In this document: in pieces, positions 1 through 64,000 of the stretch
Numbering within the stretch: the stretch's first letter is position 1
Layout of the letters: each line of letters begins with the position of its first letter
NCBI GenBank assembly: GCA_022072455.1
Contig: JAJVHY010000013.1
Location: 124,001 to 188,000 of the forward strand
Reading direction: 5' to 3'
Origin: Verrucomicrobiia bacterium
GTDB taxonomy: Bacteria; Verrucomicrobiota; Verrucomicrobiia; Palsa-1439
DNA length: 64,000 nt
Notes under the pieces: model-generated
What the model saw: only the letters and a program-made list of their open reading frames with translations
What the model was told of the DNA's origin: nothing
Databases searched by the model: none
Translations under genes and position numbers: made by a program

Positions 1-2241
1 GCAGATTTTGTCATCGGCAATCCGAAGTTCGAGCAGTTACGTGCCATTTTAGCCGCTTCCGTTCTCTCAAGTCCGACGCCTGAACACAGCAAGGAAGGAA
101 CGGTTGCATTTCACCGCCCAACGCCGGAACAGGCACGGCAAATCTTCGCGCAATGCCATCGCACAATTTGGAAGTCCGAGGTTTGCAGCCCCACGGCAGC
201 ATTCATGGAGTTTACGAAGCTAATGTTCGTAAAGCTGTGGGCTGACAGACAACTGCGCGCAGATCGGGCGCTCAAGGCGATGCTAAACGCCAGCAAGGAC
301 GCAAAGCTTCCAAAATCTTCCGTAACATTTTCGGTCCATTGGATTGAAGCCAACGAAAAGCATACCGAAAATCCGGTTAATGGTATTCTTTTTAACACGC
401 TCCGCGATGAAATCGAAAAGGACATTGCGTTTCGCCGCAAGAAACGAATCTTCGAAAAGAACGAACGCATCGATCTAAAACCTGATACCGTAAAGGCTGT
501 CGTACGCCGCCTGCAAAACGTCGATATGTTCGGCATCGACGAAGACCTTAACGGGCGTTTGTTTGAGACGTTTCTAAGCGCCACGATGCGCGGAAGAGAA
601 CTAGGGCAGTTCTTTACTCCCCGCAGCGTTGTCAAACTCATGGTGCGGATGGCTGATTTGAACGCGACCAAAGGGAAGATGGACAAGGTAATCGATGCCT
701 GTTGCGGTTCTGGCGGTTTTCTAATTGAGGTGTTGACCGAAATGCGGAATCGCATTCGGGCAAATAAGACGCTCTCGATTACCGAAAAAAACGACCTGAT
801 TGAGCAATTAGCAAACGAGTGTTTGTATGGCTTGGATTTTGGCAAGAGTCCTCCCATTGCGAGAATTGCGCGGATTAACATGTATCTGCACGGCGACGGA
901 GGCAGCCGCATCTACTACGCTGACGCCTTGGATAAAGACTTTGAGCTAACGAAAGGACAGGACGCCGAGGTTCTCGAAAATCAGCAAGAGCTAAAGGAGA
1001 AGATTGCTGAGGGATTGCGCTTCGATGCGGTTCTAACTAACCCGCCGTTCTCAATGACCAAAGAGCTAAGGAATGAGACAGAAAAGCGAATATTGGGGCA
1101 ATACGATCTCGCCAAAGTTGAAGGAACAACTCGCCTTCGATCCTCGTTACGCTCCAGCGCGATGTTCATAGAGCGTTACCGCGACTTACTGCGACCCGGC
1201 GGAATGCTGTTCACTGTCATTGATGATACGTTGCTTGCCAGCGATGATTTTAAGTTCGTTCGTAACTTCATACGAAAAGAGTTTATCGTGCGCGGTATAG
1301 TCTCTTTACCGGGCGACGCCTTTCGGCGCTCAGGTGCTCGCGTCAAAACTTCCATCCTTTGTTTGCAGCGGAAGACGAAAGGCGACGAAGCACAGACGCC
1401 AGTGTTTTATGCGTTTTCTGAGAAACTCGGCGTTGACGACCTGACGCCTAGAGCCTCATCGGATCAGGTTGCGATTGTTCGTCGCGAGGCAGAGATCGAA
1501 ATCGCGAAAATTGTTTCTGACTTTGGCAAGTACATGAGCGGGGATGCGAAAGTTGACACTGTTTCTGCGGAACGAGTTCAAGACCGATTTGACCTGAAGT
1601 ACGTCGTGCCGCTTCAAGGACGGTATGTAAAGGCGTGGAAGCAACAAGGAATCGATGTTTGCCTACTATCCGATGTTGCGAAACCAGTTCGCGAAGAAGT
1701 TGCGCCGCACTCCGAGCCAGAAAAAGAGTTTGCGCTGTTGATGGTTACATATAATGGCTATTGCCAAGTTTACAGACGCACCAAAGGTAAGTCGATTAAA
1801 CCGCCTGTCATGTTGCGAGTCCATACCGGCGACTTGTTATTCTCAAATATCCGCGCCACTGACGGCGCGATAGGCATTGTAACAGCAGAATTGGACGGCG
1901 CGTTAGCCTCTGAGAGTTTCACGATCCTGCGAGCGAAAAATCAGGTTGACGGCGTTTATCTGTGGAATCTTCTGCGAACGTATGAAATCAGAGCCGATAT
2001 GATGTCCCCGTCAACAGGCACGGGCAGGTATAACACGGACTGGGACTTAGCGGCGGCAATCCAGATACCTTGGCTTCCTGCTCCCGACCGAAAGCGCATT
2101 GCCAATGCGTTCCTAAAGTCATGGCAACTGGAGAGAAAAGTTGCCGCCTTGCGTCAAAAGGCTGAGGTAGTTATCACCCCGTTACAGCTAAATGGCGAAG
2201 CAAGTAAGAAGCGGTTCGACGCTTACAAGCCGCCGAAATAA
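1..2241 (+). CDS. Type I-like restriction-modification protein (N6-adenine methyltransferase plus specificity domain), 5'-truncated by window edge
   Basis: The reading frame is open from base 1, so the true start lies outside the window; 746 residues are visible. Counting from base 1, an N-terminal linker with IWKSEVCSPTAAF leads into a HsdM-type helical region, then the N6-adenine methyltransferase core with GQFFTPRSVVKLM, motif I DACCGSGGFL and catalytic motif IV NPPF near residue 350. The last ~220 residues resemble an HsdS target-recognition domain (GDLLFSNIRATDGAIGIV) followed by a helical segment. Methylation and specificity functions thus appear joined in one chain, as in type IIG/IIL or BcgI-like enzymes; a nuclease part could lie upstream but cannot be seen. 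Base composition is visibly AT-richer than the rest of the window, which suggests transfer. A stand-alone HsdM is the alternative, but the TRD-like tail argues for a fusion. Confidence 0.88.
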   Translation, partial: ADFVIGNPKFEQLRAILAASVLSSPTPEHSKEGTVAFHRPTPEQARQIFAQCHRTIWKSEVCSPTAAFMEFTKLMFVKLWADRQLRADRALKAMLNASKDAKLPKSSVTFSVHWIEANEKHTENPVNGILFNTLRDEIEKDIAFRRKKRIFEKNERIDLKPDTVKAVVRRLQNVDMFGIDEDLNGRLFETFLSATMRGRELGQFFTPRSVVKLMVRMADLNATKGKMDKVIDACCGSGGFLIEVLTEMRNRIRANKTLSITEKNDLIEQLANECLYGLDFGKSPPIARIARINMYLHGDGGSRIYYADALDKDFELTKGQDAEVLENQQELKEKIAEGLRFDAVLTNPPFSMTKELRNETEKRILGQYDLAKVEGTTRLRSSLRSSAMFIERYRDLLRPGGMLFTVIDDTLLASDDFKFVRNFIRKEFIVRGIVSLPGDAFRRSGARVKTSILCLQRKTKGDEAQTPVFYAFSEKLGVDDLTPRASSDQVAIVRREAEIEIAKIVSDFGKYMSGDAKVDTVSAERVQDRFDLKYVVPLQGRYVKAWKQQGIDVCLLSDVAKPVREEVAPHSEPEKEFALLMVTYNGYCQVYRRTKGKSIKPPVMLRVHTGDLLFSNIRATDGAIGIVTAELDGALASESFTILRAKNQVDGVYLWNLLRTYEIRADMMSPSTGTGRYNTDWDLAAAIQIPWLPAPDRKRIANAFLKSWQLERKVAALRQKAEVVITPLQLNGEASKKRFDAYKPPK

Positions 2242-2314
2242 TCATGCGCGGTGCTGTCGCGACATTTCTAGTGAAGAGCTTTTCCGACAAGCCGCAAGAT
2301 AACCACTATTCTCC

Positions 2315-2527
2315 GTGCGTTGCCGTGTGACTCGATCCGAAACCAAACAGCTTGCCCGCAGAATCCTGATGACGGTCGGGATTATCGCTTATGTCGTCTG
2401 CATGGGCGGGCTGGGCTGGGCGATTCGAGTTGGCACGTTTCCCCAAATACCGACCTGGGTAAGCGGGGCGTTCGTATTGGGCTGCGCTTGCCTTTGGCTG
2501 GCCGGGGAGCTCAAGGAGTCGGGTTAG
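2315..2527 (+). CDS. Small hypothetical membrane protein
   Basis: A 70-residue frame from a GTG codon with two hydrophobic stretches, about residues 18-38 (GIIAYVVCMGGLGWAI) and 48-63 (WVSGAFVLGCACLWLAG), so a two-helix membrane protein is possible. No convincing Shine-Dalgarno precedes the GTG, and in-frame alternatives exist at 2327 (GTG) and 2369 (ATG). It sits between the restriction-modification gene and a repeat array. No family is recognised, and the frame could be fortuitous. Confidence 0.33.
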   Translation: MRCRVTRSETKQLARRILMTVGIIAYVVCMGGLGWAIRVGTFPQIPTWVSGAFVLGCACLWLAGELKESG

Positions 2528-2630
2528 GCTTTTTTTGGGGGGTTACCAGAAAAATGGCAATTTGAGGGTTGCCGGGGTCGTTTTTGGCCATTTTGTGGGT
2601 TTGGCCGCTGAATTTGGTGTGAAACCGGGT

Positions 2631-2836
2631 CCGCTTGCTGGCAAGCGGAGTCCGCTTGAGGGCAAGCCGAGTTCGTTTGCTGGCAAGCGGTGCCGGCTTC
2701 AGGGCACGGCGATGCCGCTTGGGGGCAAGCCGTGCCGGCTTGAGGGCACGACGTTCCCGCTTGCGGGCAAACCGGGGGCCGCTGGTGGCAAGCGCGGCGC
2801 GCTTGTCGGCAACCGGCGCCCGCTTGCCCTTGCGCC
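2631..2836. repeat. Tandem array of ten 21-bp palindromic units
   Basis: Ten head-to-tail units start every 21 bases at 2631, 2652, 2673, 2694, 2715, 2736, 2757, 2778, 2799 and 2820 (the last is partial). The consensus is CCGCTTGnnGGCAAGCCG plus a three-base spacer. Unit 1 is a perfect inverted repeat (CCGCTTGC, TG, GCAAGCGG), so each unit could fold into a small hairpin; later units are degenerate. Because 21 is a multiple of three, any open frame through it reads as heptads. There are no unique spacers, so this is not a CRISPR. It ends about 60 bases before the first possible start of the FN3 gene. Confidence 0.9.
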
Positions 2837-2848
2837 ATAGTTTTTTTG

Positions 2849-2877
2849 TTGAATTTGCCGAACGGCTTTATTTTAAT
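2849..2877 (+). promoter_or_regulatory. Possible sigma70-type promoter for the FN3 gene
   Basis: TTGAAT (2849-2854) and TTTAAT (2872-2877) are separated by 17 bases just after the hairpin array, in a short AT-rich patch unlike its surroundings. Transcription would start near 2884, so the message would include the upstream start at 2900 but not the repeats. This rests on pattern reading only. Confidence 0.35.
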
Positions 2878-2899
2878 TTCGCCAGCCATTGAGGACACC

Positions 2900-2986
2900 A
2901 TGCCAACACGACGCTGGGGCGAAGGCAAATGGAATGATGGCGGTGTCTGGAATGGGCCATCGCCCAGCCAACCCGCAAGGAGAAGC
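2900..2986 (+). other. In-frame W/D/G-rich leader with its own start codon and ribosome-binding site
   Basis: ATG at 2900 is preceded by GAGGA (2891-2895) and opens a 29-residue stretch containing RRWGEGKWNDGGVWNG. It runs in frame, without a stop, into the FN3 protein, whose own ATG at 2987 has a strong AAGGAG (2977-2982). Two products from one frame are therefore possible. A comparable leader with EGWRYD and LRWDG precedes the second FN3 gene at 17253-17363, so the arrangement is unlikely to be chance. Confidence 0.5.
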
Positions 2987-3619
2987 ATGAAGATCATCAA
3001 GATGCCCGTTGCCGGTAAGAACCCCGACACCCTCAGTGATTACGTCACCGAGCTGCTCACGAAACTCGACGATAATGTCGCCGACTTCCCGGCCCCGCCG
3101 AAGGCCGCGCTGGTCGCCAGCCTCGGCCTCCTCGACACCACGCGCGGCGAGTTGGCGACGTTGGAAGCCCAAGTCCAAGGCAAGCAAATCGAGATCGAAA
3201 CCGCCGCCGCCACCGTGCGCACCGACGCCAACGCCCTCGGCGACTGGGCCGAAGGCGTCACCACCGACCCGGCCAAGCTGACCAAAGTCTTTGAACTGCG
3301 CAACGCGCCCACGCCGGCCGGTGCGACCCCGCGCGTGTTGAACCTGAAACTCTCCGCCGGCGATTCCGCCGGTGAGGTCGATAGCGCCTGGAACAGCTTG
3401 TACAAGGACGGCGTCAAGAGTTACGAAGTCCAAACCGTCCTCAACCCGCTCAACAACGATCCGAGTGCCGGCCCCTGGCAGCAGCACCCGAGCGTCACCA
3501 AATCGAAATGCACGCTGGCCGGCTTCACGTCCGGTGCGCGCATCTGGCAGCGCGTCCGCGCCATCGGCCCGCAAGGCCCCGGTGACTGGAGCGACCCGGC
3601 CACCATCATCGTGCCCTGA
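2987..3619 (+). CDS. Helical-bundle plus fibronectin type III domain protein
   Basis: The product is 210 residues from the ATG chosen because AAGGAG lies four bases upstream; starting at 2900 would add a 29-residue W-rich leader. Residues 1-~100 are predicted helical (TLSDYVTELLTKLDDNVADF, then an Ala/Glu-rich heptad-like stretch). Residues ~113-210 form one FN3-like beta sandwich, with KSYEVQTV, a core Trp near GPWQQH, and a C-terminal WQRVRAIGPQGPGDWSDP typical of FN3 strands F and G. No signal peptide or membrane segment is seen. The same architecture recurs at 16329-17252, where it heads a LamG operon; here it is monocistronic, preceded by the 21-bp hairpin array and followed by a terminator. 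Function is unknown; binding or structural roles are inference from FN3 alone. Confidence 0.8.
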   Translation: MKIIKMPVAGKNPDTLSDYVTELLTKLDDNVADFPAPPKAALVASLGLLDTTRGELATLEAQVQGKQIEIETAAATVRTDANALGDWAEGVTTDPAKLTKVFELRNAPTPAGATPRVLNLKLSAGDSAGEVDSAWNSLYKDGVKSYEVQTVLNPLNNDPSAGPWQQHPSVTKSKCTLAGFTSGARIWQRVRAIGPQGPGDWSDPATIIVP

Positions 3620-3641
3620 GCCGGTAAGTTAATAATCACGC

Positions 3642-3680
3642 AGGCCGTCCCGGCAAGTCCTGGGCGGCCTTTTGATTTTT
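3642..3680 (+). terminator. Rho-independent terminator after the FN3 gene
   Basis: AGGCCGTCCC (3642-3651) pairs with GGGCGGCCT (ending 3670) across a short loop, with one mismatch or bulge, and is followed at once by a T-rich run TTTTGATTTTT. It lies 22 bases after the FN3 stop codon and before the nuclease-helicase start. Confidence 0.8.
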
Positions 3681-3729
3681 CCTCACCCGGTCTGGCTACT
3701 GTCGGTTGTCTCCGGTATTCTGCCCGCCG

Positions 3730-6297
3730 ATGGCCGTCAAAATCAACCTGACCAAGAAAACTGTCGCGCTCGGCGTTGGCGACTTGGTCGCCGAACCGGT
3801 CACGAGCGGCGAACGGGTGGCCGGCTTGCGGCAGTCCGTTCGGTTTGCGCTCGGTCGCGAGGCGCACCTCACCCACCAGCGCGCCCAGTCCGCCCGGCAG
3901 GCGACCTACGCGACCGAGTTTTTTGTGCGGCACGAAACGACCGTGGACGATTTTTCGGTGAAAATCCAAGGCCGGCTCGATGGGGTTCAACCCGGCCCGC
4001 CGACCGTCGTCGAAGAAGTGAAATCGCTCGTGGTCCCGCCGCTGGTGTTCGCGGCGTTGGACGCGAAATCGCACCCGCATCATCTGGAACAACTCCGGTT
4101 GTACTGTTACTTCGTGGAAGCGGCGTCCCCGCCGCGACCGGGCGACGGCCATCGCGGCGGGGACGCCGCTCCCACGACCGTTTTGGGCAAACTCGTTTAC
4201 GTCAACATCGTGGATGGTGCGCGCAAGACGTTCGAGACGACCGGGCCGTATGCTGATTGCCGGGAACTGATCGTCACCCGCGTCCGGGCACTCATTGCCA
4301 CCACCCGTGACCGGGACCGGCAGCGGCACGAACGCCGGCAGCGGGCGGCCGCGCTCCAATTTCCGTTCGCCAAACCGCGCCGGTATCAGGATCAGATGAT
4401 TGCCGCCGTCGAGTCGGCCTTGGAACAAGGCCGGCATCTGCTGGTGTCCGCGCCGTCCGGGATTGGCAAGACTGCCGGTGCGCTTTACCCGGCCATCAAG
4501 TACGCGCTCGCGAACGACAAGCGCGTTTTCTTCGTCACCGCCAAAAACACGCAACACACGCAGGCGGCGGAAACGTTGCGGCGAATGAATAGTGGAACGG
4601 GCGTCTCGCCCGTTGAACCGCCGACAAATCACGGGCGGGACGCCCGTGCCACTACTCCGACTGCCGTCGTCTTGCAGGCACGGGAAAAAATGTGCATCAA
4701 TTCGGTGTACGCCTGCCGGGAGGAGTTCTGTCCGCATCTCCAGATGTTCCAGCTCAAACTGCAACAGACCCGCATCACCGAGGCCGTCATCACTCCGGCC
4801 ATGCTGATGGATACCGGCCGCGCGCTGAGTCTTTGTCCGTTCGAACTCGGCCTCGCCCAAGCCGAACGCACCGACGCCATCGTCTGCGACTACAACTACG
4901 TGTTCGATCCGCAGGTGTATTTCCGGCGATTCTTTCAGGACGAGGATTACTCAGATGCGATCCTCATCATTGACGAGGCGCACAATCTCGTGGCGCGGGC
5001 GTTGGAGTATTACTCGCCGAGTCTCTCGCGCCGGCAAATCCACGAAGCCGGCCAGAGCCTGAGCCACGTCGAGCCATCGCTGGCCCGCGAGTTGCGAAAA
5101 TTTCTCCGGGCGCTGGACGATGTGATTCCGCGGCGCGTTGAACCCGACGAGTATTCCCAACTCGACGAAGCCCCGCCCGGTAAAACATTCCTTGTCGAGT
5201 CCCCCCGACAGTTATTCAACGAACTCAAGCCGACTCTCACCCGGCTCAGCCTCCGGTATCTGCTCGACAAGATCGAAAGCGGCCGAGCGATTCCCGAGGA
5301 TCCGATTAATGATTTCTTTGGCGAGCTGGGCAAGTTTTACAGCGTCCTCGGAATGGAAGGTGAAGAGTTCTCCTACATCAGCGACGGCGAGTCGCTGAAG
5401 ATCGTCTGCAAGGACGCCTCCCGGCAACTCGCCGAACGCCTGGCCGGCTTTCACAGCGTAATTGCAATGTCGGCAACTCTCGAACCGATGGAATTTTACG
5501 ACAAGTTGCTCGGCTTCGACGCGGCGCGGACCGACCGGCTCGCGCTCCCCTCGCCCTTCCCGGCGGAGAACCGAAAAGTCCTCGTCTATCATAAAGTTTC
5601 GACCGCCTTCCGGCATCGCGGGGCAAACTACGACAAGATCGCGGAAGTGATCGCGACAACGGTCGGGGCGCGTCCCGGCAATTACATGGCGTTGTTTCCG
5701 AGCTATGAGTTTTTGCGAGCGGTGGCCCGGCATCTTGGAGGGCCACGCTCCGGCGTGGCCGAGCTGCGGGAAGCGGACGCGACGGAGCGCGTCCCTCCAA
5801 GCTACCAACTAATCGCCCAAGAACCCGGGATGACGGAGGCGCAACGGGCGGAGGTTTTGGAGTCACTGAAGTCGAACATCCCGCCGAAGTTGGTTTTGGC
5901 GGTGCAAGGCGGAGTGTTCGCGGAGGGGGTGGATTATCCCGGGGAGACGCTCTCGGGGGTGATTGTGGTCAGCCCGGCATTGCCGACCGTGAGCTTTGAG
6001 CGCGAGTTGATGCGTCAGTACTACCAAGAGAAGTATGGCAAAGGTTTTGAGTTCGCGTACCTTTATCCGGGAATGAACCGGGTGATTCAATCGGTCGGCC
6101 GGCTGATCCGCTCTGAGACGGATATTGGGGTGGCGGTGTTGGTCTGCCAGCGGTTCGCCCAAAATCAGTATTCCGCGCTTTTCCCGCCCGACTGGTCTGA
6201 GGAGATAAACAGGAGCTTGATTTGCAGAGACTTGCAGGCGGAGTTGCGGTTGTTTTGGCAGGAAAAGCCCTTTACTTTAGGAGGCAATTCCTTATAA
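3730..6297 (+). CDS. RecB/Cas4-like nuclease domain fused to XPD/DinG-type Fe-S helicase
   Basis: The product is 855 residues from ATG 3730; an in-frame TTG at 3706 is less likely. The N-terminal ~170 residues look like a PD-(D/E)XK nuclease: GRLDG (D83), VVEEVKS (E96, K98) and a downstream QLRLYCYF motif. A superfamily 2 helicase follows, with Walker A SAPSGIGKT near residue 239, four cysteines of an XPD/DinG iron-sulfur cluster (C322, C329, C334 and one in LCPFEL near 369), IIDEAHNL near 413, SATLEP, and C-terminal motifs V/VI (FAEGVDYPG, QSVGRLIRS). Nuclease-XPD fusions are known in bacteria and are expected to process DNA during repair. Three palindromic REP-like insertions (4114-4175, 4592-4652, 5735-5800) are translated in frame at domain surfaces or linkers, so the gene tolerates them. 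It is a single gene with its own terminator-separated context. Confidence 0.9.
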   Translation: MAVKINLTKKTVALGVGDLVAEPVTSGERVAGLRQSVRFALGREAHLTHQRAQSARQATYATEFFVRHETTVDDFSVKIQGRLDGVQPGPPTVVEEVKSLVVPPLVFAALDAKSHPHHLEQLRLYCYFVEAASPPRPGDGHRGGDAAPTTVLGKLVYVNIVDGARKTFETTGPYADCRELIVTRVRALIATTRDRDRQRHERRQRAAALQFPFAKPRRYQDQMIAAVESALEQGRHLLVSAPSGIGKTAGALYPAIKYALANDKRVFFVTAKNTQHTQAAETLRRMNSGTGVSPVEPPTNHGRDARATTPTAVVLQAREKMCINSVYACREEFCPHLQMFQLKLQQTRITEAVITPAMLMDTGRALSLCPFELGLAQAERTDAIVCDYNYVFDPQVYFRRFFQDEDYSDAILIIDEAHNLVARALEYYSPSLSRRQIHEAGQSLSHVEPSLARELRKFLRALDDVIPRRVEPDEYSQLDEAPPGKTFLVESPRQLFNELKPTLTRLSLRYLLDKIESGRAIPEDPINDFFGELGKFYSVLGMEGEEFSYISDGESLKIVCKDASRQLAERLAGFHSVIAMSATLEPMEFYDKLLGFDAARTDRLALPSPFPAENRKVLVYHKVSTAFRHRGANYDKIAEVIATTVGARPGNYMALFPSYEFLRAVARHLGGPRSGVAELREADATERVPPSYQLIAQEPGMTEAQRAEVLESLKSNIPPKLVLAVQGGVFAEGVDYPGETLSGVIVVSPALPTVSFERELMRQYYQEKYGKGFEFAYLYPGMNRVIQSVGRLIRSETDIGVAVLVCQRFAQNQYSALFPPDWSEEINRSLICRDLQAELRLFWQEKPFTLGGNSL
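4114..4175. repeat. REP-like bipartite palindrome inside the helicase gene (family B)
   Basis: GTGGAAGCGGCGTCCCCGCC and a matching reverse copy ending CGGGGACGCCGCTCCCAC face each other across a short centre, giving a 62-bp inverted pair bounded by GTGG and CCAC. It is translated in frame as a Pro/Gly-rich loop just after the nuclease QLRLYCYF motif. Confidence 0.85.
4592..4652. repeat. REP-like bipartite palindrome inside the helicase gene (family A)
   Basis: GTGGAACGGGCGTCTCGCCC and its reverse partner ending GGGCGGGACGCCCGTGCCAC form a 61-bp inverted pair. The in-frame peptide contains TGVSPV and GRDARAT, familiar (from memory) as a translated dispersed repeat in Verrucomicrobiota genomes. 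It sits between Walker A and the Fe-S cysteines. Confidence 0.85.
5735..5800. repeat. REP-like bipartite palindrome inside the helicase gene (family C)
   Basis: TTGGAGGGCCACGCTCCGGC at the left end is the imperfect reverse complement of the right end, which finishes GAGCGCGTCCCTCCAA; each arm carries an inner stem. It lies in helicase domain 2 and stays in frame. A related copy is at 62697-62759. Confidence 0.8.
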
Positions 6298-6336
6298 TGC
6301 TGCCACTTAAATCGCAGGAGGATTTGGGAAATCTCA

Positions 6337-8394
6337 ATGGTTCAGTCGAAGGAATTATATTCTCTAGGGTTGCGTGACCGCTTGGCGGCAGGCATTGCCG
6401 GCGCGCAAGAGTGGTTGTTGGAACGCCAAGCCAATGACGGCCATTGGTGCGCGGAGCTTGAAGGCGATACAATTTTGGAGTCGGAGTACCTGATTTATCT
6501 CCACTTCATTGACAAACTCGACCAAGAAACCCTCCGCAAAGCCGCCAACTACATCCGCTCCAAGCTTTTGCCTGGTGGCGGTGTGGCGATCTACCCTGGC
6601 GGCCCGGTGGAAATCAGCGCTTCAGTGAAGGCGTACATGGCCTTGAAATGGGCGGGCGACGCCCTTGATGCCCCGCACATGGTCAGGACCCGGCAAGCCA
6701 TTCTCGACCACGGCGGTATCACGAAGTGTAATACGTTCACGAAGATGTACCTCGCGATGATCGGGCTGTATCCGTGGGACGGTTGCCCCGCGATCCCGCC
6801 CGAACTGATTCTGTTCCCCAAATGGTTCAGTTTCAGCATTTACAACATGTCGTCCTGGTCGCGCGCCATGCTGGTGCCGCTGGCGATGATCCGCGCCAAC
6901 GAACCAGTCAAGCCCTTGCCGGTGGGCTGGGAGATTGACGAGCTGTGGGCGAATCGCAACCTCGCCCTGCCGCGCGACGAGGAAACATTCACCTGGCACA
7001 ATTTCTTTCTCGCGTGGAACACGATTCTCAAATTCTTGCATCGGTATCACCCGTGCCGGTCGCTCCGCCGGTATGCGCTGCGAAAGTGTGAGCGTTGGGT
7101 CATCGAACACGGTCGCACGCCAGGCGGCCTCGGCGCGATCTTTCCAGCCATGGCCAATTATGTGATGTCACTCCGCACGATCGGGTATGCGAATGACAGT
7201 TACCTCGTCGCCCATGGCATCACCGAGATGGAACAGTTGAAGATTGAGGATGAAGATACGGTGCGCTTGCAGCCCTGCTTCTCCCCCGTCTGGGATACCG
7301 CGATCACCGTCAATGCGCTCCATGAGTCCGGCTTGCCGGCGACGCACCCGGCCTTGCAACACGCCGCGCGCTGGTTACTCGACAAAGAAGTGCGGCGGCC
7401 CGGTGACTGGATCATCAAACACTCCGAGTCGCACCGTTACACCGAGGCCAACAAACCGGTCGGCGCGTGGTTCTTCGAATATCACAACGAATTTTATCCC
7501 GACGTGGACGACACCATCATGGTGTTGATGGCGTTGAATCGCGTGCAGTCGGATTTCGACCGCGAAAAATCCGCGGCCATCCGGCGGGGCATCCGCTGGG
7601 TCTTGGGCATGCAGGGCAAGGACGGCGGCTGGGCGTCATTCGACAAGGACAACGACAAGTGGTTGTTCACCCAGGTGCCGTTTGCCGACCATAACGCGAT
7701 GATCGACCCGAGCACGTCTGACATCGCGGCACGGACACTCGAGTGCTTGAGTCATTTCGGCTTTACCGTTGAAGACGAATGCGTAACCCGGGCGCTCGCC
7801 TACATCCGGCGCGATCAGTGTCCGGATGGCTCGTGGTTTGGCCGGTGGGGCACGAACTACATTTATGGCACCTGGCAGGTGTTGCGCGGGTTGCGCACGA
7901 TTGGCGAGGACATGCGGTTGCCGTATATCCGGCGGGCCGTCGCTTGGATCAAAAACCACCAAAATGCCGATGGCGGTTGGGGGGAATCATTGCGCAGCTA
8001 TGAGGACCCGGCCTACAAAGGCATCGGCGAAAGCACCGCGTCGCAAACTGCTTGGGCGCTGATGGGGTTGATCAGCGCCGGTGAGATCAACTCCCCCGAA
8101 GTTTCCCGCGGCATCCAATACCTCCTCGACGCCCAGGAAATTGATGGATCGTGGGATGAACAGATATTCACGGGGACCGGCTTCCCGAAAGTTTTCTATC
8201 TCCGCTACCACTATTACCGGCACTACTTCCCGCTGATGGCGCTCGGCATGTATGCCCGGCATCATGTCCACGATTTCCCGCCGGTCCGGCGCGAACAACA
8301 GAAATCCAAAGCCCTCCAACAGTTTTTCAAACAACCGCGGCTGTTTCGCAAGGTGGCCCGACTGCGGGCGATTGCGTTATTGGACGAAGTCTAA
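6337..8394 (+). CDS. shc: Squalene-hopene cyclase
   Basis: The product is 685 residues, the usual length for the family. It cyclises squalene to hopene at the membrane, the entry step to hopanoids. The catalytic acid motif DVDDT is at residues 389-393, and several QW-type repeats are visible (for example DGGWASFDKDNDKW, CPDGSWFGRWG and NADGGWGESL). The N-terminus begins the first alpha/alpha barrel (AQEWLLERQANDGHWCAELE). AGGAGG (6316-6321) is present but unusually far (15 bases) from the ATG. hpnH follows 12 bases later in the same direction, so the two form an operon for hopanoid core and side-chain synthesis. Confidence 0.97.
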   Translation: MVQSKELYSLGLRDRLAAGIAGAQEWLLERQANDGHWCAELEGDTILESEYLIYLHFIDKLDQETLRKAANYIRSKLLPGGGVAIYPGGPVEISASVKAYMALKWAGDALDAPHMVRTRQAILDHGGITKCNTFTKMYLAMIGLYPWDGCPAIPPELILFPKWFSFSIYNMSSWSRAMLVPLAMIRANEPVKPLPVGWEIDELWANRNLALPRDEETFTWHNFFLAWNTILKFLHRYHPCRSLRRYALRKCERWVIEHGRTPGGLGAIFPAMANYVMSLRTIGYANDSYLVAHGITEMEQLKIEDEDTVRLQPCFSPVWDTAITVNALHESGLPATHPALQHAARWLLDKEVRRPGDWIIKHSESHRYTEANKPVGAWFFEYHNEFYPDVDDTIMVLMALNRVQSDFDREKSAAIRRGIRWVLGMQGKDGGWASFDKDNDKWLFTQVPFADHNAMIDPSTSDIAARTLECLSHFGFTVEDECVTRALAYIRRDQCPDGSWFGRWGTNYIYGTWQVLRGLRTIGEDMRLPYIRRAVAWIKNHQNADGGWGESLRSYEDPAYKGIGESTASQTAWALMGLISAGEINSPEVSRGIQYLLDAQEIDGSWDEQIFTGTGFPKVFYLRYHYYRHYFPLMALGMYARHHVHDFPPVRREQQKSKALQQFFKQPRLFRKVARLRAIALLDEV

Positions 8395-8406
8395 AAGGAG
8401 CAACCC

Positions 8407-9756
8407 ATGAGATTCCCATTGGCCCTCTCGGCCAAGATTGCGAAGCACATTGTCGGCAACCAGTTGAAAGGCGTGGAGAAGTTCGCGCTCGTGTTGCAGC
8501 TCGAACCGTTGCACACCTGCAACCTCACCTGCACCGGTTGCGGCCGCATCCGCGAATACTCGACCTCGCTCAAAGACATGATGAGCCTTGAAGACTGTCT
8601 CGCGTCCGCCCAAGAGTGCAACGCGCCGATGGTCTCCATCTGCGGCGGTGAGCCCACGATCTATCCGAAGATCGAAGAACTCATCGCCGGCTTGCTCGAC
8701 GATGGCCGGATCGTCTACGTCTGCACCAACGGCATGTTCATGCGGAAAAAGATGCGCGAATGGCTCGCCCGCACCTACACCGCCGTCAAGACGGAGCCGA
8801 AATTGACGAAGCTGCTCGCGGCGAAATTGATTACCGAGAAGGAAGCCGCCGAAATCCGCAAAGGCAAGAACGACGGCCGCCCAAGCATCGCGCCGTCGAA
8901 GTGGATGTACTGGAACGTGCACGTGGACGGTTTGGAGTACATCCACGACCTCATCGTCGAACGCGAAGGCGTCTTCAAGGAATGCGTCGAAGCGATCAAG
9001 ATGGCGAAACTGCTCGGCTACCAAGTCGCGACGAATTGCACGGTCTACAAAGAGACCGACATGAACGAACTCGAACAGATGTTCGACTTCCTCTCCAATC
9101 TCGGCGTGGACGGTCACACGATCACCCCCGGCTACGAGTACGACGCCGCCAAGAAGGACATGCTCAAGCGTCTCGGCAAACAACCCGAAGACTTCTTCCT
9201 CACCCGCAAACTCACCCGCGAGAAATTCAAAAACATCGTCGCGTGGAGCCAGAAGTACACCTTCTTTGGCAGCCCGATTTACCTCGAATTCCTCACCGGG
9301 AAGCGCGACCTCCACTGCACCGCGTGGGCGATCCCCACCCGCAACGTCAAAGGTTGGAAAGCCCCCTGCTATCTCATGACCGACGGTCACTACGACCGGT
9401 ACCACGAGATGCTGGAGAAAGTCGATTGGGACAAGTACGGCGTTTACGACGGTGTCGTCCGCGACCCACGCTGCGAAAACTGCATGACCCATTGTGGTTA
9501 CGAGCCGACGCCGTCGCTCGGCATCGACAAACAGCGCGGCGACACTTGGAAACTCATCCGCTACAACTTCGGCACCAAGCCCGCCCCGGTAGCTAACGCG
9601 GCGCACGTGGACGCCTATAACGGCGTCACCACCGGCCGCGGCCACCTCACCGGCAAGAAAGATTCCGTCCAGGCGAATATCAAGCAAGTCCTCGCCGACC
9701 GCGAAGTCGCTGCCGCTGTGGCCGCTGAGAAGAATGGGACGAGTTGCAGTCAGTAG
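8407..9756 (+). CDS. hpnH: Radical SAM adenosyl-hopene transferase HpnH
   Basis: The product is 449 residues, starting at an ATG seven bases after AAAGGAG. HpnH joins the 5'-deoxyadenosyl group of SAM to the hopene side chain, the first step of C35 hopanoid formation. The radical SAM cluster CNLTCTGC gives cysteines at residues 38, 42 and 45, followed by ICGGEPTIYP (the GGEP element) and VYVCTNGMFM. The C-terminal part holds more cysteines (RCENCMTHCGYEP), as in the DUF3463 tail of HpnH. The protein is somewhat longer than most HpnH because of a Lys/Glu-rich insertion around residues 125-160 and a short Ala/Glu tail. It is coupled to shc; the next hopanoid gene (hpnG-like) comes only at 17959, after the LamG island. 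Confidence 0.95.
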   Translation: MRFPLALSAKIAKHIVGNQLKGVEKFALVLQLEPLHTCNLTCTGCGRIREYSTSLKDMMSLEDCLASAQECNAPMVSICGGEPTIYPKIEELIAGLLDDGRIVYVCTNGMFMRKKMREWLARTYTAVKTEPKLTKLLAAKLITEKEAAEIRKGKNDGRPSIAPSKWMYWNVHVDGLEYIHDLIVEREGVFKECVEAIKMAKLLGYQVATNCTVYKETDMNELEQMFDFLSNLGVDGHTITPGYEYDAAKKDMLKRLGKQPEDFFLTRKLTREKFKNIVAWSQKYTFFGSPIYLEFLTGKRDLHCTAWAIPTRNVKGWKAPCYLMTDGHYDRYHEMLEKVDWDKYGVYDGVVRDPRCENCMTHCGYEPTPSLGIDKQRGDTWKLIRYNFGTKPAPVANAAHVDAYNGVTTGRGHLTGKKDSVQANIKQVLADREVAAAVAAEKNGTSCSQ

Positions 9757-10061
9757 AACTACGTTTCCCATTCTGCGCAAAGCGGGAACGAACAAGCCAG
9801 ATGCGAACCGGGAATCGCCGGGACGACTAGCGGTGCTACCGACAAACAACCGCTGGGCTGCGAAAGTTTACCTCGACCGGTTTTCAGAACCCATGCTTGG
9901 GAACTTATTGTCTCGAATAATAGACAATTTACAGACTACGGAGTTGACCCCCTCGACCTTCCCGCGTGAGGACTGGCACCTCACCAATCCCGCCAAGCTA
10001 CCATGGCGCACTTTCTGGGTGCCCCCCAATGACAGACCGATGCCCCCGAAAACCAAAGTCG
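9757..10061. other. Non-coding stretch after hpnH with one inverted repeat
   Basis: No convincing gene is seen in these 305 bases. The one clear element is ATTGTCT (9907-9913) paired with AGACAAT (9922-9928) across eight bases; it lacks a following T-run, so it is not a standard terminator and may be a protein-binding palindrome. The stretch marks the left junction of the AT-richer island. Confidence 0.5.
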
Positions 10062-10796
10062 TCACTGGCGCGATTCATTGGAGCGCGTCCTCGTCTTCTG
10101 CCTCATGAAGAGCACAGCGGCAAACACCACAATCCCGATTACCAAGGAGGCCAACCAGTACCTAGATAGTCGAATTGGATTGAGAATTCTTCCCGCGGCT
10201 ATATCCAGACGATATGCGTCGCGATCTCTCTTGGCATCACCTGATATGATGCTTCCAAATGAACCGGCACGTTGTGGCCACCGATTTGAGAAAACCCTGT
10301 CGGCCCTAAGCAAAGCCTCCTTAACCAGTGGTTCTCGGTAGTTGTCTATAAGAACACCCTCTGCACGGCCATTCCTCGGCAGAACTGCGCAGTCGAGTAG
10401 GTGCATATTCGTAATGATGCCACTCTCTGCATAACCCACAGTTTCGTGTAGAGCTTTTATGTACGCATAAGGCGGTAGCGACCAAAGTGCAAGAATGACG
10501 ATTGACTGCGAAATCTCTGAGGGAGCAATTTCTGGGAAATCGCGGAGCGCCTCCTGACAGTGTTTTTGGAGAAGACCTTCCAAGGTTTGAAAGTCTGGCA
10601 TCGTTCGAAGAAAATCATGATTTTCAAGGAAGTTGGCAGGATCATCCCACCCCTTGTCGGCTCGCTCAACTTGAATGCGAGCAATTAGTTCAGCCATTCG
10701 CTTCGTGTTTGTATCTACACCGTTTGTACTTGTCACGATTATGACAAACAATGACACGCTGAAAATCTTTTGTGAGAAGTTCATAAATATTCGCAT
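10062..10796 (-). CDS. Hypothetical membrane-anchored exported protein, candidate immunity protein
   Basis: The product is 244 residues (an alternative start M5 is four codons in). Residues ~8-25 form a signal-type hydrophobic segment (IFSVSLFVIIVTS), the middle is a soluble, mixed-charge domain, and residues ~208-230 form a transmembrane helix (YWLASLVIGIVVFAAVLFM) followed by a basic tail. This predicts a periplasmic domain anchored at the C-terminus. It starts only 3 bases after the stop of the 1480-aa LamG protein, whose last ~110 residues look like an NlpC/P60 toxin domain. Both this gene and that 3' end are distinctly AT-rich. Immunity proteins to peptidoglycan-targeting toxins are typically exported and encoded directly downstream, so immunity is a reasonable inference, but no family is recognised. 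Confidence 0.72.
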   Translation of the reverse strand: MRIFMNFSQKIFSVSLFVIIVTSTNGVDTNTKRMAELIARIQVERADKGWDDPANFLENHDFLRTMPDFQTLEGLLQKHCQEALRDFPEIAPSEISQSIVILALWSLPPYAYIKALHETVGYAESGIITNMHLLDCAVLPRNGRAEGVLIDNYREPLVKEALLRADRVFSNRWPQRAGSFGSIISGDAKRDRDAYRLDIAAGRILNPIRLSRYWLASLVIGIVVFAAVLFMRQKTRTRSNESRQ

Positions 10797-10799
10797 CGT

Positions 10800-13700
10800 C
10801 TACGGTACATATTTACGCATCCGTGTCGTCGAATACTGATAAAAATTATACAATTTACTGACTCCATAGGACGTACCGGCTCCTATACCTGGCCCGTCAT
10901 AGTCAACAACTCCACAATGACCGTGACCGAAGCCAAGCTTAGGATGAGCGATTACGAATCCAGGCTGCGGAAAATTAATCGTGGGGAAGAGCGCCCAGTG
11001 AACCGCCTGACCAAACCAATCTAGATTCTCAGTTCCTGCCCACTGGTTCGCAGTTGGCGGATAATGGTTTAGATAGCCATTGATAGCTGGCACTACCGCT
11101 CCCGCTGCTGTAGCCTGATGTGCGACGAAAATATTGCATTTCAGTATATTCGAGGGAATCTGGGAGAACCCATACATGGCGGGAACAACTTGGGTGTAAA
11201 GATACTCGTTTGCTCCTAAGAATTGCTTCGTTTGATTCCGAATATCGATTTGAATCTGTGTGTCAGCTACCCCAACAGCATCTGGTTCACCTTTTTTTCC
11301 ATTGCCATACTTACCGATTGGGAATGGTTTCTTCTCGGTAAGCCTTCTTAAGAGCTTAATCTCATGCTGGTGAGGCCCTTGTCCCAACACAGCTTGAACT
11401 TGAAATATGCCCCCTTGAGTTGTGACGTACTCAAAGGCAGGTGCGGTCTCGCTAAACGTAGCCCAAGCTGTATATGATCCATCCGACTTTAACTGCCGAT
11501 ATTGCCAGATAACAGAACTGATTTCTGCAGACACATCCGGCGAAAGCGCAATGTCGAGTGTGTCACCCGTCTTGACCACCAAGCCATCTTCCGGCGCTTT
11601 GTTAGTCCCATGTTTCTTCACAACCACTTCGATGCCTCCATGATTATGAAACCCGGTGAAGCTGAGTTGGTGGGCGACGATATTCGACGAGATTAGTGCC
11701 TCCCACTCGTAACAAAAATTGTACCCCTCTCCCAGCACCGCCACACCATTCAACGTATGCGTCGGCCACGTGAAATTACTCTCGTAAATTGTGTTCGTGC
11801 TCCCACCTTGTAGCGGGATGACATAGCTCACATTTCCACCATTTGTCGAAACCGGACTGTAACTCACGCCGTTGAAATGGAAGTTCACGTTCGTCAGGTT
11901 CATCGTCACACCAGGCACGGTCGCATACTGCATCCCCTCGAACGTGAACACCACCGTTGTCGGTGAACCATCTGGCCGTTTATAAATTTGCGGTGCTACA
12001 AACGTGATTTCATTGGCGGCACCCACCGGCCAGCGCGGCGAGGCCATCACCCGTCCCAAATCTGTCAAGCCCCCCCAGCACCCGGCATTATTCATGAAGA
12101 GCGAATTTGTTGTGTACTCGTAGTCGATTTCCCAACTGATACTGCCGAATGTCAGACCCAATCCGTCCACAGGCCATGCCGCCCCCACTTCCACACAACT
12201 GTTTGTGCCTGTCCAACCCCACGGGACGCCGCTGGGGTCTGGCTCCGTAAAACAGCAGTTAGCCATCGCGGGCGGATTGTAAATACAGCCATCGAGGGAC
12301 ACAAGCGCTCGTGTCGTATTCGTTCCCGGTGGAGCTAAAAAGGTGCTGGTGGAAAGATACGCGGTAGTCAGATGTTGGAGACGCCACTCCCCCGGACAGG
12401 GATCCCCCGACGTCCAAGCCCACTCGAATATCCCGCTTTGCTCCAATGTCTGCTTCTTGATGATCTCGTAACACTCCAATAGCGCCAGCGGGGCCTCGTG
12501 GGTGATTCCCAAGTCACACGCAATCCGGAGATTAATCGACGTGAACGTGTCGCAGTTCGTCGGCGTTGGAATCGTTGCTGTCCACAGGAGATTACTGACG
12601 GAGTCGTACCCAACCCATGTTACCGCCACTCCGTTCAGCCATGCATTCGTCACGGCAACGGCATTCGTTCCTTCCGTGCTGTAAACACGGCTTACATAGC
12701 CCGAGTACGTTTGTGAGTTGCCGTTGGCAAACACATCAATCCCCGGCGCAAGAACTCCCGCCTGATACTTCTCGCCCCTGACCAGCACCATCAGGTAACT
12801 CGACTGATTGCCGCCACCTTTGTCTCCGGTCATGATTACTATATTCGTACCCGGCTCCAACCAGACAAATCCACCGGCCGTGTTTCCGCGCACATCCCAC
12901 GAACCGCCATCCTTCCCATTCACCGAAACTCCATGCTGCGCGTTCGTGTCACTCACATCCGCCTGCAACCAAATCCGATCCAAGTCTGACGGCAGCTCGA
13001 TGGCCGCCGTGCCGTCGCCAACATTAAAGGCGCTCATTACCGGGGCATTGCCATTCACCGCGCCCGTGGAACTAAAGCTCACGGTACTGGTCACAGCGTT
13101 GCCCGCATAATCGGCAATTGTCGCCGACCAAGTATTCGTCAGATTGTACGCGAGGTTCGTCGAAAGCGCAGCTCCGTCAGCAAACTGGTGGAAGTTCGTG
13201 GTCATATCCACGCCGTTGAGCGTAATTAGCAGCGATGAGAAATCCAAGCCGGACGGCATCGCCCCAACCGTGGTTGTGTTGGTGTCGTAGTATTCGATGG
13301 CCAAGATCGGATTGCTCCAGTCATTTGTCCCGCCTTGACCGGGAAACAGCGTGATCGCCGGCGGTGTCAGGTCGAGATTCACCCACGCGCTCCACGTCGC
13401 CACGTTGCCAGCGCTGTCCTTCGCTGAAACCACGATCTCGCAGTCGTTCGTCTCGCCGGTGATCGTGAACTGGTGCGCCGTCAACCACACATAGTTTGTG
13501 TGATCATCACTCGCGCTGAAGGTGATTGTTACCGCGTTCGTGTACCAACCGGCCGCGTTCGGCTGCGGCGTGTACGTAATCACCGGCGGCGTGGTGTCCG
13601 GGTTGTTCGGATCCGTGCCGGCCAGGTATTCATCCAGATTGGTGATGCCGTCGTTGTCGTAGTCGCCGGCGGCCCCGTTGACACCGTTCGCGCTGAGCGC

Positions 13701-15242
13701 ATCCAGCCCATAAGCGACCTCCCACGTATCCGGCATCCCATCGCCATCCGTGTCGGCCAGCGCCGGATTCGTCCCGAGCCTCAGTTCTTGGGGGTCCGGG
13801 ATTCCATCGCCGTCCGTGTCCACCAAGGCCAAGGCTGCAATCGTCCCAGCACTCAACGCATTGCTGTACACCCGCACATCGTCCAGCCGGCCTTGATACC
13901 GGCCCCCGTAGGAATTGAATTGCCCCAAGAAAAACGGTTGCGCGGCTTGTCCCGGCGCATTGGTGAAGACATCGGTTCGCCAAAGCTGCCCGTTCACATA
14001 GCCTCGCACTTGGGCCCCATCATAGGTAAAGGTCAGCAAGTGCCACTCGTTCGTCCGCCAATCGGTCAGCGAGATCGAGAATGCCGGAATCCCAGGCAGC
14101 CAAGGAATTACGCGATTATACGACTTTTGCCACCAGACCGCATAGCCTTTGGTGCTGTCCCGGCGCTCCACCAATGCCGCGATTTGATTCACATTGGTCA
14201 CGTAGCTCCACACGGACACGGTGAGGTTGGTCACTGCCAACGCATTTGTACTGCTGATGTTGCTATCCATGGCCACATATTGATTCACGCCATTGAACCC
14301 ATACGCATTGCTCAAGATACCAACCACGGATACCGGACTGTTAATAAGTCGCCCCTGATTGCCGCCGGTAGCATCGGTAGTCATAGTTCCGCTGTTCTCA
14401 TTCAGATTCCAGTGCCCGGCCAACCCGGTCACGAAGTCCGGGTGACTACTCGCATTCAGTGGATCGGTGCCAGCGAGCACTTCTTGTCCATCGGGATAAC
14501 CATCGCCGTCACAGTCGGGAGTATCCGGACAGGGATCGTCCCCATTGGGCAAGCGATCGTGGTCTGAGTCTCCGGCAAAAAAAAGCTGATTCACCTCGGC
14601 TTCAGTGATGGCGCGATTGTACAATCGCGCATCGTCCACGGTGCCACTCAACGCCCCAAAGCCATTCAGCCGGATCGGTTGGTTATTGGTCAGACACACG
14701 CCGGTCCACCGCGCCGCCCGGTCCAGCAAACCGTTCACATACAACCGCGCCTGCGAACCATTGAAGGTCGCAACAATGTGACTCCAGCGGTTGGTTGGCA
14801 GATAACTGATCGAAGCAAGCGAATTGCCATTCTGACCAGTCATCTGAAAAAGCACGCTCCGTGTAAACGTGTAATAGAGGCAAAAACCAGAATAATAGCC
14901 ATTCATCTCGAACAGCCCGGTATACGACGGCGCCGCCGCTCCGGGTAAAGTCGGCTTGACCCAAATCGACAAACTCAGGGCGTTGGTCAGGTTAAAGGCC
15001 GCTGAATGGGGAATCTCCATCCATTTGTTGGTGGTCATCAACAATCCACCAACCAAGATGCCGCTACTCCACGTCGGACTATTACTCAACACGCCGCTAT
15101 TTCCATTCCCACTCGAATCCGCCGCAGTTGTCCCGCTCGCTTCATCCAGTTTCCACCATCCCACCAAGCCATTCGTAACCGTTGCCTGAACCGCCAACTG
15201 GGAACAGAGAACCATGAGCGCAACCGCAATGAACCGTCTCAT
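10800..15242 (-). CDS. Giant secreted LamG/TSP3/Ig-like protein with C-terminal NlpC/P60-like (papain-fold) domain
   Basis: The product is 1480 residues with a Sec signal peptide (MRRFIAVALMVLCSQLAVQA). Domains in order: LamG ~25-215 (VGWWKLDE, TVDDARLYNRAIT); calcium-binding thrombospondin-3-like repeats ~223-266 (CDGDGYPDGQEVLAGTDP); a second LamG ~272-470; further TSP3 repeats ~475-560 (DTDGDGMPDTWEVAYG); Ig/CARDB-like beta domains to ~1250; and a C-terminal papain-fold segment. That segment has KCNIFVAHQATAAGA (Cys1369), NHYPPTANQWAG, PQPGFVIAHP and HCGVVDYDG (His1442), the layout of NlpC/P60 amidase toxins at the ends of RHS-type polymorphic toxins. The 3' end is AT-richer than the rest, as expected for an exchangeable toxin tip. 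The start overlaps the stop of the upstream LamG gene by four bases (ATGA). A housekeeping adhesin or hydrolase is the alternative. Confidence 0.9.
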   Translation of the reverse strand: MRRFIAVALMVLCSQLAVQATVTNGLVGWWKLDEASGTTAADSSGNGNSGVLSNSPTWSSGILVGGLLMTTNKWMEIPHSAAFNLTNALSLSIWVKPTLPGAAAPSYTGLFEMNGYYSGFCLYYTFTRSVLFQMTGQNGNSLASISYLPTNRWSHIVATFNGSQARLYVNGLLDRAARWTGVCLTNNQPIRLNGFGALSGTVDDARLYNRAITEAEVNQLFFAGDSDHDRLPNGDDPCPDTPDCDGDGYPDGQEVLAGTDPLNASSHPDFVTGLAGHWNLNENSGTMTTDATGGNQGRLINSPVSVVGILSNAYGFNGVNQYVAMDSNISSTNALAVTNLTVSVWSYVTNVNQIAALVERRDSTKGYAVWWQKSYNRVIPWLPGIPAFSISLTDWRTNEWHLLTFTYDGAQVRGYVNGQLWRTDVFTNAPGQAAQPFFLGQFNSYGGRYQGRLDDVRVYSNALSAGTIAALALVDTDGDGIPDPQELRLGTNPALADTDGDGMPDTWEVAYGLDALSANGVNGAAGDYDNDGITNLDEYLAGTDPNNPDTTPPVITYTPQPNAAGWYTNAVTITFSASDDHTNYVWLTAHQFTITGETNDCEIVVSAKDSAGNVATWSAWVNLDLTPPAITLFPGQGGTNDWSNPILAIEYYDTNTTTVGAMPSGLDFSSLLITLNGVDMTTNFHQFADGAALSTNLAYNLTNTWSATIADYAGNAVTSTVSFSSTGAVNGNAPVMSAFNVGDGTAAIELPSDLDRIWLQADVSDTNAQHGVSVNGKDGGSWDVRGNTAGGFVWLEPGTNIVIMTGDKGGGNQSSYLMVLVRGEKYQAGVLAPGIDVFANGNSQTYSGYVSRVYSTEGTNAVAVTNAWLNGVAVTWVGYDSVSNLLWTATIPTPTNCDTFTSINLRIACDLGITHEAPLALLECYEIIKKQTLEQSGIFEWAWTSGDPCPGEWRLQHLTTAYLSTSTFLAPPGTNTTRALVSLDGCIYNPPAMANCCFTEPDPSGVPWGWTGTNSCVEVGAAWPVDGLGLTFGSISWEIDYEYTTNSLFMNNAGCWGGLTDLGRVMASPRWPVGAANEITFVAPQIYKRPDGSPTTVVFTFEGMQYATVPGVTMNLTNVNFHFNGVSYSPVSTNGGNVSYVIPLQGGSTNTIYESNFTWPTHTLNGVAVLGEGYNFCYEWEALISSNIVAHQLSFTGFHNHGGIEVVVKKHGTNKAPEDGLVVKTGDTLDIALSPDVSAEISSVIWQYRQLKSDGSYTAWATFSETAPAFEYVTTQGGIFQVQAVLGQGPHQHEIKLLRRLTEKKPFPIGKYGNGKKGEPDAVGVADTQIQIDIRNQTKQFLGANEYLYTQVVPAMYGFSQIPSNILKCNIFVAHQATAAGAVVPAINGYLNHYPPTANQWAGTENLDWFGQAVHWALFPTINFPQPGFVIAHPKLGFGHGHCGVVDYDGPGIGAGTSYGVSKLYNFYQYSTTRMRKYVP

Positions 15243-16282
15243 CGTCCGCCCTCCGCCACCGCCATCGCATTCGTCACCGTTTGGATGACAGGCGCACTGC
15301 CTGTCGCCGGTCCGGCCTCTGCCTGTTTCTTCCGTGCCTCCACTCGGCGTGCCAGCAATCCTACCGGCACCCGGCGCGGCCTCGCGCTCAATTTCTGGGC
15401 CTCACCCGCGTCACGCACCGGCACCCCACTGAGTTCCTGCAACAAAATCAGTTCCCCATCATCCAACGCCCGATCCAGCAGCCCCACATCCGCCAACCGC
15501 GCCGCCAACCGCCCAATCACCAACGGCTCCGCCACACCATCCAGTTCTCCGCCAATGTGCGTGGCGACCGACCGTTTCCCATCCACGTACAACCGCACCT
15601 CAAACCCATCATACGCGACGGCCAGTGAATGCCACTCGCCATCCGCCACCACTTGCGGACTGAATAATGGCCGGTACTCGCCCCCAACCCACAACTCCAC
15701 CACCGGCTTTCCATCCTGCAACCCCAGCGCAAAACTCCCGCCACGATTCTTACCGGTCTGCAGCCGCGTCGCATCCACCCGACATTTCCCCACAATCATC
15801 CCACTCGTCCCGGCTGCCGCCTTCACCAGCGCCACCAACGTCAAGCCCGTCGTCGGATTCAACTTGGGATGATCAGAAATCTGCACTGCCGCTTGACCGC
15901 CGTCTGTCGCGAGCACCATCTCGCCCAAATCCGCCACCCACGCGGACGGCGCGGCGCCGATAATGGTGCCGCCCAACGCATTCACAGACGCGTCCGCCAC
16001 TGCCGTCCCGGCGCCATCAGCGAGCGGCCACCAGCCTTGCACCTTATCGAAGAGAGGCGGGCAGCTATTCTCATCTTGGGGATGGGTATTCCACACCTCC
16101 TCCTGCCGGTCGGTAAAACCATCCCCATCCGAATCAACTTCAGCGACTGGCGCCGCCTGCACCACCGCCGCCAGCACTGTCTGATTGCTCACGCTCACAT
16201 TCCCCACAATGGTCAAGTCCTCGGCGTAACCGGCCAGACTCACCAGCCCGATGCTGATGCCCAAGATCAACTTTGTCTTCAT
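15239..16282 (-). CDS. Secreted LamG-domain protein
   Basis: The product is 347 residues with a signal peptide (MKTKLILGISIGLVSLAGYAE). Residues ~50-77 carry one TSP3-like calcium loop (DSDGDGFTDRQEEVWNTHP), and residues ~85-280 a concanavalin-like LamG fold (VQGWWPLADGAGT, GEWHSLAVAYDG, VRLYVDGKR, LDRALDDGEL). The tail is basic and Ala-rich. It is the second gene of the minus-strand operon, 46 bases after the FN3 gene and overlapping the giant LamG gene by ATGA, so the two LamG proteins are translationally coupled and probably act together outside the cytoplasm. The short upstream gap contains a dispersed CCACAGAGGCACACAGAGG-type sequence. The ligand is unknown. Confidence 0.88.
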   Translation of the reverse strand: MKTKLILGISIGLVSLAGYAEDLTIVGNVSVSNQTVLAAVVQAAPVAEVDSDGDGFTDRQEEVWNTHPQDENSCPPLFDKVQGWWPLADGAGTAVADASVNALGGTIIGAAPSAWVADLGEMVLATDGGQAAVQISDHPKLNPTTGLTLVALVKAAAGTSGMIVGKCRVDATRLQTGKNRGGSFALGLQDGKPVVELWVGGEYRPLFSPQVVADGEWHSLAVAYDGFEVRLYVDGKRSVATHIGGELDGVAEPLVIGRLAARLADVGLLDRALDDGELILLQELSGVPVRDAGEAQKLSARPRRVPVGLLARRVEARKKQAEAGPATGSAPVIQTVTNAMAVAEGGR

Positions 16283-16328
16283 CGTCTCGCCTCTGTGTGC
16301 CTCTGTGGTTAATTCCGTTTCCCCGCTC

Positions 16329-17252
16329 TCAACTCACCGTCACCGTCACTTCATTCCCAAACGGGCCCGCTCCCGTCTCATTGACCGCGCGCATCTTGTA
16401 CTTGATCGTCGCCCCAACCGGGCGCCCGGCCAGAATCACATCCGGCCCGGGCGGCGATTCGGTCAACCCATACGCCACATCCGTCCCGACGATGAATTGA
16501 TGCACCTGGTAATACTCCGCCCGCGCGGCGGCCGCGCCTTGCACGCGCACCTGACCGCCACCGAGCGCCGTCGCTTCTGTGTTCTTCACCACGTCCGGCC
16601 GGTCGGGCGCGCCGGGCGGATTGAACCCAAACGTCCGCCACGCCGGATCCAGCGGCCCGAGCAACCCGGCCAGTTCATTCACCAACCCGCGTAACCGGAC
16701 CTGCAGTTTCTCCGCCGCCGCGTCGCGCGCGTTCTTCGACTCACCTTCCGCCTGCGCATGCGCATTCACCGCGCTGCGCGCATCCGACAAGGCCGCGTGC
16801 AACGTCCCGGCCCGCGCCGCCGTCAGATTCACCGCCGACGAATCTTCGTGCGTCGGGTGTGCGGTCAGGTAACTCTGGATGCTGCCGAGCAACGGCAACA
16901 GCTTCTCGCCCGTGGCCGGCACCGCGATGGACTGCGCACTCCAACCAGCGGCCTGCCACGCGTCCGACGGCTTGGTACCGAGAAACTGTTTCAGCCGGTC
17001 CCGCACCGCCATGCAAAACGCGCGCGCATTCGACCGCGCCACGGTTGCCGCCGCCACCAACACTTTGCCTTGCGCCACCAACGTGTCATACGTCGCCGTC
17101 CCGGTGACCAGACTCCCGAGGTCAAGCCGCGTCGCCGCCTCGGTATTCTGCTTGATGCCGACGGTCACTTCCAACTGCTGCAACCCATCGGCGGCATCCT
17201 CCGCCATCGTGATCAACTCATCGAGATTCTCGGGGATTGGATTCTGAGCCAT
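16329..17252 (-). CDS. Helical-bundle plus fibronectin type III domain protein heading the LamG operon
   Basis: The product is 307 residues from ATG 17252, chosen because AAAGGA (17259-17264 on the plus strand) lies six bases upstream; an in-frame start at 17363 would add a 37-residue leader. Residues 1-~210 are helical (NLDELITMAEDAADGLQQLE, then a long Ala-rich bundle), and residues ~215-307 form an FN3-like domain (YYQVHQFIVG, GRPVGATIKYKMRAVNETGAG, ending EVTVTVS). No signal peptide is seen, in contrast to the two LamG genes that follow. It shares architecture, leader and upstream hairpin repeats with the FN3 gene at 2987-3619. Being first in the operon suggests a structural or assembly role; function is not known. 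Confidence 0.82.
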   Translation of the reverse strand: MAQNPIPENLDELITMAEDAADGLQQLEVTVGIKQNTEAATRLDLGSLVTGTATYDTLVAQGKVLVAAATVARSNARAFCMAVRDRLKQFLGTKPSDAWQAAGWSAQSIAVPATGEKLLPLLGSIQSYLTAHPTHEDSSAVNLTAARAGTLHAALSDARSAVNAHAQAEGESKNARDAAAEKLQVRLRGLVNELAGLLGPLDPAWRTFGFNPPGAPDRPDVVKNTEATALGGGQVRVQGAAAARAEYYQVHQFIVGTDVAYGLTESPPGPDVILAGRPVGATIKYKMRAVNETGAGPFGNEVTVTVS

Positions 17253-17363
17253 GGATCGTCCTTTCGGGTGGTGAACGAAAGCCGGCGGTTCCGGAGCGTC
17301 CCCATCCCACCGCAGGCGGGGATCGTCGTAACGCCAACCTTCGTCAAAGCGCAGTTTGGCCAT
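17253..17363 (-). other. In-frame W/D-rich leader upstream of the FN3 gene
   Basis: ATG at 17363 opens a 37-residue in-frame leader containing FDEGWRYDDPRLRWDGDAPE before the better-supported start at 17252. The pattern EG-W-D-W-D/N-G matches the leader at 2900-2986. The upstream ATG itself has only a weak ribosome-binding site. Confidence 0.45.
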
Positions 17364-17409
17364 AATTCACTTGAATACCGGTGGTTTCGGCCTGTTTTCA
17401 CGCCAAAAC

Positions 17410-17696
17410 CCGCCCCGGTAAGAGATTTTGCTTCGAAAAATCCAATCGGCACGTCCCGACCGCCTTTTTCGCGCCATTTTGGCGAATCCTGACGTGCGGG
17501 TTCGACTTTTTGTCCCAAAAAATGCCATCGGCACGTACCCGACGTAGTTTTCGCGTCAGTTTGTCGGATCGGCACGTGCGGGACGGAGTTTTTGCTCCGA
17601 AAAATGTTGGCGGGACGTGGCGGACGAATTTTTTGCTCCGCAAACTCCGCGTCGGACATGCGGGAGTGATTTTTCGCTCCGAAGAATCTGTCCCCG
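17410..17696. repeat. Tandem array of seven degenerate 41-bp hairpin units
   Basis: The landmark ACGT (or a variant) recurs at 17451, 17492, 17533, 17574, 17615 and 17656, exactly 41 bases apart, with a further unit from 17410. Units share a G/C-rich front, a stem around a T-rich loop and an A-rich end (for example CGGAGTTTTTGCTCCGAAAAA at 17585, given here as its stem CGGAG/CTCCG). Stems differ between units but pairing is often kept: CGCCA/TGGCG, GACG/CGTC, CGGAG/CTCCG, GGAGTGA/TCGCTCC. Since 41 is not a multiple of three, the array is not coding. It lies directly upstream of the FN3-LamG operon. Confidence 0.85.
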
Positions 17697-17747
17697 ATGG
17701 AAACTTCCGGTGATTGATCGCGGTCGGAGAAGCTACGAAGGGGGGAA

Positions 17748-17775
17748 CTGCCTGCCTGCCTGCCTGCCTGCCTGC
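17748..17775. repeat. (CTGC)7 tetranucleotide microsatellite
   Basis: Seven perfect CTGC units lie in the intergenic region between the divergent FN3-LamG operon and the hpnG-like gene. The rest of 17701-17958 shows no gene and no clear terminator. Such tracts can change length by slippage, but no start or promoter is close enough to make phase variation obvious. Confidence 0.9.
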
Positions 17776-17958
17776 GCAGCCGGTGTGCCAGAGAGTGTGA
17801 GTCGGTTAGTTATCGCGTTGCACATTCGCACTAGCCCAATCTCCAAAGTCAGCCCAAACCGAATGTCACGTCTTCTAATCGAAACTCTACTGCGTCGTCA
17901 AGTGTCATTTACAAATTAGAGACTGACTCTTATCGTCGGCAGCTTTAGAGTGCCGGTG

Positions 17959-18723
17959 ATGATTGCCATTCTTGTCGCCGTCAAACAGGAATTAAACCCC
18001 ATCCTGCGTCGCGCCAACGCGCCGCACATCATCCGGCAGGAACACCTCGACTTCTACGAAGGCACCCTCGCCGGCCAACCCGTCGCGCTGCTTGCGTTGG
18101 GCGTCGGCAAAGAATGCGCCCGCATCGCCGCTGAGATGACCATCAAATGCTACCGGCCCGACCTCGTCATCAGCGCCGGCTTCGGCGGCGGCCTCCAAAA
18201 CCAACTCAACGACGGCGACATCGTCATCGGCACCGAAGTGCTCGATTTGTGCGCCGACGACGGGATGAACGTCCGCTGGCGCTCCACCCAAGCTCTCACC
18301 CACCACGCCGAACTCACCCCGACCGGTACCGATTCACGGATTCACTTCGGCAAAATTCTCACTGCCGATGAAATGGTTTTGAAAGCCGCCACCAAGGCCC
18401 GCATCGGCAAAGCCACTGACGCCTACGCCGTGGACATGGAAACCAGCGCCGTCGCCGCCGTTGCCGCCGCACACGAGACCGACTTCCTCGCCGTCCGCTG
18501 CATCACCGACAACGCCCACGAAAACCTCCCCACCGAGTTCAACGATTTCTTCGTTGTCGGCCAGCTGCAACCCTCCCGCATCATCGCTGCCTGCGCCCGC
18601 CGTCCAAAGCTCGTCATGGACCTGGCGCGCCTGGGTTACCGGGCCAATCAAGCGGGGAATAACCTCGCGCGGTTCCTCGAACAAGCTGTCACCCAACTGC
18701 ACTTGCCGGCACGCGAACTGTAA
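17959..18723 (+). CDS. hpnG: Hopanoid-associated nucleosidase/phosphorylase HpnG-like
   Basis: The product is 254 residues from ATG 17959; an in-frame GTG at 17950 adds three residues. The protein has the nucleoside phosphorylase/MTAN fold: a start MIAILVAVKQEL, the phosphate/ribose region VISAGFGGGL, and the purine-site AVDMETSAVAAVAAAH followed by FLAVRCITD. The C-terminal extension (RRPKLVMDLARLGYRANQAG) resembles hopanoid-associated phosphorylases, which remove adenine from adenosylhopane. shc and hpnH 8 kb upstream support HpnG over a generic futalosine or MTA/SAH nucleosidase, which remain the alternatives. The gene ends two bases from the convergent ankyrin gene. No strong ribosome-binding site is visible. 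Confidence 0.75.
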   Translation: MIAILVAVKQELNPILRRANAPHIIRQEHLDFYEGTLAGQPVALLALGVGKECARIAAEMTIKCYRPDLVISAGFGGGLQNQLNDGDIVIGTEVLDLCADDGMNVRWRSTQALTHHAELTPTGTDSRIHFGKILTADEMVLKAATKARIGKATDAYAVDMETSAVAAVAAAHETDFLAVRCITDNAHENLPTEFNDFFVVGQLQPSRIIAACARRPKLVMDLARLGYRANQAGNNLARFLEQAVTQLHLPAREL

Positions 18724-18725
18724 GC

Positions 18726-19343
18726 CTATTTTTGCTTCACCGGCTTATCCTGCAACAGCGCCACCACCTCCGCAAAATTACCGGCCGCCGCATACTCAAC
18801 CGCCATCCGACCGGCTTCATCCATCACCTTCTGATCCGCACCGGCCTCCAGCAACATCCGGACAATTTTTGCGTGGCCCTTTTCTGCTGCATAAATCAAC
18901 GCTGTCTTCCCTTCCGTCGAGACTTCATTCACCTCCGCGTTATTCGCCAAGAGCAATTTCACCATCTCCACCCGGCCATTCACCGCCGCCACCATCAACG
19001 CATTGGCTCCGTTCGCCGACGCGTGATTGATATCCACGCCTTTCACCAACAACATCTTCACGGAATTCGTGTCCCCCTTCGCGGCGGCCGCCACCAGCGG
19101 CGCGACTACATCCGGTCGTGGCCGCTGCCCGGCGGGCCCGCTTGCCGGTGCCTGCGGGGCGAACTGCACGCCCACTTCCCGGGTTTGAAACCGCGTCGGC
19201 ACTGCCGGCACCACCCGACCATCCGGCAACACCTGTGGTTGACTCCATTGGGTGGGATACGGCACATCGGTAGTCACAGTCGCCTGCCCGGCGTGAACAC
19301 CGGTGGCCAGCATCAAACCCACGACAAAAGCTTTCACGCCCAC
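18726..19343 (-). CDS. Exported ankyrin-repeat protein
   Basis: The product is 205 residues with a signal peptide (MGVKAFVVGLMLATGVHAG). Residues ~80-200 form about four ankyrin repeats (APLVAAAAKGDTNSVKMLL, NALMVAAVNGRVEMVKLLL, TALIYAAEKGHAKIVRMLL, AVEYAAAGNFAEVVALLQ). Ankyrin repeats mediate protein-protein contacts; in the periplasm of Gram-negative bacteria they are often regulators or chaperone-like partners, but the partner cannot be named. It is convergent with the hpnG-like gene, two bases apart. The Pro-rich linker after the signal peptide is unremarkable. Confidence 0.9.
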   Translation of the reverse strand: MGVKAFVVGLMLATGVHAGQATVTTDVPYPTQWSQPQVLPDGRVVPAVPTRFQTREVGVQFAPQAPASGPAGQRPRPDVVAPLVAAAAKGDTNSVKMLLVKGVDINHASANGANALMVAAVNGRVEMVKLLLANNAEVNEVSTEGKTALIYAAEKGHAKIVRMLLEAGADQKVMDEAGRMAVEYAAAGNFAEVVALLQDKPVKQK

Positions 19344-19396
19344 ACTTTACACCTCATCAACTAAACTTTCCACGCTGTCCCTGCACAGTAATCGGT

Positions 19397-20908
19397 CTAC
19401 TTTGCGCTCCCGCCCTTGCCCAGCGTGGCCTTATACGACAAGGCTTTATCCAAGGAGAATGACTTCGATGGATCGCTGTCCAGGACCAACATCACCGGCA
19501 CCTCCACCGTCAAATTTGTCGTGGCATCAATAAAGCCATCACCTTCCCATGCCGTGGTCCACTCACCCTGCAACTTCGCGCGGACCTGCCAGAGTTGGTC
19601 CGTCCCCGCCGGCTTGCCCTTGCGTGTGACGACGATCTGGCTTAGCCCATTCTGCCCCGCTCCATCACTGTTCAATGTGAAAGGCACACTCACATTTCCG
19701 ATACTCAACTCCGCCGTGATGTTGCTTACCTCAACACCAGCCGGTAGCAGAATTAACCACTGCAACTTCGCGCGATCCATTGCCGAACGCGCCAGCTCCA
19801 TCTTCATTTTCAAGCGCACCGAGTTGGTGGGCCGGCCTTTACTGATGCGGTGATTAAAACGATCCGCCACATACACATTTCCCTCGCGGTCCACTGTGAT
19901 CCCCTGCGGCCAGTCAAATCGCGCCTCCTCGCCAACGCCGTCGGCAGCTCCTTTCACGAGTGCTTTGCCACCGATGGTCGTCACCACCCCGGCCGAGTTC
20001 ACCTTGCGGATCGTCGAGCTCCTTCGATCGGTCACAAACAGATTGTTGGCCTGATCAACCGCCACGCTGAACGGCAGATTGAAGAGCGCTGCACTACCTT
20101 TACCATCGGCGATGCCGTAATTAGGTGGATTGCCCGCCACTGTCGTCACCTCGCCGTCAGGAGTGATCTTCCGAATGGCGTGGTTTTGCCTGTCCGCGAC
20201 AAATACATTGTCCGCGGCATCCACCGCCAAACCGTTGGGTAAATCGAACCGCGCTTCGGAGCCCACGCCATCGGCATAGCCCGGCCCTTGGGGACTGCCA
20301 GCGAACGTCGTTACCTCACCGCCAGGAGTCAGTTTCCGAATTTTGCTATTCGACCGGTCGGCGATGAACAAGTTCCCAGCCGAATCAAACGCCAAGCTGG
20401 AAGGATTAAAGAATTGTGCCGTGCTGGCTGGACCATCGGTTGTGCCGGGACTGCCGGGGATGCCCGCTACCGTCGTCACCACGCCATTGGTTGTGACCAT
20501 CCGAATTGTGTGGCTGGCGAAGTCGGTGACATACAAGTTCCCATTGCTGTCAAACGCCATCCCCTCCGGTACGTTGAACCGCGCGTCGCTGCCGGTGCCA
20601 TCTGTTGTGCCGGGAATACCGACACTTCCTGCGATGGTTGTTACGACGCCATCTGATGTCACCCTGCGGATGGTGTGGTTATCGGAATCGGCAACGAAGA
20701 TGTTGCCGAATTGATCCAGCGCCACACCGCGCGGGTAGTTAAACTGGGCGCTCGATCCGACGCCATCAACACTCCCCGTACTCCCGGGCTGACCGGCGAG
20801 GTTGACCCAGAAGTAACTCGTCGTTGGCTGATCTGGGACAGCAACGCTCACTACCAATAGGAATGCGCCGGTCGTTATGCCTCTGACTATCTGGGGGATG
20901 CTGTTCAT
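19397..20908 (-). CDS. Secreted NHL-repeat beta-propeller protein
   Basis: The product is 503 residues from ATG 20908, chosen because a signal peptide (RGITTGAFLLVVSVAVP) follows and GGAAAG precedes. The frame is open further upstream, but that part encodes a transposase remnant. Residues ~40-360 hold about six NHL repeats, each with PxGVALDxxGNxFVADxxNHxIR and a VTTVAGxxGxxGxxDG loop, forming a six-bladed propeller. The C-terminal ~130 residues form a separate beta domain. Such proteins are exported and bind proteins or polymers; substrate unknown. The RAYT remnant fused in frame upstream probably carries no function. Confidence 0.9.
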   Translation of the reverse strand: MNSIPQIVRGITTGAFLLVVSVAVPDQPTTSYFWVNLAGQPGSTGSVDGVGSSAQFNYPRGVALDQFGNIFVADSDNHTIRRVTSDGVVTTIAGSVGIPGTTDGTGSDARFNVPEGMAFDSNGNLYVTDFASHTIRMVTTNGVVTTVAGIPGSPGTTDGPASTAQFFNPSSLAFDSAGNLFIADRSNSKIRKLTPGGEVTTFAGSPQGPGYADGVGSEARFDLPNGLAVDAADNVFVADRQNHAIRKITPDGEVTTVAGNPPNYGIADGKGSAALFNLPFSVAVDQANNLFVTDRRSSTIRKVNSAGVVTTIGGKALVKGAADGVGEEARFDWPQGITVDREGNVYVADRFNHRISKGRPTNSVRLKMKMELARSAMDRAKLQWLILLPAGVEVSNITAELSIGNVSVPFTLNSDGAGQNGLSQIVVTRKGKPAGTDQLWQVRAKLQGEWTTAWEGDGFIDATTNLTVEVPVMLVLDSDPSKSFSLDKALSYKATLGKGGSAK

Positions 20909-21235
20909 AAGATTTCTTTCCGTAAAGCTTCCGTGGGTCCACACTCCCAACTGTAACCGCCCCGCAATCCATTTCAAGCTCATCGTACTTTCCGCCCGCA
21001 GCCGCCGGGCGATTGGCACCTTCGAGACATCCCCTTTCCCCCGCCGTTTCAACTCCGCCTCACTCCAACCTCGCTGCTTCAGCTCTTCCTGCACCAATCG
21101 CTCCGCCTGCGCCTGCACTCGCTCCCGAAATTCCGCCGCCGGCACGAGCCGCGCGCGCGTCGGGTTCAATTGCACATAATCACACACCGTCCGGAAATTG
21201 CCACGAGCTTCCCCATCCACCAGCGACGGTCGCGG
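20909..21235 (-). pseudogene. C-terminal remnant of a REP-associated tyrosine transposase (RAYT, Y1_Tnp family)
   Basis: The ~109 codons read GNFRTVCDYVQLNPTRARLV, then a helical RERVQAQAERLVQEELKQRG, and RAESTMSLKWIAGRLQLGVW. This is the conserved C-terminal half of RAYT/IS200-like transposases (YxxLNPxRAxLV plus the MTLKWIAxRL helix). The N-terminal HUH domain and catalytic Tyr region are absent, and the frame runs without a stop into the NHL gene, so it is a decayed copy. RAYTs mobilise REP palindromes with a 5' GTAG/GGAG signal; REP-like elements of that type are scattered through this window. Confidence 0.8.
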
Positions 21236-21336
21236 CATACCGCGCAGACTCCCAGCGCGAGGTTTCTGTGCCAATACGAAGGACTGCCCCCTTCATGCCC
21301 CCTAACCCCTTAACAAGTTCTCGTGCCTCCAACTGG

Positions 21337-22398
21337 TTATCGGCCCGCCGTTGCCGCCTCGAAATGCCGGCGGATGAAAGGCCAGGCGCCGGCCTTGTAG
21401 TAGCGGTGGCCGCCGTTGCCGACGTAAAGTTGGCAAGAATCGACCACACCAGCCGCCGCGTAGATGCGCCTCAGCCGGCGGAAGGCCATGCGTACGTGTC
21501 GGATCGGAAATATCTCGTCGTTCTTCCCGGCGATGATCGACAGCGGCCGCGGTGCGATGAGGCCAGCTACATCATCCATCTCACCCAGTCGCTGGATGCC
21601 GGGCACGTAGTTGCAGTCGCAGTGGAATATCGAGCCGATGCTGCCGGCAAATGTGCAGAAGTAGCAACTGGGCACCGCCACCGCAATGCGGACGTCGCAG
21701 GCCGCGGCGAAAAGACTGACGGTGCCGCCGCCGGAGTTGCCAGTGAGGGCGATGCGGTGGGGATCGACTCCCTCCGCCGCCAACGCCCAATCGATGAGCC
21801 GCGACATGTCCCAGACGCGCTCGCCGACTGGCGTGCGGCCCACCAACAGTCCGTGCACCAACATGGTGCGACACGAAGACAGCTTGTCTTCCTGGCGCTC
21901 GGCAGCGGCGCGGGTTTCGCCGAACCCGCGGGTGGTCGGGGCAATGGCGAGGTAGCCCTCGCGCACGGCCTGCACGGCAATATCACGCTCGCCCTCGCGG
22001 ATTGATGTTGCCTCTGCCGGCGTGCGCGCGATGCCGGCGTAGATATGCGGAGGGTTGTGGCCGTGCGGGGTGAGGATCAGCGGTAACTTGCCGCGGGCGC
22101 CTTTCGGACGCAGCAGGTAGAACGGCAGGCACACGGTCGGTTCGGTCCACAGAACCCAGTCTTCGCGGACGTGGTCGCCAACATCCGTGCGTTTGAGGCG
22201 TTTCGCCTCCGGCCGGTAGCAGGCCAGGGTGTCTGCCATGACATCGATCCCCAGCGCCTGACGAAGTCGCGGGCGGAACGCGCGCTGCCAGCGTGAAAAT
22301 TCGGCTCGGGTCTTGCCCGCGAAACGGAAGGCCGGCTGCGTGGAGCGATAGAGTGATTCGTAGTGACGGGCCAAGTCGTACATGGAAAAGGAATACAA
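21337..22398 (-). CDS. Alpha/beta hydrolase (acetyl-xylan-esterase-like)
   Basis: The product is 353 residues. The alpha/beta-hydrolase catalytic elements are visible: nucleophile elbow GNSGGG (Ser near residue 229), acid in AGKNDEIFP and His in GNGGHRYYKAGAWPF. The oxyanion region is PLILTPHGHN. There is no signal peptide, so it is cytoplasmic or exported by another route. Family members hydrolyse esters or peptide-like bonds on sugars or small molecules; the substrate is not evident. It could start at M1 or M6. It stands alone, 165 bases upstream of the RND gene's 3' end, with the RAYT remnant on its other side. Confidence 0.85.
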   Translation of the reverse strand: MYSFSMYDLARHYESLYRSTQPAFRFAGKTRAEFSRWQRAFRPRLRQALGIDVMADTLACYRPEAKRLKRTDVGDHVREDWVLWTEPTVCLPFYLLRPKGARGKLPLILTPHGHNPPHIYAGIARTPAEATSIREGERDIAVQAVREGYLAIAPTTRGFGETRAAAERQEDKLSSCRTMLVHGLLVGRTPVGERVWDMSRLIDWALAAEGVDPHRIALTGNSGGGTVSLFAAACDVRIAVAVPSCYFCTFAGSIGSIFHCDCNYVPGIQRLGEMDDVAGLIAPRPLSIIAGKNDEIFPIRHVRMAFRRLRRIYAAAGVVDSCQLYVGNGGHRYYKAGAWPFIRRHFEAATAGR

Positions 22399-22563
22399 TC
22401 CTTAGTAGTGACACAACCTCATGCATTTCCCTCTGATAATGAAGCAAGGGGGGCAACGAGTGACAATTGCCAGAAATACAACAACACAGGGACATGGGCT
22501 ACCAATAGCCGCGACTCGAATTGCATGCTGTCAAGGCCAACGGATATCCCCGCCTCCATGCGG

Positions 22564-25302
22564 TTAGACCCTCCACCCCTTCCGCCGCGCAATCTCCAGC
22601 AACGCCGGCAACAAGGCCAGCGAGGCAAGTAGACACGCTGCAACACCGATACTCATCACCAACCCCAGACTCTGAATCCCGCGATGCTGGCCATAGATCA
22701 ACGTCGCGAAAGCCACAATCGTCGTCAGCGCACTCAACACCACTGCCCGCCCGGTACTCTTCCGAAACAACTCCGCGCTCTGGTCCTCCCGGTAGCGTTG
22801 CACCACATAAATTCCATACGCCACGCCGATCCCCACGATCAACGGCAACACCAAAATATTGGCGGGGTTGAACGACAGACCAAACACACCCATCGCACCC
22901 AACATCCACACCATCCCCACCAACAACGGCAAGATCGCCAAGACCGTCGCCACCACGCCCCGAAAATCCAGCAGCACCAACACGGCAATCACCAGCATGG
23001 CCCACAATGCCGCATTCCGGTAACCCCGCAGCAAAATTTCCACAAACTCATACAATCCCATCGGCGTCCCGGTCGCCTTCGGCGCGACGGATTGCACCTC
23101 CTTGACGAACCGGACCAACGGATCGCGTTCCCAGATGTTCTCCTTTGGAAACGCCCGAACGAGAAACTTGCCGGACTGGCCGATGAGCATGCGTTGAATT
23201 TCGCTGGGCAAATCAGCCTGCGTCATCGGCCGGTCAGCCTGTTGGCGCAACATCTGCAATTGCTCGTCCAAATCCCGGTAGAAAGCGGTTTGGTACCGCT
23301 CGACATGCTGACGCAAATCAGCCGGCTCCATTCCCCGCAAGGTGTCGCGGGCCGCACTTAACGCCGCGACGAACGGGGGCCAGACCTTCACCCGTTCCGG
23401 GTCGCCACTTGCCTCTGCCTCGCGTTGCCGGGCACTCGCCTGCACCCGCAATGCTGCCAACGCCCGCATGGCCGACTCCGCGTCCGCCGGATCAAACGGT
23501 GGCACCACAAACTTCACCTCGCCCACTTCCGCACGAATCTTGGCAATCAGCGCCAGCTTCTGCTCCTGATCCTCGGGAATGACCTCTGCGATACTGTGTA
23601 CCGTGGCCACCGCCGGCAACGCCGCCAACTGTTGATGGACCCGCCGTGTTTCCGCCAGCGTATCCGTCACGACCGCCGCGAAGATCGTGGATTCCGCATC
23701 CGCCCTCAACAACCGGTACTCAGTCTCCACCGAATCCAGCCCGGCCGATTGCAGCCGCAGCACATTGTAATCAAACTGCACCCGCCACGCGAAAATCCCC
23801 GCCACGCCGGTCACCACCACACACACCGCCACCACCAGATAAGGCCGGCTCAGCAACACCCGGTCAACCCACGACCCGGCGGCCTGCGCCGGGATGTGTC
23901 GCGATTCCTGCCGGCGATAAATCGTCAACACCAACGCCGGCAACACCAGCAAGGTCACAACCAACGCCAGTACCATGCTCCCGCCGGCAATGATGCCCAG
24001 CTCCGTCACACCGCGGAAACCGCTCAAGCCCATTGCAAAAAATGCCGCGGCATTCGTGATCGCCGCGGTGATCAGACTGGGCCCGGTCTGTTCGATGGCA
24101 CGACTGACCGCGCGCGCCCGGTCCTCGTTCCGCGCAATTTCCTCCTCGTACCGCGCGATGAACTGAATTCCCAAATCGATTCCCAACCCCAAAATCATGA
24201 CCGCAAACGTCACCGTGATCAGATTCAAGTGCCCGACCGCCAGTGTCGCGTACCCCATGCTCAACGCCAACACCATCACCATCGCCAGCACCGCCAAGAT
24301 CGGTCGAAGAATCTCGCGGAAGCTGAACATAAACAGCACCGCGATGATCACCAACGTCACCACGGTCGCCTTGGTCGCATGCGTCTGCGATACCAGCATC
24401 TCGTCGTAATCCAACACCGGCTCGCCGGTCAGATGAATCTTCAGATCGGGAAACTCGGATCGCACCGTGGCCATGATCCGGCGCAGTTTGTCAATCGTCG
24501 CATCGTGCGTGACATCCGTCTCTCCGCGCGCCCCGCGCGGATGCACCAGCAGAAGATACATCGCGCCCTTCTGAAATGTCTGATATCCCTGCCACCGCAT
24601 TTCGTTCTCTGCCGTCGCGACCATTTCTTCGCTGAAAAACGCCGTCGCCCACGGCGACAATGGCATACTCCCCGTCTCCGGCGTGCGCTCGGCCAATTGC
24701 CGGACAATCCGCGTGATCGTCGGCACGAACTGCTCCATATCCCGGCGTTGCGCCGCACCGGCAAAACTCATCTGTTGCAACATCCGATTCATCGCGTCAA
24801 AGAACGTGCTTAGCCGGGCGTCGTGCTGGAGAATGCCGAGCAATTGTTTGAAATCTGCCAGGCCGGTTCGAATCTGCTTCAATTCGTCCGGCGTCAGGTA
24901 ATACAAGAACCACGGCCGGAGCGCGGCGTAGTCCACGTGGTAATACAAGTCCGTCGACCGAAACTGCTGGGCCGTCTTGCCATCGCGGGGATGTGGATTG
25001 TTTTCAGTGGCCAGCAGCGCCTTCACCAAGGCGTCTACCGCCGCCCGATTGCGGGCCGGCACCGCGCCTTCCACGAGGATGATGTAATCTTCCTCCGCGC
25101 GAAACTCCCGCGCATACTCACTGAAGAGGCGCCAATACTCGCTATCGCGGCCGATCAAATCATTCCGGCTGGTCTTGAATTCAAGTTTCCAAACCGTATA
25201 GCCCGCCGCCAAAATCGCCAGCAACACCCCGCCCAACACGAACAACCGCTGCTGCCGGACAATGACGGCTCCGAGCGCGGCCAGATAGCGTTGCCGGTGC
25301 AT
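22564..25302 (-). CDS. RND/MMPL-family transporter, HpnN-like
   Basis: The product is 912 residues from ATG 25302, which overlaps the stop of the HAD gene by one base (TGATG). It has two RND halves: an N-terminal helix (LFVLGGVLLAILAAGYTVW), a periplasmic porter domain beginning LEFKTSRNDLIGRDSEYWRL, five to six clustered helices (TLVIIAVLFMFSFREILRPI, VMILGLGIDLGIQFIARY), then the repeat of this plan (LPLIVGIGVAYGIYVVQRY). The SRNDL element and length match HpnN, the hopanoid-associated RND protein that moves hopanoids to the outer membrane. The next genes upstream encode a HAD phosphatase and an HpnO-like aminotransferase, which supports that assignment over a generic MMPL lipid exporter. 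Confidence 0.85.
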   Translation of the reverse strand: MHRQRYLAALGAVIVRQQRLFVLGGVLLAILAAGYTVWKLEFKTSRNDLIGRDSEYWRLFSEYAREFRAEEDYIILVEGAVPARNRAAVDALVKALLATENNPHPRDGKTAQQFRSTDLYYHVDYAALRPWFLYYLTPDELKQIRTGLADFKQLLGILQHDARLSTFFDAMNRMLQQMSFAGAAQRRDMEQFVPTITRIVRQLAERTPETGSMPLSPWATAFFSEEMVATAENEMRWQGYQTFQKGAMYLLLVHPRGARGETDVTHDATIDKLRRIMATVRSEFPDLKIHLTGEPVLDYDEMLVSQTHATKATVVTLVIIAVLFMFSFREILRPILAVLAMVMVLALSMGYATLAVGHLNLITVTFAVMILGLGIDLGIQFIARYEEEIARNEDRARAVSRAIEQTGPSLITAAITNAAAFFAMGLSGFRGVTELGIIAGGSMVLALVVTLLVLPALVLTIYRRQESRHIPAQAAGSWVDRVLLSRPYLVVAVCVVVTGVAGIFAWRVQFDYNVLRLQSAGLDSVETEYRLLRADAESTIFAAVVTDTLAETRRVHQQLAALPAVATVHSIAEVIPEDQEQKLALIAKIRAEVGEVKFVVPPFDPADAESAMRALAALRVQASARQREAEASGDPERVKVWPPFVAALSAARDTLRGMEPADLRQHVERYQTAFYRDLDEQLQMLRQQADRPMTQADLPSEIQRMLIGQSGKFLVRAFPKENIWERDPLVRFVKEVQSVAPKATGTPMGLYEFVEILLRGYRNAALWAMLVIAVLVLLDFRGVVATVLAILPLLVGMVWMLGAMGVFGLSFNPANILVLPLIVGIGVAYGIYVVQRYREDQSAELFRKSTGRAVVLSALTTIVAFATLIYGQHRGIQSLGLVMSIGVAACLLASLALLPALLEIARRKGWRV

Positions 25303-25958
25303 CAGCTTCCCCAAATTTCCGCCGGCACCGCGGCGAGGTTCGGCGCAATCCAATCCGCCCCCAACCCGCGCAATGTGGCGCCGTCCAAACTCGTCATCAA
25401 CGCAAGGCACCGGCTTCCCGCAGCTTTGGCGGCTTGCACGCCGCTCCCGGCATCCTCGACTACCAGACAATCACTCGCCGGTAATCCAATGAGCTTGGCA
25501 GCGGTCAGGAAGATTTCCGGATCCGGTTTCTTGTGGGTGATATCCGAGCCGGTCACGATCGCGTCAAACCGCTCCCGCGGCAAGCCGATCTCCGGCAACA
25601 TCCCGTCAAGTTTCATGCGGTCGGCACTGGTCGCAATCGCCGTTTTCAGCCCCCGTTGCCGGCATGCCAAAGTGAAGTCCAACGCTCCCGGCAAAGGTTT
25701 CAGCCGGCCTTTAATGTGTTTCAGAAAGATGGCGTAAGCCCGATTTTTATCCGCCGGCAGGTTGATCGCGATGCCATGCGCCTGGGCGACACCGCCGAGA
25801 TACCGGTCCTCGCCAGTGCCGCGAAAAGGCCGGAATTCGTCCAGCGCAACTTGGACCCCATACGTCTCGGCAAACATGGCCGCGCCTGCCTCTGCCATAA
25901 AATCTTCGGAGTCGCAGAGCACGCCGTCCATGTCGAAAATAATTCCGGCAATACTCAC
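25302..25958 (-). CDS. HAD-superfamily phosphatase in the hopanoid gene set
   Basis: The product is 218 residues from a GTG that overlaps the aminotransferase stop by four bases (GTGA). It has all HAD motifs: IIFDMDGVLCDSE (nucleophile Asp and acid/base Asp), TSADRMKL, HKKPDPEIF (Lys) and VVEDAGSGVQAAKAAG. The cap insertion after motif I places it with the beta-phosphoglucomutase/phosphoglycolate phosphatase subfamily. Coupling on both sides to hpnO-like and hpnN-like genes suggests a hopanoid role, possibly dephosphorylating phosphoribosyl-hopane if HpnG acts as a phosphorylase. That role is inference; a general sugar-phosphate phosphatase is the alternative. Confidence 0.88.
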   Translation of the reverse strand: MSIAGIIFDMDGVLCDSEDFMAEAGAAMFAETYGVQVALDEFRPFRGTGEDRYLGGVAQAHGIAINLPADKNRAYAIFLKHIKGRLKPLPGALDFTLACRQRGLKTAIATSADRMKLDGMLPEIGLPRERFDAIVTGSDITHKKPDPEIFLTAAKLIGLPASDCLVVEDAGSGVQAAKAAGSRCLALMTSLDGATLRGLGADWIAPNLAAVPAEIWGS

Positions 25959-27370
25959 GAGACAGCGGCCGGTTCGGCGTCTTTCTTCCCCTTGTTGGCG
26001 AGTGCAGCCTTGACGAGATTGGCCCCCAGCGACCACATCGGTCCGAGCGGGTTCTTGCAGTCATCCAACACTTCGTCGAGTGCCTTCACAAAATACGCGA
26101 TGTCTTCATCGGTAATCACGAACGGCGGCAATACGCGAATAATATCGCCATGATTGCCGGAGACTTGAGTCAAAATGCGGTGCTTCTGGAGCAACGGCAT
26201 CACAATCATCTGCGCGAACAAACCGTCGTTCGCCGCGTGAACCCCCTTCCATGCCATCTTCAGCCCAAAACTTTTCGGTTCGTGGAACTCAATCCCAACC
26301 ATCAATCCCTTGCCGCGCGCTTCGCGCAACACCTCATGTTTCGCTTTCAATGCGTTCACAGCATCCAGCAACTTCTTCCCCTGTGTTGCGCTGCGTTCCA
26401 CAAGCTTCTCGTCATCCAGAATCTTCAGCGTGGCGAGTCCGACCGCCATCCCGAGGTTGTTCCGTCCGAAACTCGATGAATGCACGAAGCAGCGATCCAT
26501 CCGGTGATACACCTTCTGATAAATCGCGCGCCGCGTGATCATCGCTCCGACTGGCACATAGCCGCCGCTTAACGCCTTGCTCGTCGAAATCAAATCCGGT
26601 TCGAGTCCCCAATGCTCAAACCCAAAAAACTTACCGGTGCGGCCGTAGCCGGTTTGGACTTCATCGCAGAAGAAAAGCGTGCCGTACTTCCGGCAAATCG
26701 CCTGCGCCGCCGGTAAGAAATCGTCCGCCGGCACGCGCACTCCCTTTCCTTGAATGCACTCGACTGCAAATACCGCGACATCGCGTTTGCACAAGGCCTT
26801 GTCCAGCGCCTCGAGGTCGCCGTAGGGCACTTGAATGCCAGCCAGCAAATCACCAAAGCCTTCGCGAAATTCCTCGTTGCCCATGATGGACAACGACCCC
26901 ATGGACAACCCGTGCCAGCCGTGATCGAGGTACGCCAGCTTGCTGCGTCCCGTCGCCGCCCGCGCAAATTTCAAACAGGCTTCGACGGCTTCCGTTCCGG
27001 AATTGGTAAAAAACACTGCATTCAAGTGCGGCGGACAATGCTTCACCAGCGCTTCGGCAAGCAAGCCACTGAGAAACGAACAATCCATCTGCACCATGTT
27101 GGCCAAGTCAAGATCGAGCACGTCCCGGATAGTCTGCGCCACTTCGGGCCGATTGCGCCCAATGGCAAACACGCCAAACCCGCTCAGCATGTCGAGATAC
27201 CGGTTGCCGTCCTTGTCCCAAAGGTATTGCCCCTTGGCTTTGGCGTAAACCTTGTCGAATCCAATCGTCCGCAGCACCTTCACAAACGTCGGATTCACAT
27301 ATTGCTCGTGCAACGAGTAATTCTCACCCAGCCGGTCGGCCACCACTTGCTTCAAATCAAACTGTGCCAT
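25955..27370 (-). CDS. Class III PLP-dependent aminotransferase, HpnO-like
   Basis: The product is 471 residues. The fold type I aminotransferase core is clear: FFTNSGTEAVEACLKFARAA (cofactor phosphate binding), LFFCDEVQTGYGRTG, and the PLP lysine in STSKALSGGYVPVGAM. The start EQYVNPTFVKVLRTIGFDKVY resembles HpnO, which aminates the hopanoid side chain to aminobacteriohopanetriol. It heads a coupled unit aminotransferase-HAD-RND, divergent from purN. Ornithine or acetylornithine aminotransferase is the main alternative, but no arginine genes are nearby and the hopanoid context favours HpnO. Confidence 0.85.
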   Translation of the reverse strand: MAQFDLKQVVADRLGENYSLHEQYVNPTFVKVLRTIGFDKVYAKAKGQYLWDKDGNRYLDMLSGFGVFAIGRNRPEVAQTIRDVLDLDLANMVQMDCSFLSGLLAEALVKHCPPHLNAVFFTNSGTEAVEACLKFARAATGRSKLAYLDHGWHGLSMGSLSIMGNEEFREGFGDLLAGIQVPYGDLEALDKALCKRDVAVFAVECIQGKGVRVPADDFLPAAQAICRKYGTLFFCDEVQTGYGRTGKFFGFEHWGLEPDLISTSKALSGGYVPVGAMITRRAIYQKVYHRMDRCFVHSSSFGRNNLGMAVGLATLKILDDEKLVERSATQGKKLLDAVNALKAKHEVLREARGKGLMVGIEFHEPKSFGLKMAWKGVHAANDGLFAQMIVMPLLQKHRILTQVSGNHGDIIRVLPPFVITDEDIAYFVKALDEVLDDCKNPLGPMWSLGANLVKAALANKGKKDAEPAAVS

Positions 27371-27471
27371 AAGGCTCGTAGATTAGCCGTCGCGCCGAAT
27401 CGGGGCAAGGTGAAGTTTAGTCATACAAACACCGCTTGTGTTTTCCGCAGGCATCGTTTTAGATACGCGCC

Positions 27472-28098
27472 GTGACGGTAGAGCAACCTTTACGCATCGG
27501 CATCCTTGGGTCGGGCAATGGCTCGAACTGCGAGGCAATACTCCGCGCCTGCGCATCGGGCCAACTTCCTGGCCAAGTCGCCGCCGTCATCAGCGACAGC
27601 GCCGACGCCTTAATCCTCCAGCGCGCCCGGCAACGCAACATCCCGGCAACGTTTGTCGGACCGAGCCAGTTCAAAACCAAGCTCGAACCGGAGTTGGAAC
27701 AACAGATCGTCTCCCTCTTACACACCGCCAAGGTCAACCTCGTTGTCTTGGCTGGCTACATGCGCGTTGTCAAATCACCGCTGCTGACCGCGTTTGCCGG
27801 CCGCATCATCAATGTCCATCCATCGCTCTTGCCGGCATTTCCGGGATTGAAAGCCTGGGAGCAGGCATTGAATTATGGTGCCCGCGTAACGGGCGTCACC
27901 GTGCATTTTGTCAACGAAGGGATTGACGCCGGGCCGGTTATTCTGCAACAACCCCTTGCGATATTGCCCGACGATACAGCCGAATCGCTGCATCAACGGA
28001 TTCAGATCGTGGAACACACGCTGTTGCCGGAAGCGATTCGGTTGTTTGCGCTCGGGAAATTGCAGATCACCGGGCGGCGGGTCCAAATTTTAGAGTAA
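27472..28098 (+). CDS. purN: Phosphoribosylglycinamide formyltransferase
   Basis: The product is 208 residues from a GTG start, the usual PurN length. It transfers a formyl group from 10-formyl-tetrahydrofolate to GAR in purine synthesis. Motifs are [12 protein letters not shown] (phosphate loop), the catalytic region [16 protein letters not shown] with Asn-His, and [18 protein letters not shown] with the catalytic Asp. hisG begins two bases after the stop, so the two phosphoribosyl-pathway genes are co-transcribed. It is divergent from the hopanoid aminotransferase gene. Confidence 0.96.
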
Positions 28099-28100
28099 TC

Positions 28101-28988
28101 ATGAGTAACAACACCAAAAAACTATTACGCTTGGGAGTGCCCAAGGGCAGCCTCCAAGAATCCACTTTTGCGCTCCTGGCCAAAGCCGGCTGGAAAATTT
28201 CTTCGAGCAGCCGCAGCTACATCCCGCGCACCGACGATCCGGAATTGGAATTACGTCTCATCCGCGCCCAGGAAATCAGCCGATACGTCGAACACGGCTT
28301 CCTCGACGCCGGCCTCACCGGGGCCGACTGGATTGCCGAGAACAACAGCGACGTGCAGGTCGTCGCCGAAATCGCTTACAGCAAACAGACCACCAACCCA
28401 GCCCGCTGGGTCCTGGCGGTCCCCAACGATTCTCCCATCAAATCCGTCAAAGATTTGCAGGGCAAACGCATCGCCACCGAACTCGTCGAACACACCCGCC
28501 GCTGGCTCAAAAAGAACAACGTCCAGGCCGAAGTCGAATTTTCCTGGGGCGCAACCGAAGTCAAAGCGCCGGAATTGGTGGACGCCATCGTAGACATCAC
28601 CGAGACCGGCTCTTCGCTGCGTGCCAACAATCTGCGCATAGTCGAAGAACTCGTCCGCAGTTTCCCGCAGTTGATCGCAAACAACCAATCCTGGACGGAT
28701 GCGTGGAAGAAACAAAAAATTGAAATTCTGGCCATGATGTTGCGCGGCGCGTTGCAGGCCGAGGAGAAAGTCGGCTTGAAAATGAATGTTCCACGCGCCA
28801 AACTTGAGTCGCTGTTGCAGCAGTTACCGGCCTTGCGCAACCCCACAATTTCCCACTTGTCCCGCGAGGACTGGGTTGCCGTCGAGACCATTATTGACGA
28901 AAAAGTGGTGCGTGAGATCATCCCGCAGTTGAAGGCGGCCGGTGCTGAAGGTATTATCGAATATCCGTTAAACAAGGTCATTTACTGA
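28101..28988 (+). CDS. hisG: ATP phosphoribosyltransferase, long form
   Basis: The product is 295 residues, the long (HisGL) form that carries its own C-terminal regulatory domain and does not need HisZ. It makes phosphoribosyl-ATP from ATP and PRPP, the first step of histidine synthesis. The start [22 protein letters not shown] and the PRPP-binding region [18 protein letters not shown] (written here from residues ~160-180) are diagnostic. The ~75-residue tail ([20 protein letters not shown]) is the ferredoxin-like HisG_C domain that binds histidine. It follows purN by two bases and precedes the tiny basic gene at 29002 by 13 bases. Confidence 0.96.
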
Positions 28989-29001
28989 AGAGGAGAACCG
29001 C

Positions 29002-29094
29002 ATGGGTTCAATCAAGAAACGCCGCAAAGCAAAAATCAGCAAACATAAACGCCGCAAACGCCTCAAGGCGATGCGGCACAAGAAGCGCCGGTAG
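29002..29094 (+). CDS. 30-aa basic AURKAIP1/COX24-type (bS22-like) protein
   Basis: The 30 residues begin MGSIKKRRKAKISKHKRRKR and end in a Lys/Arg cluster; about two thirds of residues are Lys, Arg or His. AGAGGAG lies just upstream of the ATG. The KRRKAKISKHKRRKR pattern matches the short AURKAIP1/COX24 family, found after other genes in Verrucomicrobiota, Chlorobi and Bacteroidota and related to mitochondrial ribosomal protein mS38/bS22. An rRNA-binding role in the small subunit is therefore likely. Placed 13 bases after hisG, it is easily missed by gene callers because of its length. Confidence 0.85.
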   Translation: MGSIKKRRKAKISKHKRRKRLKAMRHKKRR

Positions 29095-29112
29095 CACGCG
29101 CTACCCGCGGCC

Positions 29113-30822
29113 ATGAATTGGAAGTCGCCATACCGGCACGTCATCACGGCCGCGCTGGGGGTTTGTCTTTGCCTCGGATGCAGCACGACTGCCCGCCGTT
29201 CCGGCACGCCCGCCAGCGACCCATTGGCATTGACGCCAGCGGAGGACGACCGCGCCCGGGCTCTCGCGCATTACGCCACTGCGATTGCCCACGCCGCCAA
29301 CAACGATCTCCCGTCTGCCATGATCGAATACCGGGCGGCTTTCGAGCTTGACCCGGCCAATTCGACATTGGCGATGTGGTTGGCCGAGGTGTACCGCTCC
29401 CGGCAAGACCTGACCAACGCGTTCGCCGTCCTCGACACCGCGATCAAAAACGCGCCATCCGCCGCCGAACCATGGTTGGCGAAAGGTTTGATCCACCGCG
29501 GCAATGATGACTTGCCGGCGGCGATCACTTCATTGCGACAGGCCCAGAAACTCGAACCGATGCACATCGGGGTGATTCGCGCCCTGACCGAAACCTACCT
29601 CGCCATTCCAGATACCAACAGTGTTGTCATCCTGCTGGATCAGGCCTTCCGGCAGAAATCCACCGAGGCCAGCTACTGGATTGTGCTCGGTGATCTGCAC
29701 ACCACCGTCCTCCGCCAAAGCCCGTCGTTGGCTGGCCGCCTTGACCGCACCCGGGCCCGGCAATGCTACGACCACGCGAAAAAATTGTCGCCACACGATC
29801 CCGAAATTCTTGCCCGTCTCGGCGATTCCGCGATGGATGCGAACGACTTCAAGGCGGCCGCGGAAGCCTACGGGAAATTGCTCGAGATCCGGCCGAACGT
29901 CCCCAACCTCCGGGAGCGACTCGCAGCGATATATTTGCGCACCGGTCAAGGCGATAAAGCAATTGAGTTGTACAAGGAACTAATCAAACGCGAGCCCTTG
30001 CGCTTCGAATTCTACAACGTCCTGGGCGAACTCGAAGAAGACGCCAAGCGGCTGGAAGCCGCCTTGGGGTACTACGAGCAATCGCTCAAACTCAATCCCG
30101 ACCAATCCGAACTCTATCTCGCCACCGCGGAACTCCAGCGCCGCTTGAAGCAGCCGACGGCCGTGACCGAAACCCTCGCCACTTGGAAGAAAAAGTTCCC
30201 GACCGACTGGCGGATCCCCTATTTCACCACCTTCCTTGCCACCGAGAAAAAAGATTACGCCCAAGCCTTGGCCGGCTTTGCCGACGCCGCCACACTCGCC
30301 CGCGAAGCCCCGCAAGAAGTCAACCTTGGCGCGCAATTCTACTTTGGTTACGGCGCCGCCTACGAACGCACCGGCGACCTCGACAACGCCGCCGCCATGT
30401 TCCGCAAAGCGCTCGAACTCAACCCACAATTTGCCGGTGCCCACAACTACTTGGGCTACATGTGGGCCGACAAAGGCCTCCACCTCACCGAAGCCTTGAC
30501 CCACATCCAAAAAGCCGTCGAACTCGATCCCGACAACGGTGCCTACCTCGACAGTCTTGGCTGGGTAAAATTCAAACTCGGACGGGTGGAAGAAGCGCTC
30601 CCGCACTTGCAGCGTGCGATCGAACTGTTGGAAAATGACAAAGACCGCCCCCCCGAAGACCGGCTCGAAGACGCCGTCGTCTACGACCACCTCGCCGAAG
30701 TCCAACTTCGACTTGGCCGCATTGCCGACGCGATTCAGACTTGGAAACGCGCCCTCGCCCTCGACCCCGGCAACAAAGAAATCGCCGCCAAACTCCAACA
30801 GCATTCACCCGTGCCCCCCTGA
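29113..30822 (+). CDS. TPR-repeat lipoprotein
   Basis: The product is 569 residues. The lipoprotein signal peptide ends LCLGC (Cys23). At least ten tetratricopeptide repeats span residues ~50-560, seen in blocks such as ALAHYATAIAHAANNDLPSA, YGKLLEIRPNVPNLRERLA and AAMFRKALELNPQFAGAHNY; the last blocks (DSLGWVKFKLGRVEEALPHL) resemble PEP-CTERM/PrsT-type TPR proteins. It is probably a periplasmic scaffold attached to the outer membrane. No strong ribosome-binding site is visible. It may be co-transcribed with purN-hisG and is convergent with the anti-sigma gene, ten bases apart. Confidence 0.92.
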   Translation: MNWKSPYRHVITAALGVCLCLGCSTTARRSGTPASDPLALTPAEDDRARALAHYATAIAHAANNDLPSAMIEYRAAFELDPANSTLAMWLAEVYRSRQDLTNAFAVLDTAIKNAPSAAEPWLAKGLIHRGNDDLPAAITSLRQAQKLEPMHIGVIRALTETYLAIPDTNSVVILLDQAFRQKSTEASYWIVLGDLHTTVLRQSPSLAGRLDRTRARQCYDHAKKLSPHDPEILARLGDSAMDANDFKAAAEAYGKLLEIRPNVPNLRERLAAIYLRTGQGDKAIELYKELIKREPLRFEFYNVLGELEEDAKRLEAALGYYEQSLKLNPDQSELYLATAELQRRLKQPTAVTETLATWKKKFPTDWRIPYFTTFLATEKKDYAQALAGFADAATLAREAPQEVNLGAQFYFGYGAAYERTGDLDNAAAMFRKALELNPQFAGAHNYLGYMWADKGLHLTEALTHIQKAVELDPDNGAYLDSLGWVKFKLGRVEEALPHLQRAIELLENDKDRPPEDRLEDAVVYDHLAEVQLRLGRIADAIQTWKRALALDPGNKEIAAKLQQHSPVPP

Positions 30823-30832
30823 CCGAGTCGGC

Positions 30833-31621
30833 TCACGGTTCGACTCGAACTTCCACCACCACCACCGACTCCGTCGCTGCCGGTCGGGACGCCGCATAAC
30901 TCACCGCCGCCTTGGCACCGGTTGCCTGACTACGAAACGCCGCCACATTCGTAGCCGGCAAATACACCATGAACACATTCGAAGGCGCGGCACTTTCCAA
31001 GCGCCCATGCAAATCCTTCGCGAGATTCTCCATCCGCACCCGCACCGCGACAACCGAATCTCCGCGGATTACCAGTGACTCCGGTAGTTCGGGCCGCTTG
31101 CCACTCGCCTCCAAAGCCGCCACCGCCGGTTGCCCATCCGTCGCATGACGGACTGCTGGCGCAGAATCCAAAGCCGCCAAACGTGAATCCCGTTTCTCTT
31201 CCGCCATCCCCTCGGCCGGTGTGCTTGGCAAAATTTTAGCCGTCACTCCCACCCGTTCGGCTCGCGCGACCGCCACTGGTGGCCGGCTTGGCCGCAAGAA
31301 AACAACGACCCCAACCACCACCAACACCAACGCCATCGCTTCCAACGGCACCTTCCACCAGACTGGCCGGAACAATGAATCCACCCACGACGACTGTTCT
31401 GGTTGCCGGAGTTTCCGGCGCACGTCCGCCAGAAATTGCGGCGGTGTTTCCGCCGCCGGCAACGCGGCGATGCCGGCCACCAGCTTCTGCAATTCCACCA
31501 CACGCTGCGAGCACTGCGGACACTGATCCACATGCTCAATGACTTCCGCCTGGCGTTCCCCCGGCAACTCGCCGTCAATCAACGCCGACAAATCCTGTTC
31601 GATGTCGCGACAATTACTCAT
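30833..31621 (-). CDS. Anti-sigma factor with zinc-finger (zf-HC2/RsiW-like) domain
   Basis: The product is 262 residues. Residues 1-45 form the ZAS domain with HVDQCPQC (His30, Cys34, Cys37), which binds the ECF sigma factor. A transmembrane helix follows near residues 97-115 (EAMALVLVVVGVVVFL), then a periplasmic part with a beta/alpha domain at the C-terminus. The start codon overlaps the sigma factor stop (ATGAGTAA), so the pair is translationally coupled as expected for a cognate sigma/anti-sigma. Release probably involves regulated proteolysis, as known for the family. Confidence 0.93.
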   Translation of the reverse strand: MSNCRDIEQDLSALIDGELPGERQAEVIEHVDQCPQCSQRVVELQKLVAGIAALPAAETPPQFLADVRRKLRQPEQSSWVDSLFRPVWWKVPLEAMALVLVVVGVVVFLRPSRPPVAVARAERVGVTAKILPSTPAEGMAEEKRDSRLAALDSAPAVRHATDGQPAVAALEASGKRPELPESLVIRGDSVVAVRVRMENLAKDLHGRLESAAPSNVFMVYLPATNVAAFRSQATGAKAAVSYAASRPAATESVVVVEVRVEP

Positions 31622-32216
31622 GTTTCATGCTTGCCCGTAGCGCTTCCCGTGCTCGGGCGATCCGGGATTTTACCGTCCCAACCGAGCACTTCAGCACCAC
31701 CGCGATTTCCTGATAACTTAAATTCTCAACATTCCGCAAAACCAAAACTTCCCGAAACGCCCCCGGCAACGCCGCCATCTTGGCGCTCAACGTCCGGACC
31801 AACTCGGCCTTCGTCGCCTCCGCATCCGGCCCGCCCCCCGCCGCCGGCAACTGCATCTCCAACCGACCATCGTCCATCTCCACCGGCGCATCAAGCGACA
31901 CAGTTTTCGACCGCCCGCGTCGCTGCCACCACCGGTGTTTGTTATGGGCGAGGTTCACGACAATCTGGTGCAACCAAGTGGTGAACTCACACTCACCGCG
32001 AAACTCGTTGATGCTCCGATAAATTTTCACAAACGCATCCTGCGCCACCTCCGTCGCATCCTCGCGGTCACGCAACAACTGAAACGCCACGTTGAACGCC
32101 CGCGCCTGATGCCGGCGCACCAAAGCGTCAAACGCGCCTTCATCGCCCTGCTGGCAACGCGCGACCAACTCGCGGTCACTGACTTCGGTCGGCTCGGTTT
32201 GTACGACCCCTTCCAT
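31614..32216 (-). CDS. ECF RNA polymerase sigma factor (RpoE-like)
   Basis: The product is 200 residues from ATG 32216; an in-frame TTG at 32243 is possible and would overlap gpsA. Region 2 is ELVARCQQGDEGAFDALVRR through DATEVAQDAFVKIYRSI and FTTWLHQIVVNLAHN; region 4 is LSYQEIAVVLKCSVGTVKSR with a recognition helix ending RIARAREALR. An acidic/Pro linker separates them. It sits directly after gpsA and before its anti-sigma, at the end of an envelope-biogenesis gene run. An extracytoplasmic stress role is likely, though the inducing signal is unknown. Confidence 0.94.
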   Translation of the reverse strand: MEGVVQTEPTEVSDRELVARCQQGDEGAFDALVRRHQARAFNVAFQLLRDREDATEVAQDAFVKIYRSINEFRGECEFTTWLHQIVVNLAHNKHRWWQRRGRSKTVSLDAPVEMDDGRLEMQLPAAGGGPDAEATKAELVRTLSAKMAALPGAFREVLVLRNVENLSYQEIAVVLKCSVGTVKSRIARAREALRASMKHE

Positions 32217-32235
32217 CACAAAATGTTCCGTAAAA

Positions 32236-33216
32236 TTAGTCAAACTCCGGCTTGGCTTCCCGGCTCATCAAATCTCGCACAGCCAATTTTGGCGCTTTCC
32301 CCTCGTAGAGAATCGCATACACCTGCTGGCTGATCGGCAACTCAACCTTCAGCCGCTGCGCCAGTTGCACAACCGATTTTGCTGTCTTGACGCCTTCCGC
32401 CACAGTCTTTGTGCTCGCAAGAATCTGCTCCAGCGTCTCGCCTTTTCCCAACCGCTCACCAAAGCCCCGGTTCCGACTATGCCGGCTGAACGCAGTCACG
32501 ATCAAATCGCCGACTCCACTCAACCCATTGAATGTCGCCGGTCGCGCCCCCACCACCGCCCCCAACCGCCCCATCTCCGCCACCCCGCGGGTGCAGAGCG
32601 CCGCCTTGGTGTTATCGCCAAATCCAATCCCGTCACAACACCCAGCCGCAATCGCGATCACATTCTTCAAAGCCCCGCCCAACTCCACCCCGACCACGTC
32701 ATCGTGGGTGTAAACCCGGAACCGCTCATTCATGAATGCCTGTTGCGCCGCCGCCGCATTCTTACCGGCCACCACCACTGCCGTCGGCACCCCGCGCCCC
32801 ACTTCCTCCGCGTGACTCGGCCCCGACAAGACCACCACATCCCGCTGCAATTCCGCCGCGACAATCTCGCTCATCCGCGCTCCGGTCTCGTTCTCAATCC
32901 CCTTCGCCACATGCACCAACGCGGCGTGCGCCGGCAAAAACTCCCGGACCTGCCGGCAAATTGGGCGCATCCCGTGCGACGGCACCGCCAACACCACCAG
33001 CTCCGCGTGACGTAATGCCGCGTGCGTATCGAGTGTCGCCGTGATCGCTTCTGGAATCTTCACCCCCGGCAGGAAGGCCTTGTTTTCCCGGAAAACCAAA
33101 ATCGGTTCCACTTCCTCCTGCAACCGGCCCCACAGCGTAACCCGGTGCCGATTGCCGTGCAGCAACACCGCCAGCGCCGTCCCCCATCCGCCGGTCCCGA
33201 TGACTGTGACGTTCAT
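32236..33216 (-). CDS. gpsA: Glycerol-3-phosphate dehydrogenase [NAD(P)+]
   Basis: The product is 326 residues, typical of GpsA. It reduces dihydroxyacetone phosphate to sn-glycerol-3-phosphate for phospholipid synthesis. The N-terminal Rossmann motif is VTVIGTGGWGTALAVLL; SGPSHAEEV and ELGGALKNVIAIAAG hold the catalytic lysines, with substrate-contact residues in GDLIVTAFSRHSRNRGFGE. The start overlaps the plsY stop (ATGA). PlsY downstream in the pathway is encoded next door, so substrate supply and acylation are coupled in one operon. Confidence 0.97.
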   Translation of the reverse strand: MNVTVIGTGGWGTALAVLLHGNRHRVTLWGRLQEEVEPILVFRENKAFLPGVKIPEAITATLDTHAALRHAELVVLAVPSHGMRPICRQVREFLPAHAALVHVAKGIENETGARMSEIVAAELQRDVVVLSGPSHAEEVGRGVPTAVVVAGKNAAAAQQAFMNERFRVYTHDDVVGVELGGALKNVIAIAAGCCDGIGFGDNTKAALCTRGVAEMGRLGAVVGARPATFNGLSGVGDLIVTAFSRHSRNRGFGERLGKGETLEQILASTKTVAEGVKTAKSVVQLAQRLKVELPISQQVYAILYEGKAPKLAVRDLMSREAKPEFD

Positions 33217-33812
33217 TGTGTTTTCTTCCCTCCCACACGATTCTCCGTCCCAGCCCGCAGACGTTGAATGTTCGATTTATGTTTCCAGATTGCCACCACC
33301 GCGATCAACCCGGTAAACCACACCAAGTCCCGCTGCCAAAACCAAGTCGCCACCGGCAACACCGCCGCTGCGACAATCGATGCCAGCGACACATACCGGC
33401 TCACGGCAAACACCCCCGCCCAGACCGCCAGCACACACCCAAACGGCCCCGGCAGCATTGCCAACAACGCCCCGGCGCTCGTGGCAATCCCTTTGCCGCC
33501 CTTGAAATTCAACCAACACGTCCAGTTATGCCCGGCAATCACACCGACACAGCACAAAATCTGCAAATGGCTGCCGCCCTCGAAAATCCGCGGCGCGAAA
33601 AACACCGGCAGGAAACCTTTCAACGCATCAATCACCAGCACCATGATGCCGGGACCTTTCCCAAGTGCCCGCATGACATTTGTCGCGCCGATGTTGCCGG
33701 AGCCGACGGTCCGGATATCAATCCCCTTGGCTTTGGCCCACAGATAGCCGGTCGGGATTGACCCGAGCAAATAAGCCGCGACTCCACACCCAATCCAAAT
33801 GGCCGCCGTCAT
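33213..33812 (-). CDS. plsY: Acyl-phosphate:glycerol-3-phosphate acyltransferase
   Basis: The product is 199 residues from ATG 33812, where ATGA overlaps the lnt stop. PlsY is a small inner-membrane enzyme that acylates glycerol-3-phosphate with acyl-phosphate. Three signature loops are visible: GSGNIGATNVMRALGKGPG, GHNWTCWLNFKGGKGIATSA and KHKSNIQRLRAGTENRVGG, between about five hydrophobic helices (WIGCGVAAYLLGSIPTGYL first). It is embedded in secA-lnt-plsY-gpsA. Confidence 0.96.
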   Translation of the reverse strand: MTAAIWIGCGVAAYLLGSIPTGYLWAKAKGIDIRTVGSGNIGATNVMRALGKGPGIMVLVIDALKGFLPVFFAPRIFEGGSHLQILCCVGVIAGHNWTCWLNFKGGKGIATSAGALLAMLPGPFGCVLAVWAGVFAVSRYVSLASIVAAAVLPVATWFWQRDLVWFTGLIAVVAIWKHKSNIQRLRAGTENRVGGKKTQ

Positions 33813-35362
33813 GCGCGCGACTCTAGCCGAAAGGCCCCCATTCGCCAAGCCACGAGCAATCCCAGAATCGCAACCACAGCACAACCGGCAACGAACACAT
33901 CCCCATGTTCCGTATAAAACGTCGCCGGCAACTCGGTCGGGACGAGTAACACAAACGGCAGCCAAGTCGCTTGAAAAATGTCCGCGCGTGGTTGGACAAA
34001 TCCCAGCGGACTGACCACACACGTCACGCCATGGTTTGTCGCCCGCACGAGCCACCGGCGGTTTTCGACGGTGCGGAACACGGCATTGGCGAGATGGATT
34101 TCCGCGGCCGGTGAGTCTTTAAACCACGCGTCGTTGGTCAGGTTCACCATGAACTCTGCTCCGGCCTTCACGAACCGCCGATACACATGCGGCAACGTAT
34201 CCTCAAAACAAATCACCGTCCCAAAATCCAACCCATGCACATTGAACATCGTGTACTCACGCCCACGCTCAAAGCTGTCGGTGATCGGCGTGAACCATTT
34301 GAAGAACGGCATGATTTTCCGCAACGGAACGTATTCGCCAAACGGCACGAGCCGCGTCTTCCGGTAAACCGTCGGCACCGACCCATCCGGCCGCACGAGC
34401 GCTGCGGCATTAAAAGCCTCGACCGGCTCGGAGTGCGGTGTGAGGTCGATCGTGCCGGTCAGCAGATAGGCCTTGGCCTGCGCGGCGGCGGCGGTGACAA
34501 CGCCGTAAGTAGTCGCCTCATACCGGAGCGCGTCGGGCGTCGCCGTTTCGGGCCAGATCACGAGATCAACTTTCGTCAGGGTCGCCGTCTCGGTCAGACT
34601 GCGATACCGGTCGAGGATCATCGGTTTCTCGCGCTCGTCAAACTTCAGCGACTGCGGGATGTTCCCCTGGACCAGCGCGAGCCGCAACGGTCGTAACGCC
34701 CCGGTCGGTTGGCCGGGACGTAACTCGCGAAAACCATACAGCACCGCCGCGCACACCAGACTCATCGCGACATAAAACTCCCAACTCAACCGCCGATTCA
34801 TCCCCTGCCGGTCCACAAACCGGCGGACGGTGCAGAAGAGCGCGTAGTTCAAAACAAATACCAACGCCGAAACCCCATACACACCGGTAATGCCGGCAAA
34901 TTGGATCAGCGGGACCGACGAGTGTTGCGTAACGCCGAGTCCATTCCAGCCAAACCCGCCAAGGGGAAAGTGACCGCGAATCCATTCCAAGGTCACCCAC
35001 CCGGCCGCGCCGGCAAATGCGACTCCGAGATTCCGCGTCACCGAGTCGGTCTCATTTTTCCCGAAAAGATTGAGAAACACCCCGGCCCCCCCGAAGTACA
35101 ACGCGAGAAACGCAATCAGTGCGACCATGCCGGGTAACGAGACGTGGATGATCCACCAAGTGGTCATGCCGAAGAAGACCACCCCGGCCAGATAGCCCCG
35201 TCGGAACGCTTCCGGCCGCGAACAACCTTCGATGGCAAAGAAAAACGGAATCAATGCGATCCAGCCAACCTGCCCTTGGTCAAACGGAGGCAGCGCCACT
35301 GCCAGCAGAAAGCCCGACAGAATCGGGAGCAACCACCCGCGGAGTATTGGAACAAATTTCAT
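33809..35362 (-). CDS. lnt: Apolipoprotein N-acyltransferase
   Basis: The product is 517 residues from ATG 35362; the open frame extends to 35446 but that part overlaps secA and a REP-like palindrome. Lnt adds the third acyl chain to lipoproteins. About seven N-terminal helices (WLLPILSGFLLAVALPPFDQ onward) precede a periplasmic nitrilase-like domain with the catalytic Glu in IWPETATPDAL, Lys in YRKTRLVPFGEYVP and Cys in VICFEDTLPHVYR. A final helix closes the protein. Many lipoproteins in this window fit its presence. No clear ribosome-binding site precedes 35362, possibly because the palindrome took its place. Confidence 0.94.
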   Translation of the reverse strand: MKFVPILRGWLLPILSGFLLAVALPPFDQGQVGWIALIPFFFAIEGCSRPEAFRRGYLAGVVFFGMTTWWIIHVSLPGMVALIAFLALYFGGAGVFLNLFGKNETDSVTRNLGVAFAGAAGWVTLEWIRGHFPLGGFGWNGLGVTQHSSVPLIQFAGITGVYGVSALVFVLNYALFCTVRRFVDRQGMNRRLSWEFYVAMSLVCAAVLYGFRELRPGQPTGALRPLRLALVQGNIPQSLKFDEREKPMILDRYRSLTETATLTKVDLVIWPETATPDALRYEATTYGVVTAAAAQAKAYLLTGTIDLTPHSEPVEAFNAAALVRPDGSVPTVYRKTRLVPFGEYVPLRKIMPFFKWFTPITDSFERGREYTMFNVHGLDFGTVICFEDTLPHVYRRFVKAGAEFMVNLTNDAWFKDSPAAEIHLANAVFRTVENRRWLVRATNHGVTCVVSPLGFVQPRADIFQATWLPFVLLVPTELPATFYTEHGDVFVAGCAVVAILGLLVAWRMGAFRLESRA

Positions 35363-35370
35363 TCGCGCCC

Positions 35371-35394
35371 GGCCGCGATTGCGAATCGCTCCTA
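35371..35394 (-). repeat. Single-arm REP-like hairpin at the secA stop
   Basis: On the minus strand GTAGGAG leads into the stem GCGATTCGCAATCGC, then GGCC. The TAG inside the conserved GTAG is the secA stop codon (35392-35394). The head plus hairpin layout is that of REP elements recognised by RAYT transposases. Confidence 0.75.
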
Positions 35395-38300
35395 CGCGTT
35401 CTTGCCGCAGCAGTTTTTGAACTTCTTGCCGGAACCGCACGGGCAAGGTTCGTTGCGGCCGACTTTGGGTACGTCGCGCTTCACTGGCGTCGCCGCTGCT
35501 TGAATCGCTTCGTCCACCATGTCCGACTTGGGCTCGGCCGGGGCCGCGGCTTGGGCCGGTTGGGCAAAAGCGCCGCCGGCGTTCAATTCTGGCGCGGAGA
35601 GTTGTTGCGGCAACGCGCTGAGGAATTTTTCGAACGCCGCCAGGCTGCTCGCCGACCGGAAGACGTTGCTCGCAATCTCGCTCTTCACGCTGGCCATCAT
35701 TTCCTCAAACATCTTGAAGGCTTCGGCCTTGTATTCGACCAGCGGATCGCGTTGGCCGTAGGCGCGCAGCCCGATGGCGTTGCGAAGCTGATCCATGTTG
35801 TAGAGGTGCTCCTGCCAGAGCCGGTCAAGCGCACTCAGAACACAAAGGCGCTCAATGTGTTTGATCGCATGCGGATCTTCGTTGGCCGCTTTCGCTTCGT
35901 AGGCACGGCGAACTTTTTCGAGGACAACCTGACGGACTTCCTCGGACGTTTTGTCCACGAGTTGCTCCTGCCGGAGGCCGATGGGGAACGCAATGTTGGC
36001 CCAACGCAATAGACCTTTGAAATCCCATTCATCGTGCAACTTTTCGGCTGGGCAGAACGTCTCAACCTGGATCTCGATAACTTCTTCGAGGATGTCGAAA
36101 ATGATGTGGCGCGGGTCGTCGCCTTGGATGACTTCATTGCGGAAGCCATACAGGACTTCGCGCTGCTTGTTCATCACATCGTCGTATTCAAGCGTCCGCT
36201 TGCGGATGGAGAAGTTGTGTTCTTCGACTCGGCGCTGGGCGGTTTCGATGGAGCGATTCAACAGCGGATGCTCCAATTCCTCGCCCTCCTTCATGCCGAG
36301 CTTTTCCATGATGTTCGCGATCTTGCCGGAGGCAAAGAGGCGCATCAGGTCGTCTTCAAGTGAAACGAAAAACCGTGAACTTCCCGGATCACCCTGCCGG
36401 GCGCACCGGCCACGCAACTGCCGGTCAATGCGCCGCGCTTCATGGCGTTCACTGCCGATGACGTGCAAGCCGCCGACTTCGGCAACGCCTTCGCCGAGTT
36501 TGATGTCCGTGCCACGGCCGGCCATGTTGGTGGCAATGGTCACGGCATTTTTCTGGCCGGCCCGGGCGACAATTTCGGCCTCGGATTGGTGATACTTCGC
36601 GTTGAGCACGTTATGCGGGATGCCTTTGCGCTTCAACATGCGCGACAACACTTCGCTGGCATCCACGCTGACGGTACCAACGAGCATCGGCTGGCCCTTC
36701 TTGTTGCGCTCCTCGATCTCATCAATGATGGCGTTGTATTTTTCGCGGCGCGACTTGTACACCACGTCGTTCTCATCCGCGCGAATACACGGCCGGTTGG
36801 TCGGAATCACCAGCACGCCGAGTTTGTAAATGTTCATGAACTCGGTGGCTTCGGTTTCGGCGGTGCCAGTCATGCCGGCGAGTTTGCTGTAGAGCCGGAA
36901 ATAGTTTTGGATCGTGATCGTCGCCAGTGTTTGCGACTCGCGTTCGATGGTCACGCCTTCCTTGGCCTCAACCGCACCGTGCAACCCATCACTCCAACGC
37001 CGCCCCGGCATCAGGCGGCCGGTAAACTCGTCCACAATCAGAATCTTGCCGTCTTGGACCACGTACTCGACGTCTTTCTCAAACAAGCAATACGCCCGCA
37101 GCAACTGCGCGATATTGTGGATCTTCTCGCTGCGTTCCTCGTACAATTGCTGAACACGTTGCCGGCGTTTTTCCTTCTCCTCGTCCGGCAACTCCAACGC
37201 GTCCACTTCCTGCAATGCGGTGACAAGATCAGGGATCGTGAATGCTTCCGGGTCGGTTGGATTGAGAAACTTCCGGCCTTTTTCTGTGAGGTCGCTGTCG
37301 TGTTGTTTTTCGTCAATCGTGAAAAACAACTCCTCTTTCCGCTCGATCAATTCTTTCTTGCTCGAATCCGCGAGCGATTCGAGTTCGGCTTCGTCGAGCA
37401 ACTTGCGGAGGTCCGGCTCCTCCATCATCTTCGCCAACTGCCGGTTCTTCGGCATTCCAAGCTTGACCAAATGCAGCAACCGTCCGGCTTGCGCTTCTAC
37501 CTCCACCACTTGTTTGGTGTCCTTGCCGGCGCGAGTGTCGAGCAATTGTTTGGCTTCGTTGACGTACCGGTTGCAGAGCATCGTCTGCGAGCGGACGAGT
37601 TCCGCGACTTGTGGTTTGTATTTGTCGAACGAATGCGTGGCGACTGTGGACGGCCCGCTGATGATGAGCGGCGTTCGCGCTTCGTCAATCAGGATCGAGT
37701 CCACTTCGTCCACGATGGCGAAGAAGTGACCGCGTTTGACCTGCGTCTCCGCGCTCGTGGCCATGCCGTTGTCGCGGAGATAATCAAAACCGAATTCGGC
37801 ATTCGTGCCGTAGGTGATGTCGCACGCGTACTGCGCCCGGCGGATCGGCGGCGGTTGATCGTGTTGAATGCAGCCGACCGTCAACCCCAGAAACTTATAG
37901 ATCTCGCCCATCCATTCCGAGTCACGTGCCGCGAGGTAATCGTTCACCGTGATGAGGTGGACATTGTAGCCCGACAATGCATTGAGATAGAGCGGCGAAG
38001 TCGCCACCAGCGTCTTGCCTTCGCCGGTCGCCATTTCCGCGATATTGCCTTTGTGCAACGCGATGCCGCCGAGCAACTGAACGTCAAACGGCACCATCTC
38101 CCATTTGTACGGTCGACCGCGCACCAACCACTCGCGCCCACACAACCGCCGGCAAGTGTTCTTCACCGCCGCGAACGCTTCCGGCAGGATTTCGTCAAGA
38201 ATCGCCTGTTCCTGTTCAAACGCCCGGCGGCGGATGGTCTTCGCGTCTTCCGAGTTTAACTCGCCGTCAAGCTTCCGCGCCTCGGCATACAACTCCGGCA

Positions 38301-38487
38301 CCCCGCGCGTCTTCCGCGCCGCCTCGATGCGAGCCTTGAATTCCGCGGTCTTCGCCCGCAACTGGTCATCGCTGAGTTTTTGATACTGCGCCTCGAACTC
38401 ATTGATTTGCGCGACCAGCGGCCAGAGTTTTTTCAACTCGCGCTGATTTTTCGATCCGACGATTTTCTTTAATATCCAGCCAACCAT
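35392..38487 (-). CDS. secA: Preprotein translocase ATPase SecA
   Basis: The product is 1031 residues, longer than E. coli SecA (901). It drives Sec-dependent export. Motifs are Walker [31 protein letters not shown] (Walker B region), GRGTDIKL, and a C-terminal zinc site [13 protein letters not shown] that binds SecB and lipid. The extra length lies mostly in an acidic, helical insertion in NBD2 (about residues 310-440), as in Bacteroidota and Verrucomicrobiota SecA. It begins one base before the pyrE stop (38489) in the same direction. Its stop TAG is part of a REP-like GTAG. Confidence 0.98.
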
Positions 38488-38488
38488 T

Positions 38489-39049
38489 TTAGCTTCCCGG
38501 TTTTACGACCGGCGTGCCCGCTTGGCATAGAGGACAACTGGCCGGGTCAAAGGTTTCAATCTGTAATTTCAACAAACTCACCAACGGCACCCCGAAATTC
38601 ACGCCCCCCTGCGACCGGTCCACCAACGTCCCGACCGCCACGACTTCCCCGCCCTTTTGCCGGACGATGTCCATCGTCTCCTGCACGCGGCCGCCCTTCG
38701 TCACCACATCCTCCACCACGAGCAACTTCTCGCCCGGGGCGATTTGAAAATTCCGCCGCAACTCCAGCTTACCGGCCGCGTCCTTCTCCGCAAAAATGTG
38801 GCGAATCCCCATCGCCCGGCCGACTTCGTGCCCAATAAACAACCCGCCCATGGCCGGCGAAATCACCGTCGCAGCTTGTGGCAACTTGGCCGCCAATGCC
38901 GCGCACAACCGTTCCGCCTGCCGGGGCCATTGCAGCACCAAGGCGCACTGAAAATACTGCCGGCTATGCAAGCCCGACCGGAGCAGAAAATGCCCCCCCA
39001 ACAGCGCGTTGGTCTCGCGGAAAATCTGTAACACGTCAGCGTCGTTCAT
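38489..39049 (-). CDS. pyrE: Orotate phosphoribosyltransferase
   Basis: The product is 186 residues from ATG 39049 ([10 protein letters not shown]); upstream codons in frame look non-coding. It converts orotate and PRPP to OMP in pyrimidine synthesis. The PRPP loop [17 protein letters not shown] is diagnostic of PRTases, and the N-terminal hood [18 protein letters not shown] fits PyrE. A C-terminal CPLCQAG could be a small metal site. It is first of the run pyrE-secA-lnt-plsY-gpsA-sigma-antisigma. Confidence 0.92.
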
Positions 39050-39148
39050 GATGCGAAAAGTGCGCGGTTTATCGCACGTTTCGCCGGTGGGGACAACTAC
39101 TTTACGCAACCCGGCAGCGCACTCGCGCCGCTCCTGCCAGCGCCGCGA

Positions 39149-39616
39149 TCACTCAACAAGCCAGACTGCCAAGCCGATTGGATTACGCAGCAATTGTTCC
39201 GCCACGCTCCCACCGAAGAACTGGCCAATCATCGACTGACCACGGCGCCCGAGCACAATCGTGTCGCACTCATGCCGGTGGGCGGCTTCGAGTATTGCCT
39301 CCCCAACGCGACCGATTTCGTCCGAGACATCAGTTTCAATCGCGGCGGCGGGGATGCCTTCGCGAGTCAGGCCCTCCTTCATTTCCGTCAACATCCGTTC
39401 ACCGCTGGTGAAAGCGGTCGCGATATAGTTGTCGCGCTGCAATCCCAGTGTCGCGGAATCACCGGCCTCCAGCCACGGCGGCAACGGCGGCAGGACATGG
39501 AACAGCACGATCTTAACGTTGGCGGCGTCCAGCCCCAGACACGCGTCGCGAACATAGGCGAGTGTTTTTGCAGTTCCTTTGTCCCCACGGACTGCCACGA
39601 GCAGTTTATGTTTCAT
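39149..39616 (-). CDS. Universal stress protein (UspA family)
   Basis: The product is 155 residues from ATG 39616 (MKHKLLVAV); six codons upstream are open but lack support. It has the HUP-type Usp fold, with KLLVAVRGDKGT at strand 1 and the ATP-binding G-2x-G-9x-G(S) motif in GRRGQSMIGQFFGGSVAEQLL (residues ~127-147, given here in part). It is cytoplasmic. It is a single gene in a ~100-bp gap context between pyrE and the acyl-ACP synthetase fusion; its role in stress survival is inferred from the family only. Confidence 0.93.
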   Translation of the reverse strand: MKHKLLVAVRGDKGTAKTLAYVRDACLGLDAANVKIVLFHVLPPLPPWLEAGDSATLGLQRDNYIATAFTSGERMLTEMKEGLTREGIPAAAIETDVSDEIGRVGEAILEAAHRHECDTIVLGRRGQSMIGQFFGGSVAEQLLRNPIGLAVWLVE

Positions 39617-39664
39617 AAACCACCTCCGCGGCAATATACGCCAACCAGTCCGATGCGCCAGCCG

Positions 39665-42109
39665 CTACAACGTCCGGAGCGCCTGCTCCACCATCGTCGT
39701 CGCGTTCTCGTGAGACTCCCCGGTGAACCGCATCGGCTTCCCGAAACGGACCGTGACCGGGCCGCGGCGCGGGATGAACTTGCCGAGCGGTAGAACTTTG
39801 TCAGTGCCGATAATTCGTACCGGAATGATCGGTGCCTTCATGTCCACCGCCACCAAACCAGTCCCCCGCTTCAACGGCTGAAACTCACCGGTCACACTGA
39901 TCTGGCCTTCGGGGAAAATCATCACCGAATACCCCCGATCGAGCAGTCGCCCCATGCTGTCGAGACCGGCTTTGATGTTCTCGCCTTCCTTGCGTGGGAA
40001 CGCAAAACAGTTGAAAACCAATTCCGCCAACCACGCGAGATACCGGAACTCGCCGTAAACCACGTCGCGCGCCGCCGCAAACGAAATCCGCTGTCGCAAC
40101 TCCGCCGGCAAGGCCAACAAAAACGCCAGCGCGTCGAAAAAGCTCAGGTGATTTGCCATGAACACCGCCGGCAATTCCGTCTTGCGCACATTCTCGGCCC
40201 CCTCGACCTTCAAATCCATCCAGACGTGCCCGATCGGAAACGCCAAGCCCAGTTGCCCGATTTCACGCAGAACATGCGCCCACGATTTCCGTGGCCACTC
40301 TTTCAAACTGGCCACGGCCGCAGCGGCCGGTGCGCTCTTGATCAACTCCGCCAACTTCGCGACCGTCAAGGATGGCCCCAGCGTCGCTTCGTCGAGTTGA
40401 ACACCGAAGTTCTGCTCGATCCCGGCCATCAACTCGACCCGCAGCAATGAGTCGAACGGCAGTTGCCGGAAAATATCCGTCTTCTCGTTGATCTCGGCGG
40501 GATCAACATCGGCAATGCTCGCGATCAATCGGATCAACGGCGAGATCTGCCGGGCCTCGGGCTTACCGGCGGTCGTGTCCTGGCCTTGCGACTTCAACCA
40601 CTTGATCACTTCCTCCCGTTTCACCTTCCGCGTCGCGGAACGCGGGAAATCATCGTGCGGCCAGACCGAAAACCCGGTGATTCGTTGATACGTCGCGAGG
40701 TGTTCGTTCGCCGCCGCGACAACGGCTTCCGCGTTCAAGTTCGTTCCCAGCAAGACCGCGTGAATCTCTTCTTGCCCCGGCTTGCGCTCCCAGCCGACCA
40801 CGCAACTGTCGCGCATCCCGGTTTGCTTGTTCAACGCCGCTTCGAGGTCTTCGGGATAAACATTCTGCCCGCCCGGCCCGAGGATCATGTATTTCTTGCG
40901 GCCCTTCAAAAACAAAAAGCCATCCTTATCGAACTCGCCGATATCACCGGTCTTGAACCACCCGTCCTCCGTGAACGCTGCCTTCGTCAATTCCGGCTCC
41001 GCGAAGTAGCCCTGAAACACACTCGGCCCGCGCACCTGAATCTCGCCATCGCCGGCAATCCGCGCCTCGACGCACGACAATAACTTGCCGACCGACCGGA
41101 ACCGGTGGGCAAACTCCGTGTTCGTCGAAATTACCGGCGCTGTCTCCGTCAGCCCGTAACCTTGCAGCACGAACAACCCCATCGCATTCCACCGATGCTC
41201 CAAGTCCGCGTCCAACGGCGCCCCGCCCGATGCCACCCGCCGCAGCCTTCCGCCAAACCGGCGGTGCAACGACGAAAACAACAGTCGCCGCACAGAGCGC
41301 GACTCAGTCTTCATCCCCCACTGCATGAGCTGGTCAAACGCTGCTTTCTTGCCGGCGGCGGCCGCGCGGTCTTCGATTTTGGCGAGCAACACCCGCAAAA
41401 ACTCCGGCACGGCCGGAATTGTCGTCACACGATGTTCACGCACCAACTCGGCAATCGCGGCCGGCGAGTGCGCGTACACGATCTTCGCCGTCACGCGGAA
41501 CGGATACAAAAATCCAATCGTCTGCTCGAATACATGGCTTAACGGCAAAATCGACAGAAACACATCGTCACCCGCCATCGGCATCGCTTCCGCGACGGCC
41601 TCGACGTTGGAACGCAAATTCCGGTGCGTCAACATCACGCCCTTGGGCTTTCCCGTCGTGCCGGAGGTGTACATGATCTCGACAAGATCGTCTTCATTCG
41701 CCGCAACATCCGCCACATCATCCACCCGCAACTCCCGGACACTCTCCAGTTCAGTCGCCGGCAAGCTGGTCTTGAACCCGTGATGCCGGAAAAAAAGTTT
41801 CGCGCCCGACTGTGAAGAAATCTGCTGCACCATGTCCGGCGTACTCTGCAAATTCAACGGCACGATCACCGAGCCATTCAGCAGCACGCCCCAGAACAGA
41901 CAAATCCAGTCCGGCGAGTTCGGCGCCACCACCATCACTCGGTCGCCCTTCCCCACTCCCTGCTGGCGCAAATAGCCGGCAATCCCCGCCGCCCGCCGGT
42001 AAACCTCTCGGTATGTCAGCGTGTTCGTCCGGTACCCCACGCGCATCGCCAGCGCCACCTTGTCCGGCAACTCACGCGCGTTTTGGATCAACAGATCGGT
42101 CAGCAGCAT
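39665..42109 (-). CDS. Acyl-[ACP] synthetase / ACP / PlsC acyltransferase fusion
   Basis: The product is 814 residues from ATG 42109. Residues 1-~480 form an AMP-binding ligase with YTSGTTGKPKGVMLTHRN, GYGLTETAPV and WFKTGDIGEFD. Residues ~490-590 include an acyl-carrier domain with the phosphopantetheine serine in PFDSLLRVEL. Residues ~600-814 form a PlsC-type 1-acylglycerol-3-phosphate acyltransferase with NHLSFFDALAF and FPEGQIS. The layout resembles Aas but with an added carrier domain, so it could activate free fatty acids, hold them on its own carrier, and pass them to lysophospholipids. It stands alone between usp and the TRAP genes. Confidence 0.92.
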   Translation of the reverse strand: MLLTDLLIQNARELPDKVALAMRVGYRTNTLTYREVYRRAAGIAGYLRQQGVGKGDRVMVVAPNSPDWICLFWGVLLNGSVIVPLNLQSTPDMVQQISSQSGAKLFFRHHGFKTSLPATELESVRELRVDDVADVAANEDDLVEIMYTSGTTGKPKGVMLTHRNLRSNVEAVAEAMPMAGDDVFLSILPLSHVFEQTIGFLYPFRVTAKIVYAHSPAAIAELVREHRVTTIPAVPEFLRVLLAKIEDRAAAAGKKAAFDQLMQWGMKTESRSVRRLLFSSLHRRFGGRLRRVASGGAPLDADLEHRWNAMGLFVLQGYGLTETAPVISTNTEFAHRFRSVGKLLSCVEARIAGDGEIQVRGPSVFQGYFAEPELTKAAFTEDGWFKTGDIGEFDKDGFLFLKGRKKYMILGPGGQNVYPEDLEAALNKQTGMRDSCVVGWERKPGQEEIHAVLLGTNLNAEAVVAAANEHLATYQRITGFSVWPHDDFPRSATRKVKREEVIKWLKSQGQDTTAGKPEARQISPLIRLIASIADVDPAEINEKTDIFRQLPFDSLLRVELMAGIEQNFGVQLDEATLGPSLTVAKLAELIKSAPAAAAVASLKEWPRKSWAHVLREIGQLGLAFPIGHVWMDLKVEGAENVRKTELPAVFMANHLSFFDALAFLLALPAELRQRISFAAARDVVYGEFRYLAWLAELVFNCFAFPRKEGENIKAGLDSMGRLLDRGYSVMIFPEGQISVTGEFQPLKRGTGLVAVDMKAPIIPVRIIGTDKVLPLGKFIPRRGPVTVRFGKPMRFTGESHENATTMVEQALRTL

Positions 42110-42132
42110 AGCGTTGATATTACACTCGCCGG

Positions 42133-44031
42133 TCAATGCCCGAAAGCCCGCGGCAACCAAGTCGTCAGCGGTTCGATGTAGGTGATCAGCAACACGCCGA
42201 CGAATTGCACCGCCAGCATCGGCAAGGCGGCGCGCATCACTTCGACCATCGGCTTGTTGAAACGGTAAGACGCAAGCAAGAGATTCAACCCGACCGGCGG
42301 ACAGAGGAAACCGAGTTCCATGTTCACCAGAAAGATGATGCCAAGGTGAATCGGGTCAATCCCAAACGCAATGCCCAACGGCACCAACAACGGCACCACC
42401 ACAACAATAGCCGCGTAAATCTCGACCAAGCCGCCCACCATGATCAACACGATGTTCAATCCCAGCAAGAACAGCCACTTCGAGTGAATCATCCCGGTCG
42501 CCCACTCCACGGCGTGCTCCGGTACCTGGGCGTCCACGAGATAAGAAGTGAACGCGAGCGCCACGCCCAAAATCAGCAAAACGCCGCCGACAAGCAATCC
42601 GCAATCAGTGACAACTTCCGACACATTTTTCTTTTCGGGTAGACCCCGGGCCGGGTCTGCCGCTTGCCGGGTGAAGAGTTTCAAATCCCGATAAATCACC
42701 GTCTCGACAAGGAACGCATACACCGCCGTGACCGCCGCCGCTTCGACCGGCGTCGCGAACCCGCTGAACAACGCCGCCAACGCCACGACCGGCAACGCGA
42801 GTTCCCATTTAGCGTCCCAGATCGCCCGCCACGCTTCGCGCTTGTCGAACCGCTGCGCGCTCTTCTCCAACTTCGGTCCCGCCGCGACGCCCCACCAGAT
42901 GGCCAGTCCAACCATCACAAAGCCGGGAATGATCCCGCCCAGAAACATCTGCTCAATGGTGACCGGCGCTTTCGCCTGACCGGCGATGATCGCGTACAAA
43001 ATCAACGGCAAACACGGCGGAAACAAAATACCCAGCGATCCGGCCCCCGTCAGCAATCCGAGAGCTGTCCGTTCCTTGTAGTTGGCCGCGAGCAAGACCG
43101 GCATCAACACGCCGCCCAACGCCAGGATCGTCACCCCAGATCCGCCGGTAAACGAAGTAAAGAAGGCGCACACCAGCGCCGTGACAATGGCCGGCCCCCC
43201 GCGGATCTGGCCAAAGATTGCCGCAAACACGCGCACGAACCGCTTCGACGCGCCGCCCTCCGCAAGGAAATATCCGGCCAACGTGAACAGCGGTACCGTC
43301 GGCAACGACGGGTTGGTCACGAGACTGTAATGCGTCAACGGCACCGCCGCGATGGCCACACCTTCGCCCCAGAATAAAATCATCGCTGCGCCACCCAATG
43401 TCGTGAAAATCGGCGCGCCGAGCACGGTTGCCAACAATAACATGGCCAAGGCCGGCCACTTCAATTGCTCCGGCGCAATTGGCGCAAACCGGGCCACCGC
43501 GACCATGGTGATGATCAAAACCAGCGCAACCAGCCGGCCCCGCCACGACTTCGCAGCGTGCCACCATAACCGGAACGCAATCACGCCAAATCCCACCGGC
43601 AACAAAGCCTGGATCCACCAAGTCTGAACACCGTAGGCAATTGTTGAGTGACTCGGAATTTCGGTCCGCACAAATTGCGCGCTCGCGACGCAGAGCAACG
43701 CCGAGACGACCGCCGCAAACGAATGACTGAAAATCGTGACCGCCTTCCGCGTCCGCCCGTGCAAGACCGCCGTGATGGCGGAAAGTGCCAGCAACCGGCC
43801 ATCGCGCGCCGCCACGGCACCGCCGAGAATGCCCACCAACAAAGTCAGGTGCTGGACAATCGACGGCGCCCCCGCGATGCCGGTCTGCATCGTCTTCCGC
43901 AAAATGATCTCGACCACTGGTATAACCATCATCGCCAGCAACACGAATGTCACCCCGAGGTTCTCGGCTTCGCGAACGCAACGACGCCAGCCGGTAGCGA
44001 TGATTGGTTGAACGGGGATTTCAGCGCTCAT
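42133..44031 (-). CDS. TRAP transporter, fused DctQ-DctM membrane subunits
   Basis: The product is 632 residues from ATG 44031. Residues 1-~200 look like the small four-helix DctQ subunit (LGVTFVLLAMMVIPVVEIIL, starting with a basic N-terminus), and the rest is the ~12-helix DctM subunit with the signature region GASKRFVRVFAAIFG, PEHAVEWATGMIHSKWL and VNMELGFLCPPVGLNLLLAS. TRAP systems import organic acids, lipids or amino acids by Na+ symport with a periplasmic binding protein. dctP and a TatT-like gene lie next to it upstream. A REP-like palindrome separates it from dctP. Confidence 0.93.
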   Translation of the reverse strand: MSAEIPVQPIIATGWRRCVREAENLGVTFVLLAMMVIPVVEIILRKTMQTGIAGAPSIVQHLTLLVGILGGAVAARDGRLLALSAITAVLHGRTRKAVTIFSHSFAAVVSALLCVASAQFVRTEIPSHSTIAYGVQTWWIQALLPVGFGVIAFRLWWHAAKSWRGRLVALVLIITMVAVARFAPIAPEQLKWPALAMLLLATVLGAPIFTTLGGAAMILFWGEGVAIAAVPLTHYSLVTNPSLPTVPLFTLAGYFLAEGGASKRFVRVFAAIFGQIRGGPAIVTALVCAFFTSFTGGSGVTILALGGVLMPVLLAANYKERTALGLLTGAGSLGILFPPCLPLILYAIIAGQAKAPVTIEQMFLGGIIPGFVMVGLAIWWGVAAGPKLEKSAQRFDKREAWRAIWDAKWELALPVVALAALFSGFATPVEAAAVTAVYAFLVETVIYRDLKLFTRQAADPARGLPEKKNVSEVVTDCGLLVGGVLLILGVALAFTSYLVDAQVPEHAVEWATGMIHSKWLFLLGLNIVLIMVGGLVEIYAAIVVVVPLLVPLGIAFGIDPIHLGIIFLVNMELGFLCPPVGLNLLLASYRFNKPMVEVMRAALPMLAVQFVGVLLITYIEPLTTWLPRAFGH

Positions 44032-44084
44032 TTCGTAGCGCAACGTTCTAGCGCGCTTTGCCGGTAACGGCAAGCAAGGATCGT

Positions 44085-44140
44085 GTAGCCGCACCCCTTA
44101 CGGGTGCGTTCGGTGAGCGCAGGCTAAAGTCTGCGGCTAC
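44085..44140 (-). repeat. REP-like bipartite palindrome at the dctP stop (family D)
   Basis: GTAGCCGCACCCCTTACGGG at one end and a reverse-facing CGCAGGCTAAAGTCTGCGGC-TAC at the other form a 56-bp pair with inner stems (CGCACCC/GGGTGCG and CGCAGGCT/AGTCTGCG). One GTAG begins on the last base of the dctP stop TAG. The element lies between dctP and dctQM. A sister copy is at 57311-57362. Confidence 0.85.
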
Positions 44141-45138
44141 TACTTCGCCCGAAATTCCTTGAGGAGCTTCTGCACTTCGTCAAACAACTCCGCCGGCACG
44201 ACGCCGCCACGCACTTTGGGGTAGGTGCTTTGGGCGAGTGCGTCCCACGCTGCATCCGCCTCGGGGGTTAACTTGGTGACGTTCAGCCCGCGCTTTTGCA
44301 TCGCGGCAACGGAATCCACCATCTCCTTGCGGGCCTGGGCGCGAATTTCCCCACCGGCCTTTTCGGCCGCGACCCGCATGGCAGCCTGGGTGGCCGGCGG
44401 CAGTTGCTCCCATGTCTTTTTCGTCACGACCGCAGCGCCGACCAGCGGCACCCAGTTCATGTCGAGCATGTTCGGCGCGGAATCGTAAATCTGCCCGGCC
44501 AACGCGAAGAACGGCGGCACTGGGATGGCATCGATCAACCCCGTCTTCAATCCCGGTACAATATCAGTCGCTTCGAGCGGGATCGGTTGATACCCGCCGG
44601 CCCGCATGATCTCAATCGCTTTGTTGTCGCCGGCCAATGCGAAAAGCTTCTGGCGTTTCAATTCATCCGGAAACAAGGCCGGCCGCCGCGAGAAAAACTT
44701 GATCCACCCGGCATCTGTCCAGAACAAAACCACAAAACCCTTTTCGCTCAACCGCCGTTCGAGTAACGGCCGCATCTTCTCGCTGACATAATCCAACTCC
44801 GCAAGTGACCGGAACATCTTCGGCATCATTTGCAAACACGCAACCGAGCCATCAATGTGCGACAAGCCGCTGGCGGTCAGCATGGCGGCTTGGAGCTGGC
44901 CGATTCGCATCCGGCGCACCATATCTTCTTCGCCGCCCTGGGTGCCATCGGTGAACATGATCAACTGCGGGCCGCTTGGCGCCTTGCGCCACGCCTCCGC
45001 CATCACCTTCAAACTCTGGTGTGGTGACGAATCTTTCGGGGCCAACGTGCCCAGTTTGATTTTCACCTGCGCTTCGACCGAGACCACCGCACCAGCCAAC
45101 AGAATCCAGCCTGTCAAAACCGCAAAAAAATGTTTCAT
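44140..45138 (-). CDS. TRAP transporter substrate-binding protein DctP
   Basis: The product is 332 residues with a signal peptide (FFAVLTGWILLAGAVVSVEA). It has the DctP fold: KIKLGTLAPKDSSPHQSLKV start, DGTQGGEEDMVRRMRIGQLQ with the arginine that binds ligand carboxylates, and TDIVPGLKTGLIDAIPVPPF. It captures the periplasmic ligand for the fused DctQM permease encoded just downstream. The next gene upstream (45142) encodes a TatT-like protein, three bases away, so this belongs to the TPAT type of TRAP system, thought to act on hydrophobic ligands. Confidence 0.93.
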   Translation of the reverse strand: MKHFFAVLTGWILLAGAVVSVEAQVKIKLGTLAPKDSSPHQSLKVMAEAWRKAPSGPQLIMFTDGTQGGEEDMVRRMRIGQLQAAMLTASGLSHIDGSVACLQMMPKMFRSLAELDYVSEKMRPLLERRLSEKGFVVLFWTDAGWIKFFSRRPALFPDELKRQKLFALAGDNKAIEIMRAGGYQPIPLEATDIVPGLKTGLIDAIPVPPFFALAGQIYDSAPNMLDMNWVPLVGAAVVTKKTWEQLPPATQAAMRVAAEKAGGEIRAQARKEMVDSVAAMQKRGLNVTKLTPEADAAWDALAQSTYPKVRGGVVPAELFDEVQKLLKEFRAK

Positions 45139-45141
45139 CGT

Positions 45142-46050
45142 TCAATCCGCAAAAAGTTCATCAATTTTCCCCAACAACCAACGCGCCCGGCGCTGCATGA
45201 TCAGATTCGCCAGACGAACCTCCGGCACCTGATTGACGTCAATCGCCAGCGCTTCCTTCAAAAGTTTTTCAAATTCCGCGCGCTCTTGTCGCTGCACACA
45301 GACCGATTCCGCATAAGTCACCAACGGCCCGGCCATCTGGCCGCCTCCGAGTTCCACGGCTCGCTCAAAATGCTTTTTCGCGAGCGCGGCCGCCTCCTGG
45401 GGTCGCTGCCCGGGCTGCGCCATCCGGTAGCTGATGAGAAAGCTATGGATCGCGCCGTGTTCAAAAGTTTCATCCAAAACCAACGCCCGCTCAATCAACG
45501 CCCCGACCTTCGGCACGTCCGCGACCAACTCGGGATTATCTTTCGAAATCGAGATACACGACCCCCACGCCGCGGCCGTCCAATACAACAACGGCACATC
45601 CGCCTTCGTCGCCAGCCGCGCCGCCCCGACTGGATCCTGCCGGAGTTTCTCTTGAAAACCACGGTGATTTTCCTCCAGGCCGCGCAGTCCGTAATTTCGC
45701 GCCCGCAGATAGAGTTTCCGCGCCCGATCCCGCACCGCCGCCGCCCCGGCCACATCGGTCGCTTCCAATTCATCGGCATCCGGTTGGATAAATCCGTAAC
45801 CATATTGCGTAAAGCCACTGGTCACCGCCAGCAGCAACCCGCGATGCCGGGGATTCTCCGCCAGCAGACTTTCCATCAGCTTCAAACTGAACGGCACCGC
45901 CGCCCGGACCAATTCCGGATCATCGTCCGCCGCGAACGTAGTCCCACCGGCCGCGAGCGCATTCCCGACTTGATTGACGGCAATGCGTTTGACCGAGCAG
46001 GCGCTCGTGAACGCGAGACACGCCGCCAAAATGAAAAAAGTTCGATTCAC
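45142..46050 (-). CDS. TatT-family TRAP-associated lipoprotein
   Basis: The product is 302 residues. A lipoprotein signal ends FTSAC (Cys18). The body is all-helical with TPR-like hairpins (LVRAAVPFSLKLMESLLAEN, AAALAKKHFERAVELGGG, EFEKLLKEALAIDVNQVPE) and the conserved SGFTQYGYGF and WTAAAWGSCISISKDNPEL elements of the TRAP-associated TatT family, first described in Treponema (TP0956). It forms a trimer beside the substrate-binding protein. It heads the minus-strand unit tatT-dctP-dctQM. Confidence 0.9.
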   Translation of the reverse strand: MNRTFFILAACLAFTSACSVKRIAVNQVGNALAAGGTTFAADDDPELVRAAVPFSLKLMESLLAENPRHRGLLLAVTSGFTQYGYGFIQPDADELEATDVAGAAAVRDRARKLYLRARNYGLRGLEENHRGFQEKLRQDPVGAARLATKADVPLLYWTAAAWGSCISISKDNPELVADVPKVGALIERALVLDETFEHGAIHSFLISYRMAQPGQRPQEAAALAKKHFERAVELGGGQMAGPLVTYAESVCVQRQERAEFEKLLKEALAIDVNQVPEVRLANLIMQRRARWLLGKIDELFAD

Positions 46051-46145
46051 GTCCCGCGCTGTATCGCATGTTACTCACAGCATGACAAGCCGGTTGAACA
46101 AACCGCGGACTTGAAGCAGTTTCCTTGACCGGCTACGATTCACCT

Positions 46146-46946
46146 ATGAAAACTTTTTTCCGCTGTTTCCTCGGAGCGTCGCTGCTGCTGCTCCTTGCCG
46201 CCTGCGCCACCGTCACCGAAACCGGTCGCCGGCAACTCTTGCTCGTCTCCGATAGCGAAGTCACGCCCATGGCCATCAGCGAGTTCGAGAAACTCAAACA
46301 AGGCACCCCCATCTCCAAGGATGTTAAAGTCAACGAAATGCTCCAACGCGTCGGCAAACGCATCGCCGCCGTCGCAACCCTGCCCAACGCCCAATGGGAG
46401 TTTGTCTTGTTCGACGACGCGAAGACGGTCAACGCCTTCTGTCTGCCCGGCGGCAAAGTCGGCGTCTACACCGGCATCCTCCCCATCACCAAAGATGAAA
46501 CCGGTCTCGCCACGGTCATCGGCCACGAAGTCGCGCACGCCACCGCCAAGCACGGCGCCGAACGGATGAGCGGCGCCTTGGCCACGCAACTCGGCGGTCA
46601 GCTTTTCGGCATGGCTCTGAAAAATCAGTCCGCGCAAACCCAAAACCTTTTCCTCGGCATCTACGGCGTGACGAGTCAGGTCGGCTGGACCTTGCCGCAC
46701 TCCCGCGAACAGGAATCCGAAGCCGATCACATTGGCCTGCTCTACATGGCACGGGCCGGTTACGATCCGCGCGCCGCGGTGGATTTCTGGAAACGGTTCG
46801 CGGCGTTCAACCAGAAGAGTGGCGGCCAACAATGGGAATTTCTGAGCACGCACCCGCTCGACGAGACGCGCATCAAGGACATCGAAAAAAGGATGCCGGC
46901 GGCACTGGCCGAATATCAGAAAGCCGTCCCGGCCAGCAGCCGATAA
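46146..46946 (+). CDS. M48-family metalloprotease lipoprotein
   Basis: The product is 266 residues from ATG 46146 (MKTFFRCFLG). The lipoprotein signal ends LLAAC (Cys20). The zinc motif HEVAHATAKHG (HEXXH) and the third ligand in EQESEADHIGL are present, with the S-loop region PHSREQ. This is the Oma1/LoiP/BepA-like M48C group of periplasmic quality-control proteases; 266 residues without a TPR tail fits LoiP-like members. The 3' end overlaps the convergent unknown gene at 46916 by 31 bases. Confidence 0.93.
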   Translation: MKTFFRCFLGASLLLLLAACATVTETGRRQLLLVSDSEVTPMAISEFEKLKQGTPISKDVKVNEMLQRVGKRIAAVATLPNAQWEFVLFDDAKTVNAFCLPGGKVGVYTGILPITKDETGLATVIGHEVAHATAKHGAERMSGALATQLGGQLFGMALKNQSAQTQNLFLGIYGVTSQVGWTLPHSREQESEADHIGLLYMARAGYDPRAAVDFWKRFAAFNQKSGGQQWEFLSTHPLDETRIKDIEKRMPAALAEYQKAVPASSR

Positions 46947-47677
46947 AACCGCCAGATGATTTCCTCCTCGAACGCGCGCACGCTCGGGTAAACAAATTCC
47001 TCCCCGGCAATCGCCCGCTGAATCCCCTGATTCACCCGCTCCACCGGCAACAAGGCCGCGATCCGCGCCAGCAAATGATTAAGTTGCACCCCGTGCTTCA
47101 ACTGCAGCACGACATCATCGGCGCGCAAGGTGGATTCGCCATCCAGCACCCATTGCAGCCGATACGGTTCGCCCGTGAGAAAAAGTTCAATCCGAAACTC
47201 CAGCACGTCCGCCAGCCGGGACGCCTTGACCATCTCCACTTTGCGCGACACCGACCCACGCGGCCCCGGCTGGACCGTCCACTCCATCTCACGAGCCGGC
47301 ACATTCCGTAAACGTTTCACCCGTCCCGCGGCCGCAAACACATACTGGTCCGGCGCCAGCAATTGTTCACGCCCATACAAATCCACCACCGTCACTCCAG
47401 CCGGTGACACCTTCAACGCCGGCGCGCCCCGTGCGACCGGCAATACCGGCAACGCACTCTCCGCGACGATGTCTGTGGAAAAGTTTCGCGCCCGCAAGGC
47501 GGCCTGCAAAGCGCTGGCCTCCGCGTGCGGCAGTTTCCCGACCACGATCCCAAACAACTCCCGCTGCAACAGCGCGCAATCCGCCCGGGCCACTCGCGGC
47601 GCGACCATTGACGCCTCCTCCAAATCGCTGCGCGAAATCGTCTGATCGAGCGACTGCTGGAGCAAGGCGTACGTCAT
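46916..47677 (-). CDS. Conserved hypothetical protein
   Basis: The product is 253 residues. No signal peptide, membrane segment or named domain is recognised. The middle (LYGREQLLAPDQYVFAAAGR, PGPRGSVSRKVEMVKASRLA, RIELFLTGEPYRLQWVLDG) looks like a mixed alpha/beta cytoplasmic protein. It ends inside the convergent M48 gene (31-base overlap) and its start overlaps the ogt stop by four bases, making it the last gene of the minus-strand run from 49235 down. It is probably real because of coupling and codon bias consistent with its neighbours. No function is proposed. Confidence 0.7.
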   Translation of the reverse strand: MTYALLQQSLDQTISRSDLEEASMVAPRVARADCALLQRELFGIVVGKLPHAEASALQAALRARNFSTDIVAESALPVLPVARGAPALKVSPAGVTVVDLYGREQLLAPDQYVFAAAGRVKRLRNVPAREMEWTVQPGPRGSVSRKVEMVKASRLADVLEFRIELFLTGEPYRLQWVLDGESTLRADDVVLQLKHGVQLNHLLARIAALLPVERVNQGIQRAIAGEEFVYPSVRAFEEEIIWRFYRLLAGTAF

Positions 47678-48129
47678 CGGCTTTGCTCCAGCGCCAATAA
47701 CCGGCGCTTCAAAGCCAGTCCACTACTAAACCCGCCCAGCGATCCATCGCCGGCAATAACACGATGACACGGGACGATGATCGGGACCGGATTCGCACCG
47801 CAAGCCGAGCCGACGGCCCGCGTCGCGCGCGGCTTGCCGATTTTTTTCGCGACCCAACCGTAAGAACGCGTTTCACCGCGGGGTATTTTCAGGAGGGTGC
47901 GCCAAACGAGCTGCTGAAAGGCAGTCCCCGCGCTGAGATCAAGCGGGACGGTAAAGCGCACCTGCTTGCCGGCGGCGTAGGTTTTGAGTTGCCGAGCCAG
48001 TGGACCGGTCGCGGCGGGGCCGCCGCTCCCACGAAATTCCAACCGGCACAGGCCGCGTTCGGAAAACTCGATGCGCAACGGGCCAAGTTTTGTTGCGACT
48101 GTTACCGCACCACCACGATGATCAGCCAT
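47674..48129 (-). CDS. ogt: Methylated-DNA-protein-cysteine S-methyltransferase
   Basis: The product is 151 residues from ATG 48129 (MADHRGG); an in-frame GTG at 48156 is possible. It removes O6-alkyl groups from guanine to an active-site cysteine. The motif PCHRVIAGDGSLGGFSSGL with the acceptor Cys is diagnostic, preceded by helix-turn-helix IPRGETRSYGWVAKKIGKP. The N-terminal domain is short and carries a half REP-like palindrome (48008-48032) translated in frame as GSGGPAATGP. It overlaps the upstream small membrane gene by 28 bases. Confidence 0.9.
   Translation of the reverse strand: MADHRGGAVTVATKLGPLRIEFSERGLCRLEFRGSGGPAATGPLARQLKTYAAGKQVRFTVPLDLSAGTAFQQLVWRTLLKIPRGETRSYGWVAKKIGKPRATRAVGSACGANPVPIIVPCHRVIAGDGSLGGFSSGLALKRRLLALEQSR
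48008..48032 (-). repeat. Single-arm REP-like hairpin inside ogt (family B)
   Basis: Read on the minus strand, GTGGGAGCGG opens a G/C-rich palindrome that closes with CCGCCGCGAC. It matches one arm of the paired element at 4114-4175. It stays in frame in ogt. Confidence 0.75.
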
Positions 48130-48587
48130 AGCGTGACCAACGATAGTCCAAGCCACATAAAAAAGCGATTGCGGGTCTCACGCTGGACACGTTTCAACGT
48201 CGGCTTCGGCGGGCGCGTGCTGCCAGCGGCGAGGTAGCGGCCCAGCCGGTCGTCCGCCTCGCCCGCAAGCGCCGGTTGCCGGCCAGCCTGGGTGAATAAA
48301 TCTGGCTCGCGATTCTGAACAAATGGAATCGCTTCGGCTTCGAGGTCGTGCATCGGATTCGTGGTGACATCCGGCAAGTCATGACTTCTCCGCGCACTGC
48401 CCGCTGGCGCCTGGCGAGCCGGCGGGGTCAGCATTTCCTTGACGAAACTCTTGAAGGACGCGACCCGGCTGGGCGGAGCTGGTGGGGTGTTGGCGGCGCG
48501 CAGTTGGCGTTCGAGGGTCTCGATTTGCGCCTGCACGTCAGCCAACGCGCGGTCAACGGGCTTGATGTCTTTGCGACGAGTCGCCAT
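48102..48587 (-). CDS. Hypothetical protein with C-terminal membrane anchor
   Basis: The product is 161 residues. Residues 1-~35 form a charged helix (DRALADVQAQIETLERQLRA, heptad-like), the middle is Pro/Ala-rich and probably disordered, and residues ~143-160 form a transmembrane helix (FFMWLGLSLVTLWLIIVVV) at the extreme C-terminus. This is a tail-anchored layout. It follows another coiled-coil tail-anchored gene (48600-49235) by 12 bases, so the two may form a membrane complex. No family is recognised. Confidence 0.75.
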   Translation of the reverse strand: MATRRKDIKPVDRALADVQAQIETLERQLRAANTPPAPPSRVASFKSFVKEMLTPPARQAPAGSARRSHDLPDVTTNPMHDLEAEAIPFVQNREPDLFTQAGRQPALAGEADDRLGRYLAAGSTRPPKPTLKRVQRETRNRFFMWLGLSLVTLWLIIVVVR

Positions 48588-48599
48588 GGCAGTTTCCGG

Positions 48600-49235
48600 C
48601 TAGTTTTTGAGCGCCAAAAACAGCATGACCCAGATCGTGCCGGCCAGAATCAACGGCGCGCTCGCGGCGGCACCAAGCCGGGCGTACCGGAGCATTTCGT
48701 TCCAATCAACCCCTTCGACCGGCTTCTCCACCGGCAACACGGGCTGGCCGGCGGATGGGTTCAAGCAATCGAGTTTGGTCCGGGCGCGATTGTATTCGAG
48801 CCGGGAGTTTTCAATGATGCCGAGAGCACGACTGAGTTCCGTGCGGATCGAAGAGCTGGACCATTCTTCGTCGTTGATGGCCTGAAGCTGGTCGAGGTAA
48901 TCCTTGAACGTGGTTGTGGTGTTCTCGCAAAGCCCGGCAAGCCGCTGTGCCTGAATCTGCTCGCGTTCGAGGGTGACGAGTGCCCGGCTGATGTTCTCAA
49001 TCATCTCGGCCTTACCGCGAGCGTACTCGTCTTGCTTGCGGCGCAACTCTTCGAGATCGGCTTTTTGTTGTTCGAGTTCCTCTTGCTGGCGGCGCAACGT
49101 GAGCAGCTGCTCGCGGGCCTGGTCGAGTTTGGAATCCACCTCTTCTTTGTGGACGGGCACATCCAGAATCGCCAAACCGGCCCCGTTCCCGGCACCAGTG
49201 GCAGACAGAATGGCGCTATTTCCCCCTTGCTTCAT
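48600..49235 (-). CDS. Coiled-coil protein with C-terminal membrane anchor
   Basis: The product is 211 residues. After a Gly/Ala-rich start, residues ~35-85 form a strong coiled coil (LDQAREQLLTLRRQQEELEQ and a run rich in Glu, Gln, Lys), followed by helices to ~150, and a C-terminal helix (AAASAPLILAGTIWVMLFLA) ending LKN. It is tail-anchored with the coiled coil in the cytoplasm or periplasm. It is 72 bases after the ABC permease gene and is coupled in direction with it. No named family. Confidence 0.78.
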   Translation of the reverse strand: MKQGGNSAILSATGAGNGAGLAILDVPVHKEEVDSKLDQAREQLLTLRRQQEELEQQKADLEELRRKQDEYARGKAEMIENISRALVTLEREQIQAQRLAGLCENTTTTFKDYLDQLQAINDEEWSSSSIRTELSRALGIIENSRLEYNRARTKLDCLNPSAGQPVLPVEKPVEGVDWNEMLRYARLGAAASAPLILAGTIWVMLFLALKN

Positions 49236-49307
49236 AGAAAACTACCTCCTTGTTGCGCGAGAAATAACAGATTGGCCGGGAATGTAAAGAACGGAGTGTT
49301 CCGTTAA

Positions 49308-51050
49308 TCACATTTCCATGTTTTCGACGCGTTTCAGAGCCAGTTGCATCGGGATGGTTGTCGCGAGGAGGCTGATCAATGAAACAATCATCCACGCGCC
49401 AACCATCGCCCACGGTTGCTGGTCGCGCCGCAGGATGCCGCCGTAGAACTGCAGCCACATCGGCGCGGCTTCGATGGCGATCACAACCGCGATGTAGACC
49501 AAACTGAGAACGAAACAAAACGTGCCGCCGAACCCGGAGACGATCTTCGCCGGGTTGTCGTCGCGCCGGTTGGCAGTCGAACCAGTCCCGAAATTCGGAA
49601 ATAACGCACCCACCCCAACCGCAATCCCGCACAAGCCAAAACTCATCAATACGCCCGTCGCGCTGAATAACAGGGTCAACCAAGCCGGGACGTGCAACAA
49701 GAGACAGGACACCAGCGTCAACGAAGTCGTGATCAGAATGGCGACCACACTGCTGAGCCAGAATTTTTGGAGCAACACACGCTTCAACCCAAACGGGACC
49801 ATGCCCACGATCCACAACCGTTTGCCTTCAAGACTGAACTGCGGGAAGACAAACCGGGTCGTCAACGTCCCCAGCGTCATGCTCGATGCGCCGAGATTCA
49901 GAAACGCGATGAAGACTGCCCAATATTCGTTGTGCCAATCATAGGTGACATTGCGCAGATTGATGACGTACAAGCCGAGTAACCCGAAGAAGATCACGAA
50001 CTGACTCCACTGCGATGTGTCCCGCCAGAAGACGCGGATATCTTTGACAATCAACGCGCGGGTGCACGAATCCAACCGGGGAAACAGCCGCAGCACCGGC
50101 TCCAACAACCACGACCGCGGCAAGGCAATTGTCTTGTCGAGCATCTCGATGCCAAGTTTGAAACTGCCCTGACTGTGATTCCGCGACCAGCCGTCGTAGA
50201 AAATCCGGCCACTCGCCGCCACACAAATCACCCCGGCCAACAACGCATTACTCAACACGACGAGAAAGAAAAACGTCCCTTTCCACATCCAGCCGTCGCC
50301 CCAAGCGATCATGCTTTGCGCGACCCACGAACTCGGGAGCAGTGGATACCGGGTAAAGCGACTGTTGCGTAAAATCTGGTCCAGCGCCCCGATCATCTGC
50401 GACTCCTGCAAATCCGCCGCGTTGATCGGCCGCACAAAAAATACGCACGCCAACAGCACCATCGCCCCCACCCCGAACAACACCCACTTGAACACCCGCC
50501 GATGCAGATACCGGGTAACGGCCAAAATCACGAGCGACCCCACCGCAGCCGGGATCATGGTAAATGGCAAAAACAACACGAAGACTTTCAGATAAAAAAT
50601 CCACCCCACGCCCCGCGCCAGTCCGTACGCCACGATCATCGGGGCCGCCAGGAAGATGAACGCCCAACTGGCCAACACTGACGTCTCCACCAATTTCCAG
50701 CGAAAAACCTCGTGCGCCGGCACCGGCAGCGTCAGCATCCATTGCGTCTCCTGGCTCTTGAACAACGACGAATAGCCAATGATCATGTTCGAGAACAGCA
50801 GCATCACGAACAGAAACGCGAAAAACAGATACAACATCCGCTCCACCACCATTCCGCCCACGCCCGGCAAACTTGCGAGAAACCGGAACCCATGATGAAA
50901 CATCAAATAACTCGCCCCCCAATAGCCGAGGACGAACGACGCCATGACCGCAATCATCAACCACGACTGTTCCCGGATGGCGAGCACGCGGCGGCGCAAC
51001 AAACGCGCGTTCGTCTCCAGCAGCAGTCCAAAAAACGTGCTCGGGTACAT
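49308..51050 (-). CDS. ABC exporter membrane protein
   Basis: The product is 580 residues with about 12-14 hydrophobic helices, spaced in groups (SWLMIAVMASFVLGYWGASY, LYLFFAFLFVMLLFSNMIIG, WAFIFLAAPMIVAYGLARG, then more after a central soluble loop). It lacks an ATPase domain; the neighbouring gene (51054-51797) supplies it, with three bases between. The layout matches the putative ABC exporter (YbbM/DUF-type ABC-2) family. Substrate unknown. Confidence 0.88.
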   Translation of the reverse strand: MYPSTFFGLLLETNARLLRRRVLAIREQSWLMIAVMASFVLGYWGASYLMFHHGFRFLASLPGVGGMVVERMLYLFFAFLFVMLLFSNMIIGYSSLFKSQETQWMLTLPVPAHEVFRWKLVETSVLASWAFIFLAAPMIVAYGLARGVGWIFYLKVFVLFLPFTMIPAAVGSLVILAVTRYLHRRVFKWVLFGVGAMVLLACVFFVRPINAADLQESQMIGALDQILRNSRFTRYPLLPSSWVAQSMIAWGDGWMWKGTFFFLVVLSNALLAGVICVAASGRIFYDGWSRNHSQGSFKLGIEMLDKTIALPRSWLLEPVLRLFPRLDSCTRALIVKDIRVFWRDTSQWSQFVIFFGLLGLYVINLRNVTYDWHNEYWAVFIAFLNLGASSMTLGTLTTRFVFPQFSLEGKRLWIVGMVPFGLKRVLLQKFWLSSVVAILITTSLTLVSCLLLHVPAWLTLLFSATGVLMSFGLCGIAVGVGALFPNFGTGSTANRRDDNPAKIVSGFGGTFCFVLSLVYIAVVIAIEAAPMWLQFYGGILRRDQQPWAMVGAWMIVSLISLLATTIPMQLALKRVENMEM

Positions 51051-51053
51051 GGC

Positions 51054-51797
51054 TTACCGGCTGGCGGCGATCTCCTGTTCGGTGCGGGTTAATGTCAGGA
51101 ACGCGTCCTCCAACGCACCGTCATGCCCGGATTGCCGGCGCAGTTCATCCTTCGTGCCGACCGCGATCAGCCGGCCATGATTCAAAATCCCGATCCGGTC
51201 GGCCAGCTCCTCGGCGATGTTCAACACATGTGTGGACAAAAACACCGTCATGCCGGCACGCGAGCGCTGCTTCAGGACATTCTTCACCACGCGGGCGCTC
51301 CGCGGGTCCAGCCCGACCATCGGCTCGTCAATGATCAGGACGCGCGGGTTGTGCAACAGCGCTGCCGCCAGCGCGACGCGTTGCCGGGTGCCGTGGGAGA
51401 GATTTTCAATCAACTGTTGCCGGGCGCCATTCAGGTCGAACGTGTCGAACAACTCCTCGCTGTCCCGCAGAATCTCCGGCCGCTCCATGCCGTACAACTG
51501 GCCGACGAGCAACATGAACTCCAGCGGATCCAGCTTGTCGTAGAGAAAAGGAAAGTCCGGCACGTAACTGATTCCCCGCCGCGCCTCGACCGGCTCGGTT
51601 TGGATGTCGTGCCCACAAATCACCGCGCGTCCCGACGAGGGTTTGAGCAGACCGGTCAGCAACTTGATGCTCGTGGTCTTGCCGGCGCCGTTGGGGCCGA
51701 GAAAGGCAAAGAATTCGCCCTGGGCAATATCAAGGTTCAGGTCGTTGACAGCCAGCAGGCCGCCGTAGGTCTTGGTCAGATTTTCAGTGCGAATCAT
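51054..51797 (-). CDS. ABC transporter ATP-binding protein
   Basis: The product is 247 residues. Walker A GPNGAGKTTSIKLLTGLL, the ABC signature in LSHGTRQRVALAAALLHNP, Walker B VLIIDEPMVGLD and the switch His in STHVLNIAEEL are all present. The signature LSHGTRQR is a minor variant of LSGGQxQR. It powers the 580-residue permease encoded next and is coupled (ATGA) to the upstream 287-residue protein, so the three form one system. Confidence 0.95.
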   Translation of the reverse strand: MIRTENLTKTYGGLLAVNDLNLDIAQGEFFAFLGPNGAGKTTSIKLLTGLLKPSSGRAVICGHDIQTEPVEARRGISYVPDFPFLYDKLDPLEFMLLVGQLYGMERPEILRDSEELFDTFDLNGARQQLIENLSHGTRQRVALAAALLHNPRVLIIDEPMVGLDPRSARVVKNVLKQRSRAGMTVFLSTHVLNIAEELADRIGILNHGRLIAVGTKDELRRQSGHDGALEDAFLTLTRTEQEIAASR

Positions 51798-52657
51798 GGT
51801 TTTCTCGGCGCGCGTTCAAAGGTGCGATCCACCAGTTTTTCGGTGTTGATGGCGGAAGAAATCAGACTCAACCCCAGCGAGGTTTCGACTTTGAGAATGT
51901 TGCCCTGCTCATCAATCCACGTTTTGATCCACAGTCCCAAGCCTTGATCGAGTTGGACGTTGATCAGAAAAGTGCGCTGATCCGAGCCGCCAATATTCAG
52001 GTAATCATAGTAAGCGCGCGTCTGCATGCGGGCTGTCAGATTTTGCACGGTCTTCGCCGGCGACCCGCCGCCCAGCATCCCCAACGCGCCCAACCCCGGC
52101 ATGCCTTGCAATCCCGGCACCCCCAACGCCGCCAACGCGCTGCCGCTGCCCAAATCCGCATAGCCGACTTGCCGGCTTTGCCGCCCCTCGCCGAAGTCGT
52201 ACGAGACGGTCAATTGTTTCGTCGTGTTATCGCCATTGATCTCGGCCTGGCTCTCGCCGAAACCGGTGCGGAGATGAAACTCCGTCAGTTCATATTTCGT
52301 GTCGAAATGCAATTTGACCGGCCGCAACCGTAGCCGGGACGGCGCGCCAAAGATCACCAGATTCAACCACACATCGCCGGTCACTTCGTAGCCGGTCAAC
52401 TGGCCGGCCCCGGTTTCACCGGTGCCGTCATTCAGCGGGATGAATTCCAGATTGTTGACGCTGCCGATTTTGGCGTTTTGGTAGATGACATCGAGGTGGG
52501 TGACGATGCGGTTCTGGAAAACCTTGTCCATGATTTGCGCCGTGGAAACCGGCACCAAACGCGATTCGCGCGGGAAAAACTCCACCCGCACCAGCGCCGT
52601 CATCATGACCGCCCAAAACGCGATCACGCAGCCAGTGAATATCCGTTTTCCAATCAT
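51794..52657 (-). CDS. Membrane-anchored hypothetical protein linked to the ABC exporter
   Basis: The product is 287 residues with an N-terminal signal-anchor (FTGCVIAFWAVMMTALVRV). The rest is extracytoplasmic, largely beta-rich (LTGYEVTGDVWLNLVIFGAP, KLHFDTKYELTEFHLRTGFG), with a Gly/Leu-rich flexible stretch near residues 175-205 (LGVPGLQGMPGLGALGMLGG). It overlaps the ATPase start by ATGA, so it is likely a third component of the exporter. No family is recognised; a periplasmic adaptor role is inference. Confidence 0.8.
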   Translation of the reverse strand: MIGKRIFTGCVIAFWAVMMTALVRVEFFPRESRLVPVSTAQIMDKVFQNRIVTHLDVIYQNAKIGSVNNLEFIPLNDGTGETGAGQLTGYEVTGDVWLNLVIFGAPSRLRLRPVKLHFDTKYELTEFHLRTGFGESQAEINGDNTTKQLTVSYDFGEGRQSRQVGYADLGSGSALAALGVPGLQGMPGLGALGMLGGGSPAKTVQNLTARMQTRAYYDYLNIGGSDQRTFLINVQLDQGLGLWIKTWIDEQGNILKVETSLGLSLISSAINTEKLVDRTFERAPRKP

Positions 52658-52684
52658 GCTAACTACTGGCGTCCCGTGTGTCCG

Positions 52685-53440
52685 TTACGGGATCACCAAC
52701 TGTTGGCCGACTCGCAACTGATCCTTGTTCGGCAGCACGGCCCGGTTGGCCGCGTAAATTTTTTCCCAACCCGCCGGCGATCCGTAAAATTGTTTGGCGA
52801 TTGAGTACAATGTATCACTTTTCTGCACGACGTACGTCCGCGCCCCGGCCGGCGGCGGTGGCGGCGCCCCCACGGTCACAAACACTTTTTGCGTCAAGAC
52901 CGGCCCCGGCGTCGGCGGGATTGCGCTCGCCTCGCCAACCGGCGGGGTGGCGCGTTCCAACTCGGTCAAACGCAGCCGCAACGCGGCATTCTCCTGCATC
53001 AACGCCGCTTTCTCCGTCTGCAAGCGCAGCATTTCGCTTGGATCCGCGCTATTCACCGCCGGTAATTTCGCGGCCAACGTCAATTTCACTCGTTCCATGT
53101 ACCCTTGCACGGCTTCGCGGCGGGCCGGATTCGTTTCCAACTCCCAATTCTGCCGGTAATGATACAAGGCGGCCAACGGGTCGCCGAGTTTCTCATCATA
53201 CAGCAATCCCAGTTCCAAGTGCAGTCGTGCGGAATCGGGGGTTTTCCTCAGGATTTTGCCATAGAGCGTGGCGGCCACGCGAAAATCGCCGGCATCCGCC
53301 GCCTTGCGGGCGCGCTGGATTTCCTGTTCCGTGTCGTGCGCGGTGGAAAATCTCTCACACCCCCCGGCGAAAAGTGTCAGCCCGAGCAGATAGACGATAG
53401 TGGGCCGGGAAAGTTGCAACATCAAGTGGCGTATAAACAT
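52685..53440 (-). CDS. LysM-domain lipoprotein with TPR-like helices
   Basis: The product is 251 residues. A lipoprotein signal ends LFAGGC (Cys28). TPR-like helices span ~38-110 (AADAGDFRVAATLYGKILRK), then a coiled coil (~135-165, EKAALMQENAALRLRLTELE), a Pro-rich linker, and a LysM domain at 202-251 (TYVVQKSDTLYSIAKQFYG) that binds peptidoglycan. It is probably an outer-membrane protein contacting the cell wall. It starts the minus-strand run that continues into the ABC exporter genes, 27 bases away. Confidence 0.92.
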   Translation of the reverse strand: MFIRHLMLQLSRPTIVYLLGLTLFAGGCERFSTAHDTEQEIQRARKAADAGDFRVAATLYGKILRKTPDSARLHLELGLLYDEKLGDPLAALYHYRQNWELETNPARREAVQGYMERVKLTLAAKLPAVNSADPSEMLRLQTEKAALMQENAALRLRLTELERATPPVGEASAIPPTPGPVLTQKVFVTVGAPPPPPAGARTYVVQKSDTLYSIAKQFYGSPAGWEKIYAANRAVLPNKDQLRVGQQLVIP

Positions 53441-53668
53441 AGTTCGGTGACGGCGCGAAAGCTAACACGCCCCCGCACAAAACACAACAACCCCGGACAA
53501 CGGTGATTCCAAGCGGTGGGGGCGAGTTGCCAGAGTCTGCTTCAGCGGGGTGAGTATCACCCCAATGCTTCGCCGGTGTCAGAAACCAGAACCACCGTCC
53601 CAACGTCTCCCCGCTTCAGACTCGATTCGGAAAAATGGTTCGTCAACACGCCGGTCACTTGTGGCTTC

Positions 53669-54736
53669 TCAACAAATCCAACCGCCACCCACCACCAAAT
53701 CATCCCGATAAAACACCGCGGCTTGACCGGGGGTAATGGCGCGTTGCGGTTCCGGGAGGCGAATCCGCGCCCGCTGCTCCGGCACGGCGACTACAAACGC
53801 CCGTGCGCCGGGATGTTGATGCCGGGGTTTGACGGTAATCTCCAACGGTTCAGTCGGTGCCGGCACATGCCAGACGCAATTCGTCACCAGGAACTCGCTC
53901 CGCAAAAGCTCACCGGCTTCACCGACGATGACGCGGTTGGTTGCCGCCTCCAATTCGAGGACATAAAGCGGCTTCGGTAAGCCGCCCAGATTCAAACCCT
54001 CGCGTTGGCCAATCGTGAAGTTGTGAATCCCGGCATGATGACCAAGCACCTTGCCGGCTTTCGTGACAATCTCCCCCCGCTGATCGGTCACCCCGGCACT
54101 CTCGCGAAGGAACTTCCGGTAATCATTTTCCGGCACGAAACACACTTCCTGGCTCTCCTCTTTTCCGTAAGTCTTGAGGCCGATGTCTTTCGCAATGGCG
54201 CGCACTTCGTCTTTGGTCATTTCGCCGAGCGGAAACAGCGCGCGGGCCAGTTGCTCTTGTTGCAGGCTGAACAGAAAATACGTCTGATCTTTCCGGTCAT
54301 CCCGCGCGCGACGAAGTTCATACCGGCCGGCTTGCGTGATTCGCGCATAGTGTCCGGTCGCAATCATCTCCGCTCCCAAGCCCTGCGCTTTCTTCAGCAG
54401 CGACCCAAACTTCACTTTCTCGTTGCAGATCACACACGGGTTCGGCGTCCGCCCACGTCGGTATTCCGCCGCGAAATAATCCATCACCTCGCGCCGGAAA
54501 GTGTCAATTTCATCAATCACGTAGTGCGGGATCCTGAGCGAATGCGCGACCATCCGCGCATCGGCCACCGCTTGTGGCCCGCAGCATTTATCCTCCTCGA
54601 TGCTCCGGCAATCCTGCGGCCAACCACGAAACGTCAGCCCGATCACCTCATACCCTTGTTGCTTCAGCAAACACGCCGCGACTGACGAGTCCACCCCGCC
54701 GCTCATGCCGACACAGATTCGCGTTTTCGTTGTCAT
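53669..54736 (-). CDS. mnmA: tRNA-specific 2-thiouridylase
   Basis: The product is 355 residues from ATG 54736. It installs sulfur at U34 of Lys, Glu and Gln tRNAs. The PP-loop GMSGGVDSSVAACLLKQQG, the first catalytic Cys in NPCVICNEKVKFGSLL and the second in EESQEVCFVPENDYRKFL are all present, as is the tRNA-binding GHHAGIHNFTIGQREGL. It is 22 bases after the aspartyl-protease-like gene in the same direction. There is ~230 bp with no gene on its 3' side. Confidence 0.97.
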   Translation of the reverse strand: MTTKTRICVGMSGGVDSSVAACLLKQQGYEVIGLTFRGWPQDCRSIEEDKCCGPQAVADARMVAHSLRIPHYVIDEIDTFRREVMDYFAAEYRRGRTPNPCVICNEKVKFGSLLKKAQGLGAEMIATGHYARITQAGRYELRRARDDRKDQTYFLFSLQQEQLARALFPLGEMTKDEVRAIAKDIGLKTYGKEESQEVCFVPENDYRKFLRESAGVTDQRGEIVTKAGKVLGHHAGIHNFTIGQREGLNLGGLPKPLYVLELEAATNRVIVGEAGELLRSEFLVTNCVWHVPAPTEPLEITVKPRHQHPGARAFVVAVPEQRARIRLPEPQRAITPGQAAVFYRDDLVVGGGWIC

Positions 54737-54758
54737 CGCGGCGGGGACAATATCACGA

Positions 54759-55805
54759 CTACTGCTCCAGCCAAAACAGATTGCGCTCGAAATCAAAGGT
54801 TACCCGCAACCGGCGCAGGCAAACATTGCCCAACAACATCCGGCCTCCGGCCACGGCGGGCCCCGCCAGCTCCGTCCGCGCTGGAAACTGCACGTAGTGC
54901 GCATTCCCGAGGCTGGCTTCCCTGACGAAATACAACGCTGACATCGAGGTCCCGCCTACCCCGCTGGAAAACCCCAAGCGTTCCTGCCCGGGTTTCCAGT
55001 ACCCCAAATCCCGCGCCAATCCTTTTGGCAATAACAACCCGTAATCCCCGCCCGTATCAATCACCGCCCGTTGCGGTTTCCCATCCACCACCACCTCGAC
55101 GACCGGTAAGTCATTGTCCCAGTGCAGTGGCGTGTGTGAAACAAACGTCGCCCCCTCCCGCGGCCGATACGATTCGCGGGGCGAGAAAGTCGCGGTCCCC
55201 GTTGGCGAATCGATCGTGACGTATTTCAGTGCGCGCAACGAATTCATCCCCAGCACCACGGCTTGCGGGCTGTTCCAAAAACCCCGCGTGACCATGAGCA
55301 CCTGCGTGTCCGGCCCGATCAAAGTCAGCACCCGTTCCAACTCAAGCGACCGAAACCGCACCCGCTCCACCATCCCCCAGAAACTGTCCATCACCCCACC
55401 GATGCCGGTGCTCGTGACCGCCTCCAGCCCGGCAATGGCTGGAACACCGAGTTTCCGCGCCAGCTGATATCCCAATAACACCCGATTACTGCCGCTATCC
55501 AATAACACCCGAACATTCGCCTGGCCATTGACCGTCGCGAGCACGACCGGCACACCAAACTGCCCCCCCGCTTCGTGAGGCGCGGGCGTCGGCACCTGGA
55601 ACAGCGGCAAGGTCACCGTCGCCTCACCGACCACCGCCCCGACATACTCCACCCGCGCGGACAAACCCAACTGCGCCGGCGTCTTGGCCTGTTTCATCAA
55701 CTCGCGCCGCTGCCCCGCTGTCAACGTCGGCGTGCGCGTCTCCATGCGCGCGAAGGGATCCGTGGCGCAGCCGGCCAGAAAAAGCAAAATCCAGCAACAA
55801 CGCAT
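54759..55805 (-). CDS. Retropepsin-like aspartyl protease lipoprotein
   Basis: The product is 348 residues from ATG 55805. The lipoprotein signal ends FLAGC (Cys13). Two aspartyl-protease half-sites are visible: VLLDSGSNRVLLGY (~residue 115) and VIDTGGDYGLLLP (~residue 242), each with a following hydrophobic-Gly strand, as in bacterial gag-asp/SspP-type proteases. It probably acts in the periplasm or at the outer membrane. The DSG in the first half replaces the usual DTG, a tolerated variant. Substrate unknown. It is co-directional with mnmA and divergent from moaA. Confidence 0.88.
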   Translation of the reverse strand: MRCCWILLFLAGCATDPFARMETRTPTLTAGQRRELMKQAKTPAQLGLSARVEYVGAVVGEATVTLPLFQVPTPAPHEAGGQFGVPVVLATVNGQANVRVLLDSGSNRVLLGYQLARKLGVPAIAGLEAVTSTGIGGVMDSFWGMVERVRFRSLELERVLTLIGPDTQVLMVTRGFWNSPQAVVLGMNSLRALKYVTIDSPTGTATFSPRESYRPREGATFVSHTPLHWDNDLPVVEVVVDGKPQRAVIDTGGDYGLLLPKGLARDLGYWKPGQERLGFSSGVGGTSMSALYFVREASLGNAHYVQFPARTELAGPAVAGGRMLLGNVCLRRLRVTFDFERNLFWLEQ

Positions 55806-55899
55806 GCCCGGGAGCATAGGCGACCGTTGACCGGTGTCAATTACTGGCGGCTGGATGCTTGCATCAGTTAATGTCCCCTCGTAATCTGCGCGACGGGTC

Positions 55900-56865
55900 A
55901 TGCATCTCGTCACCTACATGCGCCTCTCGGTCACCGACCGCTGCAACGAACGTTGCGCGTATTGCCTCCCCCACGATGTCACCGTCGAATGGTTGCCCAA
56001 AGGCCAGATTCTCACCTACGAAGAAATCCTCCGCGTCGCCCGCGTCGCCACTTCGCTCGGCGTGACGAAATTCCGGATTACCGGCGGCGAACCGCTCGTC
56101 CGCAAGAACGTCGCCGACTTGATCAGCGAACTGAACAAACTCGCCGGCGTCACCGACATCGGCTTGAGCACCAACGCCACCTTGCTCGCCCCGCTCGCCG
56201 ACAAACTCCGCGCGGCCGGCGTGCGCCGCGTCAACATTTCCCTCGACACCCTCAACCCCGACCGCTACCACGAACTCACCGGCACTGGCCGCCTCAGCGA
56301 CTGCCTTGCCGGCATTGATGCCGCGCTCGCGACCGGTCTCCAGCCCAAACTCAATTGCGTCCTGATGAAAGGCAAAAACGACGCTGAACTCCTCGACCTC
56401 ATCGAGTTCGCCGCCGGCAAGCGCCTCCCGTTGCGTTTCATCGAAATGATGCCGCTCAGCACGAGCGAAGTGCTCACCGACGAAAATTTCCTTTCCATCG
56501 CCCACGCCCGGCAACTCATCGCCCGCCGGTACGACCTGACGCCGGCCGACGTCAAACTGGGTAACGGTCCAGCGGTCTATTACCAAGTCAATGGCTTGCC
56601 GATTCATCTCGGGTTTATCGGGGCGATGACGAATCTGCATTTCTGCGAGTCCTGCAACAAAGTCCGCCTCACCGCCGACGGCAAGCTGCGCCCGTGTCTC
56701 GGCTCGCATTTGGAATATGACTTGAAGCCGGTCTTGCGCGCCGCCGATTCGACCGACGCGCAACTCCGGGAAGTTTTCCTGCAAACGCTGCACAACAAGC
56801 CGGCGGAACACGAGTTTCGCGCCAACTACGTGCCCGGTCGCAAAATGGTGGCCATTGGCGGATGA
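55900..56865 (+). CDS. moaA: GTP 3',8-cyclase (molybdenum cofactor)
   Basis: The product is 321 residues. It converts GTP to 3',8-cyclo-7,8-dihydro-GTP. The radical SAM cluster [11 protein letters not shown] gives three Cys (CxxxCxxC), and the second 4Fe-4S cluster is formed by [18 protein letters not shown] near the C-terminus. It ends in the conserved Gly-Gly (AIGG) needed for activity. moaC overlaps by four bases (ATGA) and moaB follows, so this is a moa operon. It is divergent from the aspartyl-protease gene. Confidence 0.97.
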
Positions 56866-57320
56866 AACGACTCACTCACATTGATGCCCGTGGCAAAGCC
56901 AAAATGGTGGACGTCTCCGCCAAGCCCGTCCAAGTCCGCGAAGCCGTCGCGATCGGCTCGATCCATCTCCAGCCGGCAACCCTGCGGCTCATTAAATCCA
57001 ACCAAATCGCCAAGGGCGACGTGCTCAACACCGCCCGCCTGGCCGGCATTCAAGCCGCCAAACGGACAAGCGAACTCATCCCGCTCTGTCATCCGCTGAG
57101 CCTGACGCATGTGGATGTTGAACTGCGCGTGCAATCTGACCGCGTCGAGGTCACCGCCACCGCCCGCATCGCGGCCCAGACTGGCGTGGAAATGGAAGCA
57201 CTCACCGCCGTTTCCATCGCGGCGCTGACGATCTACGACATGTGCAAAGCGGTGGACAAGAAAATGGTGATTGGTCGAATTCGCCTGCTCAAGAAAACTA
57301 AAACTACTTGCGCACCCTAA
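56862..57320 (+). CDS. moaC: Cyclic pyranopterin monophosphate synthase
   Basis: The product is 152 residues. It rearranges the MoaA product to c[23 protein letters not shown] near the start, the active-site [20 protein letters not shown] and [20 protein letters not shown] with the catalytic Lys are present. The last codons lie in a REP-like palindrome (57311-57362), which provides the C-terminal Ala-Pro and the TAA stop. That may have changed the native tail. Confidence 0.97.
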
Positions 57321-57362
57321 AGGGTGCGGCTACACGACTGTAGCCGCAGGCTTGAGCCTGCG
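57311..57362 (+). repeat. REP-like bipartite palindrome between moaC and moaB (family D)
   Basis: The left arm CGCACCCTAAAGGGTGCGGC (ending in TAC) and right arm GTAGCCGCAGGCTTGAGCCT (ending in GCG) are palindromic and oppositely oriented. It carries the moaC stop codon and ends eight bases before the moaB ATG. It is the same family as 44085-44140. Confidence 0.85.
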
Positions 57363-57369
57363 TTTCATC

Positions 57370-57846
57370 ATGATCACTGTCGGGATTATCACGGTCAGCG
57401 ACCGGGCCTCACGCGGCCAATATGAAGACAAAAGCGGCCCCGCCCTCCGGCAATTCGCCGAACAACAAGGCTGGTCAGTTGCCGGCACAAAGATCGTGCC
57501 GGATGAAGAAGCGCTGATTGGTGACACGACCGTCGAACTGGCGACGACCTGCGCCCTCATTCTTCTGACCGGCGGCACCGGCATTGCCGAACGGGATGTG
57601 ACGCCGGAAGCGATCCGTGCGGTGGCGACGAAAGAACTGCCGGGCTTTGGCGAAGTGATGCGCGCCGAAAGTTTCAAACGCTTTCCGAACGCGATTCTCT
57701 CCCGCAGTCTCGCCGCCGTGGTCGGCCAGTCACTCGTCATTTGCTTGCCGGGTAGTCCGAAAGCTGCCGTCGAATGCCTCAGCTATGTTGCCGGCGCGAT
57801 TCCTCACGCGGTGGAATTGTTGCATGGACAAACAGGCCACGCGTAG
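57370..57846 (+). CDS. moaB: Molybdopterin adenylyltransferase-type protein MoaB/Mog
   Basis: The product is 158 residues from ATG 57370 (MITVGIITVSDRASRGQYED); the open frame upstream runs through the palindrome and is not coding. The MoCF fold is shown by LLTGGTGIAERDVTPEA and the MPT-binding SRSLAAVVGQSLVICLPGSP with its PGSP loop. It adenylates molybdopterin before molybdenum insertion. Mog is the alternative name for the same activity; the short form with SDRASRG fits either. Confidence 0.93.
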   Translation: MITVGIITVSDRASRGQYEDKSGPALRQFAEQQGWSVAGTKIVPDEEALIGDTTVELATTCALILLTGGTGIAERDVTPEAIRAVATKELPGFGEVMRAESFKRFPNAILSRSLAAVVGQSLVICLPGSPKAAVECLSYVAGAIPHAVELLHGQTGHA

Positions 57847-57865
57847 CACAAACTACCGACCGGCG

Positions 57866-58909
57866 ATGAGAATAGTGTTCTTATTGTTACTTGCGGCTTG
57901 GAGCATCACTCCGGTGACCGTCGGCTTGGCAAAAGAAGAGCCGGTTCGGATAATTGCCATCTTGAATGACGGTTCGCGTCTGGTGGGTGAAACAGCTTTG
58001 GCCAACTTACCAGTCAACTCACCAACGTTAGGCCAGTTGCAGATCCCGCTCGCGAAGATTCGGCAGATCAAATTCAATGCCGCTCGGGAAGCCGCCGCCA
58101 TCGCACTGGCAAACGGCGATAAACTCGAAGGTGTCACCAAGTTGACATCGTTAAAACTGACGGCTGTGTTTGGAGCGGTAACAATACCGGTAAATACTCT
58201 CGCCGAGATCCAAGTCACCGGGCAACTCGGCGCAGTCCCGACGGAAGGGTTGGTCCTGCACTTTCCATTTGACGATGACAACGCACAGATCGCCGCTGAC
58301 CAAAGTCCCAGTGAACTTCGTGGCGAGATTCATGGAGCACGCTTCATTCGCAACGGTCGGATTGGCGGCGCGCTGCAGTTCAATGGCAACGCTGATTACG
58401 TTGTCGTTCGGCACAGCCCAACTCTGGATCGATTGGAACGGGAGGCGACTGTGGCCGCGTGGATCAAAATTGATGCGGACGCGCCGTTCAGCGATGCTGC
58501 CCTTCCCCACTTGATTTCCAAAGGCGCGACCTTCGCCAATCTGTATGCCGACTTTGCCCTCACCTTGGCCGAGGACACCGGCCGCCTGACCTGGGAATAC
58601 TCTGACCAACGCAACCGGCCCATCTACAGCAAAGCGACCCCGCTGCCGCGCGATGAATGGCATCATGTCGCCGCCACATTCCAGGACGGCACGATCAAGC
58701 TCTACATCAACGGCCAACTGGCCGGCTCCGATACCGGATCATCCAAGAGCCTGCGCACTTCCGGGCAACCGCTCTACATCGGGTGTCGCTACCTTGACCC
58801 CTTCACGATGCCGTTCAAGGGCAGCCTGGACGAAGTCCTCATCTACAATCGTGCACTCACCGACAGCGAGGTGCAATCGTTGGCGACCCCAGCAATCAAA
58901 AAACCGTAA
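57866..58909 (+). CDS. Secreted LamG-domain protein
   Basis: The product is 347 residues from ATG 57866, with a signal peptide (MRIVFLLLLAAWSITPVTVG). Residues ~25-120 form a small beta domain (RIIAILNDGSRLVGETALAN, LKLTAVFGAVTIPVNTLAEI). Residues ~135-340 form a LamG/concanavalin fold (LVLHFPFDDDNAQIAADQSP, EWHHVAATFQDGTIKLYING, GSLDEVLIYNRALTDSEVQS). It is the third LamG protein in the window but has no toxin-like tail. It is 20 bases after moaB by position, though a functional link to molybdenum is unlikely. Confidence 0.9.
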   Translation: MRIVFLLLLAAWSITPVTVGLAKEEPVRIIAILNDGSRLVGETALANLPVNSPTLGQLQIPLAKIRQIKFNAAREAAAIALANGDKLEGVTKLTSLKLTAVFGAVTIPVNTLAEIQVTGQLGAVPTEGLVLHFPFDDDNAQIAADQSPSELRGEIHGARFIRNGRIGGALQFNGNADYVVVRHSPTLDRLEREATVAAWIKIDADAPFSDAALPHLISKGATFANLYADFALTLAEDTGRLTWEYSDQRNRPIYSKATPLPRDEWHHVAATFQDGTIKLYINGQLAGSDTGSSKSLRTSGQPLYIGCRYLDPFTMPFKGSLDEVLIYNRALTDSEVQSLATPAIKKP

Positions 58910-58915
58910 TACGCC

Positions 58916-59557
58916 ATGCTCACACTCATTCAATTCCCCTGGTCGCCATTCTGTATCACGATCCGTCGGATCATGGAGCGCCACAACATCCCCCACCGGC
59001 TCCGCAACATCCCGAACCATGACCGGACCGCTGTCATCAAAGCGACCGGTGGCCGCGCGTACACGGTCCCGTGCCTCGTGGACGGCAAGACCGCCGTTGC
59101 CGACTTCACCGATTTCGGCCAGGAGGTCGCGCGGTATCTCGACACGAAATACCGGCTCAACCTTTTTCCAACTGACCAGGCCGGCCGGCAAACCATCCTC
59201 GCGCACTACATTGAGAACGAGCTGGAAGGCGTGGGCTTCAAGATCAACGACACGTATGTGCTCCCGCAACTCCCCTTGGTGGAACGGGTCATGACCATCC
59301 GGCACAAGGAACGGAAATTCGGCAAAGGTTGTGTCGCGCAGTGGACGAACGACCGCAGCAAGTTGACGGCGCAGTTCGCGGAACTCCTCCACCCCATCGA
59401 CAACATCCTCGCGACGTCACCTTATCTCGTCGGCGACCAACCCCGGTTTGTGGACTACGACCTCTACGGCATCGTCGGGAACTATCTCTACAACGGCAAG
59501 ACCCGCTTACCGGCGTTGAAACATTTGCGCCGGTGGCACTCGGTCATGCAAGCTTGA
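58916..59557 (+). CDS. Glutathione S-transferase-like protein
   Basis: The product is 213 residues. The N-terminal thioredoxin-fold domain is MLTLIQFPWSPFCITIRRIM with the active-site region SPFC and AYTVPCLVDGKTAVADFTDF, followed by an all-helical C-terminal domain (FAELLHPIDNILATSPYLVG, FVDYDLYGIVGNYLYNG). The residue pair PFC suggests a Cys-type (omega/beta) GST. Substrate unknown. It lies six bases after the LamG gene and overlaps the convergent oxidoreductase gene by 14 bases. Confidence 0.85.
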   Translation: MLTLIQFPWSPFCITIRRIMERHNIPHRLRNIPNHDRTAVIKATGGRAYTVPCLVDGKTAVADFTDFGQEVARYLDTKYRLNLFPTDQAGRQTILAHYIENELEGVGFKINDTYVLPQLPLVERVMTIRHKERKFGKGCVAQWTNDRSKLTAQFAELLHPIDNILATSPYLVGDQPRFVDYDLYGIVGNYLYNGKTRLPALKHLRRWHSVMQA

Positions 59558-60599
59558 GCGCGACTTCGCGGCCAGTCGCTTGCGACTTGTAGATGGCTTC
59601 GAGGATTGCAATGACCTTGATTGTCTCTGTCCACGGCACCGGCGTCGGTTTGCGATTGACCACGCTGTCGTAGAACGCCAGGATCTCCTCGGTGTGCGGC
59701 CGGTCAATTCGCGTCGGCCAGGTGAGGTTGCCTTGCACAAAGGTGCGATTCGCCACAGTCGCAAATTCGCCCGACGGCCATTTGACGCCGCCGTTCATGC
59801 CAAAAAGCTGGAAGCTCATGTCTTCGTTTTCTGTCTGATGACCGAGCCACGCGGACTCCAATGTCATCGTCGCGCCATTGTCAAAGTGTACGAAGCCGGC
59901 GGCGAAATCTTCGACGGAGTACATCTTGCGGTCCCACTCGCCCCACATGCCGGGAATCTTGTCGGTTTGCGCGAAATTGACCTTCGCCGTCCCGGTCACC
60001 CGCACCGGTTTGGGGAAACCCATAACCCACAGCGCCGCGTCGAGCGCGTGCACCCCGATGTCCATGCACGGCCCGCCGCCGGAGAGTTTCTTGTCAATGA
60101 ATCCCGGCGCAATCGGCAACCACGCCCGGCGCATCGCCCGCACACGGGCATGATAGACATCGCCCAGATTACCGGCTTCCGCCCAGCGCTTGATCGCCAG
60201 CGCCGAGGCTGTCCAGCGCTGGTGTTGGGCCGTCATCAGCACGAGCTTTTTCTTGTCGGCCAGTTCGCCCATCAACCGGACATCCTTCGTCGTCGTTGCC
60301 AACGGTTTTTCGCAGACGACATGCATGCCGGCATTCAGCGCCGCGAGCACGGCTGGGGTGTGGACGCCGTTCGGGGTGCAAACATCCACGGCATCGAGGT
60401 CGAGTTTGACCAGTTCCCGGTAATCCGTGAAGACTTGGGGGATGTCCATTTCTTTGGCCAAACTGGCTGCCCGGTCGGCGTTGATGTCCGCAACGGCGAC
60501 GATCTGCGCGTCCGGGATGGCTTTCCAGCCGTGCACGTGCGCCCCGCGAAAAATGCCACCCGTGCCAATGACGCCCACGCGAAATTTGCTGTGTTTCAT
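59544..60599 (-). CDS. Gfo/Idh/MocA-family NAD(P)-dependent oxidoreductase
   Basis: The product is 351 residues. The Rossmann motif RVGVIGTGGIFRGAHVHGW, the signature EKPLATTTKDVR with the catalytic Lys, and GGGPCMDIGVHALDAALWVM with the catalytic His-Asp context are present. Members oxidise or reduce sugars and inositols. The substrate cannot be told. It is cytoplasmic and monocistronic, convergent with the GST-like gene. Confidence 0.93.
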   Translation of the reverse strand: MKHSKFRVGVIGTGGIFRGAHVHGWKAIPDAQIVAVADINADRAASLAKEMDIPQVFTDYRELVKLDLDAVDVCTPNGVHTPAVLAALNAGMHVVCEKPLATTTKDVRLMGELADKKKLVLMTAQHQRWTASALAIKRWAEAGNLGDVYHARVRAMRRAWLPIAPGFIDKKLSGGGPCMDIGVHALDAALWVMGFPKPVRVTGTAKVNFAQTDKIPGMWGEWDRKMYSVEDFAAGFVHFDNGATMTLESAWLGHQTENEDMSFQLFGMNGGVKWPSGEFATVANRTFVQGNLTWPTRIDRPHTEEILAFYDSVVNRKPTPVPWTETIKVIAILEAIYKSQATGREVALKLA

Positions 60600-60662
60600 G
60601 ACTGTTTCCTCCGCGGGCGCACGCTATGTCATCGCCACGCTGTCCGACAAGCCGAAAGATGC

Positions 60663-61883
60663 TTACCGGCTGCGGTTGTCCGCGTCCACGGCTTCGCGGA
60701 GTTGGGCGAAGAAATCCGGGATGGCTGACGTCACGCGATTCCAATTCGAGATCAAGGGAATCCCCAGCGGGTCGCGGAGAAAATCATCCGCCGCCACGCG
60801 AATCGCTGCGGTGAACGCCGCCACGGCGCGCAGTTCATTGTGCCGGTCGAATGGCAACGCATTCAGCGCGGCGTCATCTTCATATTGCTTCACCGCGTCT
60901 TGCGCCGTCCGCAGATAGCGGACCGCCAGCGTCTTGAAAATCGCATCCGTCAACACCACGCCTTCGGTCGCCAGATTGCGGAACAACGATTTCGCGATCT
61001 CCGCGCTCATCTTCGTCAACCCCTTGGCAGCGTCATCCGCCGACAACGCTTGATGTTTGTGCTCGTACGTGTCGGCCAGATCCACCTGACAGATGCGCCG
61101 GTTGGTGATGTTGCGATGAATCTCGCACAACACCCCGATCTCCAGGCCCCAGTCCGCCGGGATGCGATTGATGCGCGCCAGATCCGTCGTCATCGAAAAC
61201 TCACCGGCCAACGGATACCGGAAGCTGTCGAGGAAGTTCAGCAAATCCACGTCCCGCCCGAGAATCTTCTGGAGTGACCGGAGCAGCGGCGTCACGAGCA
61301 ACCGCGTCACCCGCCCATACAACCGATCCGACACCCGCGCGTAGTACCCCTTGCAAAACACGTAATCCATGTTCGGATTGGCCAGGGGGAAAATCAGCCG
61401 CGCCAGCAGTTGCCGGTGGTAGGTGATGATGTCGCAATCGTGCAACGCGATGATCTTGCATGTCTCGTCGGCCAACACCAGCCCGCAGGCCAGCCACATG
61501 TTCCCGCCCTTGCCGGGGCCGCCGACCGAAATATCATTCTGCGCCATCAACTCCGCCAACTGCCGGAGCCGCGGGCCGTCCCGCCACAGGATCCGCACCT
61601 CCTGCGGCAATCGCCCGAAATACCGGCGCGCCCGGTTGAACTCCTGCCGGTCGGCCCGGTCCAGTCCCACCACGATTTGCCGGAGATACCGCGCGCCCTT
61701 GAGTTGGGTGACGATATTCTTCAGCGCCGGCCGTTCCATCTCACTGGCCAGGCACGGCAAGATCAGCGCCACCGGCCGATGCGCGGTGTACTCCATCAAC
61801 TGCGCTTCGATGGTCTCCAAGCTCGACTTGCCCCCCAGTCGGTGGAGGGTGGTCGTGACGCCGCTTTGATGAAAGTCGCTCAT
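60663..61883 (-). CDS. GT81-type glycosyltransferase (glucosyl-3-phosphoglycerate synthase-like)
   Basis: The product is 406 residues from ATG 61883 (MSDFHQSG). GT-A fold features are ALILPCLASEMERPALKNIV, GPGKGGNMWLACGL, and the metal-binding DCD in IALHDCDIITYHR. DWGLEIGVLCEIHRNITNR is typical of glucosyl-3-phosphoglycerate synthase, which makes the precursor of the compatible solute glucosylglycerate. A HAD phosphatase and two GT4 genes adjoin. Mannosyl-3-phosphoglycerate synthase is an alternative. Confidence 0.86.
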   Translation of the reverse strand: MSDFHQSGVTTTLHRLGGKSSLETIEAQLMEYTAHRPVALILPCLASEMERPALKNIVTQLKGARYLRQIVVGLDRADRQEFNRARRYFGRLPQEVRILWRDGPRLRQLAELMAQNDISVGGPGKGGNMWLACGLVLADETCKIIALHDCDIITYHRQLLARLIFPLANPNMDYVFCKGYYARVSDRLYGRVTRLLVTPLLRSLQKILGRDVDLLNFLDSFRYPLAGEFSMTTDLARINRIPADWGLEIGVLCEIHRNITNRRICQVDLADTYEHKHQALSADDAAKGLTKMSAEIAKSLFRNLATEGVVLTDAIFKTLAVRYLRTAQDAVKQYEDDAALNALPFDRHNELRAVAAFTAAIRVAADDFLRDPLGIPLISNWNRVTSAIPDFFAQLREAVDADNRSR

Positions 61884-61962
61884 TGTTATTTCGCCGAACC
61901 GCCTGTGGATGGTAAAACTTAGCCCGACGCTCGCGCTGCGGGCAACAGTTTTCATTCAAATC

Positions 61963-62619
61963 ATGAAAATAACTCCGGTCATCTTCTGGGACGTTTACGG
62001 CACCCTGCTCGCCGCCCAGCGCGGCGATCTCGAATCGCTCCTGCGCCGCCACGCTGAGCTGACGGAAATCTTCGCCGTGACCGCCCGGCAATTCGCCGCC
62101 CCGGCCACACTCGACCGGTTCCTCGCCATCATCGCCGCCCAACGCGACCGGCGCGCGGTCGCCCACCCGGAAATTCGCATCGAAGAAGTCTGGCAGGAGC
62201 TTCTGGCCGGCGCGACGCTCGACGATGCCTGCGCCGCCGCCTGGGACTTTGAACGGCGCGCCAACCCGAAACAACCCATGCCCGAAGCCGCCGCCACCCT
62301 CGCCGAACTCCACCGCCGCGGCCACCGGCAAGGCATCATCTCCAACGCCCAGTTCTACACCCGCCGGGAACTCGCCGAACTTCTGCCGGCTGTCTTCGAC
62401 CCCGAGCTGATTTTCCTCTCCTGCGATCTCGGCGTCGCCAAACCGGCTCCCACCGCCTTCCAACTCGCCCGCGCCAAAGTCCACCCGGCGCCGTGTCTGA
62501 TGATCGGTGATTCGCTGGCGAACGACATCGTGCCCTCCCGGCAGCTCGGATTTACCGCCTTGCACTACGCCCCGACCGGCGACATTCAACGCCTCTCCCA
62601 AGTGTTGGAGCGCGTATGA
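61963..62619 (+). CDS. HAD-family hydrolase
   Basis: The product is 218 residues from ATG 61963. HAD motifs are VIFWDVYGTLL (nucleophile Asp and the second Asp replaced by Tyr in DVYGT, a common variant), SNAQFYTRRELAELL (motif II), CDLGVAKPAPTAFQLA with Lys, and MIGDSLANDIVPSRQLG (motif IV). It overlaps the GT4 start (ATGA) and is divergent from the GT81 gene by 79 bases. A role in dephosphorylating glucosyl-3-phosphoglycerate is possible but unproven. Confidence 0.88.
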   Translation: MKITPVIFWDVYGTLLAAQRGDLESLLRRHAELTEIFAVTARQFAAPATLDRFLAIIAAQRDRRAVAHPEIRIEEVWQELLAGATLDDACAAAWDFERRANPKQPMPEAAATLAELHRRGHRQGIISNAQFYTRRELAELLPAVFDPELIFLSCDLGVAKPAPTAFQLARAKVHPAPCLMIGDSLANDIVPSRQLGFTALHYAPTGDIQRLSQVLERV

Positions 62620-63755
62620 AGATAACCATGCTCCACTATCATCTGCGGCCCGGCGGCATCACCACTGTGATCCGCAACGCCCAAAAGGCGCTAGCCGGGA
62701 GGGCCACGCTCCGTCGGGGCCGCGATTCGCGAACGTACGCGACGGAGCGCGTCCTTCCAGTCGAAGTGCTCGCCGATTTCGGATACCACGACGATCCGCG
62801 CACCTTTCACCGCCTGGTCCGCGCCTATCTCCGGCAACTCCCGCGCACCGGCATCCTCCACACGCACAATATCGGCCTCGGGAAAAATCCCGCGTTGAGT
62901 TCCGCCGTTCGCCAGTTGGCTGACACCGGTGTTCGGATTCTCAACCAGGTCCACGACTTCCCGGAAGACAACCGCCCCGCCCAACTCCGCGCGCTCCGGC
63001 AACATCGCGATTGGCAGGCGTTGTGTTACTACGACCTCCCCAATGTCCGCTGGGCCACCCTGACGTCGCACGATGCCGACCGGCTGGCCGCCCGCGGCAT
63101 CCCCAAAGAGAAAATCACCGTCCTCCCCAATCCGATCGACACGGCATTTTTCAAACGCCCTTGCCGGGTTGATGCGCGGCCGGTGATCGCCGCCTACGCC
63201 GCTGAACACGGCTACCGGTTCGACCCGCGCAAGAAAATCATCCTCGCGCCGGTGAAAGTCATGGTGCGCAAAAACAACGCCGAAGCCGTCGAACTGATCA
63301 AACACCTTCCCGGCTATCAGCTCATCATCTCGCTCGATGCCAGTTCGCCCCGCGATCAGGCGTACAGCGCCAAGCTCAAACGGCTGGTGCGCCGCGCAAA
63401 ACTCCCGGTCATCATCGGCTGCGGCGCCGCTTTCGCGGACCCGCTTCCCCTCTTTCATGCCGCCCACGCCATCCTCACCACGTCAACGCAGGAAGGTTTC
63501 GGGTACACGTTTCTCGAAGGCTGGCTCGCCGGCAAACTGGTCGTCGGCCGCGACCTCCCGGAAGTCACGAAAGATTTCCACGCGGCGGGAGTTCACTTGG
63601 ATCACCTCTATCGCGTTCCCGATCCGGTGGCGCTGCGGCGTCTGCTCGCGCGCCCCGACACCGCGCTGATCGCGCATAACCGGCGCGTGGTCCAGCGGCA
63701 ATACTCCCTCGCCGCGTATGCGCGCCGGCTCCGCGCCATCTACGCCCAATTCTGA
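62616..63755 (+). CDS. Family 4 glycosyltransferase
   Basis: The product is 379 residues, GT-B fold. The N-terminus is MKITMLHYHLRPGGITTVIR, the acceptor half; HDADRLAARGIPKEKITVLP marks the linker, and QEGFGYTFLEGWLAGKLVVG the donor-binding E-x7-E loop. Residues ~27-48 are encoded by a REP-like palindrome (62697-62759), inserted near the acceptor loop, so function there may be altered. It is coupled to the HAD gene upstream. Confidence 0.9.
   Translation: MKITMLHYHLRPGGITTVIRNAQKALAGRATLRRGRDSRTYATERVLPVEVLADFGYHDDPRTFHRLVRAYLRQLPRTGILHTHNIGLGKNPALSSAVRQLADTGVRILNQVHDFPEDNRPAQLRALRQHRDWQALCYYDLPNVRWATLTSHDADRLAARGIPKEKITVLPNPIDTAFFKRPCRVDARPVIAAYAAEHGYRFDPRKKIILAPVKVMVRKNNAEAVELIKHLPGYQLIISLDASSPRDQAYSAKLKRLVRRAKLPVIIGCGAAFADPLPLFHAAHAILTTSTQEGFGYTFLEGWLAGKLVVGRDLPEVTKDFHAAGVHLDHLYRVPDPVALRRLLARPDTALIAHNRRVVQRQYSLAAYARRLRAIYAQF
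62697..62759. repeat. REP-like bipartite palindrome inside the GT4 gene (family C)
   Basis: GGGAGGGCCACGCTCCGTCG at the left and GCGACGGAGCGCGTCCTTCC at the right are imperfect reverse complements bounding a short A/T-containing centre. It stays in frame, as does the family-C copy in the helicase gene (5735-5800). Confidence 0.8.
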
Positions 63756-64000
63756 TCAGACCAATTCGCCGTCGTCGGGCGTCGGCTCGGCGGTGGCGAG
63801 CAGATTGCGCAGCCGGCGCCGCAGGACGGTCAGCGAAAAATGTTGGCGGGCAATGGCGTAGTTTCGCTCGGCCATCCGTTTGCGCCGCGCTTCATCCCGC
63901 AAGACCTGCCGGACTTGCTCGACGACTTCGTCGGTGACATAGCCGTCCATCGTCACCGTCTCGAATCCGAGCGGCTCGATGTCGAGCATGTAGACGGAGT
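63756..64000 (-). CDS. C-terminal part of a glycosyltransferase (family 4-like), truncated by window edge
   Basis: The frame is open to base 64000, so the 5' part lies outside; 80 C-terminal residues are seen. LDIEPLGFETVTMDGYVTDE (residue run reported in part), followed by VVEQVRQVLRDEARRKRMAE and RNYAIARQHFSLTVLRRRLR, is the helical end of a GT4/GT-B protein. It is convergent with the preceding GT4 gene, one base apart. Confidence 0.75.
   Translation of the reverse strand, partial: SVYMLDIEPLGFETVTMDGYVTDEVVEQVRQVLRDEARRKRMAERNYAIARQHFSLTVLRRRLRNLLATAEPTPDDGELV

Follow-up and report, generated by a model that had tools for sequence, protein, structure and literature searches.

Tandem palindromic arrays of helical period upstream of fibronectin-III-type genes in Verrucomicrobiota

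The DNA analyzed here (referred to as the window) is a stretch of 64,000 nucleotides from the genome of a Verrucomicrobiia bacterium, and it contains two tandem arrays of short palindromic units, each located before a gene of a different protein family. The features are the following:

2489 to 3679, plus strand: duplicated stretch comprising array 2 and its gene, with a 98.8% identical second copy at C4 of the same genome (L179, 1089-2280)
2631 to 2840, plus strand: array 2, ten 21-bp units (also readable as 42 bp), palindrome CCGCTTGCTGGCAAGCGG
2900 to 3619, plus strand: family-2 gene, 239 amino acids, with a W/G-rich N-terminus, a helical middle part and, on weak evidence, a fibronectin-III (FN3)-like C-terminus
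16329 to 17363, minus strand: family-1 gene (open reading frame), 344 amino acids, with a disordered N-terminus, a long helical domain (AlphaFold) and a C-terminal FN3 domain (PDB profile and Foldseek)
17406 to 17692, minus strand (the sense strand of the gene): array 1, seven 41-bp units, unit consensus ATCGGATTTTTCGGAGCAAAAAATCCGTCCGGCACGTGCCG
17748 to 17775, no strand assigned: (CTGC)7 microsatellite, upstream of array 1
17873 to 17901, minus strand: putative promoter-like site TTGACG-N17-TTAGAA, recognized by eye and absent from the automated scan

Array 1 is intergenic, with the start of the minus-strand family-1 gene on one side and a plus-strand PNP_UDP_1 gene on the other. An initial annotation had placed a tandem array at 17410 to 17696, and the array is real, with seven units that follow an exact 41-bp period and repeat along their whole length, at 17406 to 17692. 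Self-identity at a lag of 41 was 0.53, compared with 0.25 ± 0.027 in 5,000 local shuffles (maximum, 0.35). The consensus of all seven units is 80% self-complementary (z of 5.9, reached by 0 of 2,000 shuffles), with two dyad centers 20.5 bp apart, at TTTTTCGGAGCAAAAA and CACGTG. Rfam gave three matches in this region, all far below the gathering threshold (E values of 0.79 to 0.98) and none to a credible family. The adjoining gene family and the helical spacing, both described below, had escaped the initial annotation.

The AlphaFold model of the family-1 protein (pLDDT of 80) has the three parts listed above, and only the FN3 part matched known structures in the PDB profile and Foldseek searches. 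No Pfam or NCBIfam family scored above its cutoff. There was no family-1 relative among the phages, plasmids and viral contigs searched, and the resemblance to tail proteins is found at the FN3 level only; a phage origin was rejected on these grounds. We also discarded the idea that the array is bound by the protein encoded next to it, as the part preceding FN3 is not basic (positive net charge in 17 of 57 proteins, mean of −0.3 per 100 amino acids) and as known folds were matched by the FN3 domain alone. The genome of the window carries a second family-1 gene, 38% identical to the first, which has its own upstream array with a period of 42 and a different sequence.

Among 39 genomes of relatives searched at the DNA level, G013, a genome of another family, contained a similar 41-bp array. 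A model of both arrays built from sequence alone recovered about ten arrays in G013 and a handful in the class, with matches in 7 of 384 class genomes at an E value of ≤1e-5, some of them not clear relatives. Several of these arrays lay directly upstream of homologues of the window gene, with their GGAGC core in either orientation to it. A profile of five homologues detected family 1 in 25 of the 384 class genomes; with scoring limited to five candidates per genome, there are at least as many paralogues as counted. At 64 family-1 loci, the gene and 1.2 kb of each flank were scanned for periods from 15 to 70. Leaving out seven partial gene matches (<600 nt) and six loci with <600 nt upstream, 51 were testable, and in 37 of them the best upstream period fell between 40 and 44 with a z of >5. 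Three further upstream arrays were masked by a microsatellite (L065 and L127, recovered with TRF) or split by an insertion sequence (L104/L066), and 11 of the 51 homologues had no clear array (L112 and L135 were weak). Such an array was present in 1 of 63 downstream flanks and in 0 of 64 gene bodies, and control PF01048 genes from 17 of the same genomes (30 loci of 46 matches) had it at 0 of 29 testable loci. Among 387 genomes of the phylum, one more, outside the class, carried family 1, in two copies; upstream of each stood a p41 or p42 array, in one case about 850 bp away.

In G013, the occurrence of orphan arrays seemed to indicate a partial linkage to the gene. This was rejected, given an insertion between array and gene at L066/L104, presumably IS1595-like from our reading of its protein, and internal deletions at L068 and L069 that keep the array and the operon ends. 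L002 looks similar, and L064 and L067 are possible exceptions. The remnants at L068 and L069 consist of the N-terminus of the FN3 gene fused to the 3′ end of a collagen-like gene, with the array intact. Such a collagen-like gene stands behind the FN3 gene in both G013 and L165.

Array 2 was the only other strong array in the window (period scan from 15 to 70) and lies 60 bp before the family-2 gene. The C-terminus of the family-2 protein aligned weakly to family 1 (hhalign E value of 0.002, probability of 14%), and its AlphaFold model, of low confidence (pLDDT of 47), was set aside as too poor to confirm FN3. Family 2 was present in 25 of 369 genomes. About 65 matches were listed, 30 loci were scanned and 24 were carried forward; the six left out were L179 (the copy of L204), L200 (no upstream sequence) and L201, L202, L203 and L207 (no array). 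The best period within 17 to 26 was 21 in 23 of the 24 loci and 22 in the remaining one, a figure that, given this selection, describes the period at the analyzed loci, the rate of linkage in family 2 being lower. Each locus has its own units, many of them palindromic, and few of the 24 arrays are individually dyad symmetric. The two copies of the 1.19-kb duplicated stretch encode 100% identical proteins and have unlike flanks; the weaker homology that extends upstream of them resembles the outcome of gene conversion in an older duplicate. The array-2 locus is flanked by an N6-methylase/Eco57I-like gene (205-2241) and a DEAD_2/Helicase_C_2 helicase gene (3730-6297), possibly a defense neighborhood.

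Periods of 21, 42 or 63 also characterized the strongest arrays (period of at least 15) in 400 kb sampled from the genome. Among them, L209 precedes a third helical gene family without a Pfam match, L218 has no such neighbor and L224 is a short, 97%-matching 21-bp repeat between other genes. At L209 (1-2046), a tyrosine recombinase (PF00589, E value of 1e-32) and a small HTH gene stand directly before the 21-bp array, and the EWGWQYVFPA stretch of this recombinase recalls integron integrases. At L218, the 21/42-bp array (5823-6097) has no FN3-type gene beside it and is followed by what we read as an aldo/keto-reductase-like gene.

The periods of 40 family-1 arrays were 42 (24 arrays), 41 (15) and 43 (1), i.e., about four helical turns; the values counted for L127 and L065 rest on their microsatellites, and TRF gives 42 and 41 for their arrays. 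Unit sequences were unlike between loci, even between paralogues of one genome, and the period was kept; some arrays within one genome resemble each other, for example, in G013. There was no single recognition sequence shared across loci, nor within one genome. The earlier suggestion that selection is not for one particular sequence is supported. The unit consensus was dyad symmetric at P < 0.05 in 21 of 38 family-1 arrays (mean z of 2.5), the other 17 not being so individually; this test used 4.2 units of the window array, and it was redone with all seven (the z of 5.9 given above). A dyad-symmetric 42-bp unit implies two dyads 21 bp apart, that is, two turns of B-DNA. Column conservation was also mirrored across the dyad (mean r of 0.18 and 0.22, compared with about zero at other centers), and it exceeded that at other centers in 29 of 38 family-1 and 17 of 24 family-2 arrays. 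Equal conservation of a position and its mirror position is what a site read by a symmetric protein predicts. We regard the linkage upstream of these genes and the phased geometry as practically certain.

The initial annotation had also claimed that the stems of array 1 vary between units but keep pairing, and had taken this covariation as a sign of selection for hairpins. Short inverted repeats do exist within single units, and this part of the claim stands. By unit column and on our own reading, CGGAG/CTCCG pairs 15-19 with 26-30, GACG/CGTC 13-16 with 26-29, GGAGTGA/TCGCTCC 12-18 with 23-29 and CGCCA/TGGCG 25-29 with 34-38. The arms thus occupy different registers, indicating separate small inverted repeats rather than compensatory changes in one stem. 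In the aligned units, the claimed covariation was not supported: 54% of the cells pair in the CGGAG register, with 2 double changes compared with 1.0 ± 0.8 after shuffling (135 of 500 shuffles reach 2), and RNAalifold found 0 consensus pairs in the seven units. Pooling 38 family-1 arrays gave 60 pair-keeping double changes compared with 56.8 ± 6.0 in permutations (164 of 500 reach this value), and 23 family-2 arrays gave 40 compared with 51.1 ± 5.4. On the gene-sense strand, G.T and A.C mismatches were similar in number (141 and 145 in family 1, 147 and 135 in family 2), which argues against RNA pairing, as this should favor G.U. Folding energy did not differ between the strands of the arrays (Wilcoxon P = 0.90). 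RNA hairpins maintained by covariation were therefore rejected, no signal having appeared in the window units or in either family, and these pairing and energy results favor a symmetry of the duplex DNA over a folded strand. The dyad, covariation and energy tests do not include L127 and L065, whose microsatellites had been picked by the automatic finder, and L197 (a 44-bp array with a period of 22) was excluded from the family-2 covariation and trinucleotide tests.

Farther upstream of the arrays there is often a microsatellite, with a period of 4, 7, 8, 14 or 16. In the genome of the window, (CTGC)n with its flank recurs only at the second family-1 locus, L072. Microsatellites were common to loci of one genome or family whose arrays differ (L103, L072 and the window; L108 and L111; L065 and L070), the shared repeats being (GCAG)n, a 16-mer and a 14-mer. 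A site resembling TTGAC-N17-TAGAAG lies beyond the microsatellite at L072 as well, again recognized by eye and absent from the automated scans, so that, judging from these sites, transcription may run through the microsatellite and the array. The same 42-bp array was found in two MAGs with six units (L164, 4469-4709) and four units (L165, 182-338), next to FN3 genes that are 97% identical. A double change in the last unit of this array preserves its palindrome.

Array 1 appears to be one case of a widespread and apparently undescribed kind of array in Verrucomicrobiota, made of palindromes two or four helical turns apart and located before particular genes, which keeps its spacing and is free in sequence; a search within the open-access PMC literature found no description of such arrays. 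Our tentative reading, which we hold to have a little less than an even chance, is that the array is a cis-acting, operator-like element of duplex DNA that controls the helical and FN3 gene through phased two-turn dyads. Dyad-symmetric sites would stand in a row two turns of B-DNA apart, every 21 bp in family 2 and as two dyads per 41- to 43-bp unit in family 1, and symmetric proteins, probably dimers, could then bind next to one another on the same face of the helix and act cooperatively. Gain or loss of units would change the copy number and thereby tune binding and, hence, expression. If spacing matters more than sequence, either the binder reads mainly geometry or locus-specific binders coevolve with their arrays. 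The observations behind this reading are upstream linkage, phased period, dyad symmetry, no codon phase, no pair covariation and a change of copy number between close relatives; protein binding, an effect on transcription and the precedence of spacing over sequence are what we infer from them. Several findings count against it. A single sequence-specific regulator would be incompatible with the sequence differences between paralogous arrays of one genome. The depletion of stops on the sense strand of family-1 arrays (see below) is not explained by a pure DNA role. The homologues without a clear array (11 of 51), the arrays without such a gene (L218 and possibly L064 and L067), the 17 of 38 family-1 consensuses that are not individually dyad symmetric and the small number of family-2 arrays that are (few of 24) also weigh on this side, as does the fact that a period of 21 or 42 bp equally corresponds to 7 or 14 codons. 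With somewhat more reserve, we propose that the arrays form a class of cis-acting DNA in Verrucomicrobiota set by geometry, consisting of two-turn dyads with a new sequence at each locus before at least two FN3-type families. Its readers might be a protein sensing dyad symmetry and helical phase or, instead, locus-specific partners coevolving with each array.

The arrays could also be a mutational by-product, in which template switching multiplies palindromes in a slippage-prone leader and a functionless minisatellite is carried along by a duplicating gene family. Rapid turnover of units, the microsatellites nearby, the different array sequence at each locus and the survival of arrays beside deleted genes are all in line with this. 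However, chance multiplication fits poorly with a strictly upstream position (none at the control genes and 1 in 63 downstream flanks), with a period fixed at 41 to 43 or at 21 in two families with unrelated units and with conservation mirrored across the dyad, and we consider it unlikely, if deserving of attention. If the promoter-like sites seen by eye beyond the microsatellite at both loci of the window's genome are used, the array would lie in a transcribed 5′ leader, where its hairpins might act in attenuation, stability or protein binding. Terminator-like sites are indeed more numerous than expected in the window region (5 compared with 1.3), but such a structured RNA is improbable in view of the missing covariation, the lack of preference for G.U, the equal folding energy of both strands and, on our own reading, the variable orientation of the core to the gene.

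Slightly more doubtful is that the leader is translated, with ribosomes crossing the array in any frame, so that sequence would be free and stops avoided, and a frame shift could come from the microsatellite. Stop trinucleotides were indeed depleted in the gene-sense direction of family-1 arrays (116 compared with 196 expected from dinucleotides; sign-flip P = 0.0002), with 187 found and 214 expected on the antisense strand, and 36 of 40 arrays had at least one open sense frame. Nevertheless, the variation among units carried no codon-position signal (P < 0.05 in 0 of 22 and 1 of 24 arrays), so that the initial annotation was probably right in arguing against a protein, and the depletion lost strength when each trinucleotide was tested separately and was not significant in family 2. 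The leaders between microsatellite and array were not depleted (0.99 of expectation; other flanks, 0.95 to 1.10) and, by reading, contain stops in the G243 pair, and periods of 41 and 43 shift the frame at each unit. A coding array with a microsatellite phase switch, prompted by the depletion, was set aside for its absent codon phase and the stops in the leaders, and it is kept here as a rival. Finally, array and gene or genes could form a cassette moved in trans, with the array as its recognition end. The deletion derivatives in G013, in which the array survives together with the 3′ end of the following gene, the 1.19-kb duplicate, elsewhere in the genome, that comprises array 2 and its gene, and the tyrosine recombinase beside L209 point in this direction. 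At the copied stretch, though, no target duplication or terminal repeat was seen and the weaker upstream homology resembles gene conversion; attC core motifs were not enriched in the arrays, the inspected loci had no transposase in common, and this explanation seems to us very improbable.

Control DNA is normally recognized by its conserved sequence, and the dozens of loci described here keep only spacing, symmetry and position, so that comparative genomics based on sequence would miss the class. If functional, the arrays would offer a natural experiment on the way proteins read DNA geometry and on how an operator can exchange its whole sequence without losing its job. Two uncharacterized protein families of a little-studied phylum also gain a common feature, the phased arrays upstream of their genes.

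Among known systems, CRISPR loci have a constant repeat, unique spacers and cas genes, whereas the units of array 1 repeat over their whole length. REP/BIME palindromes of the GTAG and CGTC families are likewise intergenic and palindromic and have been reported for Verrucomicrobia too (PMC3733652). A REP, however, is a single tagged sequence scattered in many copies, whereas the present arrays run in tandem and belong with one gene family. The GTAG tag was rarer than expected in our arrays (in 7 of 62 arrays, with 10 occurrences compared with 49 after shuffling), and CGTC occurred 134 times compared with 85. Integron attC sites are imperfect palindromes next to single genes, and a recombinase does lie beside the L209 array, but the arrays are upstream and tandem, and among the 62 arrays the attC cores RYYYAAC (1 compared with 13 shuffled, in 1 array) and GTTRRRY (7 compared with 13, in 7 arrays) were scarce. 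At contingency loci, simple repeats of variable copy number upstream of surface-protein genes vary in the promoter or the reading frame, and the arrays share with them a variable number of repeat copies ahead of genes whose products are likely structural; no contingency locus is known to us to combine a free sequence with a kept helical period and dyads. Plasmid and phage iterons and cooperative operator arrays have their sites in tandem before a gene, at intervals of whole helical turns and with dyads that suit dimeric binders, and the arrays described here are alike in whole-turn spacing, upstream position and dyads. Iterons of one family, however, share their unit sequence and precede a rep gene, while the arrays have a sequence private to each locus and stand before chromosomal genes, without a known regulator, that encode FN3-type proteins.
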